Part shown: positions 1 through 56,092 of the stretch, piece by piece | Layout of the letters: every line of letters starts with the position of its first letter | Numbering within the stretch: position 1 is the stretch's first letter | From: a virus | Direction: 5' to 3' (one strand) | DNA length: 56,092 nt | Virus record (IMG/VR): IMGVR_UViG_3300021959_000049 | Coordinates: 1 to 56,092 of that record | Program-made: the position numbers and the translations under genes | The notes under the pieces: generated by a model | The model's database searches: none | What the model was told of the DNA's origin: nothing | The model's input: only the letters and a program-made list of their open reading frames with translations

Positions 1-126
1 TCTCCTTGACGGGCTCAGCCTTCTCGCCAGCACGACGACCACCACGCAGGACATTGTCGATCTCGCCACCATTACCGAAGTAGATGGAGCGGGCCTTGAT
101 CTCACCAATAGCGCCACGACCAAGGC
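1..126. repeat. Direct repeat of the contig end (circular overlap), left copy
   Basis: Bases 1-126 are identical to 55958-56083. The reading frame over the joint stays open, so this is best explained as one locus reported twice by an assembly of a circular or circularly permuted genome. A true terminal repeat inside a gene is possible but less likely. Confidence 0.9.
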
Positions 127-373
127 GAGCGCTGATCTGCCCCCACGACATGCTGTGCTTGTCGCGCATTCGAACGATTGCCTTCTGTAGCGTCGCCGCT
201 GATGCCTCTGGGTCGATGAGGTCAGACTCTTCGACAGTTGCGCACTCGTGCAGGAAGATCGCCTTGCCGACAGTCATGCTGTTGGCTTCTGCGATCTCGG
301 CCCACTTGAGGCCATCCTTGCGGGACTTGACGATTCCCTTGACAAGGGGATCTTTGATGTTTACTGCTGCCAT
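1..373 (-). CDS. Double helix-turn-helix protein with Lys/Ala-Pro tail, N-terminal part (crosses the contig junction)
   Basis: The ATG at 373-371 follows a good AGGAAGG ribosome site. The frame runs to base 1 and continues without a break at 55957 down to the stop at 55719, giving a 203-aa protein once the 126-bp overlap is merged. Two segments look like helix-turn-helix units: one around residues 21-45 (LKWAEIAEANSMTVGKA) and one around 74-95 (MSWGQISARLGRGAIGEIKAR). The second resembles the SWG-[ED]-IATT unit of the two paralogues at 8986-9564 and 10151-10732. The function is unknown; DNA binding, perhaps as a regulator or nucleoid-like protein, is inferred. It has its own promoter (413-441) and a hairpin behind the stop. 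Confidence 0.85.
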   Translation of the reverse strand, partial: MAAVNIKDPLVKGIVKSRKDGLKWAEIAEANSMTVGKAIFLHECATVEESDLIDPEASAATLQKAIVRMRDKHSMSWGQISARLGRGAIGEIKARSIYFGNGGEIDNVLRGGRRAGEKAEPVKE

Positions 374-412
374 TTCGGGCTGCCTTCCTACTATTGGATA
401 TTACGTCTGGTC

Positions 413-441
413 AGTATATCCCAGACTTGTGACTTACACAA
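413..441 (-). promoter_or_regulatory. Candidate promoter P0 for the junction gene
   Basis: On the minus strand there is TTGTGT, a 17-bp spacer, then TATACT (complement of 413-418). The -10 is identical to that of the promoters at 5016, 6465 and 8549. A 6-bp inverted repeat (GTCTGG 405-410 with CCAGAC 421-426) spans the -10. Confidence 0.5.
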
Positions 442-916
442 TGTTGAGGAACTCATGCAGATCGATGAGTTCGAACTTGTCTCTACGGTTGCAGAACCAC
501 AGTAGTGGCCTGTCGTCTTCTTCTCGGTTGACCCACTCTTGAGCGAACCCAACAATGGCACCTTCGATTGATGGCCACACACTTCCGTCTGGAGTTAGGT
601 GATACTCGTGCGGACCTTCGTGACTAATGACCCAATCTTCCGGGTCGGGTTCGTGGTCAAACTCGTATCTATTGCACAACGATTCCCAAACAGTCATGAA
701 CGCGCTCTCAGCATCCAACGGATACGAAACTCGGGTCATTGGACCCTCGCCCTTGCAGTATTCGATGATGTGAACGTGCTCACCTTCAATGTAGAGACCT
801 GCCCAGCCTAGGCCAGTCATGTTTCCACAATGATCGTCAGGTTCGCGGCTGTAGTAAAGAGTCTGGGTGATCAGACCGTTGAATTTCAATGGTGTCCTTG
901 CTGTACCTTCGCCCAT
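434..916 (-). CDS. Hypothetical protein, 160 aa
   Basis: Not recognised. It is an acidic, soluble protein rich in Trp, His and Glu, with no membrane segment and only scattered cysteines. The ATG at 916 follows GAGGGAG about ten bases upstream, and the start overlaps the end of the upstream gene by 31 bases. It is the last gene of the long 4.0-0.4 kb run before promoter P0. Confidence 0.75.
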   Translation of the reverse strand: MGEGTARTPLKFNGLITQTLYYSREPDDHCGNMTGLGWAGLYIEGEHVHIIEYCKGEGPMTRVSYPLDAESAFMTVWESLCNRYEFDHEPDPEDWVISHEGPHEYHLTPDGSVWPSIEGAIVGFAQEWVNREEDDRPLLWFCNRRDKFELIDLHEFLNIV

Positions 917-1224
917 CGGCGTAGCTCCCTCATGGTATCTGTATAGTTCTTAGATGTTGGACTGTCCCGCAGTGGCGGGAGTCCCAGTATACGCCGCACG
1001 GTCACGAGAAGCTCGTTGCGAATCCCGTGTACCGTGAGGCCGAACTGCTCTCGTTTCAGTTGCCGCAAGATCACGTCAACTGCTGCGAGATCAAGGGTCG
1101 AGAACCCAGGCGCATTGTCCTTCAACGTCCCAATGTCGGGGTCCAGGTGGCGGGAAGCTATTACTTCTTCCTCGTCGTTTGCACCCTGGCCATTCGCACT
1201 CGTCACTGAGATCTCTTCCGTCAT
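886..1224 (-). CDS. Hypothetical protein, 112 aa
   Basis: Not recognised. The N-terminus is acidic and the C-terminal half is basic and predicted helical (around VDVILRQLKREQF and MRELRRWAKV). The nearest GGAG lies about 20 bases before the ATG, too far for normal use. The bases between them can form a TCGTC/GACGA hairpin that leaves only 7 bases between stem and start. The first 134 bases overlap the zinc-ribbon frame 1091-1387. Confidence 0.65.
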   Translation of the reverse strand: MTEEISVTSANGQGANDEEEVIASRHLDPDIGTLKDNAPGFSTLDLAAVDVILRQLKREQFGLTVHGIRNELLVTVRRILGLPPLRDSPTSKNYTDTMRELRRWAKVQQGHH

Positions 1225-1387
1225 AGACGATTCGTCGCTTGACGACTCCTACGACTGAAGATGGTAGCTCTCGCTGCAAGAAGCAGCAATGTTCACAGTG
1301 CAACTGAAGGGGCGGGCCACTCTGCTTGACTGACTTGATCTGGTTGAGCTCTCCGCAGTTGTTGCAGTAGAATCTAGGACCTGAAAT
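1091..1387 (-). CDS. Small zinc-ribbon protein, possibly with an ATT start
   Basis: The frame contains two CxxC pairs (C8-C11 and C31-C34 counted from the proposed start), typical of a zinc ribbon. No ATG, GTG or TTG sits behind a ribosome site. Instead a near-perfect AGGAGG lies six bases before an ATT codon (1387-1385), just where the previous gene stops. An upstream ATG at 1432 in the same frame has no visible ribosome site and would lie inside the neighbouring gene. The C-terminal third overlaps 886-1224, so the true end is uncertain. Confidence 0.45.
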   Translation of the reverse strand: MSGPRFYCNNCGELNQIKSVKQSGPPLQLHCEHCCFLQRELPSSVVGVVKRRIVYDGRDLSDECEWPGCKRRGRSNSFPPPGPRHWDVEGQCAWVLDP

Positions 1388-1625
1388 GCTCCACCTCCTG
1401 AATCGTCTCTGAGATCTCTGCAGAGGTGGCATCTTCGCCTAGGTGGTCAATGATGTCTTCCATAGCTGCGTCTAGGAAGTCCTCGAGGGCTTCAGCAGCA
1501 CCGCAGTTGCTACAGATCTCAGTCTCGTTGTCCTTGCGGGAAAGGGCTCCGGGATACAGACCCCGGCACTCGTCGTTGGGAATGCCGCCACCGCATCGGG
1601 GGCACTTGTGGGGAAACCTACTCAT
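1374..1625 (-). CDS. Small zinc-finger protein, 83 aa
   Basis: Cysteines at C8-C11, C20 and C38-C41 in the order CPRCGGGIPNDEC ... EICSNCG match a small zinc protein common in actinobacterial phages. Its role is not known to me. The second half is acidic and helical. The ATG at 1625 is preferred over the upstream TTG because it overlaps the stop of the preceding gene (1618-1791) in the usual coupled way. Confidence 0.8.
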   Translation of the reverse strand: MSRFPHKCPRCGGGIPNDECRGLYPGALSRKDNETEICSNCGAAEALEDFLDAAMEDIIDHLGEDATSAEISETIQEVEHFRS

Positions 1626-1791
1626 CTTCAATGTCTTCCTCGTCGATTACTTCTGCAAAGGGCTGGAAATGTTCCAGGGCCATGTCGAACAGTTCATGCT
1701 CGTCAGGCTCTTCGTAATCTACGACTTCTGTCGTGCCAAAGTCACCGACGAAGTCGCAGGTGAACTTGATGGTGTACCGCTTCTTACTCAT
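1618..1791 (-). CDS. Small acidic protein, 57 aa, paralogue of the next gene
   Basis: A short frame starting MSKKRYTIKFTCDF and ending in an acidic DEEDIEDE tail. It shares the plan [KR]-x-x-I-[KE]-[FY]-TC-[DN]-F-[VL]-G ... TEVV with the gene at 1784-1963, which it overlaps by 8 bases. The pair looks like an old tandem duplication. The function is unknown. Confidence 0.75.
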   Translation of the reverse strand: MSKKRYTIKFTCDFVGDFGTTEVVDYEEPDEHELFDMALEHFQPFAEVIDEEDIEDE

Positions 1792-1963
1792 CTACGTCAC
1801 CGTCGACTTCCTCTACGACATGCGCCATAGGTGAGAAGTGAAACATTGCAAGCTCTTCGAGCAGCCAGTCATCTGGCGGGTTGCCGTCGGGGGTCTCGAC
1901 CACTTCTGTTCCGTAGTGACCAAGGAAGTTGCAGGTGTATTCGATTAGCCATTTCTTAGCCAT
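1784..1963 (-). CDS. Small acidic protein, 59 aa, paralogue of the previous gene
   Basis: Starts MAKKWLIEYTCNFLG behind AGGAAAG and ends in an acidic VEEVDGDVDE tail. The sequence pattern and length match the neighbour at 1618-1791. No known domain is recognised; a small beta-rich protein is likely from the alternating hydrophobic residues. Confidence 0.75.
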   Translation of the reverse strand: MAKKWLIEYTCNFLGHYGTEVVETPDGNPPDDWLLEELAMFHFSPMAHVVEEVDGDVDE

Positions 1964-1979
1964 TTTACTTTCCTATTCT

Positions 1980-2105
1980 CTAGAGACTCAGATCGATCCA
2001 CAGGGCCAGGACTAGCAGACCTAGTTCCCAACCCAGGAGGCCGAACATCAGGACGATTGCTGCGTCAGGCGCGATATCTGCTACCTGACTAAGGAACTTG
2101 ATCAC
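1980..2105 (-). CDS. Small membrane protein, 41 aa
   Basis: The GTG at 2105 overlaps the stop of the ribbon-helix-helix gene (GTGA), indicating translational coupling. Residues 15-37 form one strongly hydrophobic helix (AAIVLMFGLLGWELGLLVLA). The function is unknown; single-helix phage membrane proteins of this size can be lysis or exclusion factors, but nothing here decides that. Confidence 0.6.
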   Translation of the reverse strand: MIKFLSQVADIAPDAAIVLMFGLLGWELGLLVLALWIDLSL

Positions 2106-2293
2106 TTCAGCAGACCTTTCTCCTCAATCCAGTTCTCAATCAAGTCCTGAATGATCTTGTTACGGCTGATCTGGTTGCGATGCGCATAGTCATCTAGCGG
2201 GTCCATCATGAACCGTGGCATACGCACCTGAAACTTCAGGCGGTCTTCCCACTGCTCGCGGGTCTTCGGTGCTGGGTACGTCTTCTTGCTCAT
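2102..2293 (-). CDS. Ribbon-helix-helix (Arc/MetJ-type) DNA-binding protein, 63 aa
   Basis: Residues 19-60 fit the Arc-like fold: a beta strand (FQVRMPRF), then helix A (DPLDDYAHRNQ) and helix B (SRNKIIQDLIENWIEE). Proteins of this fold bind as dimers and often occupy tandem short operator boxes; MetJ uses 8-bp boxes. That makes this gene one candidate reader of the 8-bp TTC arrays near 8.7 and 9.7 kb (inference). The ATG overlaps the preceding stop (ATGA). Confidence 0.85.
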   Translation of the reverse strand: MSKKTYPAPKTREQWEDRLKFQVRMPRFMMDPLDDYAHRNQISRNKIIQDLIENWIEEKGLLK

Positions 2294-2529
2294 TGTGTGT
2301 CACCCTCCTCGGGAAACAGGTTGTTGTATTCATCGTCCACTTCGTGGAACTTGTGTTGGTAGAAGTTCGGGTCTTGCATGGGGTCAATGATGATGCCGGA
2401 CCGCTCAAGATCTTTGAGTCGCTTAGCTTGACTTCTGTCACTGCAAACCCAGATCAAAAGCAAGCCCAGCATCATCAGAACGACCACAAAGCCCGTTCCG
2501 ATGATTGCTGGGATCACTAGGTTGTTCAT
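2290..2529 (-). CDS. Small membrane-anchored protein, 79 aa
   Basis: The N-terminal segment, residues 4-28, is one transmembrane helix (VIPAIIGTGFVVVLMMLGLL). A charged cytoplasmic-type tail of about 50 residues follows, with acidic clusters (EVDDEYNNLFPEEGD). The function is unknown. It is coupled to the ribbon-helix-helix gene by a 4-base overlap. Confidence 0.7.
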   Translation of the reverse strand: MNNLVIPAIIGTGFVVVLMMLGLLLIWVCSDRSQAKRLKDLERSGIIIDPMQDPNFYQHKFHEVDDEYNNLFPEEGDTQ

Positions 2530-3047
2530 CTGACTGCTGTTCTCACATAGTCAACTTCGGGGCGAGCTGCCACTCGCTCAAGGTGCTTCAGGCAAAGATG
2601 CACACGCTCGTCTTGGCGATCATCTCGGTATCGGATCTCCGTGATGCGACCAGGCTGAGAACAAGAGTTCTGAAAGCAGTCGCTGAAGATGTTCAGGGAA
2701 AGGTCGCGCTCTGGAGTCACGGGGAACTTGATCCTGCCAGTAATGATGCCGAAGTAGCAGTCATCACAGAACAACAGGTCGAAACCGTAATCCTTGTGAG
2801 CCCAGACCATCTCCCAATGCGAACGGTCGTAGCCGGTGTCTTCGTCTACCTTGAGAACGGGTCCGACTCCTGCGTTGCATTCGCTGCAATGGTAGTGATC
2901 CATGTAGGGCAACGGACCATCTTCGTAAGGTCCAGAAGCCTGTGGGACTTCATTCCAGCCGACCGCAGCAGGCAGGTACTCGATCCAGGGTTTGCTCTTG
3001 GCACGAATGGCCTGCAAGCGCTCCCGAAGAGTCGGGTTTCTGGTCAC
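2526..3047 (-). CDS. Zinc-ribbon protein of unknown function, 173 aa
   Basis: Two CxxC pairs (C54-C57 and C94-C97) suggest one zinc site, and further cysteines lie near the C-terminus (residues 125-155). The GTG at 3047 overlaps the preceding stop (GTGA). There is no membrane segment and no catalytic motif I recognise. Confidence 0.7.
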   Translation of the reverse strand: MTRNPTLRERLQAIRAKSKPWIEYLPAAVGWNEVPQASGPYEDGPLPYMDHYHCSECNAGVGPVLKVDEDTGYDRSHWEMVWAHKDYGFDLLFCDDCYFGIITGRIKFPVTPERDLSLNIFSDCFQNSCSQPGRITEIRYRDDRQDERVHLCLKHLERVAARPEVDYVRTAVR

Positions 3048-3220
3048 ATTGACCTCCTCTCGGCAACGATCTTGCCGACCTCACGGATGAACACGAGCGG
3101 GTACTTGTCCCGATCGAACATGATGTTCATGGTGTGCTCGGCTTGTTCGATGTTGGGCAGGATCTGCCAGTCGGCGGCATCCATGCCGTCATGGGCGATC
3201 ACTATGTAACGCTGACTCAT
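3044..3220 (-). CDS. Hypothetical protein, 58 aa
   Basis: The start at ATG 3220 (MSQRYIVIAHDGMDAADW) is chosen because it overlaps the upstream stop (TGATG). The longer frame to 3250 has no ribosome site. A small alpha/beta protein with no recognised family. Confidence 0.65.
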   Translation of the reverse strand: MSQRYIVIAHDGMDAADWQILPNIEQAEHTMNIMFDRDKYPLVFIREVGKIVAERRSM

Positions 3221-3669
3221 CAGAACAACTCCGAGTTTTCCATGTGCCACTTCAGCGTGCGGATGTCACGCTCGTCCAGGCCAGCCTGAATGAAGTCCTC
3301 GCCGAAAGTGCTGCACACCAGCACCGTGCCGAACATCACGGCTGGCTCCTTGTTGGTCAGAAGGTAGACCAGCTCCATGAACCGTGTGTTGGGCAGGTCT
3401 TTCTGGTTGTAGAGCGCCTCGTCGTCGTAGATCATCGCAAAGTCTTTGTCGATGTACGCGAACTGGATCGTGCTGACGTTTCCGTACGACGGCATGATGA
3501 TCTCAGGCTCGTACGTGCTATCAGTGAACACAGGCTTGGAGCTGATCAAGTTGCGCCAGCCGTCAAGATCTGGCTCGGTGATCATCTCGATCAGGTGGAT
3601 CGGGCCAAGGTTGTCCGGTGGAACCTTGAGCATCTTGCAAGGGGTCGGGAACGTCTTGCGTTCATTCAT
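3220..3669 (-). CDS. Hypothetical protein, 149 aa
   Basis: Not recognised. A mixed acidic protein with hydrophobic strands (AVMFGTVLVCSTFG) and no membrane helix. The ribosome site is AAAGG, shared with many genes of this arm. It starts just behind the tiny frame 3662-3748. Confidence 0.7.
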   Translation of the reverse strand: MNERKTFPTPCKMLKVPPDNLGPIHLIEMITEPDLDGWRNLISSKPVFTDSTYEPEIIMPSYGNVSTIQFAYIDKDFAMIYDDEALYNQKDLPNTRFMELVYLLTNKEPAVMFGTVLVCSTFGEDFIQAGLDERDIRTLKWHMENSELF

Positions 3670-3748
3670 TGGTCATTGCCTTTCTCTCGGAAATTTTGAT
3701 GTAGCGATCAAGTGCTGCGTATGCGATCGCATAGGCAGCGAGCTTCAT
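3662..3748 (-). CDS. Possible micro-protein, 28 aa
   Basis: A short frame (MKLAAYAIAYAALDRYIKIS) fills the gap between two genes, and its stop overlaps the start of 3220-3669. It has a hydrophobic N-terminus. The ribosome site is weak, so it may be only a leader that carries the AAAGG for the next gene. Confidence 0.35.
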   Translation of the reverse strand: MKLAAYAIAYAALDRYIKISERKAMTNE

Positions 3749-3756
3749 GAGTGAGG

Positions 3757-4053
3757 TCACTTGATCTTGGCGAAGACGTCGGATGCGTCTTGGGTGAAGT
3801 AGTTGTCATTGTTCGTCAGCAGGGTCTGCACGACGGGTTCGCCGACGGCGTCTTCGTGCATCACGCCCAAGCAGCGATCGGCGTCGTCGGAGTCGAAGAT
3901 GCCAAGGGCTGTTCGGCTGTCCATGACCTTGCCGGTCACGGAACACGTGATCAGCTTCTCGACACGCATCGCAATGTCGAGCGCACGGTCGGCTTCGTCG
4001 GTGGTGATTCGGTGCTGCATGGCAGCGTCGATGATCATCTGGGTGGTGTTCAT
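3757..4053 (-). CDS. Hypothetical protein, 98 aa
   Basis: Not recognised. A soluble, acidic, mostly helical protein with a short central segment (CSVTGKVMDSRTALGIFDSDD). The ATG at 4053 follows a purine-rich site and lies 12 bases behind the DUF2786 gene. Confidence 0.7.
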   Translation of the reverse strand: MNTTQMIIDAAMQHRITTDEADRALDIAMRVEKLITCSVTGKVMDSRTALGIFDSDDADRCLGVMHEDAVGEPVVQTLLTNNDNYFTQDASDVFAKIK

Positions 4054-4065
4054 TGTTGTTGCTTT

Positions 4066-4977
4066 CTACTGGTTGATAGATGTCTGGCCGAGATTGGCTC
4101 GGCGTCCTTGAGCCTTACCGGCTCGGTACGCACCACCGTTGAGGTTCCGGTAGCGAGTCTTGGCGATCGACTTGGTCTTGGTCGATGTCACTTCAGTTGG
4201 CTTCGGCGTCGGGTAGCGCTCCTCGAAGAACTCGTCAAGCGCGTTCTTACGGTCGACGAGAACCAAGCCGACCTCCTCGCCCTCGTCGCGTGAGTTACGC
4301 AGGTCACGAAGTCGTGTGGAGATCTCGTTCACGTAGCCGCTGCCGAAGTCACGGCGATAGTAGCGCAGTGAACTGCTGACTTGGCGATCGATGCCGTTGG
4401 CGTCTGCCCACTTCTTGTAGACATTCGTCCAGCGCACGCCATGCTTGCGTTCCCACGGGTGATCCATGTATTCGAGCCCGAGTGCTTTCAGGCGCTTGAG
4501 CCAGATGTCTTTCCAGGTGTAGCCTGACGACTTGAAGGCGTGCAGGTTTTCACCCTCGTCGAGATCTTCGCGCCACACGGGACTCATGTTCGCAAGAATG
4601 TCGACGTACAGCGAAGTGAACAAGATCTCGAGAAAGTCTAGATCCTGAGGCCAGCCGACGCAGAGCCGCTGCAAGCGGTCCTTCTGGTGCGTGAACGGAG
4701 CTGGCCTGACGCCGATGTGCATCGCAAGCGTACTGAACAGCGAATACAGGTTGTCGTTGAAGTCGAAGTCGTACTCGACTAGCGGGAACGAGATGTTCCG
4801 TAGCTCAGGTTCGCGACCCTTGCCGTCCTCCAACGCTTCGAGCATAAACAGCTCGATCGTGTGCTTGCGCATGAGTTCCTCAGCCTTGTTGAAGAAGATG
4901 TCTTTCTCATGCGGGTTCTTGGTGTTGTTCGCTTTGTCAAGCAGACCCTTGACTTTGCGAAGTATCTTGTCTTCCAC
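4066..4977 (-). CDS. DUF2786-family protein, 303 aa
   Basis: Residues 3-42 match the DUF2786 pattern (KILRKVKGLLDKANNTKN ... AEELMRKH). The middle region is helical with Trp and Tyr, and the C-terminus is basic, rich in Lys/Thr (residues 255-300). The family occurs in phages and bacteria, often with DNA-associated genes; its biochemical role is not established. The GTG at 4977 is chosen because the arm-wide AAAGGCAA ribosome site precedes it. The upstream extension to 5115 runs over promoter P1 and is rejected. Confidence 0.85.
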   Translation of the reverse strand: MEDKILRKVKGLLDKANNTKNPHEKDIFFNKAEELMRKHTIELFMLEALEDGKGREPELRNISFPLVEYDFDFNDNLYSLFSTLAMHIGVRPAPFTHQKDRLQRLCVGWPQDLDFLEILFTSLYVDILANMSPVWREDLDEGENLHAFKSSGYTWKDIWLKRLKALGLEYMDHPWERKHGVRWTNVYKKWADANGIDRQVSSSLRYYRRDFGSGYVNEISTRLRDLRNSRDEGEEVGLVLVDRKNALDEFFEERYPTPKPTEVTSTKTKSIAKTRYRNLNGGAYRAGKAQGRRANLGQTSINQ

Positions 4978-5015
4978 CTCATTGCCTTTCGTAGATGGTA
5001 GCTGGTAGATATACG

Positions 5016-5044
5016 AGTATACCACAATGCGCCACGTTGCGCAA
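5016..5044 (-). promoter_or_regulatory. Promoter P1 with embedded inverted repeat
   Basis: On the minus strand: TTGCGC, 17 bp, TATACT. A perfect 7-bp inverted repeat (CCACGTT 5032-5038, AACGTGG 5044-5050) covers the -35, which suggests a repressor site. Its core resembles the palindrome in promoter P2. Confidence 0.7.
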
Positions 5045-5051
5045 ACGTGGT

Positions 5052-5429
5052 TCAGTCCTCTTCGTCGTGATGTGGATACGCTCTCGATGGCATGGTTCCT
5101 ACTGCCTTCTGGCATTCTGGCGGGAAGTCACAGTCGGACTGATCGCACGATGGGCACGAAGCCGGATCGTAGTCAATTCCTGCAACACCTTCTGCATAAG
5201 CCTGCTCGATTTGCAGATCCACTAGGTGAAGGTAGCTCAGCTCGATCCAATAGGTGTCGTCGCCATCTTCAATCTCAAACAGATTCACGTTGTTGTTTCG
5301 AAGGTAGTATCCGGTGATGCCATCCATTTCGAAACCGGCAAGATCTGCGATGCGCACAGCCAGCTCAATCTCGAAGCGGCTCATCTTTTCGACGGGCACC
5401 ATTCTTGAGTTGATCATCTTCTGCCTCAT
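5052..5429 (-). CDS. Cys-rich C-terminus hypothetical protein, 125 aa
   Basis: The start at ATG 5429 (MRQKMINSRMVPVEKMS) overlaps the preceding stop by one ATGA. The body is alpha/beta and ends with CPSCDQSDCDFPPEC, a likely metal site. I know of no family. Promoter P1 begins directly behind its stop. Confidence 0.7.
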   Translation of the reverse strand: MRQKMINSRMVPVEKMSRFEIELAVRIADLAGFEMDGITGYYLRNNNVNLFEIEDGDDTYWIELSYLHLVDLQIEQAYAEGVAGIDYDPASCPSCDQSDCDFPPECQKAVGTMPSRAYPHHDEED

Positions 5430-5935
5430 GCGAGTGACCAGTTCTTGTCTGGATCGTGCAATCGAAGGCACTCGTGATGCGCGTAGGCGGTTCGGTCGGC
5501 TGCTGGGTGAGCGATCTCGCACATGTCCGGATCGGCATCGGGCAGCCAGCGTTCGGAGTAGTTGCCCGTGTCTGGAACCCAGCCTTCACGCACCTCCAGC
5601 GTGCTGTGACAGAAGTGGCAGAGGATGATGCCACGTTCTTCCATCTCTCGCAGCTCGTCTTCGCTGAAGAACGCGCCATCGGGACCGACGTAGTATTCGA
5701 GCGACCAGTCGTGCGACTCGTTCTGATACCAGACCACACCGATTCGGGTGAAGCGCATGTAGGAGTCGAACTTGTCCATCCAGAGCTTGGTTCCACCGTC
5801 ACCGATGGTGATCCGGAACGACTTGCCATCGGCTCGCCCTGCGTTCTCTAGCATGACGTGCTCTGCCAGGTTCAGCATCTGGCGCTGTTGGATCATCGAG
5901 TGATCCGCTGAGTATTGAATCAATGGTTGTTTCAT
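5426..5935 (-). CDS. Hypothetical protein with CxxC/His cluster, 169 aa
   Basis: The ATG at 5935 (MKQPLIQYSADHSM) is the true start; longer frames are read-through of the next gene. The N-terminal half is beta-rich with many aromatics. The second half has CHFCH near residue 105 and later Cys/His residues (DPDMCEIAHP, AHHEC), suggesting a treble-clef or similar zinc site. No family name can be given. Confidence 0.75.
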   Translation of the reverse strand: MKQPLIQYSADHSMIQQRQMLNLAEHVMLENAGRADGKSFRITIGDGGTKLWMDKFDSYMRFTRIGVVWYQNESHDWSLEYYVGPDGAFFSEDELREMEERGIILCHFCHSTLEVREGWVPDTGNYSERWLPDADPDMCEIAHPAADRTAYAHHECLRLHDPDKNWSLA

Positions 5936-5940
5936 ATTTC

Positions 5941-6429
5941 CTATCCTTGGTAGAAGGTCTGGTCGTCCATGTTCGGCCACCAGTAGCTTGGCTCCTGATC
6001 GGGCGCAGGACACGGCTCGTCGAAGAACGGATCGTAGTGGTCGGGCAGCTTCCACATCAGCTTGAGCCGATGCGACTCGTGGAACTTGGGTTCGCCGAGC
6101 CACCACGGATCTTCGGCGGCAAAGCTGAAGCGACCCTGGTGCTGCAAGATGGCGTCGAATCGGTGCAGCCACTCGCTGCACTTCGTGTTGTCGTAGCCGC
6201 GACGTTCCCACTCGTCGCACATCGCGGAAACGTACCAGAACAACGAGGGTTCGTAGCCACGCCACATTCGTGTGGCTGGGTGGTTGGACCAGCCGGAAGG
6301 CGACTGGGGATCGGGATCAAGAAGCGCGTTCATGATCTGGACACCTTCGACTCGTTGTTTGCCGAGCCGTTGGCGATCAAGCACTGCTGCACTTTCGAAG
6401 AAGTCAGCGTGCGGGAGGAAGGTTTGCAT
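5941..6429 (-). CDS. MSMEG_6728-type protein (related to pyrimidine-dimer DNA glycosylase fold)
   Basis: The sequence MQTFLPHADFFESAAVLD, then RLGKQRVE near residue 25, WSNHPATRMWRGYE near 50, CDEWERRGY near 75 and a C-terminal HESHR...YWWP follow the MSMEG_6728 family of Actinobacteria. Pfam places that family near pyrimidine-dimer glycosylases. A role in base excision or damage binding is inferred, not shown. The start at 6429 follows AGGAACC, with promoter P2 just upstream. Confidence 0.8.
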   Translation of the reverse strand: MQTFLPHADFFESAAVLDRQRLGKQRVEGVQIMNALLDPDPQSPSGWSNHPATRMWRGYEPSLFWYVSAMCDEWERRGYDNTKCSEWLHRFDAILQHQGRFSFAAEDPWWLGEPKFHESHRLKLMWKLPDHYDPFFDEPCPAPDQEPSYWWPNMDDQTFYQG

Positions 6430-6464
6430 TGATAGGTTCCTAACTATTAGCGGAGGGGAAACAG

Positions 6465-6494
6465 AGTATAGCACATTGACGCAATGTGCCGCAA
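6465..6494 (-). promoter_or_regulatory. Promoter P2 with embedded palindrome
   Basis: On the minus strand: TTGCGG, 18 bp, TATACT. The spacer holds an 8-bp inverted repeat (GCACATTG 6471-6478, CAATGTGC 6482-6489) whose core matches the one at P1, so both promoters may answer to one repressor. Confidence 0.7.
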
Positions 6495-6598
6495 GTCGTG
6501 AACCGAGCCACTTCTGCTAGAGCGAACTCGGTCGAAATAAAATCTGCGACTAGAACTTTTGACGAAAGCAGTTCTGTCACAGCGAACGTAGGGCATAG

Positions 6599-6631
6599 AA
6601 CGACCCCGGCCCAGAACGAACCGGGGTCGTT
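6599..6631 (-). terminator. Hairpin behind the gene 6659-7042
   Basis: A perfect 11-bp stem, AACGACCCCGG with CCGGGGTCGTT, and an 11-base loop. No clear T run follows on the minus strand. The gap 6430-6658 otherwise holds promoter P2 and no gene. Confidence 0.65.
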
Positions 6632-6658
6632 GAATAGACGAAGTTGGCGCTGCGTTCG

Positions 6659-7042
6659 CTAGCAGCCTGCTCGGCGTTCTGCGTCACGCTCCAGTTCATA
6701 CTGGAGCCGATCGTCGAGAGCCTGCTCGAGCAGTTCGATGCTGCGGGTTCGGACGTTGTGGTCCGGGTAGCGAACTACCTTGTTTCCACGGCATTCTGGG
6801 CAGGGCTTGTCGAACGCACCTTCCATGACTGAGTTGTGAAGATCGGGATCTTCGTCAAAGTCTTGAGGGTACAGAACGATGCCGTCCCAGGTGATTCCGC
6901 TGCCTTCGCAGTCGCGGCAGACATCCGTGAGAAGGTGGATCTCCTCGAGGTGGAAGTCAGACTCGGGATCTGTTCGCAGCAACTGGATGGAGTCGAAGAC
7001 CGGCCAGGCGATGGGAATCATCAGGTTGTTGAAGTGGGTCAT
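6659..7042 (-). CDS. DnaJ-type zinc-finger protein, 127 aa
   Basis: Two CxxCxG-like knuckles (C42-C45 in CRDCEGSG and C81-C84 in CPECRG) form one zinc site like half of the DnaJ central domain. There is no J-domain. The C-terminal 30 residues are a charged helix. The ATG at 7042 follows AAAGGCAAAC. Such short DnaJ-finger proteins are common in actinophages; their role is unknown. Confidence 0.75.
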   Translation of the reverse strand: MTHFNNLMIPIAWPVFDSIQLLRTDPESDFHLEEIHLLTDVCRDCEGSGITWDGIVLYPQDFDEDPDLHNSVMEGAFDKPCPECRGNKVVRYPDHNVRTRSIELLEQALDDRLQYELERDAERRAGC

Positions 7043-7058
7043 GTTTGCCTTTCTTGGC

Positions 7059-7535
7059 TCAGTACGAGCCGTCGAGAACGTGGTCCGGGAGGTTGGCGAA
7101 CTGGTCTTCGCCGCTGAGTGCGTCGTGTTCGGCGACCCAGGCGTCGTACCGACGATAGATCCAGTCGGCATCGTCGGCGTCTTCGGCCCAGCGGGTCGCT
7201 TCGGCGAGGTACGACATGGCTGCACGAAGGTCGCGAGGAGCAACATTGTCACAGATCCGGGTCGTCTCGTTCAGGACCTTGTTGAAACCATCGCTGGTGT
7301 TTTCGGTCCATCGGGGCTGACCCTCGTCGGTGCGAATGTCATGAAGCTTCGTCAGAAGCATCATGTCCTTGACCTTGGCGTTCATGTCGCGAACCCAGGC
7401 ACGCTTGGCCCAGACGAACGCGTCGTTCGGGCTGACTTCTTGCGTGCCCATCTCGCAGTCGTGGCACATGTAGTCGATCCCGCATCCACCGACGTAGACG
7501 CCATGGATGCAGTTCGGGAACGGATGTTGATTCAT
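7059..7535 (-). CDS. Hypothetical protein with N-terminal Cys cluster, 158 aa
   Basis: Cysteines at 9, 18, 24 and 27 could bind zinc. The rest is mostly helical and acidic, including an Asp/Ala-rich stretch near residue 120. The start at 7535 lies behind AGGAAAGGCAAC. A hairpin at 7585-7615 isolates it from the upstream gene. Confidence 0.7.
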   Translation of the reverse strand: MNQHPFPNCIHGVYVGGCGIDYMCHDCEMGTQEVSPNDAFVWAKRAWVRDMNAKVKDMMLLTKLHDIRTDEGQPRWTENTSDGFNKVLNETTRICDNVAPRDLRAAMSYLAEATRWAEDADDADWIYRRYDAWVAEHDALSGEDQFANLPDHVLDGSY

Positions 7536-7584
7536 TGGAAGTTGCCTTTCCTAGTGGTAGACCCGGAGGTGGATCTACTCCAAA

Positions 7585-7615
7585 GGATCCAGGGCAAGGA
7601 GGAAACCCTGGATCC
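7585..7615 (-). terminator. Hairpin terminator behind the gene 7664-7969
   Basis: A 10-bp perfect stem GGATCCAGGG / CCCTGGATCC with an 11-base loop, followed on the minus strand by TTTGG. Outer bases (TGGATCT and AGATCCA) can extend it. Confidence 0.65.
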
Positions 7616-7663
7616 AATGGGCTAGATCCAACTAGCAGGATGGTTCAGTTGTGCATGTTCACC

Positions 7664-7969
7664 TCACTTGATCAACACGACGGGGAAGTACGTGGGGACG
7701 TCCCGGTCGATCGTGCGGAACCACGGCTCGGCGTAGTTCTCGCGAGGAACTCGGACAACGCCAGCAAGGGAGCTGATGGAGTTCGGTGGGTCGATCTCGC
7801 GGATTTCTTGGGCAGTCGGACGGTCGATCTCAACAACGAGATCGTCGTCGCTGTTTTCAAGCCACGCGAAATCATCGAGGCGATCGTTGTTCATAACGAC
7901 TGCTGCAATGTGAAGCAAGTGCAGCTTCTCGCTAGGGAAGCAGCCATGCGTATTGATGTTGATCTTCAT
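7664..7969 (-). CDS. Hypothetical protein, 101 aa
   Basis: Starts at ATG 7969 (MKININTHGCFPSEKLHLLH) behind AAAGGCAAT. An alpha/beta protein with acidic stretches (ENSDDDLVVEID) and a hydrophobic C-terminus. No family is recognised. It lies in the 8.37-7.66 kb cassette driven by promoter P3. Confidence 0.7.
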   Translation of the reverse strand: MKININTHGCFPSEKLHLLHIAAVVMNNDRLDDFAWLENSDDDLVVEIDRPTAQEIREIDPPNSISSLAGVVRVPRENYAEPWFRTIDRDVPTYFPVVLIK

Positions 7970-8044
7970 TATTGCCTTTCTAGTACCTGCGGTACTCGAA
8001 AGCGCACCGCCCCCTGAGGAACAGGCGATGCGCAATCGGCTACA

Positions 8045-8239
8045 TCAGGTAGCTGGGGGAACCGTCACCGCAGATTCGTAGCTTTCGTCTGCGTCTTGCT
8101 GGATCAGCCAGTCGCAGCCTGCCTGGTGATCCATCTCGTGGGTCCGCGATCCCGGCATGTATTTCCAGGTCGCACCACAAGCGAAGCACGGAGCGTAGAA
8201 GCTGAGGTGGTGGGGTGGTTCAAAGTGTTCGTCGAACAC
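8045..8239 (-). CDS. Small zinc-finger-like protein, 64 aa
   Basis: C18-C21 and H38-C42 (CFACG ... DHQAGC) give a possible C2HC zinc site. The GTG at 8239 is chosen because AAAGGCAACC stands at the right distance; the longer frame has no site. The function is unknown. Confidence 0.65.
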   Translation of the reverse strand: MFDEHFEPPHHLSFYAPCFACGATWKYMPGSRTHEMDHQAGCDWLIQQDADESYESAVTVPPAT

Positions 8240-8256
8240 GGTGGTTGCCTTTCTTG

Positions 8257-8370
8257 TTAGGCGCAACTGCCGTTCGGGCAGTCAGGCCAGATGGAGAATA
8301 CTACGAACAAGGCTGCAAATATCACGATCGTGTAGATCCAGCCTCGAAGTTTGGGGTTGTCGTAGAACAA
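8257..8370 (-). CDS. Small membrane protein, 37 aa, TTG start
   Basis: A TTG at 8370 lies seven bases behind AAGGAG. Residues 11-28 form a transmembrane helix (WIYTIVIFAALFVVFSIW), followed by a short CPNGSC end that might form a disulfide outside the membrane. It is the first gene after promoter P3. Confidence 0.55.
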   Translation of the reverse strand: MFYDNPKLRGWIYTIVIFAALFVVFSIWPDCPNGSCA

Positions 8371-8548
8371 GGTTCTCTCCTTAGTTGCCTTGGGTGCTGG
8401 AAGCACCCGGAACCAGACTGCCAGCACGGCAGCATGGAACCGGCTGTTGCCAGCAGGCAATGTCAGAACCAACTTCGTCTATTCAGTTTTCAAGTATCAA
8501 AGCCGCTGCGTTCGGGTGGTTCCAGCGGGGCTATGTGCGCCACTGAGA

Positions 8549-8577
8549 GTATACCGCACTGGGGCACGTTGCGCCAG
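8549..8577 (-). promoter_or_regulatory. Promoter P3
   Basis: On the minus strand: TGGCGC, 17 bp, TATACT. The sequence GCACGTTGCGC over the -35 matches P1. CACTGAGAG, just past the -10, recurs at P4. Confidence 0.65.
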
Positions 8578-8727
8578 TCACTTGAAGGGCGGGATGCTTC
8601 TGTAAAATTTCACGGGTTCGGGAGTTCCCCTGGGGCACAATGGGGCTTCGGCCTATAGGGAGGGGTTCCATAATTCATGAGAGGAGGAGGTCCAGGGTTC
8701 CACCGAGATATCCGGGGGATCCCCCTC

Positions 8728-8823
8728 TGTTCTTGAGTTCTGGTGTTCGTTAGTTCTTGACTTCTGCCCTTCGGGAGTTCTGGTGTTCGTGAGTTCTGTC
8801 ATTCGTCGGTTCTGGCGTTCGTG
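8728..8823. repeat. Octamer array 1: twelve consecutive 8-bp units with TTC core
   Basis: Read from 8728 in steps of eight, every unit has TTC at positions 3-5 (for example AGTTCTGG, TGTTCGTG, AGTTCTGT, CATTCGTC, GGTTCTGG, CGTTCGTG). Units mostly alternate between TTCT and TTCG, giving a weaker 16-bp period. Phase breaks after 8823 and resumes with three units at 8876-8899. It looks like a multi-site protein-binding array; the purpose is unknown. Confidence 0.8.
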
Positions 8824-8924
8824 TTCTTGCCCAGGGAAGCGAACCAACGAACCCTTGAAGGGAATCCGGTGATTGTGTTCGTCCGTTCATCGGTTCCATT
8901 TCTGCCTGACCGAACCACGGGCAG

Positions 8925-8956
8925 ACGAAAGCCCCACCAGCCGAAGCCAGTGGGGC
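8925..8956 (-). terminator. Hairpin terminator behind the gene 8986-9564
   Basis: A 7-bp stem GCCCCAC (8931-8937) with GTGGGGC (8950-8956), then TTTCGT on the minus strand. Confidence 0.6.
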
Positions 8957-8985
8957 TGTTCGCCCGGATCAGTTGTGGGTTGGAA

Positions 8986-9564
8986 CTAGCTCTTCAGCTC
9001 GGTGTAGAGCTTGACGAGGTTCGCCTTGCCCTTCGGCATGGCGCCTTCGTGGCCCATGGAGCGGATCGCCGCACGGAGAAGCGGCATGGACATGTTGGAC
9101 GGATCGGCCACCTGCGCGACCGCCGAATCCAACTTCGTGCCGGGGACCACTTCCACTCCGGTGCCCTGCCGTTCGGCTGCGTACAGCTCGGCGCCCTGTT
9201 CGTCGCCCCAGAACCGGCCGCCCTTTCCGGTTCGCGTGCCGACCGACTGGACGTTCGTGTAGCGCTCGAACAGCTTCCGGCAGTACGACTCGTTCAGGCA
9301 CAGGGTCGTGGCGATCTCGCCCCAGGACTGCTTCAAGTCGCGGAGTTCGGTGACCGCGACCGACTGGGTCGCTTCGGGCATTCCGCGCATGTCGTTGCAC
9401 TCGCCGTTCAGGGCCTTGATGGCCCACGTGACGAACTGCCATGCCGGGCTGTAGCTGACGCCTTCGGCCTTGTGGGCTTCGGCGAGTGGGGTTCCGTCCA
9501 GGACGGCTTCGAGGATGCTGTTCAGCGTTCCCTCGTCATATTTGGTGTTCAGGTAGAATTCCAC
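8986..9564 (-). CDS. Double helix-turn-helix protein, SWG family, 192 aa
   Basis: Paralogue of 10151-10732: by eye roughly half the residues match along the full length, including an identical SYSPAWQFVTW near residue 37 and TRTGKGGRFWGD near 114. Two helix-turn-helix-like units are visible (near 30-48 and SWGEIATTLCLNESYCRKLFE near 81-101). The last 25 residues are basic. The GTG at 9564 is taken as start because AAAGGCAACGAA precedes it and the paralogue begins at the same point with ATG (MEFYL). It stands alone between promoter P4 and its own terminator, flanked by octamer arrays on both sides. DNA binding is inferred. Confidence 0.85.
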   Translation of the reverse strand: MEFYLNTKYDEGTLNSILEAVLDGTPLAEAHKAEGVSYSPAWQFVTWAIKALNGECNDMRGMPEATQSVAVTELRDLKQSWGEIATTLCLNESYCRKLFERYTNVQSVGTRTGKGGRFWGDEQGAELYAAERQGTGVEVVPGTKLDSAVAQVADPSNMSMPLLRAAIRSMGHEGAMPKGKANLVKLYTELKS

Positions 9565-9614
9565 TTCGTTGCCTTTCGTGTAGTGGATCAGGGGCGCACT
9601 GCGCGCCCACTGAG

Positions 9615-9643
9615 AGCCTACCAGATAGGGCACTCCGCGGCAA
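9615..9643 (-). promoter_or_regulatory. Promoter P4
   Basis: On the minus strand: TTGCCG, 17 bp, TAGGCT, followed by the same CTCAGTG as after the P3 -10. Weaker -10 than P1-P3. Confidence 0.55.
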
Positions 9644-9677
9644 CTCACCGCGTTCGCCTGTTCCGGTAGGACAGCTT

Positions 9678-9867
9678 GGTTCTGCCCTTCGGGCAGTTAT
9701 GGGTTCGGGGGTTCTGTCGTTCGGTTCTGACAAAGTCGGACCCCGAAGGGCCTCCTTTCATTGGTTCCATTTCAGGGCAAGTTCTGACGGGTTGGTTCTG
9801 TCAAAACGAGCCCCGAAGGGACGTCTCCCTTCTAGGGTTCTGCCTTTCGGGGGTTCTGCCCTTCGGG
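9678..9867. repeat. Octamer array 2 (two clusters)
   Basis: Cluster one, 9678-9725, has six 8-bp steps, five with TTC at positions 3-5 (GGTTCTGC, CCTTCGGG, GGTTCGGG, GGTTCTGT, CGTTCGGT). Cluster two, 9836-9867, is four clean units alternating GGTTCTGC and C(C/T)TTCGGG. The segment TGCCCTTCGGGCA (9683-9695) can also fold as a small hairpin. Same design as array 1. Confidence 0.75.
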
Positions 9868-9898
9868 GGTGTTGGTTCTGTCATGTTCGAACCGGGGC

Positions 9899-9935
9899 AA
9901 AGAAAGACCCCGGTCGCCACTCGGACGCCGGGGTC
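9899..9935 (-). terminator. Rho-independent terminator behind the gene 9940-10053
   Basis: An 8-bp perfect stem GACCCCGG / CCGGGGTC (9906-9935) followed on the minus strand by TTTCTTTGC, the clearest intrinsic terminator of the left arm. Confidence 0.75.
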
Positions 9936-9939
9936 AGTC

Positions 9940-10053
9940 TCACTCGATGATTCCCTTCTCCTTGAGCTTCTTGCGGAGGACGCTGCTCACAAGGCTCGCC
10001 GTCAGGTAGCCGGCGACTTGGGAGGCCATCAGTTTCAGGTGGAGCTTCTTCAT
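9940..10053 (-). CDS. Small basic protein, 37 aa
   Basis: ATG behind AAAGGCAACTTC. The sequence is an amphipathic helix with a basic end (VSSVLRKKLKEKG). It sits between the hairpin at 10083-10115 and its own terminator, so it is a deliberate unit. The function is unknown. Confidence 0.65.
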   Translation of the reverse strand: MKKLHLKLMASQVAGYLTASLVSSVLRKKLKEKGIIE

Positions 10054-10082
10054 GAAGTTGCCTTTCGTAGATGGTAGGGGTA

Positions 10083-10115
10083 GGGACCCCGGCGATGTTG
10101 AGTCGCCGGGGTCCC
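10083..10115 (-). terminator. Strong 13-bp hairpin between two genes
   Basis: A perfect 13-bp stem GGGACCCCGGCGA / TCGCCGGGGTCCC with a 7-base loop, directly behind the SWG-family gene. There is no T run, so it may act as a partial terminator or RNA-stabilising end. Confidence 0.65.
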
Positions 10116-10150
10116 TGGGGGTGAGGCTCCGGTAGCGGTGCTTCCTGGGC

Positions 10151-10732
10151 TCAGTCGGTCAGGCTCGCGTAGAGCTTGATCAGCTCGTCCTTCTTACGGG
10201 GGAGCTTGACGTCGCCGTCGGAGAGGGCTCGGATGCTCGCCTTCAGGAGCGGGATGCTCATGTTGGCGGGATCCATGATGGCGCTCTTCGCGGAGGTGAG
10301 GTTGGTTCCGGGCGTCACGCTGACTCCCGTCCCCTGTCGCTCGTTCGCGTAGAGTTCCTGACCCTCGTCGTCTCCCCAGAAGCGACCACCCTTGCCAGTC
10401 CGGGTTCCGGTGGCTTGGATGTTCGTTGCCTGCTCGTAGGCCCGCCGGACGGCGGACTCGGAGATGCAGATCGTGGTCGCGATGTCGCCCCACGATTGCC
10501 CGTCCTTGCGGAGTCGGGCGACCGTGGAGTTGATCACGTCCTGCGGGAGGCCGCGGTGATCGTCGACGTTGCCGTCGGCGACCTTCGCGCTCCAGGTGAC
10601 GAACTGCCAGGCTGGGGAGTAGCTGATCCCGATCTCCTTGCGGGCCACCTCGAGGGTGACGCCGGAGAGGACCAGCTCGTTGACCGCCTCGAGCTCGCTG
10701 AGCTCGTAGCGGGTGGACAGGTAGAATTCCAT
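10151..10732 (-). CDS. Double helix-turn-helix protein, SWG family, 193 aa
   Basis: Close paralogue of 8986-9564 with the same start (MEFYLSTRYE), the same SYSPAWQFVTW, SWGDIATTICISESAVRRAYE and TRTGKGGRFWGD blocks, and a basic C-terminus. It is preceded by AGGATAG and a long leader from promoter P5 containing an 8-bp hairpin (10806-10826). Base composition here and in the leader appears richer in G+C than the replication genes, which could mark more recent arrival. Role in DNA binding is inferred. Confidence 0.85.
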   Translation of the reverse strand: MEFYLSTRYELSELEAVNELVLSGVTLEVARKEIGISYSPAWQFVTWSAKVADGNVDDHRGLPQDVINSTVARLRKDGQSWGDIATTICISESAVRRAYEQATNIQATGTRTGKGGRFWGDDEGQELYANERQGTGVSVTPGTNLTSAKSAIMDPANMSIPLLKASIRALSDGDVKLPRKKDELIKLYASLTD

Positions 10733-11098
10733 GATTCTATCCTCAGGTTGCTCCGGTGACCAGGAAGTCTGGTCAGCGGCCGAATGCGATGCACTCGGTG
10801 CCAGTGACCCGCAACTTGTGCGGGTCGCTCGCAGCGGGCGCATCGCGCCACCGGAGCCTCGTGTCTCTGCTGTTGTCAAGTAACCGCGCCCCCTCGGGGG
10901 TACCCCGAGTCTACCCCCTAGGGCACCGAAGGGCAACCTCCGTAACGACATCGACACACAACCGCAACATTTGACATGGGCCGACGTGCCGTCTGCCTGA
11001 TCAAGCCGAGATCTCGCCCAACTTCGCCCCCTTCTCTGCCACCGACCGCACAGGATCTCCAAGTAGCAAACAGGAACTCAGTTTGACTGCATTAGGAA
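10733..11098. other. 366-bp gene-free leader and promoter region
   Basis: Holds promoter P5, a 200-base leader with a stable hairpin GACCCGCA / TGCGGGTC (10806-10826), a 7-bp inverted repeat TGACCAG / CTGGTCA (10757-10775), and unassigned sequence up to the end of the RuvC-like gene. No gene is supported. Confidence 0.6.
10908..10936 (-). promoter_or_regulatory. Promoter P5
   Basis: On the minus strand: TTGCCC, 17 bp, TAGACT. Same layout as P4. It would give a leader of about 170-180 bases before the ATG at 10732. Confidence 0.5.
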
Positions 11099-11575
11099 CT
11101 AGAGCTTCTTTTCACCGAGTACCATTACACGCAAAGCGTCACGCACATGGCGCTGATCGTTACCTGCAATCCACAGGCCACGATCCTTCAATCGCTGATC
11201 GGTAACGCTACTCTTGGCGGTTCCAGCAGTGAACCTGCACCAGTGTGCTCGGTCCTCATACTCGCGGGTGTAGTACGCAACCATCTGTGCGTGGATCCAC
11301 TGTGCACTCGTTGTGGCGGAAGTCGCGCTCACGCTGCCCGCATACTGCCGGAACAGTTCTACGCTGAACAACAAGTTCATGTTGATACTGATCCTGTCGT
11401 CAATCCATTCCTGGATGTAGTCCAAACTACGGACGCAAGTTCTAGCTTGGCCTGTGGTGGAGAAGTCCTTGGGGAACAACACCGTTGCGGTGTGTACGTT
11501 CTCATCACCCTGCACCCTGAGTGCCAGTCCGGTACTGACGCCTGCGTCAACACCAATCACAGCCCACTTACTCAT
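11099..11575 (-). CDS. RuvC-like Holliday junction resolvase, 158 aa
   Basis: RNase H-fold signs of RuvC-type resolvases: AVIGVDAGVSTGLAL at residues 5-19 with the first Asp, an acidic residue in LLFSVELF near 72, and a C-terminal RHVRDALRV near 145 with the last Asp. The length fits the family (150-170 aa). Such phage enzymes cut branched DNA before packaging. The ATG lies 9 bases behind GAGGAG, with the dyad element at 11594-11610 just upstream, so the gene is the first transcribed leftward from the divergent region. Confidence 0.8.
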   Translation of the reverse strand: MSKWAVIGVDAGVSTGLALRVQGDENVHTATVLFPKDFSTTGQARTCVRSLDYIQEWIDDRISINMNLLFSVELFRQYAGSVSATSATTSAQWIHAQMVAYYTREYEDRAHWCRFTAGTAKSSVTDQRLKDRGLWIAGNDQRHVRDALRVMVLGEKKL

Positions 11576-11593
11576 AAGATCTCCTCTTCTATC

Positions 11594-11689
11594 TTACACT
11601 CAGTGTATACACAGAATCACTCTTGGGGAGAATTGCACTCCCTAACTCCACTACATTCACACAGTCTGTCGTGTATACGCTGAGTGTAG
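11594..11689. promoter_or_regulatory. Inverted pair of 17-bp dyad elements at the divergent region
   Basis: TTACACTCAGTGTATAC (11594-11610) and GTATACGCTGAGTGTAG (11673-11689) are inverted copies of one element. Its core TACACTCAGTGTA is a 13-bp dyad with one central base. Dyad centres are 81 bp apart. The left copy points at the RuvC-like gene, the right one at the late block. The element may combine an extended -10 (GTATAC) with an operator. No gene lies in 11576-11825. Confidence 0.7.
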
Positions 11690-11790
11690 TTTACCAACTC
11701 CCGCGCGCTTACGCGGAAAATAAGACATTCTGCCTGAGCATTGGGGCGGGGGTGTGAAGGGACCGGGGGTTGTGGTACACAGTCTCCCGG

Positions 11791-11807
11791 GTATACGCTG
11801 AGTGTAA
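11791..11807 (+). promoter_or_regulatory. Third dyad element, in front of the late block
   Basis: GTATACGCTGAGTGTAA followed by CTTAG, as in the copy at 53304. It lies 19 bases before the first late gene; TTGTGG stands 16 bp upstream of TATACG as a possible -35. Confidence 0.65.
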
Positions 11808-11825
11808 CTTAGTTAGGAGAAAGTT

Positions 11826-12044
11826 ATGACATTGATCACGTTTGTTCTTGGCCTGTTCTTGGGTGTCCTCATGAAGGAGATCATCAGGATCATGGAGACA
11901 GAGTTCAAGATGTGGCACATGTATCACGAGGAGCGCCAGGAGGCGACCCAGAACAAGAAGCTCATGGACATCTGGGGTAACGCTTACAACGTGCCCGTCG
12001 AGGAAGAGCCCAGCAACATCTTCTGGGATGACGAAGATGCCTAA
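11826..12044 (+). CDS. Small membrane-anchored protein, 72 aa
   Basis: Residues 1-20 are a membrane helix (MTLITFVLGLFLGVLMKEI), followed by a charged helical region and an acidic end (EEEPSNIFWDDEDA). Good site TTAGGAGA before the ATG. First gene of the rightward block; function unknown. Confidence 0.75.
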   Translation: MTLITFVLGLFLGVLMKEIIRIMETEFKMWHMYHEERQEATQNKKLMDIWGNAYNVPVEEEPSNIFWDDEDA

Positions 12045-13053
12045 TTGGAACTGCTCAGTAATTGAGATGTTGTTCCGTAGTGGCCGGGTTGACATACCGC
12101 ATTGGGACGACGGTTGGCCCGTCGCAACCATTAGCGGAACTCACACCACTAACAGTGGTTCTTCAACAAGCACCAGAACTGCGGCCAGCAGAATGTCCAG
12201 CCCTGTCATGTGGAAAGGAGAGCGACTGAAGGTTCACAGGGTGCTTTACTTCAACATCCTGGACGACCGCCACAAGTTCAACTACCAGCAATGGTGCCAA
12301 GAGCGTGACAACGCTAAACGCATCGTTGAGCGCTACCGAGGTGCAATCCACGATTACAACCTTCAGCAGAAATACTTCGGCAGCGTCAAGCGTTTACCCA
12401 GCAGCGCTTACGGGTGGCGTAGTCGCATAGGCCCGCTGACCGGTGAGCGTGCGCTCGGTTACGTAGACGACACCGCCCGTGGCCAAGAAGAACAGTGGGT
12501 TGGCAAGAAGATCTTTGTGGTGCCCAGGCCCATGCGGCTATGCGTCAGCCAACGGGAACTTGATCTGCTCACGCCAACATCTCAGGATATGATTGATCCT
12601 AAGTCGATGTCTGTGCGCATCGCCCCGGTGCAAGACCACTTCACAAGTATGTGGCAGCCCTTTGCCAATCCAGAGTGGTCAAACCAGAAATACAATCCAA
12701 GCAACAGCATGGCCGCTCGCTACCGAGTCAAGTCGATCCGGATGTTCAAGGGAGAGCCTGATGTGGACAACCTGACGCGCATCAACAGTAACTTCCGTGG
12801 CGGCAGGCTCAAGGTGCCCAAGGTGCGTTGGTCTAGTCAGGTGCCGATGGTTCACCCTGAGATTGTTGGGCCTGCCCGCCTGCCAATGATGCACATGTAT
12901 GCCCACGGCATGAGCGACCAAGAAGTCCTCAGCGAGATGCGATCTCAGCATGGTGAACGCACAGCCTCTGGAGATTGGGTATACATGAACTCACCAGTTA
13001 GCCCAGACTGGATTCAACATCGGTCTACGATCCGAAAGGAAATGTATGGGTAG
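12037..13053 (+). CDS. Hypothetical protein, about 338 aa
   Basis: Not recognised. The body from about residue 55 is basic with many Arg, Trp and Met residues (for example KIFVVPRPMRLCVSQREL and KVPKVRWSSQVPMVH), suggesting nucleic-acid contact. The first 50 residues are Ser/Thr-rich and less convincing, so the true start may be later. A second ATG at 12028 is equally possible. It lies upstream of the terminase genes. Confidence 0.65.
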   Translation: MPNWNCSVIEMLFRSGRVDIPHWDDGWPVATISGTHTTNSGSSTSTRTAASRMSSPVMWKGERLKVHRVLYFNILDDRHKFNYQQWCQERDNAKRIVERYRGAIHDYNLQQKYFGSVKRLPSSAYGWRSRIGPLTGERALGYVDDTARGQEEQWVGKKIFVVPRPMRLCVSQRELDLLTPTSQDMIDPKSMSVRIAPVQDHFTSMWQPFANPEWSNQKYNPSNSMAARYRVKSIRMFKGEPDVDNLTRINSNFRGGRLKVPKVRWSSQVPMVHPEIVGPARLPMMHMYAHGMSDQEVLSEMRSQHGERTASGDWVYMNSPVSPDWIQHRSTIRKEMYG

Positions 13054-13612
13054 TCCACTCAACTCTCCGCTTAGTTTCTTCTTGAACCATGTAGTAGATC
13101 CAGACCGTGCTTATGCGATCTTTGCAGAGGGCGTAGATACCTGCCTGCCCAAGAACCCAGATGTTCACACTCAGGGGTATCCTGCGTTCTACATGACAAT
13201 GCAGTGGACTGAACCCAACCCGGCCTGGCAGGGCTGGCAGATTCAGACGAGTTGCATCCGCAACGAGGATTGCCAGTTCTGTGTCAATCCTTACCACTCA
13301 CGCTTGAACAAGCTAGAGCGTGCGCCGAAGTCTAGGCAGGTCTACCGGGGTAGCTGGGAAGACTGGCTCGAATGGGAATACGAAGAAGAGTACCCCGACA
13401 GGCAGGCGCTGTTCGTTGCCTGTCTTGAGGGTGACATTCCAGCATTTGCAAACGTCTACACGCTAGCTCAGTACCGGAGGCAACATGCCGAAGCCGAGGG
13501 ACCGACGGGAATCCTCTACAAACCAAGAACAGCAAACCAAGCCTTTAGGCGTTGGGAAGGCAAGCAAGTCTCCCAAACCTACGGCACGGGAAGTGGTGAA
13601 ACTGAGCGATGA
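13046..13612 (+). CDS. Possible HNH-like protein, 188 aa
   Basis: The stretch SCIRNEDCQFCVNPYHSRL near residue 75 resembles the C..C.NP.H part of HNH endonucleases that often sit next to terminase genes. I do not see a clear first His of the HNH triad, so activity is uncertain. ATG behind AAAGGAAA, overlapping the preceding stop. Its last 128 bases overlap the small-terminase frame. Confidence 0.6.
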   Translation: MGSPLNSPLSFFLNHVVDPDRAYAIFAEGVDTCLPKNPDVHTQGYPAFYMTMQWTEPNPAWQGWQIQTSCIRNEDCQFCVNPYHSRLNKLERAPKSRQVYRGSWEDWLEWEYEEEYPDRQALFVACLEGDIPAFANVYTLAQYRRQHAEAEGPTGILYKPRTANQAFRRWEGKQVSQTYGTGSGETER

Positions 13613-14318
13613 AGAACGATTCGAATATCAACTGCCAGAGCATTTGCTTAACCGACCACTACTGCCACCTGAACAACGCTGCGAAGGTACTAGCAGATAT
13701 GGCACACAGTGCAGAAAACCGAAAGGCTATGGAACAGCTAATCCAGGCGTTGGATTCTGCAAGTATCACAGCGGAACCAGACAGGCCCACGTCGACAAAC
13801 TCTTCAGGGAATACATTGTGAGCACATACGGAGACCCAGTAGATATCGACCCGCAGGAAGCCTTGCTGCTGGAAGTGCAGCGCACGGCTGGACACGTAGA
13901 GTGGATGCGCCAACTCATCAACAGCTTTGGCGAAGCAGCCGAGAGTCGTGAAGAGCCTGGCGGTAGTGAGAACGCATTGGCGCAGTGGAGCCCTACCCTC
14001 GGACTTGCCCCGAGTGTCTGGTTGCAGATCTACCAAGAAGAGCGCAAGCATTTGGTTCGAGCTAGCCAGGCTGCCATCAGTGCAGGTGTGAGCGAGCGTC
14101 GTGTGCGCGTCATGGAAGAGCAGGCCCGCCAGATGGCCATGATCTTCAAGGCATTCCTGATGCACAATGAGATGAACTTCACTCCGGCTCAGCGCTTGGT
14201 AGCACCGAAGATCATTCGTGAACTTATCCAGACTGACGCACTTGAACTTGAGGCGCGCACTACCGCAGGCAACATGTTCGAAGGCATTGAGGTAACCGGT
14301 GAAGAGCTTGACGGATGA
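13485..14318 (+). CDS. terS: Terminase small subunit-like protein, 277 aa
   Basis: A basic, low-complexity N-terminus (residues 1-40) is followed by a zinc-like motif RCEGTSRYGTQCRKP ... FCKYHSG (residues 65-97), then DPQEALLLEVQRTAGHVEWM near 122, the pattern of small-terminase proteins of many actinophages. A helical C-terminal region for oligomer formation follows. A strong GGAGG five bases before the ATG at 13485 supports this start despite the 128-base overlap with the upstream gene. Confidence 0.75.
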   Translation: MPKPRDRRESSTNQEQQTKPLGVGKASKSPKPTAREVVKLSDEERFEYQLPEHLLNRPLLPPEQRCEGTSRYGTQCRKPKGYGTANPGVGFCKYHSGTRQAHVDKLFREYIVSTYGDPVDIDPQEALLLEVQRTAGHVEWMRQLINSFGEAAESREEPGGSENALAQWSPTLGLAPSVWLQIYQEERKHLVRASQAAISAGVSERRVRVMEEQARQMAMIFKAFLMHNEMNFTPAQRLVAPKIIRELIQTDALELEARTTAGNMFEGIEVTGEELDG

Positions 14319-14331
14319 GGTAGCCTGTGGC

Positions 14332-14526
14332 ATGGCAGACGCACAGAATCACACTTGGCAGCAGGAACTCTTTGAGCATGACGGGCACCCAGACGACTTT
14401 GACAGGGATCTAGAGAGTGATGAGCCGATTGCTCTCAGCGATGAAGAAGTTAGCTACGCTTTGGTTGACAAACTTAAGGCTCGTCGACACGCAGAGTTCG
14501 TACAGCTCGTACTCGGAGAAACTTGA
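14332..14526 (+). CDS. Small acidic protein, 64 aa
   Basis: The ATG at 14332 (MADAQNHTWQQELFEHDGH) behind GAGGT is preferred over the GTG at 14299, which lies inside TerS. Very acidic in the middle (DDFDRDLESDEP), helical at the end. Unknown function; position between small terminase and endolysin. Confidence 0.6.
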   Translation: MADAQNHTWQQELFEHDGHPDDFDRDLESDEPIALSDEEVSYALVDKLKARRHAEFVQLVLGET

Positions 14527-14527
14527 T

Positions 14528-15586
14528 ATGCCTGGTGAGCACAGCATCACTATTCAGCGGGGGCACTGCTTTCGTAAGCGCGGCAGCACCGGCACCGTTC
14601 GTGAGCAAGAGTTCACCAACGCTCTGGGCGTCTCGCTGACGAACAAGCTCCGCGATATTGGCTGGGAAGTTCACTTGGTAGATGCTGACCCGCCAGGACG
14701 CAAGTACCCAAACACAAAGTTCTTCCTGGCACTTCATGCTGATGGCAGCAGTAACAAGAGCGCCCGTGGTGCTAGCTTCTTCTACCCGCCCCGTGACACC
14801 GACGTCACTCCGCAGTGGGGTCAGGCTTGGCAAGCGGCACATCAGAAGATCGCCGGATACCCTGGCGGCTTCCGCAGGCCCAACTACGTAAGCTCTGTTA
14901 GCACAGGGTTCTACGCTTGGCGTGATAGCCGAGTCAAGGCAGGCATCGCTACACCCGCAGAGATATGTATGCTTTGCGAACACTACTTTGCAACCAACCC
15001 CGAAGATGCCGCCTGGGCCTGGAGCCTAGGAACCATTGACAAGATGGCCGATGCTCACGTGGCAGCTTTGCTAGCTGTTGCTGGGGCACCGGAACAACAA
15101 TCCAAACCAGCACCGAAACAGGCCGGAGACACCATGCTTTTCGAATGCACTTCTAACGGCAACAAGCACGCTTGGCTCAGCTACGCAGGTTGCTTCCGCT
15201 ACATCACGCAGGCTTCGGTCAAGCTGTGGTCTGACCACATCACCGTTGTTCCGTGCAACGTCGCTCAGATCCGAGCACTCCGGGCAACTGCCGATGCTGC
15301 CGGTGGGTTGCAAGACTCGGGGGTTGAGGTCAAAGACTTTGACGACAAGTTCTGGGAGGTGCCTTACCGTGAGCGGCCCGTTGGTCAGAACTGCAAGTGC
15401 GACCCGGTTGTTCAATGCCGAGGCACCACCGAGGTTGCCAAAGTAACCGAGGGCATTAACAACGTGATCCGCAAGCTCAACGAGCTGACAGCAAAGGTCG
15501 AAGACTCAGGCAAGGGTGGCATCAGCAGTCAGGAGCTGTCTGCAATCCTGCTCGGGTTGTCTGAGGAAGTAGCTGCCTGGGAGTAG
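14528..15586 (+). CDS. Endolysin: N-acetylmuramoyl-L-alanine amidase, 352 aa
   Basis: The N-terminal 180 residues follow the zinc amidase family 3: H13 in RGHCF, an acidic ligand at E26 or E28, H70 in ALHADGS, and a late Glu in PAEICMLCEHYFATN that fits the catalytic position. It cleaves the bond between MurNAc and the stem peptide. The C-terminal 150 residues are probably a wall-binding part (FECTSNGNKHAWLSY...), ending in a helical segment. There is no signal peptide, so release needs a holin; holin-like genes lie far away near 40.3-41.1 kb. Start at 14528 behind GGAG. Confidence 0.85.
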   Translation: MPGEHSITIQRGHCFRKRGSTGTVREQEFTNALGVSLTNKLRDIGWEVHLVDADPPGRKYPNTKFFLALHADGSSNKSARGASFFYPPRDTDVTPQWGQAWQAAHQKIAGYPGGFRRPNYVSSVSTGFYAWRDSRVKAGIATPAEICMLCEHYFATNPEDAAWAWSLGTIDKMADAHVAALLAVAGAPEQQSKPAPKQAGDTMLFECTSNGNKHAWLSYAGCFRYITQASVKLWSDHITVVPCNVAQIRALRATADAAGGLQDSGVEVKDFDDKFWEVPYRERPVGQNCKCDPVVQCRGTTEVAKVTEGINNVIRKLNELTAKVEDSGKGGISSQELSAILLGLSEEVAAWE

Positions 15587-15587
15587 C

Positions 15588-16949
15588 ATGGATCTAGACC
15601 TGAGTGTCTTTGACACGGTCGCAGATATTCTCGACCCGCCCGATGACAACTGGGAACCTCTGCCGCATCAGGTTCCACCTCCAGGGCGCTGGTTTGCTTG
15701 GGCACTGATGGGCGGTCGTGGTGCAGGCAAGACAGCTACTGCTGCCCGCTACCTGCATGAACTTGTTCATGGCCCGCCGATGGTCGAAGGCGTGCCCGGT
15801 GGACATTGGATCAGTATTGTTGGTCCTACCCTAGGCGATGCTGTTACAAGTTGCGTCAACGGCCCGAGTGGTTTGCGCAAGTGGGATCCTGGCATCAAGG
15901 TTCTACAGCAGGCTGGCGGTACGGTCTGCCGTTGGTCAAACGGTGTAGAGGCTAAGTTGTTCGGAGCGCACAGCCCTGAAGATGTTGAGCGCTTCCGTGC
16001 TGGTGGTAACAGAACTTTTGTATGGGCAGAAGAGATGGCTGCTTGGAGATATCTAGAAGAGTCTTGGCAGCAGATCCGCTACGGCTTGCGTACCGGACTC
16101 TGGCCACACGCACTCATCACCACGACGCCCAAGCCACGAACTGTCATCCGCGACATCTTTGACAAAGCCAATCAGGCTCGTGAGCTTGGCATCGAAGACC
16201 CAGAGTACGTGATGACCCACGCGCCCACCAGCGCCAACACTCACCTGGACAAGCGTGTTCGTGAGATGCTGTATGCAGACTACGAAGGTACGCGTCTTGG
16301 ACGGCAGGAGCTTGCCGGTGAACTACTGCTTGACATTGAGAACGCACTGTGGGCAACTGAGTTCATTGACGGCAACCGCCACACGTTCGCGCAAGGTCCG
16401 AACGAGTCTGACTGCGATGCCGTGGTCGTAGCGGTTGACCCCCAGGCACAGAGCACAGGCGCAGAGACTGGCATCGTTGTTGCTGGCAAGATCAACCATT
16501 GGAAGAACGACAGCCGCCCTCACGCCTTTGTGTTCGGCGACGAGTCAATCAGCGGTACGCCAGATGTCTGGGCTACCAAGGCCGTTCGTGCTTACTACGA
16601 CTACGGTGCTAACTACATCGTCGCTGAGAAGAACCAGGGCGGCGACATGGTCAAATACACTATTCACAGCATCGACAACTCAGTTCCTGTTAAGGTAGTG
16701 AGCGCAACCCGTGGCAAGGCGCAGCGAGCAGAACCGGTTGCCTTGCAATATGAGCGAGGCAGAGTGCATCATGTTGGAACCTTTAACGAGCTAGAAGATC
16801 AGATGCTACAGTTCGATCCATTCGAACCACCAGAGGTCAGTCCTGACAGAATGGATGCTTTGGTCTGGGCTATCACAGATTTGCTGGTAGGCTCCGTAGA
16901 GATGCGGCAGCAGAAACTGCACGATCAGCGCCTGGCCGGTCGCCGATGA
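15588..16949 (+). CDS. terL: Terminase large subunit, 453 aa
   Basis: ATPase domain with Walker A GGRGAGKT at 42-49 and Walker B TFVWAEE near 143-149, then a C-terminal RNase H-like nuclease with Asp in VVVAVDPQ near 283, an acidic residue in IVAEKNQGG, and DRMDALVW near 420. It cuts and pumps DNA into the prohead. Directly behind the endolysin with almost no gap. Confidence 0.95.
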   Translation: MDLDLSVFDTVADILDPPDDNWEPLPHQVPPPGRWFAWALMGGRGAGKTATAARYLHELVHGPPMVEGVPGGHWISIVGPTLGDAVTSCVNGPSGLRKWDPGIKVLQQAGGTVCRWSNGVEAKLFGAHSPEDVERFRAGGNRTFVWAEEMAAWRYLEESWQQIRYGLRTGLWPHALITTTPKPRTVIRDIFDKANQARELGIEDPEYVMTHAPTSANTHLDKRVREMLYADYEGTRLGRQELAGELLLDIENALWATEFIDGNRHTFAQGPNESDCDAVVVAVDPQAQSTGAETGIVVAGKINHWKNDSRPHAFVFGDESISGTPDVWATKAVRAYYDYGANYIVAEKNQGGDMVKYTIHSIDNSVPVKVVSATRGKAQRAEPVALQYERGRVHHVGTFNELEDQMLQFDPFEPPEVSPDRMDALVWAITDLLVGSVEMRQQKLHDQRLAGRR

Positions 16950-16967
16950 TCCCGAAAGGAAACTCCA

Positions 16968-17252
16968 TTGCCACCTAAGAAGGATCCGCGACTCGAGCGT
17001 GCTGGAGTTTCTGGCTATAACAAGCCCAAGCGCACGCCCAACCATCCAACAAAGTCTCACGTCGTAGTTGCCAAGGAAGGCGACCAGGTCAAGCTGATTA
17101 GGTTTGGGCAGCAGGGCGTCAAGGGAGCAGGTAAGAACCCAAGAACTGAAGCCGAGAAGGCCCGTCGTCGGTCCTTCAAGGCTCGTCACGCTAAGAGCAT
17201 CTCAAAGGGTAAGATGTCAGCGGCGTACTGGGCCAACAAGGTCAAGTGGTGA
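16968..17252 (+). CDS. DUF6321-like basic protein, 94 aa
   Basis: Starts with TTG behind GAAAGGAAAC. The sequence KDPRLERAGVSGYNKPKRTP ... IRFGQQGVKGAG ... SAAYWANKVKW matches a short protein found next to terminase or portal genes in many environmental phages. Strongly basic; its role is unknown, perhaps in packaging or nucleic-acid binding. Confidence 0.75.
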   Translation: MPPKKDPRLERAGVSGYNKPKRTPNHPTKSHVVVAKEGDQVKLIRFGQQGVKGAGKNPRTEAEKARRRSFKARHAKSISKGKMSAAYWANKVKW

Positions 17253-17264
17253 TTGGGGTGGGTA

Positions 17265-17465
17265 GTGAAGAAGCAAGCGGAACAAGGTGCTCTTTGGTTT
17301 GGTAACGGGACAATCGCATGTGCGATTGCTCACAACTTAGGTGACCTGCAAGCTGCAATGGATCCTGCCGTGTTGCAGGAAGCAAGCAAGACAGGCGCGG
17401 TCTTGATGATGATGATCATGAGCGGACACAAGTTTCTAGAACAGCGCAAGGATACTGAGGCGTAA
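17265..17465 (+). CDS. Small protein before portal, 66 aa
   Basis: GTG at 17265 behind GGGGTGG. It has one moderately hydrophobic segment near residues 44-55 (GAVLMMMIMSG). Overlaps the portal start by one base. Not recognised. Confidence 0.6.
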   Translation: MKKQAEQGALWFGNGTIACAIAHNLGDLQAAMDPAVLQEASKTGAVLMMMIMSGHKFLEQRKDTEA

Positions 17466-19150
17466 TGCATCGTGAAGTTGACAACCTGATCGTTGACCCC
17501 TGGAGTTACTACTCCTTCAAGGGGCGCTTCAGTGACATGACGAACGCCCGAGCTTGGGCGGCCCCGAACTGGGTTGACGACTATCAAGACCGTAGGCGGT
17601 TGCAGGCATACATCATGCTTGAGTCCTACGTCATGAACATGTCGCGTGCTTGGTTGAACACGAACGCAACCGACAACGACAAGAGCAATAGGCGTGAATA
17701 TGGCGACCCGAGTATCCTTATTGATCAAATCCGTGCCTCTGTGCTGGGGAGCGGCTTTGGTATTCACGTTCCTGGCGCACAGGAACCAGTTCAAGACCGA
17801 ACAGAAGATCAATCTGTAGAACCGGTAGCCTCACCTGAGTACGACGCACTGCTGCTACTTGAAGAGTGGGCAGAAGCAGAGCACTTCGACATGAAGGTTG
17901 TCGAGAACGAGAACCAGTCAATCAAGCTCGGTGACAGCGTCGTGACTCTGGGCTGGTCCAGCCGCAAGGATCGGCCAGTCATGAACGTCTGGGATCCGGG
18001 CTTCTACTTCCCGGTGTGGAGTGATGACGGATCTGACAGCGAGGGCTTCAGTCAGGAGTTCCCCGAGAAGGTTCACATTGCCTACGAGTGGGAGCGTGAA
18101 GTAACCACCAGCCGCACTGATGTGTTTGTGCGTCGCATTACTTACGAGCTGCGCAGGCGTGATCCCGAAGATCCAAACAGCCCCATGACTTGCTTCATGG
18201 ATGATGGCAACTGGATGATCAGCGGCGGCAAGCAGAGCACAGGCATCTACGACCTTGACGAAGCCTCTGGTGATTACCGGGTAGCAGACCTGGACCTGAA
18301 CATTGACTTCATCCCGGTTGTCTACTTCCCGAACTTTGACCCAGGACAATACAACTGGTCGCACAGTTGCTTGGGTCCGGTCATGCAGATCCTTGATGAC
18401 TTGCAGGCAACCGACACTGATCTACAGGCTGCCGGGGCTGTAGCCGGTACTCCCCCGATCGCCGTCTCTGGGGCGCAGTTCGGCGATGGTGATATCGGAA
18501 CCTATGGCCCCGGCAGTTTGTATCAGCTCGGCGACGGAACGATGGCTACCATCGACACCAGTAGTGGTCTTCGTGCTCTTGCTGATTATAAGAACGAACT
18601 GCTTGAGCGGCTGAGCATCAACAGCAAAGTTCCAGAGTCAATGCTTGGCCGGGTCAAGCCCAGCGATGTTCCAAGTGGCATTGCTCTCTGGCTGAGCTTT
18701 GCACCGCACAGCGGCATGATCACGGAGATGCGTCGCATCCGCAGTGTGAAGTATGCGCTACTGCTCAAGATGGTTCTGCGCATGTACGCCAACGAAGACT
18801 CCAGCGTCAACAGTGATGTCATGGCCACAGTCAACTTCGGTAGCTACTTGCCAGCAGACCGCATGGAAACCATCAAGATGGTCGTCGAGGCGATGAACGC
18901 TAAGCTCAACCCGATGTCGCTTGAGACAGCAGTGTCCATGCTGCATGAGGCTGGTGTTCCAGTTGACGATGTGCAAGCTGAGATCCGTAGGATTGAGAAG
19001 CGTCAGTATGACGACGCTCTCACGCTTATCCAAACCACCGGTGACATCAATGCTGGTAGGCGTCTACTTGGCTACGAAGATCAGGCAACCCAGGAGCTTG
19101 TGGGTACTCAGCCCGAAGCCCCAGAAGAGGACACTGATCTATTTATCTAG
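17465..19150 (+). CDS. Portal protein, 561 aa
   Basis: Length, position behind TerL and features fit a phage portal: aromatic N-terminus, acidic and helical middle, the conserved segment around LGPVMQILDDLQATDTDLQAAGAVAG (residues 300-325), and a helical C-terminus. Twelve copies would form the DNA channel at one capsid vertex. Start overlaps the preceding stop (TAATG). Confidence 0.85.
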   Translation: MHREVDNLIVDPWSYYSFKGRFSDMTNARAWAAPNWVDDYQDRRRLQAYIMLESYVMNMSRAWLNTNATDNDKSNRREYGDPSILIDQIRASVLGSGFGIHVPGAQEPVQDRTEDQSVEPVASPEYDALLLLEEWAEAEHFDMKVVENENQSIKLGDSVVTLGWSSRKDRPVMNVWDPGFYFPVWSDDGSDSEGFSQEFPEKVHIAYEWEREVTTSRTDVFVRRITYELRRRDPEDPNSPMTCFMDDGNWMISGGKQSTGIYDLDEASGDYRVADLDLNIDFIPVVYFPNFDPGQYNWSHSCLGPVMQILDDLQATDTDLQAAGAVAGTPPIAVSGAQFGDGDIGTYGPGSLYQLGDGTMATIDTSSGLRALADYKNELLERLSINSKVPESMLGRVKPSDVPSGIALWLSFAPHSGMITEMRRIRSVKYALLLKMVLRMYANEDSSVNSDVMATVNFGSYLPADRMETIKMVVEAMNAKLNPMSLETAVSMLHEAGVPVDDVQAEIRRIEKRQYDDALTLIQTTGDINAGRRLLGYEDQATQELVGTQPEAPEEDTDLFI

Positions 19151-19251
19151 ATGATGCTTGCATCTTATAGTTGACTTCGTGTTATCCTGCTGCTACCGGG
19201 GACTTCCCGGATCACCCCGTAATGGGGACGAGATTAGAAAGCAGGAAACCA
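19151..19251 (+). promoter_or_regulatory. Possible promoter and hairpin before the head operon
   Basis: The 101-base gap has TTGCAT and TTGACT hexamers with TATCCT downstream (no ideal spacing) and two short hairpins (CCGGG 19196-19200 with CCCGG 19206-19210; CCCC with GGGG near 19214-19226). An extra promoter for capsid genes is plausible only. Confidence 0.3.
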
Positions 19252-19881
19252 ATGGCAGAAGAGATTGAAAGTAACGACGACGCCGAGTCAACCCTAGAGG
19301 ACTCAACTGGCAAGTCGTTCACTCAGGACGATCTCAACCGAGTGGGTACTAAAGAACGCCGTCAAGGGAAAGCCGCCGGTCAGCGTGAGCTGCTGGAGTC
19401 CCTGGGCGTTGAGTCCGCTGAAGATCTTCATGCCATCGTCGAGGCTCGCCGAGAACAGGAAGAAGCTGACAAGAGCGAGCTGACCAGGGCGCAAGAGGGT
19501 GCTGCAAAGGCTGAGGCTAATGCCAGCGCAGCATTTCGAGAGGCAGAAGCGGCTCGCCACGAGGCGAACGTAATGATGGCCCTCCTCCAAGCCGGGTCCG
19601 GCACCGAACATGTGATGGATCTAATTCCGATGGTGAAGGCTAATGTGGGTGCCAACACCGAAGAGTTGGGTGAAGCCATTACAGCTATGAAAGAGAAGTT
19701 TCCTGCTCTGTTCGAACAGTCGGGTGGCACCGACCAAGCGGACGGCGATACCGGTGGTAATCCGGATAGCGAAACTGGCAAGGGACCGAAGAAGAAGACG
19801 ACCGGCCAGAGCCCTCAGGACCGGGCTCGCGAACGGCTGCGTCAACGTCATCCTCAGATGTTCCAAGACCAGGCATCCTGA
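19252..19881 (+). CDS. Scaffolding protein, 209 aa
   Basis: The start is MAEEIESNDD at 19252; the longer frame is leader. Acidic N-terminus, a long Ala/Glu coiled coil (residues 60-110) and a basic C-terminus (RARERLRQRH) fit scaffold proteins that shape the prohead. The location just before decoration and capsid genes supports this. Confidence 0.8.
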   Translation: MAEEIESNDDAESTLEDSTGKSFTQDDLNRVGTKERRQGKAAGQRELLESLGVESAEDLHAIVEARREQEEADKSELTRAQEGAAKAEANASAAFREAEAARHEANVMMALLQAGSGTEHVMDLIPMVKANVGANTEELGEAITAMKEKFPALFEQSGGTDQADGDTGGNPDSETGKGPKKKTTGQSPQDRARERLRQRHPQMFQDQAS

Positions 19882-19913
19882 TCCATTAGGCCCCTACTGT
19901 AAGGAGTAGAAAC

Positions 19914-20417
19914 ATGGGCTTCAACCCCTCCATCCGGACTGAGCTTACTGTCGTCGATGACGACCGCAAGTGGTGCCGGACCACCAAGGGATGGAACACC
20001 ACTCAGACCATCACGCTTGACATGTCGACCTTCACGGGCGATGTGTTTGCCGACGGCAGCGGCGCTGTCGAAGGCCGTGTTCTGCACAGCGGTGTTCCGC
20101 TCGGTCGCATCACTGCGTCCGGCAAGTACGGTCCGTACGACAACGACCAGACCGACGGCACCGAGGTGCTCGCCGGTTACCTGTTCAGCGCTGTCGAATC
20201 TGACAACGACACCTTTACCAGCGGTACTGACATGGCTGCCACCCTCCTTTGGGAAGGCGAAGTCATCCAGGACCGTACCCCGGTTCACGGTCTCGGCGTT
20301 GACAACGACCCTGGCTTCCTCGACGATACCACTCGGGACGCCCATACCAGTATCCGTTTCGTGCAGTCCTCTGATCTTGATGAGCAGGGCGACTCTGGCC
20401 TCGGCTACGCGGTCTGA
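19914..20417 (+). CDS. Head decoration protein, 167 aa
   Basis: A small beta-rich protein directly before the major capsid gene, with the pattern of lambda gpD-like decoration proteins of actinophages (GRVLHSGVPLGRITASGKYGP near residue 55). It stabilises the expanded capsid. Good ribosome site AAGGAG. Confidence 0.75.
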   Translation: MGFNPSIRTELTVVDDDRKWCRTTKGWNTTQTITLDMSTFTGDVFADGSGAVEGRVLHSGVPLGRITASGKYGPYDNDQTDGTEVLAGYLFSAVESDNDTFTSGTDMAATLLWEGEVIQDRTPVHGLGVDNDPGFLDDTTRDAHTSIRFVQSSDLDEQGDSGLGYAV

Positions 20418-20434
20418 TAGGAAGGAAGTGAACA

Positions 20435-21481
20435 ATGGCTGGTGAACAGCTTGTCTGGGATCTTGTCGATCCCGTCGAACTCATCACCTACGTTCGTGAG
20501 TACGCGAACGAGCTGACGCGCACTGATGCGCAGCTCTCCCCGTACTTCACCTGGCTCCCGCCAGTGACCACGGACGAGATTGAGTTCCGAATCCGTAAGG
20601 GCGATCTTCTTGATGTGGATGCCGCTGTCTACCGTGCATGGGACACTCCTGCTCCCATGACCGGTCGTCAGGGTACGACCCGCATCGAGGGTGAGCTTGG
20701 GCCGATCAGCCGTCAGATCCCTCTGACGGAGGAAGAGCACATCCGCAAGCGGATTCTTGACACCGGTAACGACGACCCGTTGATCAACCAGATCTACGCG
20801 GACGCTGAGCGCATGGTTCGCTCGGTCTACGTCCGTCTTGCTCTGGGCATCGGCGAGTTGATGGACAGCGGCTCGCTGACCATCAACGAGAACGGTCTCG
20901 CCCTTACCGCTGACTTTGGTCGTAAGGCCGGTAGCTCGAAGACTCGTGCTACCGTCTGGACCGACGCAGCAGCCCCGGCCCTCAGCGAACTGCTTGAGTG
21001 GGTCGAGGACTACGACGATGAGAACGGTGAGGAGCCTGGCGCTATCATCATCAACCGTTCCATTCGTAACGCACTCATGACCAACACTGAGTTCCTCAAC
21101 TACGCAGCGGCCAACGGCACCACGCCGAGCCGACTGAACATTGCTGAGCTCAATGGCGTGATGGCAGACAACGATCTGCCCCCGCTGGTCATGCTTGACA
21201 GCAAGGTGCGTGTGAACGGCTCGCAGGTTCGCGTCCTGCCGAAGAACAAGCTGTTCTTCGCGCCGCCGTCGTACACCCAGCTCGGTGAGACCCGTATGGG
21301 TGTCACCGCCGAGGCGATGCTCGCCAGCGACCTCGGCATTGTGGACAGCGCTGATGCCGCAGGCGTCGTGGCTGCCACGCTCCAGAACACCCACCCGGTG
21401 CAGACTTCGGTCTTGGGCACGGCTGTCGGCCTGCCCATCATGCCGAACCCGGACATGGTGTTTGACTGCACGGTGCTGTAG
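20435..21481 (+). CDS. Major capsid protein, lambda gpE-type, 348 aa
   Basis: Length and motifs fit phage capsid family E: YFTWLPPVTTDEIEFRIRKG near residue 38, GELGPISRQIPLTEEE near 90, and a C-terminal part with LNIAELNGVMADNDLPPLV near 230. AGGAAGG before the ATG. The clean 13-bp hairpin after the stop (21493-21530) is typical behind capsid genes. Confidence 0.9.
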   Translation: MAGEQLVWDLVDPVELITYVREYANELTRTDAQLSPYFTWLPPVTTDEIEFRIRKGDLLDVDAAVYRAWDTPAPMTGRQGTTRIEGELGPISRQIPLTEEEHIRKRILDTGNDDPLINQIYADAERMVRSVYVRLALGIGELMDSGSLTINENGLALTADFGRKAGSSKTRATVWTDAAAPALSELLEWVEDYDDENGEEPGAIIINRSIRNALMTNTEFLNYAAANGTTPSRLNIAELNGVMADNDLPPLVMLDSKVRVNGSQVRVLPKNKLFFAPPSYTQLGETRMGVTAEAMLASDLGIVDSADAAGVVAATLQNTHPVQTSVLGTAVGLPIMPNPDMVFDCTVL

Positions 21482-21492
21482 TCATAGGTGAT

Positions 21493-21530
21493 ATGGTGGG
21501 GAGCGTTCATTCGTGGGCGCTCCCCACCAT
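21493..21530 (+). terminator. Strong hairpin behind the major capsid gene
   Basis: A perfect 13-bp stem ATGGTGGGGAGCG / CGCTCCCCACCAT with a 12-base loop. No T run follows, so it probably lowers rather than stops read-through, or protects the capsid mRNA end. Confidence 0.7.
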
Positions 21531-21556
21531 CAACTGATTCCCCAGGAGTAATTAGA

Positions 21557-21892
21557 ATGGCTTACATTGTAGAGCGAGAGTTCAATGTTCTTGACCCCTC
21601 GTCCGTGTGGAAAGTTCGTAAGGTCGTAGCTGGTACGGTCATCAGCGCTGAGGAGTTTGCCTCTCTCGAGCCGCTGCACCAGTCCTGCGTTAGGAACACC
21701 GAAGCTGGCATTGCCGCTCCATCTGGTGACAGCCTGGTGACCATCCAGGAAGAGAAGCCCGAGGACCGGTCTCTTGAAGACATGACCGTCTCGCAACTGC
21801 GTGCCCTGGTTGAGGCGCACGATGTTGAAGTTGAAGGCAAGAACAAGCAGTCAATCGTAGATGCACTGCGTGCCGCAGGTATCGAAGGCTGA
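21557..21892 (+). CDS. Head protein with C-terminal SAP/HeH-like domain, 111 aa
   Basis: Starts MAYIVEREFNVLDPSS at 21557 behind CAGGAG. The C-terminal 38 residues (MTVSQLRALVEAHDVEVEG ... VDALRAAG) fit a SAP or HeH helix-extension-helix, as seen in many phage head genes behind the capsid gene. A similar domain stands in the SSB-like protein at 50625-51389. Confidence 0.7.
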   Translation: MAYIVEREFNVLDPSSVWKVRKVVAGTVISAEEFASLEPLHQSCVRNTEAGIAAPSGDSLVTIQEEKPEDRSLEDMTVSQLRALVEAHDVEVEGKNKQSIVDALRAAGIEG

Positions 21893-21913
21893 CCTCAACC
21901 CTGAGGGGGCGCA

Positions 21914-22240
21914 ATGGCAACCATTACAGCAGGTGAAGAAGCCGTCCTCCGATCCTTCGTTGGTGACGAGGTTCTGCTTTCAGATCTTCAGTCTCGGTAC
22001 GACCGCCTCGAGGACTTTGACGAAGTAGTCCTCGAGGTGCTGCGCCACCAACTGTCCGAGTTCGTTTCTGACGGCTCGGCAGTTATCGTCATTGATGGCA
22101 TCACCATCAACAACACGGAGAACATCCGTGCTCTGCGGCAGCAGATCAAGGACTTCGAGAGCAACGGTGGGACCGGTCTTGAAGAGCCAACTACCCTCGG
22201 CGCACAGGTCCGGAGGATCACACGACCGACGCTGAGGTAG
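21914..22240 (+). CDS. Head-tail connector-type protein, 108 aa
   Basis: Helical, acidic protein in the position of the first neck gene. No strong motif; the connector label rests on synteny and size. GAGGGGG ribosome site. Confidence 0.5.
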   Translation: MATITAGEEAVLRSFVGDEVLLSDLQSRYDRLEDFDEVVLEVLRHQLSEFVSDGSAVIVIDGITINNTENIRALRQQIKDFESNGGTGLEEPTTLGAQVRRITRPTLR

Positions 22241-22243
22241 CGC

Positions 22244-25200
22244 ATGGCATACCCCGAAGAGTCTGAGGGAGAGATCTTCACCCGAGGCATCCGTCGCCGG
22301 TTCTACCAGATCGATGCGTTCTCAGAGTTTGAGATGTCACGGATGGTATCTGTCCGTGGCAAGAACCGTAACTGGGCCACGACGCAGGGTCGGTTGATTA
22401 GATCTATCAACGGCACCCAGGCAGACATTGATCTGTTCATTGATAGAGACCTAGAAGATATCTTCAGGGCCGGTATGCTTTCCGGCGCTGACGACAACGC
22501 TTACGTTCTCACTGCTGCTGACAAAGCTGCACTCCGCAGAAGGCGAAACCGTGTCCGCACGACAATGGAGAGGGCGAAGACAGAAGCACGCCGTAACATT
22601 CGTGGCTCCTGGCGTAAGAACAAAGAGTACGCGACTCAGTTCCCAGAGAAGAGCAGGAACAAGCGTGCGCTTGCTGTCGTTTACAAAGATGGGCGCAGGC
22701 AGCCATACGGCAAATACATGGACTCAGTCGTGCGAACTGAAGCCCAGTCCAGCTACAACTTGGGAGTCATCCGTGGTGCCCAGACCAAAGGCGTTGGTGC
22801 ATTCGAAGTTGTAGACGGACCTGGATGTGGTCTGACCAGCCATGACGACGGTGACATTGCCAACGGCCAGATCCTCAACGCGGATGACTGCAAGCGCTAC
22901 CTTGTAGCACACCCGAACTGCACCCGCACGTTTGTTCCTCGCCCTGACCTTCCTGCTCCAGACAATCGGTCTAGCAGGCTGCAAGCAATTAGAGATCGTA
23001 TTCAGAGTGAGCTGTCGGCTGCTCAGGCTCGCGACATTGCGCAGATCAACACCAACCAGATCCTGCTTGACCTGGCTCTTGACGCTGACTTCCGTAGGTT
23101 TGTGTTCAACGGTGCCAGGCAAGGCGTCAAGACTTTGTCCGACATGCAGAACCGCATTGACGACTATCTACTGCGCCGGACACTTGCCGAGGTGCCCCTA
23201 ACTGAAGACGAGCTATTTGACATTGCCTCAGCGCAGATCGATGAGTTCCTTGAGAGTGGTGAAGTGTCATCAATGGATGATTGGCTGCGCTTTATCATCT
23301 CTGGCGGGGAGGATCTGAACGCACGCCAGTTGCAGAAAGTGGCTGGTGACTTTGACTACTTGCGAGAGATCAGTATTCGTGCTGACCTCACGCACAGAGA
23401 ACTGAATATCCTGAACTCAATCGAGCAGGAGTACGGCAGTCACATCCTGCAACAGTTGAACGCAATCCAACCGCCAGGTTCTCGGGATGATTTGCGCGAA
23501 GCATACGAAAGATTCCTTGAGCGCTACCTGCCGAATGCCAACCCTGGTGGCAACTCTCAGAGAATTGCCAACCGTGTTCGTGGACGCATAGCCACAAGGT
23601 TCTTGCGTGACGTTGTTCAGGAGAACACTACCAACAAGCTGGCTCGAGAGATCAACGAGAGACTGGCAGACCTAGCAGACGCAGCCGACAATGTTCAGGC
23701 TTTCATCAATGCTCGGGGCATCGTCTCTCGCGGTGAGGTCAGTTTCCCAAGGCTGGGTCGCTACCTCAACCGTGCCGACCTGTTCGGCGCTCGCTATACG
23801 TGGACCACTCGCGTCATCAGGGCAGAGTCAACCATTGTTAACAAGTGGCGTCACCTAGATCGTGGCAACCTGATTGCAGAAGTTCTTGCCCGTGGCGGCA
23901 GCCAGTACGACCTCCAGCAGTACCTGCAAGGCAAGAAGGATACGATCTTCACGGCGGTTGTTCGCAAGAAGACCAGGCAGGAGCTGATTCGCTGGTTGGG
24001 CTACCGACCAGGCATCCTGCATCACTTCACGATCAACCCGCAGGGTATGGTGCGCCTAGGGTTCCGCTGGGACCCTGCCTACGGTTGGAAACGACCACTG
24101 CCGGTGCTGCGAGTCATCCCTAAGGATATTCCTGGCGCTCGTGCCCTCAGGTACGAAGCTCGCCTGAACCGTGGCAAGCTGGCTCCTGGCCAGGCCAACG
24201 TGATGATGCAGCGCCGGTTTGATCCTGAAACGGGCTTGGAGATTCCAAGAGGTGAGCAGAACGCAGTTGACTTTGTGGATGGTATCCGCATCCGCAGCAT
24301 TAGTCAAGAGATCAGTATTGCCACCGGCGGCTGGGCCAACGTCAATGAACTCGGCGGGTTCAATCTACCCACGGGACTAAACCCAGGGATTGACCGCATT
24401 GGTATTAGGTTCAAGACTGTTCTCAATCAGATCAACGGCGAAAACGTAGTTCCTCTCAGGAACGCTGACGACTTAGCTCTGCTTTACCAGAACCTAAGCA
24501 TCAACGACCTGATTAGGCAAACACAGTTCATGTCTACGTTTGCAGAGTTCAAGGCTATGGGCTGGTCTTGGATGCGTATCGGCAAGACGTTGAGCCTGAA
24601 GCCAGATGAGATTGCTGCGTTGGCTAGGACGTTCCGAGTTTACTTCGGTCCTGACTACCGTAGGGTTGCTAGAATCACCACATACATGGCTCAGGCTCAG
24701 CGTGCCATGACCACCAATCCAAATCCTGAAGAGGCAATCAACTTGATTGCACAGGCTTACGCAGAGCAGCAGAAGTTCCGTGAGCTAAAGATTGTTAGGA
24801 ACGGGTTCAAGTTCGGGCTGGATGTTGACCCGGTGCGCAAGCAGGATCTACTTGCCAGGATCAGCAATCAAGCAGAGGTTATCTACAAGAGGATCTCCGA
24901 CTACTACGAGGGCCAAGGGCTCACGGTTGCCCCATTGCTAGAAGAAGCAACCAGTCCCATGCATACGCAGGGCTGGTTTGCTGTCTACAGAGAACTGATT
25001 GAGACTGCCTACGGTAGGGCTGGCACAAACGCAGAAGATATCAAGAAGGTCACTGAGTCCTGGAAAGAAGTGTTCCGCACAGCCTGGCGGGCTGGTATTA
25101 CCACTAGCCGCGACCCTCGGTCCTGGGTTGAGGCTGTTCTCAAGCCTTTGATCGGTGAGGGCAAAGTTGAGGAACTCGTAACACTGCTCAACAAGGTGAC

Positions 25201-26263
25201 TTACATAGCACAGAACCGTCGCATGACCTGGGAAGTCACCGATGGTACATTCAGGCTTCGCATGGGTTTGGATGCTCAGACCATTCGTTCAGTAGAGACT
25301 CTGGATGACGCTGGGCTACCCATTGGTGTAAGCCCTGAAGGCATCCGGACTGTTACGCCTTATGGTCAGGCTCGCCAGGTAGATCTAGCTAATGTCGACC
25401 CGCTGACAAGGAAGCGGCTAGCGGAAGCTTTCGCAAAGTTTGAGGAGCGCTTCCCTGGTATCGCATCAACCATTACCCAGATTCAGTTCGGTGGTAGGTC
25501 GACTGTGTTCATCAAGGGTAGCGAGTTTCATGCAGCTTTCGCACCGGCTGACTACGTGCCACCTGGATACGTAGACCCTAGTGGTATTGAACTTAGCCTT
25601 GGGGAGAAGTTCATTGATGGCATTCTGTATTTCAACAGTAGGACTCGTGACAACGTAAAGAGAATGTTCAAGGTTGGTTGGTACTCAACCAACGACAATG
25701 CACAGCACATTGAGTTCCACGAGTTTGGGCACACAGTTCATCACTGGATCAACGATGTTTACCGGGCGAAGAATGGGATCCGTATCCCATTCAGGGGTGA
25801 CGTCGTAGGCAGCCCGGGAGACGACTCGGCAGATTACTGGTTTCCCATGCGTGGTTGGGATCTTCGTGACCCTGAGCGCATGAGAACTGTGAACCCTGCC
25901 GCACAGATCTTGGTCGATGCAATCCTTCAGCACCCTAATTTCCCAAAGGGTGCAGCCCGTGAGGCATTGTTCCGAAAGTACGGCGATGACTTCACGTTCC
26001 TAGTGCGCAGTTTCCTGAGTAAGTATCAGAGCACCTACTCGTCAGCGAGCTGGAAGGAAGCTTTCGCAGAGGCCTTTGCAGAAGGTGCCATCAAAGGTGA
26101 AAAGGCAAGGCCGATTGCTCGCTACATTTACCAGACGGTCGTCGCGCTGTACGATGGCTATGAGGATGCTGTTGGTTCGGGAGAAATTCTGGAGTGGGAC
26201 CTAGAGATACTGCTCGCCGGGTTCAGAGACGGGATCCGACCAATCCCAAGAGAGGATCTGTAA
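22244..26263 (+). CDS. MuF-type minor head protein fused to a HExxH metallopeptidase domain, 1339 aa
   Basis: Residues 1-240 form a MuF/SPP1 gp7-like minor head domain: basic helices, then VRTEAQSSYNLGVIRGAQ near 165 and a C-terminal Cys/His block (GPGCGLTSHDDG ... HPNCTRTFVPRP) near 192-230. About 800 residues of unassigned helical sequence follow. Near the end, HEFGH at 1159-1163 is a zinc-peptidase HExxH motif, and E1272 in SWKEAFAEAFAEG fits the third ligand. Typical MuF proteins are 250-500 aa, so this is a large polyvalent version. Such proteins can travel with the DNA into the host; the peptidase is therefore a candidate injected effector (inference). Confidence 0.8.
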   Translation: MAYPEESEGEIFTRGIRRRFYQIDAFSEFEMSRMVSVRGKNRNWATTQGRLIRSINGTQADIDLFIDRDLEDIFRAGMLSGADDNAYVLTAADKAALRRRRNRVRTTMERAKTEARRNIRGSWRKNKEYATQFPEKSRNKRALAVVYKDGRRQPYGKYMDSVVRTEAQSSYNLGVIRGAQTKGVGAFEVVDGPGCGLTSHDDGDIANGQILNADDCKRYLVAHPNCTRTFVPRPDLPAPDNRSSRLQAIRDRIQSELSAAQARDIAQINTNQILLDLALDADFRRFVFNGARQGVKTLSDMQNRIDDYLLRRTLAEVPLTEDELFDIASAQIDEFLESGEVSSMDDWLRFIISGGEDLNARQLQKVAGDFDYLREISIRADLTHRELNILNSIEQEYGSHILQQLNAIQPPGSRDDLREAYERFLERYLPNANPGGNSQRIANRVRGRIATRFLRDVVQENTTNKLAREINERLADLADAADNVQAFINARGIVSRGEVSFPRLGRYLNRADLFGARYTWTTRVIRAESTIVNKWRHLDRGNLIAEVLARGGSQYDLQQYLQGKKDTIFTAVVRKKTRQELIRWLGYRPGILHHFTINPQGMVRLGFRWDPAYGWKRPLPVLRVIPKDIPGARALRYEARLNRGKLAPGQANVMMQRRFDPETGLEIPRGEQNAVDFVDGIRIRSISQEISIATGGWANVNELGGFNLPTGLNPGIDRIGIRFKTVLNQINGENVVPLRNADDLALLYQNLSINDLIRQTQFMSTFAEFKAMGWSWMRIGKTLSLKPDEIAALARTFRVYFGPDYRRVARITTYMAQAQRAMTTNPNPEEAINLIAQAYAEQQKFRELKIVRNGFKFGLDVDPVRKQDLLARISNQAEVIYKRISDYYEGQGLTVAPLLEEATSPMHTQGWFAVYRELIETAYGRAGTNAEDIKKVTESWKEVFRTAWRAGITTSRDPRSWVEAVLKPLIGEGKVEELVTLLNKVTYIAQNRRMTWEVTDGTFRLRMGLDAQTIRSVETLDDAGLPIGVSPEGIRTVTPYGQARQVDLANVDPLTRKRLAEAFAKFEERFPGIASTITQIQFGGRSTVFIKGSEFHAAFAPADYVPPGYVDPSGIELSLGEKFIDGILYFNSRTRDNVKRMFKVGWYSTNDNAQHIEFHEFGHTVHHWINDVYRAKNGIRIPFRGDVVGSPGDDSADYWFPMRGWDLRDPERMRTVNPAAQILVDAILQHPNFPKGAAREALFRKYGDDFTFLVRSFLSKYQSTYSSASWKEAFAEAFAEGAIKGEKARPIARYIYQTVVALYDGYEDAVGSGEILEWDLEILLAGFRDGIRPIPREDL

Positions 26264-26264
26264 A

Positions 26265-26495
26265 ATGCCAACAACCTACACAGTGTTTCAGTGCGCTAAT
26301 TGCTCACACCTCAGCACGATCAATACGCTCACCGGCTTTGCATTCTGCAAGGCATTCGGCGAACGACCCATTCCAGTTGACATCTTGATGAACGACTTCG
26401 TTCATGACAAGCCCTGGCCCAACGAAGAAGACCCACAGGACAACGGCATCATGTACGAAGAGATTCCAGACTTCGATAGCTTGCTCGATGACTGA
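26265..26495 (+). CDS. Small zinc-binding protein, 76 aa
   Basis: FQCANC near residue 9 and FCKAFGERPIPVDIL near 27 with a His in DFVHDKPWP follow a short family common in phages, with two or three cysteines and a His as possible ligands. Function unknown. It lies between the MuF gene and neck genes. Confidence 0.7.
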   Translation: MPTTYTVFQCANCSHLSTINTLTGFAFCKAFGERPIPVDILMNDFVHDKPWPNEEDPQDNGIMYEEIPDFDSLLDD

Positions 26496-26823
26496 GGTAA
26501 GAATTACTAGCGGGCACGGTATGCACGATGCCCAGGTTCTCGTCGACGGCGAGGATATCACCAGCAAGATCATGGGTATCCACATTGAGCTGACTAAGGG
26601 ACAGTTCAATCAGGTGGCGATCTTGTTGCAGCCGGATGTCGAGTTGAACTTGCAATCTGATGTAACAATGGTACAACAGGGCATCGGCTCTGAGTTCCTT
26701 GACGCTCTAGACACAAGCAGGCTTCACAGTGCAGCATGTAGCATGGAGTGGGGCGACACCGAGGATCTAGTAGCAAACGTAGTTGCACTCCTGAAAGAAG
26801 CACTCGATGGCGATCAACCTTGA
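26488..26823 (+). CDS. Hypothetical head or neck protein, 111 aa
   Basis: The start MTEVRITSGHGMHDAQVLV at 26488 overlaps the preceding stop. The N-terminal half is beta-rich (VLVDGEDITSKIMGIHIELTKG), a small-sandwich pattern often found in phage proteins that decorate or join. Family unknown. Overlaps the next gene by 17 bases. Confidence 0.65.
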   Translation: MTEVRITSGHGMHDAQVLVDGEDITSKIMGIHIELTKGQFNQVAILLQPDVELNLQSDVTMVQQGIGSEFLDALDTSRLHSAACSMEWGDTEDLVANVVALLKEALDGDQP

Positions 26824-27226
26824 CCCAGTAGAGAATCAGATTGAAGATCTCATGGTTGACGCTGTTCGCATTGAGCGAGAGTCAGCAGGCAGCACTGCAA
26901 CTTTCAACTCTGCAACAGGAACCTACGATGCTGCCGCTAGCACGGTTGTCTACACCGGCAAGGCAATGATCAGCAACGGTAGGGTCGAGGAACGTGCCGT
27001 TGAAGTTGGCGGTCAGACCCGTGACGAAACCCCATACGTCGTACGCATTCCAAGCAATGATGCGATCGGTCGTATTGTCAAGAAGGACATCATCCACGTT
27101 ACGACCTGTACCCGCAGCCCTCAGCTTGAAGGCAAGGTCTTGGTCGTGCAGCAAGAGGTTCACGGAACTTACTCTGTTGGCCGCAAGATCCAAGCGGTGT
27201 TGCAGGACTATCAGGTGGATGCCTAA
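26807..27226 (+). CDS. DUF6093-type head-tail stopper, 139 aa
   Basis: The beta-rich pattern VRIERESAGSTATFNSATGTYD near residue 20 and YVVRIPSNDAIGRIVKKDIIHV near 82 resembles DUF6093 proteins of actinophages, placed as head-tail stopper proteins. Synteny (second neck gene before the gp10-like gene) agrees. Confidence 0.7.
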   Translation: MAINLDPVENQIEDLMVDAVRIERESAGSTATFNSATGTYDAAASTVVYTGKAMISNGRVEERAVEVGGQTRDETPYVVRIPSNDAIGRIVKKDIIHVTTCTRSPQLEGKVLVVQQEVHGTYSVGRKIQAVLQDYQVDA

Positions 27227-27666
27227 TGGCCGGGAAGAACTTTCTGGGCGTATCCATTGCATTTGGTGACCGAGAGATGGGGCTCTGGAAGAAGAAGCTA
27301 GACCACAAAGCCCGCAAAGACTTCATGAAGCAGACAGACCGGGTCACGCAGGAAAGTTCTCTAATGCTCTTGGAAGCAGTTAGAAAGAACGCAAGTGGTA
27401 GGCCCGGTCCGAGGGTCATCACCAACGCATACAGAAGTAGCTGGGGAGCCAAGATTGTTAGTGGTAAGCAGGGGCAGCAAGTAGCGGTCGTTGCATCGGA
27501 CCATCCAGCAGCCTGGAGACTTGAGTATGGTTTCAGTGGTCGGGACAGCCTCGGTCGTAACTACAACCAGCCACCCTTCCCGCACTTCAGGCCAGCGTTT
27601 GAGAAGACCCAGGAGTTCTTCTTCAAGAGCATGGATGCAGTCATGGCTGAATGGACGGACAAATGA
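27226..27666 (+). CDS. HK97 gp10-like neck/tail completion protein, 146 aa
   Basis: A basic N-terminus, a middle with RPGPRVITNAYRSSWGAKIV near residue 60, and the C-terminal YGFSGRDSLGRNYNQPPFPHFRPAF near 102 resemble the HK97 gp10 family ('GRxGxx..PHPFL-RPA' plan). Start coupled to the preceding stop (TAATG). Confidence 0.7.
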   Translation: MAGKNFLGVSIAFGDREMGLWKKKLDHKARKDFMKQTDRVTQESSLMLLEAVRKNASGRPGPRVITNAYRSSWGAKIVSGKQGQQVAVVASDHPAAWRLEYGFSGRDSLGRNYNQPPFPHFRPAFEKTQEFFFKSMDAVMAEWTDK

Positions 27667-28064
27667 GCATCAACGCACTTCTCCTTGAGATCAAAGCTAG
27701 GCTCGAAAGCGTGGCGTCTGACTGGCCCGTTGGCCTGGGCGAAGTAACCGACGGTGACACGCATACACCTGGCACCAATGATCATTACTTCATTGTTCAC
27801 TACCTGGGATACAACGGGATCAGGCAGTCCTCGATGGGCTTGGACCAAGCCATCCGGCAAGACAATGTTCAAGTTACGGTCACAGCCACTACACTAGAAC
27901 AGTGCAGTTGGGGCGTTGACAAAGTTGAGGACTCGCTGTTGAACCATGACTTCACAAATTGCCTTTACCAGCAGTTGGAAGAGACCACTGATATAGTTGT
28001 CGAAGAGTCGGGTCTTTGGACCGGACACCTAACGCTCGTGTTTCACAGAGAGGGAACAGCCTAA
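27663..28064 (+). CDS. Tail terminator-type protein, 133 aa
   Basis: Starts MSINALLLEIKARLESVA at 27663 overlapping the preceding stop (ATGA). Size, alpha-beta pattern and place just before the tail-tube gene fit tail terminator proteins, which cap the tube. No unique motif. Confidence 0.6.
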   Translation: MSINALLLEIKARLESVASDWPVGLGEVTDGDTHTPGTNDHYFIVHYLGYNGIRQSSMGLDQAIRQDNVQVTVTATTLEQCSWGVDKVEDSLLNHDFTNCLYQQLEETTDIVVEESGLWTGHLTLVFHREGTA

Positions 28065-28354
28065 TGTCGCATCACCGTAAAGTTCGCAATGGCGAGATCG
28101 CTATCCGCAACGCAGAGACGCAGGGGACGATGGTTGTTCCTGCACGCTCGTATGACAAATACTGGAAAGGTCGTGGCTGGGTGCCTGTCGGCAAGTCCAC
28201 TATTGACGAGGTCATCGAGACAGATGGCTACGGCTCTGCTGCCGAGGCAGTTGAAGATCTTGGAGAGGACGAGGTCGGTAGCGAGATTCTCGACAAAGCA
28301 GTCTCTGAAGGCTACGTCAAGAAGTCAACTAAGAAGAAGACTTCGGGTAGCTGA
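28064..28354 (+). CDS. Small basic/acidic protein before the tail tube, 96 aa
   Basis: ATG at 28064 overlapping the preceding stop (TAATG). The N-terminal part reads like a small SH3-like protein (GTMVVPARSYDKYWKGRGW); the end is Lys/Ser-rich (KKSTKKKTSG). Unknown role in the neck or tail. Confidence 0.6.
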   Translation: MSHHRKVRNGEIAIRNAETQGTMVVPARSYDKYWKGRGWVPVGKSTIDEVIETDGYGSAAEAVEDLGEDEVGSEILDKAVSEGYVKKSTKKKTSGS

Positions 28355-28409
28355 GTTCTACAAGATCTAATATTTACCACGGACCATTCCCAACTTGAAG
28401 GGATAGAGC

Positions 28410-28883
28410 ATGGCACGTTTCATGCGCAAGGGCGTCACCAAGGTCTACTTTGTGCCCACGATCTCCTCGGTTACCGCCGCAACGGTTGCTGAGGTCACTG
28501 CTGGTACGGAGCTTGGGTCTGAACTCGCTGATGTGAGCGGTTTCGCCTTCACCAACAACCCCATTTCCACTCCGGATATGGACAACCAGTTCGTCTCGCA
28601 GATCACGGGCGAGGACACGGCTGACCAGTCGTCCCTTACCTTCTACGAAGACGACACTTCCACCACCATCAAGGATGCGCTGGCTAAGGGTACTGCTGGG
28701 TACGTCCTCTTCTACTACGCCGGTCTTGCGGGCGCTTCGCCTGCTGCTGCCGACGAGTACGAGGCCTTCCCCGTTACGGTTTCCGCGGCTCCGCGCCTCT
28801 ACAGTGCTGGTAACGAAGCGGCGCAGTTCCGTGTGGACTTTGCGATCACCGCTGTTCCCCAGGAAGGCACGACCGCTGCCTAG
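28410..28883 (+). CDS. Major tail protein (tail tube), 157 aa
   Basis: A beta-rich protein with Thr/Ala repeats (VTAATVAEVTAGTELG), DQSSLTFYEDDTSTTIKDAL near residue 70, and a terminal strand with AQFRVDFAITAVPQEG, typical of siphovirus tail-tube proteins. It lies directly before the frameshifted chaperone genes, as in lambda-like order. Confidence 0.85.
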   Translation: MARFMRKGVTKVYFVPTISSVTAATVAEVTAGTELGSELADVSGFAFTNNPISTPDMDNQFVSQITGEDTADQSSLTFYEDDTSTTIKDALAKGTAGYVLFYYAGLAGASPAAADEYEAFPVTVSAAPRLYSAGNEAAQFRVDFAITAVPQEGTTAA

Positions 28884-28914
28884 TGGTCGTTAGAAAGAGA
28901 TAGGAATAGAACAG

Positions 28915-29475
28915 ATGCCACCTAAGAAGCCAGCAACTCTCGACCACTTGCGCAGCAAGAAGAAGCCAGTCGAAAGGTCCGTTAGACTGGTCACCGACCT
29001 AGGGCTCAAAGATGAGCACAACGGTCTTGTCACGAACATGGAGAAAGCCAAACTCCGGAGTGACGCCAAACCCACAGACGAGAGTCTTCGGACAGAACTT
29101 GAGGATTTGCGGACTCAAGTTGAGAAGTCCGAGAAGCAGCTTCTAAATGAGAGCATCAAGTTCAGGTTCCGCTCTCTTGGTTACAAGCGTTACGACCAGC
29201 TCATGACCGATCATCTAATGACTGATGAACGGATTCGTGAGCTGGTCGACGCTGGTAAGATCTCAGAAGAAGACTCACAGCAACTAACTTGGGACCCAGA
29301 GACCTTCCCAGTTGCACTCATCGTCGCTTGCATGATTGAGCCTGAGGCTCCTGAGGAAGAGCTTGCAGAGTGGCTGGCAGATGGCTCGTTCAACACGACC
29401 GAGATTCAAGAGCTGTTCGCTGCTGCGATGACCTGCAATGTTGCAGCCTCAAGGGTTGAACTGGGAAACTCCTAA
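28915..29475 (+). CDS. Tail assembly chaperone, short form (gpG-like), 186 aa
   Basis: A charged helical protein between tail tube and tape measure genes. Frame ends at 29475, six bases after the heptamer GGGAAAC (29463-29469), which lies in the correct phase (G GGA AAC) for -1 slippage. Works with the longer fusion in tape-measure folding. Confidence 0.85.
   Translation: MPPKKPATLDHLRSKKKPVERSVRLVTDLGLKDEHNGLVTNMEKAKLRSDAKPTDESLRTELEDLRTQVEKSEKQLLNESIKFRFRSLGYKRYDQLMTDHLMTDERIRELVDAGKISEEDSQQLTWDPETFPVALIVACMIEPEAPEEELAEWLADGSFNTTEIQELFAAAMTCNVAASRVELGNS
29463..29469 (+). other. Programmed -1 frameshift site GGGAAAC
   Basis: A canonical X XXY YYZ slippery heptamer in phase with the gpG frame, followed by TCC TAA. 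Shifting by -1 opens the downstream frame to 29804 without any stop. Confidence 0.85.
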
Positions 29476-29804
29476 AGGATCACAGAGTCAAGAGAGTCCT
29501 TGACTATGTGGTCCCGCTCGGGATTCCCTACAGCGAATTTCTAACTTGGGACGAACAGGACCAAGACCTTGCGCTAGCCTGGCTTCAGGCCAAAGCAGTC
29601 AGGTGTCCCAGTTGCGGTACAATTCCTGACGAATGGCTAGATGAAGAAGGTAAGCACCTAGAACCTCAACCCTACATAGCTACGGCTCATCGCTGCCTAG
29701 GATGCGAGACTCTTCACGAGAAGCACGAAGAAGTCAAGGGTCCAGACGGTCACACTGATCGCCGGTACACCATTGGTCTCATCAAGAACAGGGACAAACT
29801 GTGA
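29469..29804 (+). CDS. Tail assembly chaperone, frameshift extension (gpT-like part of a 296-aa fusion)
   Basis: Made by -1 shifting at 29463-29469; 185 residues of the short form are joined to 111 new ones. The extension has VPLGIPYSEFLTWDEQDQDLA, and two CxxC pairs (CPSCG, CLGC), a zinc pattern seen in actinophage G-T proteins. No good ribosome site precedes an internal start, which supports the fusion reading. The stop overlaps the tape measure start. Confidence 0.8.
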   Translation, partial: LLKDHRVKRVLDYVVPLGIPYSEFLTWDEQDQDLALAWLQAKAVRCPSCGTIPDEWLDEEGKHLEPQPYIATAHRCLGCETLHEKHEEVKGPDGHTDRRYTIGLIKNRDKL

Positions 29805-32800
29805 AGCGACAAATCGCAGCCAAGATTACCGGTGACGCCAAAGACTTTGTCAAGGCGATGCAGGAGGCAGAGACCTCCATTGAGAAGTTCACGGTAACTG
29901 CTTCTAGTTTGGCAGAAGCCTTCGGCACCGTTGGCATGGCCATTGACGAGGTTGAGCGCAAGACCAAGCGCCTCGGTCAGAAGATGGCAGCTACCGGCAC
30001 AGGCATGGCTATCAGCCTGGGCTTTGCCACCAAGCAAGCGTCTGACTTCCAGCGTGAGATGCTGAATGTGAACAGTATCGCTGGTGAGTCTGCGCACCAG
30101 TTCGAGAGAACACAGCAAGCAGTTATTGCTCTGTCCCGCCAAGTTCCGCAGAGCGCTGAAGTTCTCGCAGCAGGTCTTTACGACATTAGCAGTAGCGGTT
30201 TCCAGGGTGCCGAGGCGCTAGAGATCCTTGAGGCTGCTGCTATCTCTGCGTCGGCAGGTCTTACGCAAGCAGAGGTTTCCTCAGGTGCTATCGCTGCCAT
30301 CCTGAATGCATACGGTCTTCAAGCAAGCGAAGCTACTGACATCAGTGACATCTTGTTCCAGACTGTGAACGTCGGTGTTCTTACATTCGAAGAACTCGCA
30401 GTGACCGTCGGTGATTGGGTTGCTACAGCCGCCGCCGCTGGCATCGCTGCGGACGAAGCCGCCGCTGCAATCGCCACGATGACGCTGCAAGGCATCAACG
30501 CATCAGAGGCATCTACTGCCCTGGCTCGTGTGATGCAGTCCTTCATTGACCCTAGCGAAGCCTTCGCGGAAGTTATCGAAGATCTCGGTTACAGCTCGGG
30601 TCTCTCGATGGTACAAACCGAGGGCTTGGCTGGAGCTATGGCCATTCTGCAGAGGGAGACTGGCGGCTCAGTTGAGCAGGTCACAGACTTGTTCAACGAC
30701 ATCCGTGCTGGTCGTGGTGCGCTTGCGCTCATGGCACAGGAAGGTCAGTTGTTCGCAGAGGTGGCTGGTCAGGTCGCAGACGAATCGCAAAGGGCCGGAG
30801 CTGCCGCCGATGTGTTCGCTGTTCAGGCCGAAGGCTTGGGTTTCCAAATGGGAATCCTCAGCAACAACATGAACGCCTTTGCCATTGAGATCGGGCAAAC
30901 ACTGATCCCTGTCATCACCAAGATGGTAGAGCTAGCGACACTGCTGGCAGAAGGATTCAACGCACTACCCGGACCGGTCAAGCAAACCATCGCAGTGATG
31001 ACTGCCATTGCAGCGGTCGGCCTGATTGTCTCTGGCGTGTTCATCGCACTGTTTGCAAAGCAGATCATCTGGCAGACGGGCATGAACCTGCTGTCGCAAT
31101 CTTTCAGCAGAGCTGCGGCATCAGCTACGGGCCTGGGTGCTGCTGGCAATGTCGCCGCCGCAGGTCTGGCAAAGGCTGGAACTGCTGCCAGTGTTGCCGC
31201 CACAAAGATGGGTCCACTATCAACCATCACAAGCACTGCGAGACTCGGCATGATGGGTCTCGGCAAAGCCGCCGGAACTGGTGCTGCCCGCCTTGCAGGG
31301 TTCGCAACTACAGGCGTCCTGGCTGCGTTTGTCCTATGGGATATCCGTAAGAACAGCCTTGCCGCCAGAGACGCAATGAACGGGCTCGCGGATTCCATGC
31401 GTGAGAGCTTCAACGTAAGTCAGCTAGACCAAGCTGACGCTGCTCTCGAGAGGATGCGGCAGCAGGTAACAGATCTTAAGAACGAAACCTTTGGATTCCT
31501 CGACGCAGTTGGACTGATCGTCACGGGTCAGTCTTTGCCTGGCTTTGGTATCTTCGGTGGCGACGACGGCATCATTGGTCGCAACCCAGTTGCTGAGAAA
31601 GCCCAGGCTGAGGCCGAAGCCATGCAGGTGCTCATCGAATACGAGCAGCGGAGCAACCTGGCATACGCCACCATTCGCGCAGGTGTTGCAGAGGCTCGTG
31701 GCGAAGTCGACATGTTCGGTGAGTCTTACGGCGCCAGCCTCATCACGCTTTCAGACGGAACCACTAAGGTTCTTGAAGGGCAAGACGCTATCCTCAGGTC
31801 GACTGAAGACTTGAGCGATGCTCAGATTGCTGCAATCAGCTCAGCCGCTGGTGTTGATCTCAGTGCCATTTACGGTGGCACAGCAACCGCAGAGGATATC
31901 CGCAGGATCGCCGATGAAGTGGTTGCCTATGAGCAGGCACTCACCGCAGCCGACCCGGCTAGTGGCAGGCTGGCTCTGCAACTGATTGAACTAAGCGACG
32001 AGGCAACAACTGTTGCCCAGAAGTTTGACCTGCTCAATCAGATCTTCCGCGACATCATCGACGACAGCTTTGCTTTCGATGAAGCTACCGACAATGTCAA
32101 CAGCCTTATCAACGGGATCGCGCAGTCAATCATTGACCTGGAAGGGGGAACAAGCCTTGCCGAGGCAATGGACTTCGATAACTTCTCAGACGAGGCTATC
32201 GGACTGCGAGATGAGTTCCGTGGACTTATCGGCGGTGTCATTCAGCAGACTCAGGCTTGGGCTGAGTCGCAAGAGAACCTGACCGGCATTGAGCTGGCTG
32301 CCTACATCCAAGACCAGATCGGAGAACTCGAGGGCTTGTTCGATACGCTGGAGTTGACCGAGGAGCAGGCAGACGCTTTCCTTGAGCCGCTCAAGGCTAT
32401 TGCAGAGAACCCAGACATCTTTCTCGCTTTCGATAACAATCTTGACGAGGACGAGAACGACCTGGACTCTGTAGAAGAACAGCTTGAGCGCATCGACGAC
32501 CTTGAGGTTGAGCCCAGCATCGGACTTGACATCAGCGAGTTCGAGCGCAAGATGCGACTGTTCGAGTCAGCGTTCAGTCGCATCCCGCAGTTCACCGGTC
32601 CGACATTGCCACCCGACCCGACCCAGCTTCCAGGCTACGGATCTGTCTACAACGCTGACGGTGGTCACTACCCGACCATCGCCCGTGGCGGCCCGATGCG
32701 TATCTGGAACGAACCGGAGACCGGTGGCGAGGCTTACATTCCGCTCGGCAAGAACAAGCGTGCTACCGCCATGCCTGTGCTGATGCAGGTCCTGAAAGAG

Positions 32801-33946
32801 TTCGGGATCATGAGCTTTGCCAACGGCGGTATCAACATTGACCGACCTGACATCTTCGATCGGCAGCCAGGTGCTACCTCGGGAGTTGGCGGCGGTGGGG
32901 GTGGCATTCCCAGCCCCCAGGCGATCCTTGGTCTGAGCGCCAACCAGTTGACAGTTGGTGCCATCACTCAGGAAGAGTACGAAGATCGACTTCGGGCGCT
33001 GCTTGGTATCTTTGACGAGTTCAGTAACGACTACACCCGAGTGTGGTCTGAGCTTGATCAGTTTGACAAAGAGCGCGTGCGCGAAGCAGAAGACCGTGCC
33101 GAGGAGGAGAAGCGTGCTGCTGAGGAGGCTATCTTCGAGAAGGACCGCCTCATGTCCACTCGGTTCGTCACTGGTGACCTGGAGCGTGACCAGTACCTTG
33201 AGTTCTTGCAGAACCGTTTGGATGGCACAGAAGAGTTCACCGATGAGTGGTTTAGTTACTGGCGTGAGATCCAGAATCTGCAAGACCAGATCACCTCAGA
33301 TGAGGCAGCCTCGGTGCGTGAGACTCAGCGTATTGAGGATCTCAAGTATGAGATCGGCACGACTAGCACCTCTGACTACCTCGTTATCCTGCGCGACAGG
33401 CTGGCAGGTCTTGAAGAGTTCAGCGAAGAGTGGGCTGCTACCTGGCGATTGATTCAGCAGGCCGAGCAGGTCGCTCTTGAAGAGTCTTCCCCTGCTGAGG
33501 TTACAAGCAACCGCCTAAGTGACTTCTCTGGCGCTGGGTTCGTGAGCACAAACCAGCTCACCGCCTACTACGAACGCAAAGCTCGTGACGCTGTTGAGTG
33601 GTACGGCATTGTGCAGCGCCTCAGCTCAGCAGGAGTCAGTCCGGTACTGATTCAGGATCTGCTTGCAGGTGGACCCAGCAGCCTGCCGATGGCAAAGGCC
33701 ATTGAGCGGATGTATCAGCAAGGCGACCTTGCACAACTGACCAGCAACCTAGATGCCATCAGTGCGGTAGAGCGAGTGTCTGGCAGCTTTGTCGGCAACG
33801 TGAGCGGAACCCTGCCAACATTGGGGAATGCCATTGGTGGCGGCGAAGGTGCTATCATCATCGAAGGGGACATGTACTTCAGCGGGATTGACGACGTCAG
33901 AGAGTTCATTGAGAACATCGAGTTTGAGATTGCTTCACGGTCATGA
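29801..33946 (+). CDS. Tape measure protein, 1381 aa
   Basis: Starts with GTG at 29801. Residues 70-340 match the phage tail minor protein/TP901 tape measure region (SRQVPQSAEVLAAGLYDISS ... GAIAAILNAYGLQASEATDI). Hydrophobic segments near 395-420 and 503-519 may insert in the membrane during DNA entry. At about 1.5 angstrom per residue the tail would be near 200 nm (rule-of-thumb estimate). The C-terminal 300 residues are Glu-rich helices. Confidence 0.92.
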   Translation: MKRQIAAKITGDAKDFVKAMQEAETSIEKFTVTASSLAEAFGTVGMAIDEVERKTKRLGQKMAATGTGMAISLGFATKQASDFQREMLNVNSIAGESAHQFERTQQAVIALSRQVPQSAEVLAAGLYDISSSGFQGAEALEILEAAAISASAGLTQAEVSSGAIAAILNAYGLQASEATDISDILFQTVNVGVLTFEELAVTVGDWVATAAAAGIAADEAAAAIATMTLQGINASEASTALARVMQSFIDPSEAFAEVIEDLGYSSGLSMVQTEGLAGAMAILQRETGGSVEQVTDLFNDIRAGRGALALMAQEGQLFAEVAGQVADESQRAGAAADVFAVQAEGLGFQMGILSNNMNAFAIEIGQTLIPVITKMVELATLLAEGFNALPGPVKQTIAVMTAIAAVGLIVSGVFIALFAKQIIWQTGMNLLSQSFSRAAASATGLGAAGNVAAAGLAKAGTAASVAATKMGPLSTITSTARLGMMGLGKAAGTGAARLAGFATTGVLAAFVLWDIRKNSLAARDAMNGLADSMRESFNVSQLDQADAALERMRQQVTDLKNETFGFLDAVGLIVTGQSLPGFGIFGGDDGIIGRNPVAEKAQAEAEAMQVLIEYEQRSNLAYATIRAGVAEARGEVDMFGESYGASLITLSDGTTKVLEGQDAILRSTEDLSDAQIAAISSAAGVDLSAIYGGTATAEDIRRIADEVVAYEQALTAADPASGRLALQLIELSDEATTVAQKFDLLNQIFRDIIDDSFAFDEATDNVNSLINGIAQSIIDLEGGTSLAEAMDFDNFSDEAIGLRDEFRGLIGGVIQQTQAWAESQENLTGIELAAYIQDQIGELEGLFDTLELTEEQADAFLEPLKAIAENPDIFLAFDNNLDEDENDLDSVEEQLERIDDLEVEPSIGLDISEFERKMRLFESAFSRIPQFTGPTLPPDPTQLPGYGSVYNADGGHYPTIARGGPMRIWNEPETGGEAYIPLGKNKRATAMPVLMQVLKEFGIMSFANGGINIDRPDIFDRQPGATSGVGGGGGGIPSPQAILGLSANQLTVGAITQEEYEDRLRALLGIFDEFSNDYTRVWSELDQFDKERVREAEDRAEEEKRAAEEAIFEKDRLMSTRFVTGDLERDQYLEFLQNRLDGTEEFTDEWFSYWREIQNLQDQITSDEAASVRETQRIEDLKYEIGTTSTSDYLVILRDRLAGLEEFSEEWAATWRLIQQAEQVALEESSPAEVTSNRLSDFSGAGFVSTNQLTAYYERKARDAVEWYGIVQRLSSAGVSPVLIQDLLAGGPSSLPMAKAIERMYQQGDLAQLTSNLDAISAVERVSGSFVGNVSGTLPTLGNAIGGGEGAIIIEGDMYFSGIDDVREFIENIEFEIASRS

Positions 33947-34800
33947 TTTACCTTAGCGACGACGACAACGGCGTAATCCCACGGGTTGATCTCAACCGAG
34001 ACAACCAGATCATCATCAGTCAGCTTGACCCTGGCTTCCCAGCGATCCGTGAGGTCACCGACCCCTACGTTGATGCAAGCGGTGTGATCGACAGCACCGT
34101 CTATCACGATGCTCGCCGGGTGAGCCTGCGTGGCATGATCGTCGATGGGGCTCTGCCCAGGCACCAAGTTCTAAACCGGATCATGGCTCACATGATTCCT
34201 AGCGCACGCAGCTATCTCCACTGGCAGCTCAACGACGAGACCAGCGCTGACGCTCGTTGCGTCCGCTTCCGTGCGGGCAACGTCAGTCGCCCGGTTCAAG
34301 CTCACAACCGTATCTACTTCAATCTGAGCCTGATCGCAGCCAAGGGTGTGATCGAGTCCAGCGAGCTGATCACTAAGACCATCAATCCATCAACTGCGGG
34401 TGGCACCGAAAGTGGTCGCGCATACGACTTGACGTTTGACCGGACCTACCCCGCCAGTGATCCAATCGGTAGTGCGAACATTGAGAACTTGGGTAGCGTG
34501 ACAGCTTGGCCTATCATCAAGATCTTCGGAGAATGCACCAATCCGGTGATCGACAACGTGACGACAGGACAAAGCTTTGAGTTCCCGTCGCTCTCTGTGG
34601 CGGCTGGTGAGGTCATCACGATTGATACCGTCAACCGTACTATCCTGAATCAAAGCGACCAGAGCAGGATGCCAGATCTAGACCTCACCACGAGCGAGTG
34701 GTGGGGGCTACAGTCAGGCGTGAACATTCTTGCTTTCCAGCCCACCACCTCTACAGCCGCCTCCAAGTGTACGGTTCAGTACCGTCACGCTTACATCTAG
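33943..34800 (+). CDS. Distal tail protein (Dit-like), 285 aa
   Basis: Place behind the tape measure, length, and an N-terminal domain with VSLRGMIVDGALPRHQVLNRIMAHM near residue 48, followed by a beta-sandwich, fit siphovirus distal tail proteins that form the hub ring. GTCATGA overlap with the tape measure stop. Confidence 0.75.
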   Translation: MIYLSDDDNGVIPRVDLNRDNQIIISQLDPGFPAIREVTDPYVDASGVIDSTVYHDARRVSLRGMIVDGALPRHQVLNRIMAHMIPSARSYLHWQLNDETSADARCVRFRAGNVSRPVQAHNRIYFNLSLIAAKGVIESSELITKTINPSTAGGTESGRAYDLTFDRTYPASDPIGSANIENLGSVTAWPIIKIFGECTNPVIDNVTTGQSFEFPSLSVAAGEVITIDTVNRTILNQSDQSRMPDLDLTTSEWWGLQSGVNILAFQPTTSTAASKCTVQYRHAYI

Positions 34801-34814
34801 GGAGACCCAGACTC

Positions 34815-36026
34815 ATGACCATTTACGGCAACTGGCTACAGAACGTGACCTATGCGGCACGCATTGATCGCCAGATCCTTGAGGGGCTTACCAACGGTGA
34901 AGGCGTCGTTGGCTTGGCTGCCTTCAAGGGCGAGCTCAGCACAGGAACTCTCAGCATTGACCTTGCCGCTGGGCAGGCCATTGTTCAGGGCGACGATCAA
35001 ACCAACCAGGGTCGGTATGCAGTCCTCAGTGACGCTAGCGCCAATGTGGCCCTGACTGCACCAGCTAGCGATAGCAAGTACGTCGCTGTTGGCCTTCAGG
35101 TTCAAGACCCGAACGCAACTGGTCCCGCAGGTGACAATGTCATCTTTGACACGGTTGACGGTTCTAGTGGGTCTTCTCCGACCAAGCCAACCATCCCCGA
35201 CAGCTTCTTGTTGCTCTACTGGGTCTTGGTTCCGAGCACGGCGACTGTTGGCAGCGACTGCACCGCTGAAGATATGCGGTCTGATGTTCAGTCCACGCCG
35301 ACTGGCAGCATCATGCCTTGGGCTGGCGGCAATAGCGCGAACCTGCCTGCTGGCTATCTGCGTGCGGATGGTAGCGCAGTCAGCCGCACGACCTACGCAA
35401 GCCTGTGGGAAGTTTGCGGAACCACTTACGGTTCTGGTGATGGTAGCACCACGTTCAACCTGCCTGACTTGCGCGGTCGTGTTCCTGTTGGCATTGACGA
35501 CATGGGCAACGGTGATGCCGGTCGCCTGACTATCGGTCAGACCCTGGGTGCAGGCGGCGGGCAGGAAGAAGTGGCCCTTACCGTTGTTGAGATGCCTGCG
35601 CACGATCACTCAGGTGACACCGGGAACACTACGGCCACCCACAATCACGGCGCAGGATCTTACTCTGCTGATTCGGGTGGTAGTCACACTCACAATCAGG
35701 GCACTCTAGCAACGACCTCAAATGGCACGCACTTTCACGAGATGGCCGATACCTTCGCCCGCCTGAGCGGAGAACCTGCTGGTCGTAGCCCAAGTGAAAT
35801 CTCTTCTGCTGATACCAGCAGCCCGCTGCTGACTGCTTCTGCTGGTGCGCACACTCACACCATCACCGGTAGTGTCTCGACCCACACCGGTCACACTCAC
35901 ACCGTTTCCGGAACAAGCGCCAACGGTGGGGCTAGTCACAAGCACAGCATTAGCTCTCAGGGAAGCGGCACGGCTCACACCAACATGCAGCCATACGTCG
36001 CACTCAGCTACCTGATCAAGACCTGA
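34815..36026 (+). CDS. Tail collar-domain fibre with HxH metal-binding tip, 403 aa
   Basis: Residues 163-226 form a phage tail collar domain (GSIMPWAGGNSANLPAGYL ... NLPDLRGRVPVG). From about 258 on come many HxH pairs (HDHS, HNHG, HTHN, HFHE, HTHT, HTHTV, HKHS), the plan used by T4-like fibre tips to bind metal ions along the trimer axis. It ends with the common MQPYVALSYLIKT. Probably a trimeric receptor-binding protein. Start MTIYGNWLQNV at 34815 behind AGGGAGA. Confidence 0.85.
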   Translation: MTIYGNWLQNVTYAARIDRQILEGLTNGEGVVGLAAFKGELSTGTLSIDLAAGQAIVQGDDQTNQGRYAVLSDASANVALTAPASDSKYVAVGLQVQDPNATGPAGDNVIFDTVDGSSGSSPTKPTIPDSFLLLYWVLVPSTATVGSDCTAEDMRSDVQSTPTGSIMPWAGGNSANLPAGYLRADGSAVSRTTYASLWEVCGTTYGSGDGSTTFNLPDLRGRVPVGIDDMGNGDAGRLTIGQTLGAGGGQEEVALTVVEMPAHDHSGDTGNTTATHNHGAGSYSADSGGSHTHNQGTLATTSNGTHFHEMADTFARLSGEPAGRSPSEISSADTSSPLLTASAGAHTHTITGSVSTHTGHTHTVSGTSANGGASHKHSISSQGSGTAHTNMQPYVALSYLIKT

Positions 36027-36029
36027 GTC

Positions 36030-37028
36030 ATGGCGTGGATCTTTACTGGTGGTAATGGCGCTGCCAATACCTACCAGCTTCCTTTCATGAGGAGTCGCAA
36101 GATCACGTTCAGGCGTCGTGGGCCAGCAACCGTCACATGGAAGATGGACGGTCGTGACTCTCGCACAGAGTCAGTCACTGAGATGGTTCACGATCTCAAG
36201 GGTTACCGGGACAAGGAACTACTGTTCCGCGGTCGTATTGGGCCTAGCAATGACGACATCGGTGGCAGGCACAATGTCAACATGGCGGCCCTGGACTACC
36301 GGGGTCGGATGCAGCACCGACTGATCAAGTCTAGCTACACGCTGGGCTATCTCGGTGTAGAACCAGTCAGCCAGATCAACAGCCTGCTGGCAACGCTTCA
36401 AGCAGAGACCAACGGCAACGAAGGTATCAGCGCAGGCACTCAGGACACCGTTGCGGCCAGGGACTTCACTTGGCGCTTGGGCATGAGCTTCACTCAGGCA
36501 GTAGACGTCATCGCAGAAGCAGACGACGGCTTTGACTGGGAGATCGACGCCAACATGAACTTGAACACTTACGCTCCCAGTCGCGGCTCTACGAAGACAG
36601 AGCCGCTTGACTTCGGCGGTGCTATCGCAAGCGTGAAGCGTCAGCTCAAGGGCAATGCCTTCGGCAACTTTGTCTTGGGTATGGGTCAGGGGTTCTTGAG
36701 CCCTGAGGAGATCGCAGCCTCTGACATTGCAACTGACTCTCGGGGTCGCTGGGAGATCACGCGTAGCTGGCCTGACGTAGCCACTCAAGCAGTCAATGAC
36801 GGTAGAACTCAATACCTGCTTGACGAAGTCAACACCCGGCAGTACCACTACAAGATCAAGCTTCGCCAAGGATGGTGGACCGGCAAAGACAAGCTCTGGC
36901 TTGGAGATGTGTTCCCTGTTCGGGTCAAGAGCGGCAGGCTAGACATTGACACCACGCTCAAGGTTGAGAACATTGTCATCAGCCTTGACAGCAGCGGGGT
37001 AGAGACCGTGGAAGTTGAGATGCAGTAA
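36030..37028 (+). CDS. Minor tail/hub protein (gp37-like siphovirus family), 332 aa
   Basis: Pattern of hub proteins with an N-terminal domain (KITFRRRGPATVTWKMDG, residues 24-41) and later DYRGRMQHRLI and FDWEIDANMNLNTYAP near 168, typical of Gp37-like proteins of actinophages. Position between distal tail/fibre and fibre genes supports a tail-tip role. Confidence 0.7.
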   Translation: MAWIFTGGNGAANTYQLPFMRSRKITFRRRGPATVTWKMDGRDSRTESVTEMVHDLKGYRDKELLFRGRIGPSNDDIGGRHNVNMAALDYRGRMQHRLIKSSYTLGYLGVEPVSQINSLLATLQAETNGNEGISAGTQDTVAARDFTWRLGMSFTQAVDVIAEADDGFDWEIDANMNLNTYAPSRGSTKTEPLDFGGAIASVKRQLKGNAFGNFVLGMGQGFLSPEEIAASDIATDSRGRWEITRSWPDVATQAVNDGRTQYLLDEVNTRQYHYKIKLRQGWWTGKDKLWLGDVFPVRVKSGRLDIDTTLKVENIVISLDSSGVETVEVEMQ

Positions 37029-37029
37029 C

Positions 37030-38700
37030 ATGTTCGCTGGCGACAAGATTCAAGACAGCATCATTGACATTGGCGACCGCGTTAGCATCCTTGAGCGCGA
37101 GGTCTCCCTTGATGCAGGAGGTGCCAGCGAGGAACTCAATGGTCCGGTGCATCTTCAGGTCAAGAACACTTCTGGCGTTGCGCTCACCAAAGGCAGTCCT
37201 GTTTACGCGACCGGTTCAGTTGGTGCTTCTGGAGCGGTTGAGGTGTCTCCTTCTGACGCAGACTCATCATCAACTATGCCTGCGCTGGGTTTGCTCAATC
37301 AGGATCTCAGTAACGGCCAGACCGGTGATGCCACGCTGCTAGGAGTCATCACTGAAGTTAATACGTCTGCCTATGCAGTCAACGACGAGCTTTACGTTTC
37401 TACCACTGCTGGTGCTCTGACGAATGTTCGCCCTACCGGTGCCTCCGACCTCGTGCAGAAGATTGGCAGGGTTGTGCGCTCTCACGCCACGACCGGAGAG
37501 ATCGTTGTTCTTGGTGCGGGTCGTACCAACGATGTTCCCAACGGAACACTCGCTAACGACATCAGCGGGAACGCTGCCACAGCGACTGCGCTTGAGACGG
37601 CTAGGACGATTGGTGGTGTGTCGTTTGATGGCACGGCAAACATCAACCTGCCTGGGGTAAACACGGCAGGCAATCAGGACACTTCGGGCAATGCTGCTAC
37701 GGCGACCAAGTGGTCGGCGGCCACCACGCTGTCTTTGGCTGGCGACGCTAGCGGTTCCGTTGTGTTTGACGGTTCGGATACGACCGAGACGTTGACCGTG
37801 ACTGTCGCCAACGATTCGCATACGCACGACACTCGGTATTACACCGAGTCGGAGTCTAACGCTCGGTACTTGCAACTAACTGGCGGAACCATGACGGGCG
37901 AATTGCAGTTGAACGCTCGCCTTGACGTTGGTAATGGTACTAACAGTAATCACGAGATTCGCATCTACAAGGCAGACAACAACGTTTCTGACCACATCCA
38001 GTTTTACAACGGCACGACTCGTATTGGTGAGATTGGTTGTCAGGACACGACTTGGTTGCGGATCAACCAGGTAACTGCCAAGAACATATATTCGCCTAGA
38101 TATTTCCGACTTGACGGTGGTATCAGCACGAACAATGTGCTTTCCGTTGGTCAAACCTCGCTGAACACGGCACGTCGTTTCTATGTGTACGGCGGCTCGC
38201 TTGCTTCGGAAATCCGTCGTGAAACTTTGTCAGGGTCATCTGGCATCATTGTGTTTTCAGGCACGGGCGGTTCGTCACGATTCATCTTCTATGCAGACGG
38301 CGACGCTGCCAAGATCACAGGTGCAGGCGACTGGCAGGGCATCTCTGACGACCGCCTGAAGACCAAGCTGACGAGCCTTGACAGCGACGACATCTTGGCC
38401 AAGCTGATGGCGCTCGACCCAACGATGTACGAGCACACTCACACTGTAAACCTTGTGAGTGACGGCAACGGCGAAGATGACCTTGAGATCGTAGAGCTTG
38501 ATGAACCTGATCCTGCTGTTGTTGGCTTCATGGCTAGCGACTTTGAGGTTCAGTTCCCAGAGCTAGTTATGACGAAGGGTACTGACAACATTCGGCATTT
38601 GCCGATTGGTCAATGGGACGCAATTCTGACTGCTGGTTTGCAAGCTGCGGTGCAACGCATTGAAGACCTTGAGGCTCGGGTAGCTGCGCTTGAAGCGTGA
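37030..38700 (+). CDS. Tail fibre with C-terminal S74 intramolecular chaperone domain, 556 aa
   Basis: A repetitive beta-rich shaft (SGNAATATALETARTIGGVSFDG repeated in variants near residues 180-235) leads to a C-terminal S74 chaperone domain from S439-D440 (SDDRLKTKL), with GFMASDFEVQFPELV, and a coiled coil at the end (QRIEDLEARVAAL). In this family the C-terminal part guides trimer folding and cuts itself off. Start MFAGDKIQDS at 37030. Confidence 0.85.
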   Translation: MFAGDKIQDSIIDIGDRVSILEREVSLDAGGASEELNGPVHLQVKNTSGVALTKGSPVYATGSVGASGAVEVSPSDADSSSTMPALGLLNQDLSNGQTGDATLLGVITEVNTSAYAVNDELYVSTTAGALTNVRPTGASDLVQKIGRVVRSHATTGEIVVLGAGRTNDVPNGTLANDISGNAATATALETARTIGGVSFDGTANINLPGVNTAGNQDTSGNAATATKWSAATTLSLAGDASGSVVFDGSDTTETLTVTVANDSHTHDTRYYTESESNARYLQLTGGTMTGELQLNARLDVGNGTNSNHEIRIYKADNNVSDHIQFYNGTTRIGEIGCQDTTWLRINQVTAKNIYSPRYFRLDGGISTNNVLSVGQTSLNTARRFYVYGGSLASEIRRETLSGSSGIIVFSGTGGSSRFIFYADGDAAKITGAGDWQGISDDRLKTKLTSLDSDDILAKLMALDPTMYEHTHTVNLVSDGNGEDDLEIVELDEPDPAVVGFMASDFEVQFPELVMTKGTDNIRHLPIGQWDAILTAGLQAAVQRIEDLEARVAALEA

Positions 38701-38709
38701 TTGTGGGCT

Positions 38710-38889
38710 ATGCTGCCCCACGTGAATGTCACACCGGAAGAAGTTATCGCAGTCATGCAGACCCGGTTCCCCAAGGAGCTGGAGATTTGCGTGCTCACAA
38801 TCCAGAATCAGAAGCTAGTTCAAGAGCGGGAAACGGGGGCTCAAGATGACGAAAGCAAACGAGTTCAAGTCGGGGATACAGCCGACTAG
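38710..38889 (+). CDS. Small coiled-coil protein, 59 aa
   Basis: MLPHVNVTPEEVIAVMQTRF ... VLTIQNQKLVQERE resembles short tail-region proteins of actinophages. The ATG at 38710 is chosen over TTG 38701; the ribosome site is weak. Overlaps the next gene by 44 bases. Confidence 0.5.
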   Translation: MLPHVNVTPEEVIAVMQTRFPKELEICVLTIQNQKLVQERETGAQDDESKRVQVGDTAD

Positions 38890-39076
38890 GCGGGACAGCT
38901 ATACCAGCGTCATTTCTCAGCTTGAGCAGAACGACCCAGAACTACTAGCAGCAATCACTGAAGCGCTAAGCGAACCGCACTCCTCCCTGGCGGCGATTCA
39001 TCGTAGCATCAGAGAAGTCGGCATTGACATTGGCTACTCTGCGATAGTCAGGTGGCGAGATTATGTCCGCGGCTGA
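38846..39076 (+). CDS. Small helix-turn-helix-like protein, 76 aa
   Basis: The C-terminal half (SSLAAIHRSIREVGIDIGYS AIVRWRDYVRG, split for reading) has the spacing of a helix-turn-helix. It ends 14 bases into the phosphoesterase gene. Possible regulator; no family assigned. Confidence 0.6.
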   Translation: MTKANEFKSGIQPTRRDSYTSVISQLEQNDPELLAAITEALSEPHSSLAAIHRSIREVGIDIGYSAIVRWRDYVRG

Positions 39077-40217
39077 AGAGTTCACTCGGCTTACTGCACA
39101 TCACAACGGGCCTGACAAGCCACCTCCCGGCTGGGAACCTGGTCACCTGATCAACCACGAGACGGGGCAGGCAGAATACACAGGGCTTGCGACGACCGAA
39201 GCTATCGACCCCGACGAGGCAGGCATCCTCGCCGAGATGAAGCTTGATCCTGGCGAGTGGGCTATCAAGCCTGGCAGCTTGCAGGTTCGTAAGTGGCAGC
39301 AGAAGGCCGGGACCGGAGAGTGGTGCTGGTATTACCGCATCACCGCTGTGCGCCGCTCTAAGGCGTTTGGCGACCTGGACGACCTAATCACAGCGCTTAG
39401 GCGTCGGAAGCGCTCTAAGGGGCTTACAGAGGCTCCTGGCGGGCAAGTGTGGGCTACGTCTGACTGGCAGGTTGGTAAGGCTGGCACGGTGGAACATGTT
39501 CTGCAGTCCCTGGGTGAACTGCCCGCACGGTTTGAGGATTCGTGGCGGCGCTCAGGCAAGCCTGGTCATATCATGATTGCTTTCGGTGGTGACCTCGTTG
39601 AGTCGTGCAGCCCGAACCATTACGGAAGCCAGCAGCTTTACACGGTAGAGATGACCGACCGTGAACAGCGTGCCGTGGTGCGTGAGGCTGCAATGGCCAT
39701 CATTGACAAAGCCAGCACCCTGGTGAACTCTGTCACGGTGGCGGCTGTTCCTGGCAACCACGGAGAGAACCGGCACGGCAAGCGCGATCACATTGTTGGC
39801 GACAACGTAGATGTGGCTGCCATCGATGATTGCAGATGGGCCTGCATGGATCTGGAGCAGTACCAGCATGTGCAGTGGGCTGTTCCTGGCAATGACCTCA
39901 CGGTCTGCGTTGAGGTAGACGGCTTGCGGGTGGGCTTGTTCCACGGCCACCAGATCGGTGGCCAGGGCAAAGTTCAGGGATGGCACGACAAGCAGGCAGG
40001 GAACCATCGCCCGATTGGCTCTGCAGAGTTGCTGATTTCAGGTCACTTCCACAGTTTCCGCTGTGAGTGGCTTGGCCCTCGCACTTGGATTCAGTGCCCG
40101 AGCGAAGACGCTGGCAGCCCGCAGTACGCGGAGATCGCTGGTGCTGGTGCCCGTCGTTCTGGTTCGGTGACGGTAGATGTAAATCAAGGAACTGTCAAAG
40201 ATATTCGTATTGTGTGA
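39063..40217 (+). CDS. Calcineurin-like metallophosphoesterase, 384 aa
   Basis: Metal-site motifs in order: TSDWQVGK near residue 137, GGDLVE near 178, GNHGEN near 229, HGHQ near 298 and SGHFHSF near 328, the Mre11/SbcD-like phosphoesterase set. The first 110 residues are an additional domain that may bind DNA. Similar genes lie behind tail genes in many phages, with unknown substrates. Confidence 0.85.
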   Translation: MSAAEEFTRLTAHHNGPDKPPPGWEPGHLINHETGQAEYTGLATTEAIDPDEAGILAEMKLDPGEWAIKPGSLQVRKWQQKAGTGEWCWYYRITAVRRSKAFGDLDDLITALRRRKRSKGLTEAPGGQVWATSDWQVGKAGTVEHVLQSLGELPARFEDSWRRSGKPGHIMIAFGGDLVESCSPNHYGSQQLYTVEMTDREQRAVVREAAMAIIDKASTLVNSVTVAAVPGNHGENRHGKRDHIVGDNVDVAAIDDCRWACMDLEQYQHVQWAVPGNDLTVCVEVDGLRVGLFHGHQIGGQGKVQGWHDKQAGNHRPIGSAELLISGHFHSFRCEWLGPRTWIQCPSEDAGSPQYAEIAGAGARRSGSVTVDVNQGTVKDIRIV

Positions 40218-40303
40218 TTGTTCTCAGTTGCACAATGAGTTAGCGTTCAGGAAACAAGAACCCCTAGCAACGTTAACCTGATCCCTGTTACAGGAATAGA
40301 CCG

Positions 40304-40612
40304 ATGAACACTACCGGGCTAGGAGCAATCCTTATAGGCGCTTTCACAGCGATGACGACTTCGCTGGGCAGCCTGATTGCTGTTCTTGGCCAGGTGGATA
40401 TGTCTACCGGAGCCGAAACTGGTCTTCTGGTAACGGGCAGCAGCGCAGGTATGAGCGCAGCCGCTCTGGCTTACGTCGTAAGGATGGTGGTCAGTGGCAG
40501 GCTGGTTCATCGTGACGTTGAGGAAAGCGAAGAAGAGCTGCGCAAGCTAGTGGCTGAGTCTATGGAACGTGAGCGGGTGTACGCTCAGTTCATCGAGAAA
40601 CGCATTGGCTAG
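40304..40612 (+). CDS. Holin-like membrane protein, 102 aa
   Basis: Two transmembrane helices (residues 4-28 and 40-64) joined by a short turn, then a highly charged C-terminal tail (EESEEELRKLVAESMERER). Size and plan fit a class II holin. It is the last gene of the late block, which fits timed lysis. The endolysin is far upstream at 14.5 kb. Confidence 0.6.
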   Translation: MNTTGLGAILIGAFTAMTTSLGSLIAVLGQVDMSTGAETGLLVTGSSAGMSAAALAYVVRMVVSGRLVHRDVEESEEELRKLVAESMERERVYAQFIEKRIG

Positions 40613-40619
40613 GGCAAAT

Positions 40620-40665
40620 AGCTCTGAACCTACCAGCGGCGCTGTAAGGCCCGTAGGCGAGAGCT
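40620..40665 (+). ncRNA. Possible structured RNA at the convergent end
   Basis: AGCTCT (40620-40625) pairs with AGAGCT (40660-40665), CCTAC (40629-40633) with GTAGG (40653-40657), enclosing an inner AGCGGCGCT. It lies directly behind the holin-like gene. May be a transcript end element rather than a separate RNA. Not a tRNA. Confidence 0.3.
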
Positions 40666-40772
40666 AGTGCTTGTCCGGTACTACACCCTCACCGGGGGTG
40701 CCAGCGACGCAGCAGGGGCCACCGTGGCGCTCCTGGCAGACAGCCCAATAGTCTCCCCGACAAGGCAAGAGA

Positions 40773-40793
40773 CCCCGCCCATATAGGACGGGG
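40773..40793. terminator. Bidirectional hairpin between converging blocks
   Basis: CCCCGCCC / GGACGGGG with a 5-base loop and one mismatch. The gap 40613-40849 holds no gene; it contains several G+C-rich hairpins and two copies of ATCAGTATA (40829-40847). Confidence 0.55.
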
Positions 40794-40849
40794 CCTCTGC
40801 CACACACATGGACGGGGATCCACGTAGATCAGTATACCAATCAGTATAT

Positions 40850-41113
40850 CTAAATGACGTCGTCTTCGCTAGGGGCCGGACCGTTTGCCGGATGCGCAGC
40901 CAAAGCATTGAGTTCGTCAACGAACTGCTTCTGGTTGACTTGCTGTGGACCGATCACGATGCCGAGCAGCAACGCATTGAACGCCGTGATGGCACCGACT
41001 TGGGCTTCAGTCCAGTTGACGATGTCAAACACCAACAGGATGAACACCAGGCTGTCAAACAGCGCTAGTAGTTGAACCTGCCGGATGCGAAGCTGCCGCA
41101 AGATCTGTTCCAT
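40850..41113 (-). CDS. Holin-like membrane protein, 87 aa
   Basis: Two hydrophobic segments (residues 15-32, LLALFDSLVFILLVFDIV, and 38-55, VGAITAFNALLLGIVIGP) joined by the sequence NWTEAQ, a plan common in actinophage holins. CAGGAG before the ATG. It is the last gene of the leftward block, in tail-to-tail arrangement with the other holin-like gene. Confidence 0.65.
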   Translation of the reverse strand: MEQILRQLRIRQVQLLALFDSLVFILLVFDIVNWTEAQVGAITAFNALLLGIVIGPQQVNQKQFVDELNALAAHPANGPAPSEDDVI

Positions 41114-41312
41114 GATTATCTCCTGATTGACTAACGAGCGTAACCCTAGTTACTTCTACGCTCCCAGGCATGTTCTCTACGAATCTATTGCGAGCCTGCT
41201 GTTCTGCCCATGCTTGAGACTCTGGCGGCGCTGCCACCGAGATGTTCGCAAAGCGCTCGTAGCGGTAGTTGCCCTGCTTCTTGTTGAAGGTGATGCTGAA
41301 GTTGTAAATCAC
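41055..41312 (-). CDS. Hypothetical protein, 85 aa
   Basis: GTG at 41312 overlaps the ThyX stop (GTGA). Beta-alpha-beta plan (MIYNFSITFNKKQGNYRYERF ... SVEVTRVTLV) with a Ser/Ala-rich end that overlaps the holin-like gene by 59 bases. Unknown. Confidence 0.6.
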   Translation of the reverse strand: MIYNFSITFNKKQGNYRYERFANISVAAPPESQAWAEQQARNRFVENMPGSVEVTRVTLVSQSGDNHGTDLAAASHPAGSTTSAV

Positions 41313-42253
41313 AGCTCAACCCCCTGCTCGCTCATGATGGCAGCCGACGGATCGTACATCCAGGAGTCAGTGGAAATGTAGTCGTCCCACTCGGTTGTCG
41401 GGATGCCGTCACTCTCCAGCCCATCAACTTCCTCACGGATGTTGCAGTGACGATCAAACTCACCCTTGAAGGCGCACTTGCCAACCTGCCAGCACTTCGG
41501 TCGCCACATGAGGCTGTCGCTCAGGGCCTGATACTCACCGGCATACTCTGGGTCGTTCATCTCGCCGTACTCGGCGATCTGCTCAACGATCTGACTGAAC
41601 ACGCTGCGCCAATGGAACTGCGCCTGGGTGCAGAGCCGGTTACCAGCATGTTCAGCTAGGTTCCGGCAGTCGGTCGTATACATGATGCGAGTCGCCGTTG
41701 CGTGAGGCAGCAGCCCTCGGGCATCCTCAGCAGGCATACCGTTGGCGATCAGGTACTCGTACGTGTCCTGGACCTTGGCAACGCACTCATCCCACCGGGC
41801 ACGGTTCTGGCCGAGCTGGTCGCTGGTGTTCTCTGGGTTGGTGCCATGCAAGCTCGGCGGCAGACTCACGCCCTGGCTCAGGTTGTCCAGCACCGCAAAG
41901 CGCAACGACTCCTGAGCGAACACCGCCGTCCGCTGCCGAACATGCTGGTGCGTGAAGCTGCGGTCAACACCCTCAATCAGGAACTGAAACTTGATGTTCT
42001 CAAGCGGTGCCTTCAGGTGCGTCTTGGACATGTCGCTCAGGGCCTGGTCCATTGCTTCTTGGCTGACGTCGTCAAGGTGACGGATCACCCGACCTGCGTA
42101 CATCTCGTTGAAGCTGGCTAGCGCACTCAGCGGTCGGTGCGTCATCCAGACCAGGCTGACCTTCGGCAACACGCCTCGGTCTGTGGTCCACGTTTCATGC
42201 GGCTCTGCGTCGAACATTGCGACGTCCGCATACTTCATGATCTCTTGGGTCAT
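41309..42253 (-). CDS. thyX: Flavin-dependent thymidylate synthase, 314 aa
   Basis: The ThyX motif appears as RQRTAVFAQESLR at 106-118 (family RHRxxSxxExSxR; the second position is Gln and the Ser is replaced by Val, a loose fit). Flanking parts such as RHLDD near 59 and the C-terminal helices match the fold. It makes dTMP from dUMP with FAD and methylene-THF, feeding phage DNA synthesis. Next to the polymerase gene. Activity should be checked because of the motif changes. Confidence 0.85.
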   Translation of the reverse strand: MTQEIMKYADVAMFDAEPHETWTTDRGVLPKVSLVWMTHRPLSALASFNEMYAGRVIRHLDDVSQEAMDQALSDMSKTHLKAPLENIKFQFLIEGVDRSFTHQHVRQRTAVFAQESLRFAVLDNLSQGVSLPPSLHGTNPENTSDQLGQNRARWDECVAKVQDTYEYLIANGMPAEDARGLLPHATATRIMYTTDCRNLAEHAGNRLCTQAQFHWRSVFSQIVEQIAEYGEMNDPEYAGEYQALSDSLMWRPKCWQVGKCAFKGEFDRHCNIREEVDGLESDGIPTTEWDDYISTDSWMYDPSAAIMSEQGVEL

Positions 42254-42265
42254 TTGCTTACCTTC

Positions 42266-45200
42266 CTAGATTACATCTGGGTTCACGACCCAGAATCTTT
42301 CTGCGTAGATTGCTCTACGCGCTTGGTTTCCAAGTTTGACACCTTGGACGACAACTACGTCTCGGTCCAAGTCTACACCCCAAATGCTGCGACGGTACTT
42401 TGGGTAGTTCCACCGACTGAATGCAACGGTCATAATGTCTGTGTCGTCGTCACCGTTCATGGTGACGTACTCACGCAAGTGTGGGTCCTTGACCGTTGCT
42501 GGGTCAAGTTCTTCACCTGTGCGACTGTAGTGCAGCTCGAAGATATCTCTCAGGTTCCTGCTGATGATGACGCCTGCCCACGTGACCTGATGGTTGATGC
42601 CATCGGCGCTGTAGGGAACGTCCTCGCTGCTGTGCGTGATCTCAGGCAAGCCGAGTTGCACGGAGGCATCCTTGACCTTGTCCACCCGGTTCCGCAGCCA
42701 TTGAATCTTGTACGGGTCGTCTTGCTCTACGAACTCGTAGACCTTGTCGATGGTCTTTGGCCCAATGCCACGAACAGCCGTGTAATCGGTCCAGTTGGTT
42801 ACCGGCGACTGCTCCCGATGTTCAATCATTTGGGCGGCGGTCTTCTCGCCAATACCGCTGACCTGACTCAGACCACCACGGATCCTACCCTTGCTAGCAA
42901 CCGACCAGCTCACCCCGCTCTTCTTCGGGTTGGGGCGCAGGGCCGTGATGCCGTGGCGCTGTGCATCCTTCAGCAAGTCTAGGTTCTTGTCCTTGGGTAG
43001 CTTGGCCAGGCTAGCGACGTAGAACACCTCAGGATGGTAGACCTTCAGCCACATGCACCACCAAGCCAGCATTCCGTAGCTGACGCTGTGCGCAGCGTTG
43101 AACGCATACGAGCCAGCCGTAATGCAACGGTTCCAAACGTCGCGGGCAATCTCTTCGGTCATGCCCTCGTGACTGAGCGCACCATCTAGGAACCTGCCGA
43201 ACTGACGCTCAAACTCCTGCTCACCCAGCTTCTTGCTGATGATCTTGCGGATGTAGGCGGCAGCCGTCCAGTCAAAGTTACCGATCTCACGCACAATGCG
43301 CAGGATCTGCTCCTGGTACACAATCTGGAAGTGCGTGTCCTTGGTGATGTCATCAAGGATTGGATGCACCGGCTCTGGAGCACGTACACCGTGCTTCAGG
43401 GCGATGTAGGCGCTCGTCGCACCATTGTGCAGCGGACCAGGGCGGCTCAGCGCACAAATATCTGCAACCTCCATGAACGTGTCTGGCTTCAGCTCACGAG
43501 TCACGTTGCGGGTAGCCCTGCCATCAAACTGGAAGATGCCAACCACATCGGCCTCGTGGAACCCAGCCACGACACGTTCGTCGTCAAGGGGAATGTCGTA
43601 CAAGTCCTCGAGCTTCATGTCCAACAGGCGCAGTGCTTCTGCCAGCATGGTCATGGTGCTCAAGCCCAGCGTGTCAATCTTGATCAGACCCTGGCGCTCT
43701 ACGTCTTCCTTGTCCCAGCCGACTACATCGTTGTTGACGTCCTTGACTTTCTTTCTATAGACAGCCGCCACATCGTCGATTGGTTGGCTTGCGATGATGA
43801 GGCCTCCAGCGTGCGCTCCCAAACCCTTGATGTTGCCTTCAAGATCCATGCTGTGCTTGAGGTCTGGGAACCGCTTGAGCACATCACCTGCGTCTTCAAA
43901 TTGAGCCACGGTGTCTTCAATAGTGTTACTGGGCCGTAGATCTCCACTAGACCTTTCGATGAGAACATCTTTGATCTTGTCGACCTCGAATTGCGGTATT
44001 CGGTAGACCCGCGCCACATCGTCAAGGGAGTTCTTGGACTTGAAGAAAGTAAACGTAGCGATGAGGCCCACGTTCTTGGCCCCGTACTTTCGTTCTGCGT
44101 ACTCTTTGATTTCATGTCGCCTCTCGCTGTCAAAGTCTAGATCAATGTCTGGCAGGTCAGCCCTGCTGTGGTCAATGAACCTCTCAAACACAAGGTTGTC
44201 GAAGAACACCGGGTCAACCTCGGTGATCCGCAGCAGCCAGCAGACCAGGCTGGCAGCCGCACTACCACGAGCAGGGCCGACCGGAATGCCGGTCTCCTTG
44301 CTGTAGATCACGAGGTCACTAACAATCATGAAGTAGTCCTGAAAGTCCTTCCCCTCAATGACCTCAAGCTCACGATCAAGTCTCGCTTTATACTTTGCTT
44401 TCTCAGCTTTGCTGAGTCGGTTGATGCCCCTGTAGTTCCAGCCCTTCTTGAGCAGGTAGCGCCAGTAGCTTTCACGGTCGTAGCCCTCGGGGATAGGGAA
44501 CCGCAACGGGTCAGCCTTTGGCAGAACAACACCCTTGCACCTGTCTGCAATGACCCCGGTGTTGAGGATGGCATCCCGTGCTGCATCAGCAGGTAGGCCG
44601 GTGGCCTTCAGGCGCTGGTAGATTTCCTTGTCTGTGATGGGCGGTGCCAGAGGAACGTCGTAGCCCCACGCCTGAGCCTGCTGCTCTAGCGTTTGGCGTG
44701 TGCCCGCACGAATGCTGTGCAGGATCTGCTGCACCTCGTTCTCGGTCGGGTCGGTGTAGTGACAGTCGCCCGTCGCAACCAGTGGGATGCCGGTCTGCTT
44801 GTGAATGTCGTAGATCATCTTGTTGATCTTCTTGACATTGTCAAGCTCTGGGAACGCCTGCACCTCGAGATAGTAGTTGTCACCAAACGACTTCTGGAAC
44901 CGCTGGGCAACCCGCAGACCACGCTCAAAGCTGGCTTCTGCCTCGGGGATGTTCTTGCCACCCACCAAGCTAGTAGCCAGTAGCGAACCGGTACAACCAG
45001 ACAGAATGATGAGGCCCTTCTTGTATTTGGTCAGGGTGGCACCGCTGGTAGTGGGTTCGTAGTAGGTGTCTTTCCACGACTGCGTGACTAGGCGCATCAT
45101 GTTGCTGTAGCCAGCCTGGTCTTCGGCCAGGACGGTCAAGTGATTCTTGCGTTGGCTCTTGCGGTCTTCGTCTACGTGACCGCAGTAAAGCTCAACACCG

Positions 45201-45535
45201 TAGATCGGGTTGACGCCATGCTCTTGGCTGGCCTTCTCCAGCTTGACATGGCTGCTGACGTTGCCATGTTCAGTCAAGGCAAGCGACTGCATCCCGATCT
45301 CGGCTGCACGACGCACGTGAGCATCCGGCATCTGGAAACCGTCTAGGAAGCTGAACGTGCTGTGATGGTGCAGGCTCACGTAGCGCATCGGCTTGCGCTG
45401 GGGTGACTGCTCACGACGACTGCGCTTGCGCCGCTTGCGCTGCACCTCAGCCAGGCCAGGCTCGCACGTTACGCAATCGCCACCAAGCTCGTGGTCGTGG
45501 TGGTCGTGGTGCGGATCTTTAGCTGGCTGGCTCAT
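42266..45535 (-). CDS. dnaE: DnaE-like DNA polymerase III alpha subunit, 1089 aa
   Basis: A family C replicative polymerase. After a 45-residue His/Lys-rich extension comes a PHP domain (YVSLHHHSTFSFLDGFQMPD from about 48, with TEHGN), the palm with the catalytic PDIDLDFD near 459-466, then fingers (KIISKKLGEQEF), and a helix-hairpin-helix (VRGIGPKTIDKV) near 935. The C-terminal 80 residues are shortened compared with bacterial DnaE and may lack the tau-binding end. It would copy the phage genome together with the primase-helicase. Stop lies 12 bases from the ThyX start. Confidence 0.93.
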   Translation of the reverse strand: MSQPAKDPHHDHHDHELGGDCVTCEPGLAEVQRKRRKRSRREQSPQRKPMRYVSLHHHSTFSFLDGFQMPDAHVRRAAEIGMQSLALTEHGNVSSHVKLEKASQEHGVNPIYGVELYCGHVDEDRKSQRKNHLTVLAEDQAGYSNMMRLVTQSWKDTYYEPTTSGATLTKYKKGLIILSGCTGSLLATSLVGGKNIPEAEASFERGLRVAQRFQKSFGDNYYLEVQAFPELDNVKKINKMIYDIHKQTGIPLVATGDCHYTDPTENEVQQILHSIRAGTRQTLEQQAQAWGYDVPLAPPITDKEIYQRLKATGLPADAARDAILNTGVIADRCKGVVLPKADPLRFPIPEGYDRESYWRYLLKKGWNYRGINRLSKAEKAKYKARLDRELEVIEGKDFQDYFMIVSDLVIYSKETGIPVGPARGSAAASLVCWLLRITEVDPVFFDNLVFERFIDHSRADLPDIDLDFDSERRHEIKEYAERKYGAKNVGLIATFTFFKSKNSLDDVARVYRIPQFEVDKIKDVLIERSSGDLRPSNTIEDTVAQFEDAGDVLKRFPDLKHSMDLEGNIKGLGAHAGGLIIASQPIDDVAAVYRKKVKDVNNDVVGWDKEDVERQGLIKIDTLGLSTMTMLAEALRLLDMKLEDLYDIPLDDERVVAGFHEADVVGIFQFDGRATRNVTRELKPDTFMEVADICALSRPGPLHNGATSAYIALKHGVRAPEPVHPILDDITKDTHFQIVYQEQILRIVREIGNFDWTAAAYIRKIISKKLGEQEFERQFGRFLDGALSHEGMTEEIARDVWNRCITAGSYAFNAAHSVSYGMLAWWCMWLKVYHPEVFYVASLAKLPKDKNLDLLKDAQRHGITALRPNPKKSGVSWSVASKGRIRGGLSQVSGIGEKTAAQMIEHREQSPVTNWTDYTAVRGIGPKTIDKVYEFVEQDDPYKIQWLRNRVDKVKDASVQLGLPEITHSSEDVPYSADGINHQVTWAGVIISRNLRDIFELHYSRTGEELDPATVKDPHLREYVTMNGDDDTDIMTVAFSRWNYPKYRRSIWGVDLDRDVVVVQGVKLGNQARRAIYAERFWVVNPDVI

Positions 45536-45881
45536 TGTTGTCCTCGTCTGTGAGCCAGCGCCCCTCGCTCGCGCAGATGATCAAGAAGCAGCAGTAGTTG
45601 ATCAAGTCGTAGGCGTCGTCGAGGGTTGGCGGTTCTGCCTTGTCGCCGTAGCCCCGGACGTAAGCCTCTGGATTCTCGATGTAGCGTGCGAAGTCCTCTG
45701 CCTTCTGAGCCAACCGCAAAGCCTTGTGGCGAATGTGGCGAGCGCTACCCACCACGCCATCCTGCAAGAACAGGTTCTTGTAGCGGTTGTTGCGCTCTAC
45801 GAAGATCTTGGCGCACTCACGGAAGATAGACCGCACCTTGGTCTCGTAGGTCAGGAGTTCTTCTGGGCTTGGAATGCTCAC
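45519..45881 (-). CDS. DUF1599/Nmad1-like protein, 120 aa
   Basis: Helical protein with NNRYKNLF near residue 31, RHIRHKALRLAQKAEDFARY near 48 and DDAYDLINYCCFL near 88. The pattern fits small all-alpha proteins linked to nucleotide modification or pyrophosphatase function (DUF1599, Nmad1). Overlaps the polymerase start by 17 bases. Substrate unknown. Confidence 0.65.
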   Translation of the reverse strand: MSIPSPEELLTYETKVRSIFRECAKIFVERNNRYKNLFLQDGVVGSARHIRHKALRLAQKAEDFARYIENPEAYVRGYGDKAEPPTLDDAYDLINYCCFLIICASEGRWLTDEDNNEPAS

Positions 45882-46534
45882 GCTGCAAACTCCATCTTGA
45901 GAGAGGGCATCTGCGCAACGCCTTCAAGACTGTGAGCCATCCAGCCGTTCACCCGGTCAAGGAGCGGGTCTTTGGTATTGTGCGGCCTGTCCAGCAGGCA
46001 AAGGATCCGGCTAGGCCAATGTTCCTGAGCAGCCACGATGTTCTTAGGCAGGTCGTCAAGAATCAGCTTGACCCTTGAGGGATCAACCCGCTTGTGCAGG
46101 ACTTCGTACTTGTCCTCGCTGTAGAGGAGGTTGTCCCACGGAATGCTGTTCCGGCTGAGCCACTCACGGGTGTCTGGGTCTGTGCCGTCGTAGCGTTCGT
46201 ACGGGCGGGTGGTAGTGACCCAGATCTCAAATCCTTCGTCACGCAGATGATTGACCAGCCAATCTGCTCCCGGTCGCATTGGCATCCAGCGCTGAAAGCC
46301 ACCCTGGCGGTATGCCAGCTTTGCCCTGCGGTACTCAGTCAGCTCTAGACCAAGATACTCGTGCAGTTCCATGCTGCCGTCAAACCCGTAGGCCGGAGGG
46401 AACGACGTGTCGAAATACATGGTCGCAAACTTGACGAACTGGCCGTGGTACTCGCCAAGTGTTCCGTCAATGTCTAGTGCAACGATTGGCTTGACCTGGT
46501 CACTGCAAACGCTGCATCTTACTGATTGTTCCAC
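45878..46534 (-). CDS. HAD-family hydrolase, 218 aa
   Basis: Motif I is IVALDIDGTLG near residues 17-27 (nucleophile Asp), motif II lies in IWVTTTRPYE near 104-113, and the acidic end is LILDDLPKN near 156-164. The cap is short. Such phage enzymes may be 5'-nucleotidases or polynucleotide phosphatases. GTG start behind AAGGAA. Part of the nucleotide cluster with DUF1599-like, polymerase and ThyX genes. Confidence 0.8.
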   Translation of the reverse strand: MEQSVRCSVCSDQVKPIVALDIDGTLGEYHGQFVKFATMYFDTSFPPAYGFDGSMELHEYLGLELTEYRRAKLAYRQGGFQRWMPMRPGADWLVNHLRDEGFEIWVTTTRPYERYDGTDPDTREWLSRNSIPWDNLLYSEDKYEVLHKRVDPSRVKLILDDLPKNIVAAQEHWPSRILCLLDRPHNTKDPLLDRVNGWMAHSLEGVAQMPSLKMEFAA

Positions 46535-46713
46535 TTTGATTCCTTGATTGCTTCTAGTGCTTGTTCTTGAGTGTGATAGATACGGTCGCCAAACTCAGGG
46601 TGTAACACTTTAGTCCCTGCGTACACGACTCGCCAACTGGTCTGTTTCGAGCCGAGATAGCCCCACCAAGACCGAGTCTTCATGCTCACTTCAATAGCTT
46701 CTAGCTCAACCAC
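46519..46713 (-). CDS. Hypothetical protein, 64 aa
   Basis: GTG at 46713 behind AAGGAGATGG; an ATG at 46683 (MKTRSWWGYLG) is an alternative. A small beta-rich protein with many Trp and Tyr residues. Overlaps both neighbours by a few bases. Unknown. Confidence 0.6.
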   Translation of the reverse strand: MVELEAIEVSMKTRSWWGYLGSKQTSWRVVYAGTKVLHPEFGDRIYHTQEQALEAIKESKWNNQ

Positions 46714-47495
46714 TCTTCCATCTCCTTCTCTACGTCTTGTTCCGAGTGATGAACAAGTACGCCTTTCTGCCACTTGCCGTAGCGACCAACGAGCTTGACG
46801 TTGCCCGGTACGATCCTGGCTCTGGTCTCGTCGCCGCCCGTCACTGCCAGCGGCTTGCTGACCCGAACATATTCAAGGGTTTCGTCTACAGGGGGCAGCG
46901 AATACTCAATGCCGTAGTAACCGTTGATGTAGCTCATACGGTACGGAACGGATGTGTCATCACCCAGGTAGTGAATCCAATGCCCGCCTTCAAGAGGCAT
47001 TGACTCCGGCTGCACCTGTGAGATCCAAACATTCTGGTGGGTGAACAGGTGCTCTTCGCGAGACTGCGAGATGAATGGCAAGGGCAGACTGCTGAACACA
47101 AGCTCGAACTGGTCAGAGACATTCTCAACGCTACGGTGCGTGATCTCTGAGAAGATCATGTTCATGTAGAGCTGATCCCACAGGTGAGCGTAGACCTCTC
47201 TCAGAGACCAGCTAGCCATCACACCCTCGGGGTACAGGTCCCAGCTACACGGTGCCTCTCGGTCACCGTAGATCTTCTCTGCGTAACCTTCGCGAGTGCC
47301 GGTCTTGATGTATTGCACATCGAAGCTCTTCTGCTCAATGTCCAAGCCTGAGATCGGCTTGTGCAACACCTGAGCACCGCTGATGTAGCTCGGCTTGTCT
47401 TCCTTGGTGATGATGGTGACCTTGGCACCCATCCTCTGCGCTGTGTGCGCAGCCACTAGTCCGGCAGGACCAGCCCCTAGAACTGCTACCCTCAT
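46701..47495 (-). CDS. FAD/NAD(P)-binding oxidoreductase-like protein, 264 aa
   Basis: N-terminal Rossmann motif VAVLGAGPAGLVAAHTA at residues 3-19, followed by an acidic-basic strand end (VTIITKEDKPSYISGAQVLH) where FAD ribose would bind. The middle and C-terminal parts do not match a named oxidoreductase. At 264 aa it is short, missing a full NAD(P) domain. It lies between primase-helicase and nucleotide genes, suggesting a base- or nucleotide-related job (inference). Confidence 0.75.
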   Translation of the reverse strand: MRVAVLGAGPAGLVAAHTAQRMGAKVTIITKEDKPSYISGAQVLHKPISGLDIEQKSFDVQYIKTGTREGYAEKIYGDREAPCSWDLYPEGVMASWSLREVYAHLWDQLYMNMIFSEITHRSVENVSDQFELVFSSLPLPFISQSREEHLFTHQNVWISQVQPESMPLEGGHWIHYLGDDTSVPYRMSYINGYYGIEYSLPPVDETLEYVRVSKPLAVTGGDETRARIVPGNVKLVGRYGKWQKGVLVHHSEQDVEKEMEEWLS

Positions 47496-50257
47496 GCTGG
47501 AATCTCCCTGATTAGCTCAATGATCTGTGGCGTCATAGCGTACTGTTCCCCGTGCTTGTCTAGGAATCCCATCTGGTACAGGTTGGATGCTTCCTGCACG
47601 GCCTGACTGAACTCAGCGTATGCCGCCATGTTCCTAAGCTCAAGTGCGCTGAAGAATCCGTCCACGCCCCGAAGGTACACCGTCAGCTCTCTGTTGTTGA
47701 TGAGCATGGTCTTTGCGTTGTCCCAGTTCTCATGGGCACGCTTGACCCTGCTGTTCTCCAGCTTGCTGACATGACCGTAGCCAAACTGCTGCCGGTCGTA
47801 GATCGAGCGCAGGAACTTAGCCGCTAGCGAAACGTGGTCCGGCCTGACAATCAAGCGCACGCCATCGTCAGTGCTGAACGTGCGAGCCGCGATGGCAGCC
47901 GCCACCCGAGCCAGCTTTACCCTGACGTTAGCCTGCTGAATCAGCGGCGGTCTACTGGCGTAGTCTTCGCCCAGGGTGATGGCCTTCTCGTAAATGGCTT
48001 CTAGCGTGTCACGACCGATGACCACATCTTCCGGTGTGCGGGACCACGCCCAGCCAACCACCTTCTGCAATAGTTCCGGAGCGTACTGACGTTCTGGCCT
48101 GCTGTCTGTGATCTGATTGGCACGCTCGGTGCCGGGGTCGTTGCTGTGAACGCTCATGGCCATGTCAAAGCGAGCCAAGTCCTCAGGCTTCTCTACTAGG
48201 TCCTGCAACATTCTGACGCCGCTGCTGTAGTGCAGGTCGCTGCTGCGAGGGTTACCGATCCAAAGCAGGCGTGTTCTGGCAAGGGTGCGGTCGCTGCGGA
48301 TCTTGGTCAGCTCGGCGATGCCACTAGAGCGCATGGCACTCAGGTGACCGATCTCCTCGCTGTTGAAACCACTGACCTCATCCAGCACTACCAGCCCACG
48401 GTCGTTCATGGGGATGACGCCCCACGTTGTGACCCACTCCTTGCCAGACATCTGCTGAACACCGCCCAGCACACCGGCCAGACTTGAACTTTCAAGACTG
48501 ACCATTTCGCCACGGCGGTACATCTGCCTGAGGCGACTAGCTGCCTCGGACTTACCGGTTCGGGTCTCGCCAACGACGACTGCGTCTAGCCAACCCTTTG
48601 TAACTTCTTCGTCGCCCAGGTTGAACCGCATCACGCTGTGCCATACCAGATCCATGAAGATGTGCATGTTGCTGCGACCGTAAATGTGAGTCACATGTTC
48701 TGCCAGGTCGTCCGCTATTGAGCGGAGCTTCTTGCCGACCTTGCCCACCGGGGCCGAAACCAAGTCGTGAAGGGTTGCCACCTCGTCATCGGTCATCGAC
48801 CAAGTGTCGAGGTCTGTTTCAATGGCTGAGCTTGCCCAGCCCACGACCTCGTTCTTGTTGTTCTGTGGGTTGACACGCTGCTCGCCAATGAGCTTGACGC
48901 CCTTGTTGGCAGTGATGTCGTGCAGCCCCACGATGTGAAACTGCCGCATCGTAGTGACGTCGTTGTTGGTCAGGTCTGATGCGTCCTCGTCGAAGAACTG
49001 CGTGGCAAACACTTTCGTGACGCTGTGCATGTCGTCGATCTGGTATCTGAAGCTAGGACAGTCCTCACCCTTGAGCGGGCTTGCATCTACGATTGACTTG
49101 CGCTCGCTACGGTTGCCGCCGTACAGAACATGCAGCAAGCCAGGGTCATTCTGACTGAGTGCGATGTTGGTCTTGCCACCCAGGCCGTTCATCGGGCAGG
49201 CGAGGCAGCGGTCGTCTTGGTCTTGACCGCACTTCAGAGCAACCCTGTGCGGGTACAGGAACTGGTCCTGAGCTACACCGCCCACCCTGATGCGCATCGG
49301 TGATGCCTTGCCGAAGTTGTCACCGTCCAAGGATTCAAGAACGCTGAGCACATCTGCTGGCTCTTGCTCGGGGCCAGAAAGTAGTTCTGCAAAGTCCTCT
49401 GCCGTATGGCCATCTCTAACGAAGTAGTCCGAGAGGTCATAGCCTTTCTCGTCACTGGGCAGGCTGACCGTAGTAACACGGTTCGCGATACCAGCCAGCT
49501 CAGTTTCGATAATCAGGTTTGCCTTCGCACCTTTCTCGTCCATGTCATGACACGCGATGACATCAAGACCTTCGAACTGCTCATTCCAAGTTGAGTGCCA
49601 GGTGTCGGCTCCACCCGTCCTCGTGATAGCCAAGACACCATTCTGGATTGCAACCAATGCATCCCACTCGCCTTCGCAAACCACGATCTGCCCGTGCTCA
49701 TGTGCTTCCTCCAAGATGCTGTGCGGATACAGAACCGGCTGACCGTGACCCTTGACGTTCCTGATCTTTGGGAACTCTGGGCCTGGGTCTGGGTCGTACC
49801 GGCGCACGTTCTGCAACTGACCCTCCCAATACACTGGGATCGTGTAGACCTCGCGCAGCGGGTCGTAGCCGATCTCAAACTCCTTGAGAGTCTCACGGCT
49901 CAGGCCACGGTCTTTGGTCAAGTATGAACGCTCAGTGCGGAACTCCTTGCTCAGCAAGAACTTGTGCCAACGCCGCACCTGCTTCTGGCTGAGAGTCTCG
50001 CCCTTGCTGCGACGCTCACGCTTACTGCGCACCTCGGCGCTACCCCACTCGCCGCCTGCCAGCGTCGCTACCAGAGCGTCCACAGGACCGCCCTGGCTGC
50101 ACCCGTGGCAGTACCAGACCTGATTGGGCACGTTGACGCTAGCGCTGCGCCTCGTGTCTTGATGATCCGGGTGTGGGCAGTGCATCGCCCACTCACCGGT
50201 TGATTCGTCGTAACTGCCAACTACGTAGGCCAGCAGTTCTACTGGGATCCCCGTCAT
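47492..50257 (-). CDS. Primase fused to MCM-like AAA+ helicase, 921 aa
   Basis: A CHC2-type zinc finger (MHCPHPDHQ ... WYCHGCSQGG, residues 25-57) is followed by a Toprim core with IVVCEGEWDALVAI near 190 and ACHDMDEKG near 232. A long middle region precedes an AAA+ domain with Walker A VGETRTGKSE near 560, Walker B GLVVLDEVSG near 622 and the MCM-like DLARFDM near 692. It probably unwinds the fork and lays primers in one polypeptide. Most phages use a DnaB-type partner instead. Coupled to the flavoprotein gene by a 4-base overlap. Confidence 0.88.
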   Translation of the reverse strand: MTGIPVELLAYVVGSYDESTGEWAMHCPHPDHQDTRRSASVNVPNQVWYCHGCSQGGPVDALVATLAGGEWGSAEVRSKRERRSKGETLSQKQVRRWHKFLLSKEFRTERSYLTKDRGLSRETLKEFEIGYDPLREVYTIPVYWEGQLQNVRRYDPDPGPEFPKIRNVKGHGQPVLYPHSILEEAHEHGQIVVCEGEWDALVAIQNGVLAITRTGGADTWHSTWNEQFEGLDVIACHDMDEKGAKANLIIETELAGIANRVTTVSLPSDEKGYDLSDYFVRDGHTAEDFAELLSGPEQEPADVLSVLESLDGDNFGKASPMRIRVGGVAQDQFLYPHRVALKCGQDQDDRCLACPMNGLGGKTNIALSQNDPGLLHVLYGGNRSERKSIVDASPLKGEDCPSFRYQIDDMHSVTKVFATQFFDEDASDLTNNDVTTMRQFHIVGLHDITANKGVKLIGEQRVNPQNNKNEVVGWASSAIETDLDTWSMTDDEVATLHDLVSAPVGKVGKKLRSIADDLAEHVTHIYGRSNMHIFMDLVWHSVMRFNLGDEEVTKGWLDAVVVGETRTGKSEAASRLRQMYRRGEMVSLESSSLAGVLGGVQQMSGKEWVTTWGVIPMNDRGLVVLDEVSGFNSEEIGHLSAMRSSGIAELTKIRSDRTLARTRLLWIGNPRSSDLHYSSGVRMLQDLVEKPEDLARFDMAMSVHSNDPGTERANQITDSRPERQYAPELLQKVVGWAWSRTPEDVVIGRDTLEAIYEKAITLGEDYASRPPLIQQANVRVKLARVAAAIAARTFSTDDGVRLIVRPDHVSLAAKFLRSIYDRQQFGYGHVSKLENSRVKRAHENWDNAKTMLINNRELTVYLRGVDGFFSALELRNMAAYAEFSQAVQEASNLYQMGFLDKHGEQYAMTPQIIELIREIPA

Positions 50258-50269
50258 AGTGTGTGTGAG

Positions 50270-50521
50270 TTATGCTTTGGCTGAGAAGAACTGACGCTTG
50301 ACTTCTGCGTAGCGCTTGTTATATTCCCTGGGATCAACCAGCGCAGTACCCTCTTGGTAGGCTTCTAGGTCACGGAGAAGCGACCCCGTAGCCAGGAAGA
50401 TCCAGTAGCAGGTACTGCCCTCAAACTCTGTTCGCTGACTGGGGTGCCCCTGCACATTCAAGAATGTGACGCAACCCATGTCATTGCTTCTATATTCTGT
50501 TGGTGGTGTTTGTTCAGACAT
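50270..50521 (-). CDS. Hypothetical protein, 83 aa
   Basis: MGCVTFLNVQGHP near residue 15 and the helical C-terminus recall short phage proteins of DUF5659 type; the match is loose. It lies behind the hairpin 50574-50611 and 12 bases before the primase start. Confidence 0.6.
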   Translation of the reverse strand: MSEQTPPTEYRSNDMGCVTFLNVQGHPSQRTEFEGSTCYWIFLATGSLLRDLEAYQEGTALVDPREYNKRYAEVKRQFFSAKA

Positions 50522-50573
50522 CGCGATCTCTTAGTGGTTCGGTAACGGGTCGTCGCTACCATAGCTCTTACGA

Positions 50574-50611
50574 GGGGCGACTCGGCAACGCTCAGGCTGC
50601 CGAGCCGCCCC
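50574..50611 (-). terminator. Strong hairpin behind the SSB-like gene
   Basis: Fourteen-base arms GGGGCGACTCGGCA / TGCCGAGCCGCCCC with one A-C mismatch and a 10-base loop. No T run, so likely a partial stop that raises SSB and upstream transcript levels over the primase. Confidence 0.65.
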
Positions 50612-50624
50612 CGGTAGGACCTGC

Positions 50625-51389
<765 letters not shown>

Positions 51390-51394
51390 TACTT

Positions 51395-52165
51395 TCACTT
51401 CCTACTTGTAGCTTTGGTGGTCTTCTTGGCGGGACGCCGCTTTGGCGTACCCTGAATTGCGTCCATGATCTGTGGGACGGTCGGGTCTATCATCCGGGCG
51501 GGTAGCGCCTGGAATCGGTCCTTGGCCTCCATAGTCTTGGACTTCTGGGTATACAGCACCCGCTGCACACCACCCTTCTTGGCAACCGCACGGTAGTACG
51601 TCACCAAGTTCATGAGCCCGCAGAGCTTCTGGCTGTAGAGTCCCTTGCTGCCAGGCAATGCGGGGATACTAATGTCGTCACCTTCTGGCGACTCCATCTG
51701 CATGACGTGAGCCGTCATGATGAAGTTGACCGGTGCCCCGATGAGGGTGCGAACCTGCTTGCTGAACATGTTCTGGTTCCGCAGATACTCGGCACGGTCC
51801 GGAATGTAGAGATCACGGTGGGGCTTGGTCGCAACCAAATCAGCCATGATGTGATCCATGCCCTGCTCCATGAACAGGGTGCCGTTGTCAAACACAACGA
51901 AGTCATATTCGGCATGGCCCTCATTGATGACGTAAGCCGCAGCATCGGCCAGCTCGTTGTAGTCGTCCACGACCCACATGTCTGGCTGATGCGTCTGCTT
52001 GCGAAGACTGACGGTCTCGTCTGGGTTGTTGGCGAGCCACAAGGTCTTGCCCACTTCTGCCGCTGTGCCTGCCAGCATGGTCTTGCCCACGCCGGGTTCG
52101 CTGTAGAGCATCCAGTTGAGATGCGCCTCCTGCGAGATCGGTATGATGTTAGATGGTTTACCCAC
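51395..52165 (-). CDS. Sak4-like RecA-fold ATPase, 256 aa
   Basis: Walker A SEPGVGKT at 22-29, Walker B-like DFVVFDNGTLF near 87-97, and FIMTAHV near 147, the plan of AAA_24/Sak4 phage recombinases that work with an SSB. The basic end (KRRPAKKTTKATSRK) may hold DNA. Placed between SSB-like and nuclease genes, which supports a single-strand annealing or recombination module. Confidence 0.8.
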   Translation of the reverse strand: MGKPSNIIPISQEAHLNWMLYSEPGVGKTMLAGTAAEVGKTLWLANNPDETVSLRKQTHQPDMWVVDDYNELADAAAYVINEGHAEYDFVVFDNGTLFMEQGMDHIMADLVATKPHRDLYIPDRAEYLRNQNMFSKQVRTLIGAPVNFIMTAHVMQMESPEGDDISIPALPGSKGLYSQKLCGLMNLVTYYRAVAKKGGVQRVLYTQKSKTMEAKDRFQALPARMIDPTVPQIMDAIQGTPKRRPAKKTTKATSRK

Positions 52166-53162
52166 GTTCCTGAACCTCGGTATCTCGGTGGTCTACGTAT
52201 GGATCCCACTTGCGAGTGGTGGACTCCAGAACACTCTGGTAATCCTCCGCTGCTTCGTGGACCTCGCACGCATCTCTGAACTGACAGTAGGAACACTGCC
52301 GCCCTGGAGACTTGTAGATCGGGAGCTTGCGCTTTCGTGCAAGCTGCATTTCTTTAGCGACCTGTGCGAATCGTTTGTCTAGCGCCCGTCGCTGATCGAC
52401 TGTGCGGTAGACGTTGCTGCGCAGAAACTTCTGCTGGGGCTGTTGCTTGCTAATAGAACCGTCACGGTTGAGCGAAAGGCCGTCCTCGTTCACGGGTCGT
52501 TCATCGGTCGCGATGTTCTTGGCCATCCGGTTGTATTGCAAGAACGTAATCTGGCTCTGGTCATTGACGACGCCCAGGTGCTCAAGGTAGATCGGACCGT
52601 AGGTCCAATACATGCCGTTCTGCTCGTCCATGTGCTCAGGCGCTCCGAAGGGCTGCAACGTGGCACCCGTCTTGTGCTCCATGAAGCCAAAGCGCTTGAT
52701 GCTGTGATCAAACACCGTGAGGTCGATGGTGCCGACCGCCGTGCCACAGTCACGCTTCTTGCCGTCCAGCACGGTTACTGCGAAAGTCATTTCTGGGGCG
52801 ATGACCTCGATGTGGTCGTCCTTGCCCCACTCGTCCTGGTAGTTCTTGAGCATTTCAACTGCAAGCTCGTCAATGGCGATCTGGTCGCCATTACTGCCAG
52901 GAACCGGGTTGTGGTAGATAGTGTCGCTACCGTCGAACAGTTCTGCGTAGGCCGCTGCTACGTGATCGTGCAGATGCTTGCCTGCACGCTTCTTGCCTAC
53001 GACGTACCAGCGTTCTAGCGCTGCATGGACCAGCGACCCAAGAGCCAGCGGTCCACGCTCTTCAATGGACTCACGCTGCTTGACGTAGGACCACCACCAC
53101 TTCAGGCGGCATTCCTTGTAGGTCGAGATCTCACTATTACGAATTAGAAGTTCTTGGCTCAT
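52158..53162 (-). CDS. Cas4-like PD-(D/E)XK exonuclease with Fe-S cysteines, 334 aa
   Basis: Nuclease motifs: HAALERWY near 46, TIDLTVFD near 145 and FMEHKTGA near 157. Four cysteines, C18 and C290, C293, C299, stand as in Cas4 and AddB, where they hold a 4Fe-4S cluster. No CRISPR array or other Cas gene is present, so it is a recombination or repair nuclease here. First gene behind the dyad pair 53226-53320. Confidence 0.85.
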   Translation of the reverse strand: MSQELLIRNSEISTYKECRLKWWWSYVKQRESIEERGPLALGSLVHAALERWYVVGKKRAGKHLHDHVAAAYAELFDGSDTIYHNPVPGSNGDQIAIDELAVEMLKNYQDEWGKDDHIEVIAPEMTFAVTVLDGKKRDCGTAVGTIDLTVFDHSIKRFGFMEHKTGATLQPFGAPEHMDEQNGMYWTYGPIYLEHLGVVNDQSQITFLQYNRMAKNIATDERPVNEDGLSLNRDGSISKQQPQQKFLRSNVYRTVDQRRALDKRFAQVAKEMQLARKRKLPIYKSPGRQCSYCQFRDACEVHEAAEDYQSVLESTTRKWDPYVDHRDTEVQERG

Positions 53163-53225
53163 AGCTAGCTCCTAGATAGGTGTGTCAGCTTACTCTGCAA
53201 ACTACAGCGTTGCAACTCTGCCAAG

Positions 53226-53320
53226 TTACACTCAGCGTATACCCGAGCCCTCGTGGCAGTAGAGGGGGTGATGAGGCCATGCAATCGCCCCACAATCAGT
53301 CGCGTATACACTGAGTGCAA
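53226..53320. promoter_or_regulatory. Inverted pair of dyad elements before the replication block
   Basis: TTACACTCAGCGTATAC (53226-53242) and GTATACACTGAGTGCAA (53304-53320) are inverted with centres 80 bp apart, nearly the same as at 11594-11689. The left copy points at the nuclease gene and the replication block; the right one points into the end of the SNF2 gene. Confidence 0.7.
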
Positions 53321-53321
53321 C

Positions 53322-55424
53322 TTAGGCTCGGAACTCAGCGGAAAACCCGCCTCTACGGGCATCCAGAACGTTCCAGTTCTGCTCTGCCTTGCCCTTTGTA
53401 GTGTTCCAGATGTGGTGTTCTACTGTGCCTACGCTCCGTAGATAGTGAATGGTTACCTGATCTGTCTTGGACGTCCGGTGCGCACGGTCTTCAGCCTGCT
53501 CCTGGTCGTCTGGATCCCACATCTCGTCCATGAACACAACGGTGTTGCACGTTTCCAAGTTGATGGCCACGCCACCAGCCTTCGTGTTCATGATCATGAC
53601 GTCTAGCTCTTTGTTCCTAAACTTCTCTTGCGCAAGGTCGCGATCCTCTAGCTTCACGTCGCCGGTGATCTTGGCGACCCGCATGTAACGCTTGCGCATC
53701 CACGTGACCAGCAGATCAGCCATGTCTGTGAACTGCGTAAAGACGATGAGCTGCTCTTGCCTGTCGTTGGCAGGGATGTCTTTCTCAAGACCAATTTCTG
53801 CCATGATCTCATCGAGCTGGTCCAGCTTGCCTGAGTTCTCTAGCGGGCGCAGCTTCAGCTTGTCCTTGGTGATGCCAGTCTCAGGATCAATGTCCTTGCC
53901 GACCACTTCAACAACGCACTCTGCGTTAGCGAACTGCTTGAGGCGTGTGTATTCAGCCAAGATGCCAACAGCGCCCAGATTCTGCTCCTGGATAGTGATC
54001 TCAGCGTCTGCCGCGAACTGCTTGTACTGCTTCAACTGGGCAGGCTTCATCTCGCAGTTGTGGTGAACGTACTGCTTAGGTGGAAGCCAGCTTGCGACCT
54101 CCTCTTTGCGATGCCGCACCATGTAGCGCTTCAGCATCTCCCAGAAGGCATCCTCGCGATCTTTGCGGACGCCACCGAACTGTGCGCTGGCGTAGTTGTT
54201 CCACTTGTTGCCCTCGCTGATGACCTCTAGGTACATTCTGCCAAAGGCATTCTTGCTGGTAAAGATCTCAGGCTCTAGCCACTGCAAGATGCCGAACAGC
54301 CTGATGGGTTTGCCGCCCATCGGCGTGCCGCTAAGCGCGATCTTCTTGTTGGCCTTGAGCTTGCGCATGGCTCTGCTGCTGAGCGTGCTGGGGTTACCCA
54401 TGCCCATTCTGTGAAACTCGTCTAGGATCACTGCGCCCCACTCGATCTCATGAAACTCAGGGTACACAGAGACTGTGTCAACGAGAACTTTCTCGCCTGT
54501 CCAGTTGTCGATCTTGTAGTTGCCCTTGAAGCGAATCATCTCAGGATTGCACACGACCCAGAAGTTACGGTCGCCATCTTTGTAGCGCTGATGGGCCTCG
54601 GCCAGGGTGCTGAGCCGCTCCTGCTTGCTCCCTGTGGCGAGGTATACGTCGTCCTGCTGCCAATGCGTTAGCTCGCTCGCCCACACTCGGTTGATGGCCG
54701 TAAGCGGGCACACGACGAGCCACGGGCCTGCCACTTGACCCTCAATAATGGCACCGATGGTTTCAATCGTCTTGCCGACACCAGGCTGATTGCCGTTCAG
54801 CGGGTTAGGGCAGTCAGCAAGGAACTTGACATCTGTCGTTTGGTAGCTGGGCTCCCAGTTCTTGAACGCATCGTTCTTGTCACGGACGCTCATGTCCTTG
54901 CCACGAGGACCGATGTGCAGCGCTCGGTAGAGCTTGCGATTGTTCTCAGCAATGATGGGCAGCTCGCTGTAAGGGCTGTCCAGGATCTTCGTGACGTGAG
55001 AGATCTTGGCCTTCTCTGCCTTGATGAACTCAGCGACTTTCGGGTGCCAGCTCACGTTGCCGTTGAACTTACGCTTCAGAACGCTGCTGAGGATCCGCAA
55101 GTTGTCCAGCCGCTTTGGAACGGTCTGAATGTATTCCCAGAAGCCCGTGTCGTCCTTGATGCTGTCACGCTTGTATCCAGGTGTCTCGGCGATCGCACCG
55201 TTGCACCACATCCACCGAGCCCAGTCGCTGTCTTTCATGTAGCGGCTGTAGGTATCGTTGACCTTGCTGATGTCTTCAGGAGTCGCTTCTGGCGTCAACC
55301 TCGGCAGGGTTTCCTGTGCCTCCTTGCGATCCATGGACTTGATCTCAACCAGGCCGTCTTCAGTGCGGTGCGGCAAGACCCAGATGAATGTGTGTCGCTT
55401 CTCTGGTACAAACAGGTCACTCAT
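53322..55424 (-). CDS. SNF2-family helicase, 700 aa
   Basis: Motif I GNQPGVGKTIETIG near 211-224, motif II as DEFH (VILDEFHRMG near 331), helicase C-terminal motifs including QLIVFTQFTD near 560, and motif VI QAEDRAHR near 645. A 190-residue N-terminal domain precedes the motor. It translocates on double-stranded DNA; phages use such enzymes in replication, recombination or defence removal. First large gene of the leftward replication block. Confidence 0.9.
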   Translation of the reverse strand: MSDLFVPEKRHTFIWVLPHRTEDGLVEIKSMDRKEAQETLPRLTPEATPEDISKVNDTYSRYMKDSDWARWMWCNGAIAETPGYKRDSIKDDTGFWEYIQTVPKRLDNLRILSSVLKRKFNGNVSWHPKVAEFIKAEKAKISHVTKILDSPYSELPIIAENNRKLYRALHIGPRGKDMSVRDKNDAFKNWEPSYQTTDVKFLADCPNPLNGNQPGVGKTIETIGAIIEGQVAGPWLVVCPLTAINRVWASELTHWQQDDVYLATGSKQERLSTLAEAHQRYKDGDRNFWVVCNPEMIRFKGNYKIDNWTGEKVLVDTVSVYPEFHEIEWGAVILDEFHRMGMGNPSTLSSRAMRKLKANKKIALSGTPMGGKPIRLFGILQWLEPEIFTSKNAFGRMYLEVISEGNKWNNYASAQFGGVRKDREDAFWEMLKRYMVRHRKEEVASWLPPKQYVHHNCEMKPAQLKQYKQFAADAEITIQEQNLGAVGILAEYTRLKQFANAECVVEVVGKDIDPETGITKDKLKLRPLENSGKLDQLDEIMAEIGLEKDIPANDRQEQLIVFTQFTDMADLLVTWMRKRYMRVAKITGDVKLEDRDLAQEKFRNKELDVMIMNTKAGGVAINLETCNTVVFMDEMWDPDDQEQAEDRAHRTSKTDQVTIHYLRSVGTVEHHIWNTTKGKAEQNWNVLDARRGGFSAEFRA

Positions 55425-55533
55425 CGCCCTGGTCCCACGGTCCGGTTCTGCGAGAAGCCGGGTCTGGATGGTACACGCAGCCCCGCAGGTGTTCCTCTTT
55501 GTCAGTTCGTTTTCTACAATATTCGCATTGCAT
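55417..55533 (-). CDS. Micro zinc-finger protein, 38 aa
   Basis: Starts MQCEYCRKRTDKEEHLRGC behind AGGAGC. C3-C6 and C19 with H23 form a likely zinc site. Its stop overlaps the SNF2 start, so the two are translated together. Function unknown. Confidence 0.65.
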   Translation of the reverse strand: MQCEYCRKRTDKEEHLRGCVYHPDPASRRTGPWDQGDE

Positions 55534-55609
55534 GATTAGCTCCTAGGGATGCCGAAATGCCGCAGATTTGCTCTGCGACTGTTTGAGAGATCTAGTTTGT
55601 TCTGTAGAG

Positions 55610-55661
55610 GTTGGGTGGCCCTCGGGAGAAAGGCAACAGAAACTCCCGAGAGCCGCCCAAC
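55610..55661 (-). terminator. Long hairpin behind the junction gene
   Basis: GTTGGGTGGC-C-CTCGGGAG pairs with CTCCCGAG-A-GCCGCCCAAC around a 14-base loop. No T run. It separates the left-arm block from the replication block; the gap 55534-55718 otherwise shows only a small CGCAGA/TCTGCG hairpin (55561-55577). Confidence 0.7.
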
Positions 55662-55718
55662 CCCTCCGACTTACTTCTGTTCAGCCGGAAAGATTGAGCC
55701 TGAGGATAGGATGTTAGC

Positions 55719-56092
55719 TCATCGAGCCGTGATCTTTGCGATATCGCCCTGCTCGAGACCCCACTCGTCGCCATCGGCGTCGGTGATCTCGAACATGCCA
55801 TTGGATTCTGCCACCATGACCGCCTTGAGCTTGTCGCCATCGGTCGTGTGAACGAACTTGTTGACCATCGCCTTGACGAGTTCGTCAGCAGTCATTTCGC
55901 TGACATTGGCCGGTGCCTTCTTGGCAGGGGCCTTCTTGGCGGGTGCCTTGGCTGCCTTCTCCTTGACGGGCTCAGCCTTCTCGCCAGCACGACGACCACC
56001 ACGCAGGACATTGTCGATCTCGCCACCATTACCGAAGTAGATGGAGCGGGCCTTGATCTCACCAATAGCGCCACGACCAAGGCCCGCTCCAT
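55719..56092 (-). CDS. Double helix-turn-helix protein, C-terminal part (continuation of 1-373)
   Basis: This part encodes the linker with repeated Lys-Ala-Pro units (KAAKAPAKKAPAKKAPA, like histone H1-type tails) and a C-terminal small domain (TADELVKAMVNKF ... DGDEWGLEQGDIAKI) that may be an SH3-like fold. Bases 55958-56083 repeat 1-126. The last 9 bases break the frame seen at 127-135 and are not genuine. Confidence 0.8.
   Translation of the reverse strand, partial: GAGLGRGAIGEIKARSIYFGNGGEIDNVLRGGRRAGEKAEPVKEKAAKAPAKKAPAKKAPANVSEMTADELVKAMVNKFVHTTDGDKLKAVMVAESNGMFEITDADGDEWGLEQGDIAKITAR
55958..56083. repeat. Direct repeat of the contig start, right copy
   Basis: Identical to 1-126. Merge the two copies to obtain the closed circle of about 55,957 bp. 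Confidence 0.9.
56041..56092. repeat. Terminal inverted repeat (fold-back end)
   Basis: The final 12 bases GGCCCGCTCCAT are the reverse complement of 56041-56052, with a 28-base loop. The sequence at 127 onward differs from 56084-56092, so a fold-back chimera at the contig end is the likely cause. Confidence 0.7.

Follow-up and report, generated by a model that had tools for sequence, protein, structure and literature searches.

This locus raises the question of what the intergenic runs of 8 bp units with a fixed TTC core do, and which protein would read them. The window, meaning the whole stretch of DNA that was analysed, corresponds to a virus record 56,092 bases long. Bases 1-126 are repeated at 55958-56083, and the map therefore closes at ∼55.96 kb (about 55,957 bp); the few bases at the very end resemble a fold-back artefact. 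Judged from its sequence, the virus belongs among actinophage-like siphophages: the major head protein matches Gordonia/Mycobacterium phage capsids at 33-35% identity, and the DnaE-type polymerase shows ∼45% identity with the enzymes of Arthrobacter phage Wollypog, of Streptomyces phages such as Wentworth and of Krampusvirus-type Microbacterium phages. A DnaE search of viral_contigs returned no closer relatives. The arrays sit close to the beginning of a leftward gene block that runs from 11.5 kb to 1 and then over the closure from 56 to 41 kb. The same block holds, at 5941-6474, a pyrimidine dimer DNA glycosylase (Pyr_excise, E 4e-22). The array units are distributed as follows.

8607-8630, plus strand: three octamers on the promoter side (TTC at 8609, 8617 and 8625)
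8664-8703, plus strand: isolated units in 8 bp phase with the main array (TTC at 8666, 8674 and 8698)
8728-8823, plus strand: main array of 12 contiguous octamers, NNTTCNNN (TTC starts at 8730, 8738 ... 8818, each 8 bp)
8838-8861, minus strand: three inverted octamers (GAA at 8841, 8849 and 8857)
8876-8899, plus strand: three octamers adjoining the SWG1 terminator (TTC at 8878-8894)
9651-9666, plus strand: two octamers (TTC at 9653 and 9661) that end ∼8 bp upstream of the -35 element of the predicted SWG1 promoter
9678-9725, plus strand: six octamers, five of them with TTC (9680-9720)
9755-9770, plus strand: two octamers (TTC at 9757 and 9765)
9828-9867, plus strand: five contiguous octamers (TTC at 9830-9862, 8 bp step)

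The initial annotation had described 8728-8823 as an unbroken row of twelve octamers, each with TTC at positions 3-5, and TTC is indeed found there 12 times at an exact 8 bp step. The three units at 8876-8899 obey the same rule, the inverted units that it mentioned are present at the GAA positions given above, and all runs are intergenic, as claimed. Two of its runs needed correction. In 9678-9725 five of the six octamers fit, while the third, CAGTTATG, violates the TTC rule; the run given as 9836-9867 keeps to the rule, yet it really starts at 9828 and has five units, one above the earlier listing. The units at 8609/8617/8625, 8666/8674, 8698, 9653/9661 and 9757/9765 had not been listed. The units have the asymmetric pattern NNTTC[TG]NN, direct and inverted units are both present and the 8 bp phase is maintained over gaps. 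The segment 9753-9773 is 90% identical to 8882-8902.

The runs stand apart from shuffled sequence. In 200 dinucleotide-preserving shuffles of the whole window, scanned on both strands, runs of four units occurred 0.005 times per shuffle and none was longer, compared with one run of 12 and one of five in the window itself. In the two intergenic regions we observed 17 and 9 pairs of TTC at lag 8, against shuffle means of 0.43 and 0.38 and maxima of 4 and 3 (2,000 local shuffles per intergenic region). When all trinucleotides are ranked at lags of 4-40 over the two spacers, TTC at lag 8 comes first with 25 pairs, and no other trinucleotide reaches at least five units in the window (periods 4-30, multiples of 3 excluded). 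The units had also been said mostly to alternate TTCT with TTCG. This alternation is present and exceeds expectation (p 0.04), and units are more similar at lag 2 (2.47 of five free positions) than at lag 1 (1.55; p 0.02), but the effect is statistically weak and the array opens with the order T-T-G-T-T-G, which interrupts the 16 bp superperiod once. It is a hint of a 16 bp superunit, not proof, and thereby a hint of a reader whose two DNA-binding modules are similar.

The surroundings of the arrays comprise the following genes and predicted signals.

2102-2293, minus strand: P0003, RHH/Arc-like, 63 aa, the reader favoured by the initial annotation
8548-8576, minus strand: predicted promoter of the operon below 8472 (weak -35 TGGCGC at 8571-8576, -10 TATACT at 8553-8548)
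8930-8957, minus strand: predicted intrinsic terminator after SWG1 (12 bp stem, TTCG loop, then TTCGTC)
8986-9564, minus strand: SWG1 (P0001), 192 aa, two predicted HTHs, candidate array reader
9615-9643, minus strand: predicted SWG1 promoter (TTGCCG-17-TAGGCT)
9899-9935, minus strand: predicted intrinsic terminator after the small ORF 9943-10056 (stem, then TTTCTTT)
9943-10056, minus strand: small ORF, 37 aa, between SWG2 and the terminator
10151-10732, minus strand: SWG2 (P0002), 193 aa, two predicted HTHs, candidate array reader
10908-10936, minus strand: predicted SWG2 promoter (TTGCCC-17-TAGACT), with no adjoining array

The promoters are consensus matches only. On the minus strand the SWG1 terminator hairpin reads AGCCCCACTGGC-TTCG-GCTGGTGGGGCT-TTCGTC, with a fold of -33 kcal/mol for 8915-8965 (z -4.75), and that of the small ORF reads GACCCCGGCGTC...ACCGGGGTC-TTTCTTT, with -26.1 kcal/mol for 9893-9942 (z -3.95). 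The arrays fill both of the spacers that separate a predicted terminator from the leftward promoter predicted after it (8930 to 8576 and 9906 to 9643), where octamers with an 8 bp neighbour cover 184 of 340 bp and 112 of 251 bp (45-54%). No array adjoins the predicted SWG2 promoter at 10936 or the similar one at 5023, so arrays accompany two of at least four such promoters. Their position between predicted terminator and promoter suggests that the pattern is probably a DNA element beside promoters and not an RNA element.

The predicted promoters themselves share sequence. A 16-nt element, CCACTGAGAGnnTACC (plus strand), is common to the predicted SWG1 promoter and 8540-8555, and the promoter at 8548-8576 is similar to GCGCAACGTG...GGTATACTC at 5023. 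The minus strands at 5023 and 8555 have GCGCAACGTGsCsCAkTGyGGTATACTC in common, a likeness that suggests a common phage promoter or operator. A 15 bp operator- or promoter-like motif, ACACTCAGCGTATAC, is found at 11596, 11673, 11791, 53228 and 53304. When up to three mismatches are allowed it has nine matches in the window, where 1.2 would be expected; the best copies are in intergenic promoter regions, and a diverged one lies at 8540-8554. In the gap between SWG2 and the 37 aa ORF the minus strand of 10060-10125 contains a very strong 14 bp hairpin (z -5.75) that lacks a T-run and may function in processing or stability.

That the arrays are bound by a protein, as had been proposed, is the best explanation for a fixed core with free flanks, for the presence of both orientations and for the placement between terminator and promoter. 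From the observed arrays and the predicted architecture around them we infer cooperative direct-repeat operators next to promoters, with an SWG protein as the likeliest reader, a reading to which we give about an even chance. The arrays would act in cis as DNA elements in which one 8 bp unit is one contact site with TTC as its core. The reader would bind side by side and head to tail along the spacer, and once bound would repress or activate two leftward promoters, that of SWG1 and that of the operon starting at ∼8472. It would most likely be one of the two adjacent double-HTH proteins, each monomer of which perhaps spans a 16 bp TTCT/TTCG pair.

SWG1 and SWG2 are 53% identical. AlphaFold models of both (two runs, one per protein, on a single two-sequence alignment) agree in placing two tri-helical HTHs near residues 11-52 and 64-103. 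The mean pLDDT reaches only 66, with a better score for the C-terminal helical domain. SWG2 has a weak match to HTH_23. No SWG relatives were found in phages, plasmids, viral_contigs (IMG/VR) or genome_contigs (GTDB), collections that may omit very near records, and the sole peptide-pattern match, in contig L165, is a chance hit out of frame context. Neither a sequence search against solved structures nor fold searches with the weak models (pLDDT 66) gave a match. The SWG genes have 64-65% GC compared with 56% for the genome and have predicted promoters and terminators of their own, much as a moron-like insertion would. We prefer an SWG protein as reader because the genes adjoin the arrays and two HTHs would suit a 16 bp pair. 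It is possible rather than probable that the SWG proteins form a new double-HTH family that polymerizes head to tail on a degenerate octamer code beside its own promoters, with one monomer per 16 bp pair.

Direct-repeat arrays beside genes for DNA-binding proteins are also typical of iteron origins and parS/parC sites, so the octamers could serve an SWG or another protein as iterons of a replication origin or as a site for partition or packaging. The probable lack of transcription through the array region fits such a role. Against an origin, which GC skew and AT content leave unsupported, the spacers have 56-60% GC with no AT-rich unwinding stretch, and the extremes of cumulative GC skew lie at 3.3 and 40.7 kb. 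A partition site is opposed by the lack of a ParA/ParM partner among the proteins scanned, and a packaging site by the possible small-terminase gene (13485-14318), which is close to TerL instead. We regard this group of functions as unlikely.

A neutral minisatellite, in which slippage created 8 or 16 bp tandem copies that are now decaying, would account for the 16 bp and 24 bp repeats reported by Tandem Repeats Finder and recalls the more regular TTC-containing octamer tandems in many viral contigs. Mismatches to the consensus of the 12-unit array number 7, 3, 0, 0, 0, 5, 6 and 4 per column: TTC is invariant in 12 of 12 units and the other columns are near random. Under random placement of mismatches three adjacent mismatch-free columns have P ∼5.5e-6, an approximate value because the test assumes independent units, which tandem copies strictly are not; applied to the 5-unit array, the test yields just 0.03. 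That mismatches shun the TTC columns argues against the plain decay of a tandem repeat, as do the same core in separate arrays of two spacers, the inverted units and the phase that survives gaps. A neutral origin therefore seems rather unlikely.

Contigs L057, L087, L091, L104 and L145 carry intergenic 8 bp arrays, several per contig in most, for example GTTCTTGN and ATTTCGNN, with inverted pairs in L091 and GAA mostly on the sense strand. Most of these arrays are more regular than the present ones and sit largely between co-directional genes, with no visible connection to this virus. The exact 4-unit GTTCTG/TTCG pattern occurs in just one viral contig, L164, as a short exact tandem; that contig has 38% GC and gives no sign of kinship. 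Because the TTC-cored octamer arrays of unrelated viral contigs are for the most part more regular and are found within gene clusters, they do not demonstrate a common cause. Distant relatives of the virus (466 kb around terminase relatives, and two polymerase relatives) lack comparable arrays, no trinucleotide reaching at least six units at any period of 5-20 except multiples of 3.

The initial annotation had favoured P0003, whose ribbon-helix-helix dimers would coat the octamers in the manner of MetJ. Met boxes are palindromic and follow each other at an 8 bp tandem step; the step is the same here, whereas NNTTC[TG]NN is asymmetric, so that step size alone fits. Small Arc-like proteins are common in phages, and the matches of P0003 to RHH_1/Arc/BrnA-type families, though in favour of this assignment, are weak. 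Its gene is separated from the arrays by ∼6.4 kb and none occurs near the gene itself, and the protein shows no tie to TTC. RHH proteins such as omega do bind 7 bp asymmetric repeats in direct and inverted orientation (PMC9499535). We nevertheless consider P0003 a quite improbable reader and an SWG protein the better, though unproven, candidate.

An RNA-level element, with the GAA(C)-rich repeats of a leftward transcript bound by an RNA-binding protein, appears very unlikely. RNA from the minus strand of the main array would be unstructured (z +1.47), 9674-9942 folds well (z about -3) and GAA mostly occupies the sense strand in the octamer arrays of several other phages. Both spacers, however, fall outside the predicted transcripts, and little transcription is expected between a predicted intrinsic terminator and the promoter that follows it. 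Rfam gave no match above any family's gathering score, and UUCG-tetraloop hairpins account for a few TTCG units (9684-9693 and 8766-8775), not for the phase. Finally, GAAC/GTTC is the actinobacterial LexA half-site and GTTCA-like 11 bp repeats form Streptomyces PhoP boxes, but a decoy or site for a host regulator of either type is scarcely credible and largely refuted by spacing, as the region contains neither the LexA SOS box GAACN4GTTC nor an 11 bp PhoP-type periodicity.

By analogy, the arrays may work like the omega-heptad, BldC or stoperator systems, although they fit neither the omega nor the BldC type in unit length or core, and no homologue of the proteins turned up. Omega, the RHH ParB of pSM19035, binds 7-10 contiguous heptads in parS that overlap promoters (PMC9499535). 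Shared with our arrays are short contiguous asymmetric units, direct and inverted, at promoter regions (PMC9499535), whereas omega reads 7 bp WATCACW and has a ParA partner and here the step is 8 bp with TTC alone fixed. BldC of Streptomyces, a MerR-like protein of 68 aa, forms head-to-tail filaments on 9 bp AATTNNNNC direct repeats (PMC5859096). It comes from an actinobacterium and likewise uses asymmetric direct repeats in variable number (PMC5859096), but the octamers are not 9 bp AATTNNNNC units and none of the proteins scanned is of BldC type. The immunity repressor of cluster A mycobacteriophages (∼181 aa) has two DNA-binding domains and binds an asymmetric site as a monomer; the SWG proteins are similar in size and layout, while its 13 bp sites are scattered over the genome and the octamers are contiguous (PMC9283540). 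Beggiatoaceae and cyanobacteria also have short intergenic direct-repeat arrays, made of TAACTGA heptamers and present as 169 sets in one of the genomes, which differ in having uniform 7 bp units just upstream of start codons (PMC4679880).

Few bacterial regulators read long direct-repeat arrays. If the SWG proteins do form filaments on the octamers, this would be a phage regulatory filament unlike those of the RHH or MerR types, and three fixed bases per octamer would show the minimal sequence need when cooperativity supplies the rest. The array also offers a convenient assay for this orphan family of phage proteins.
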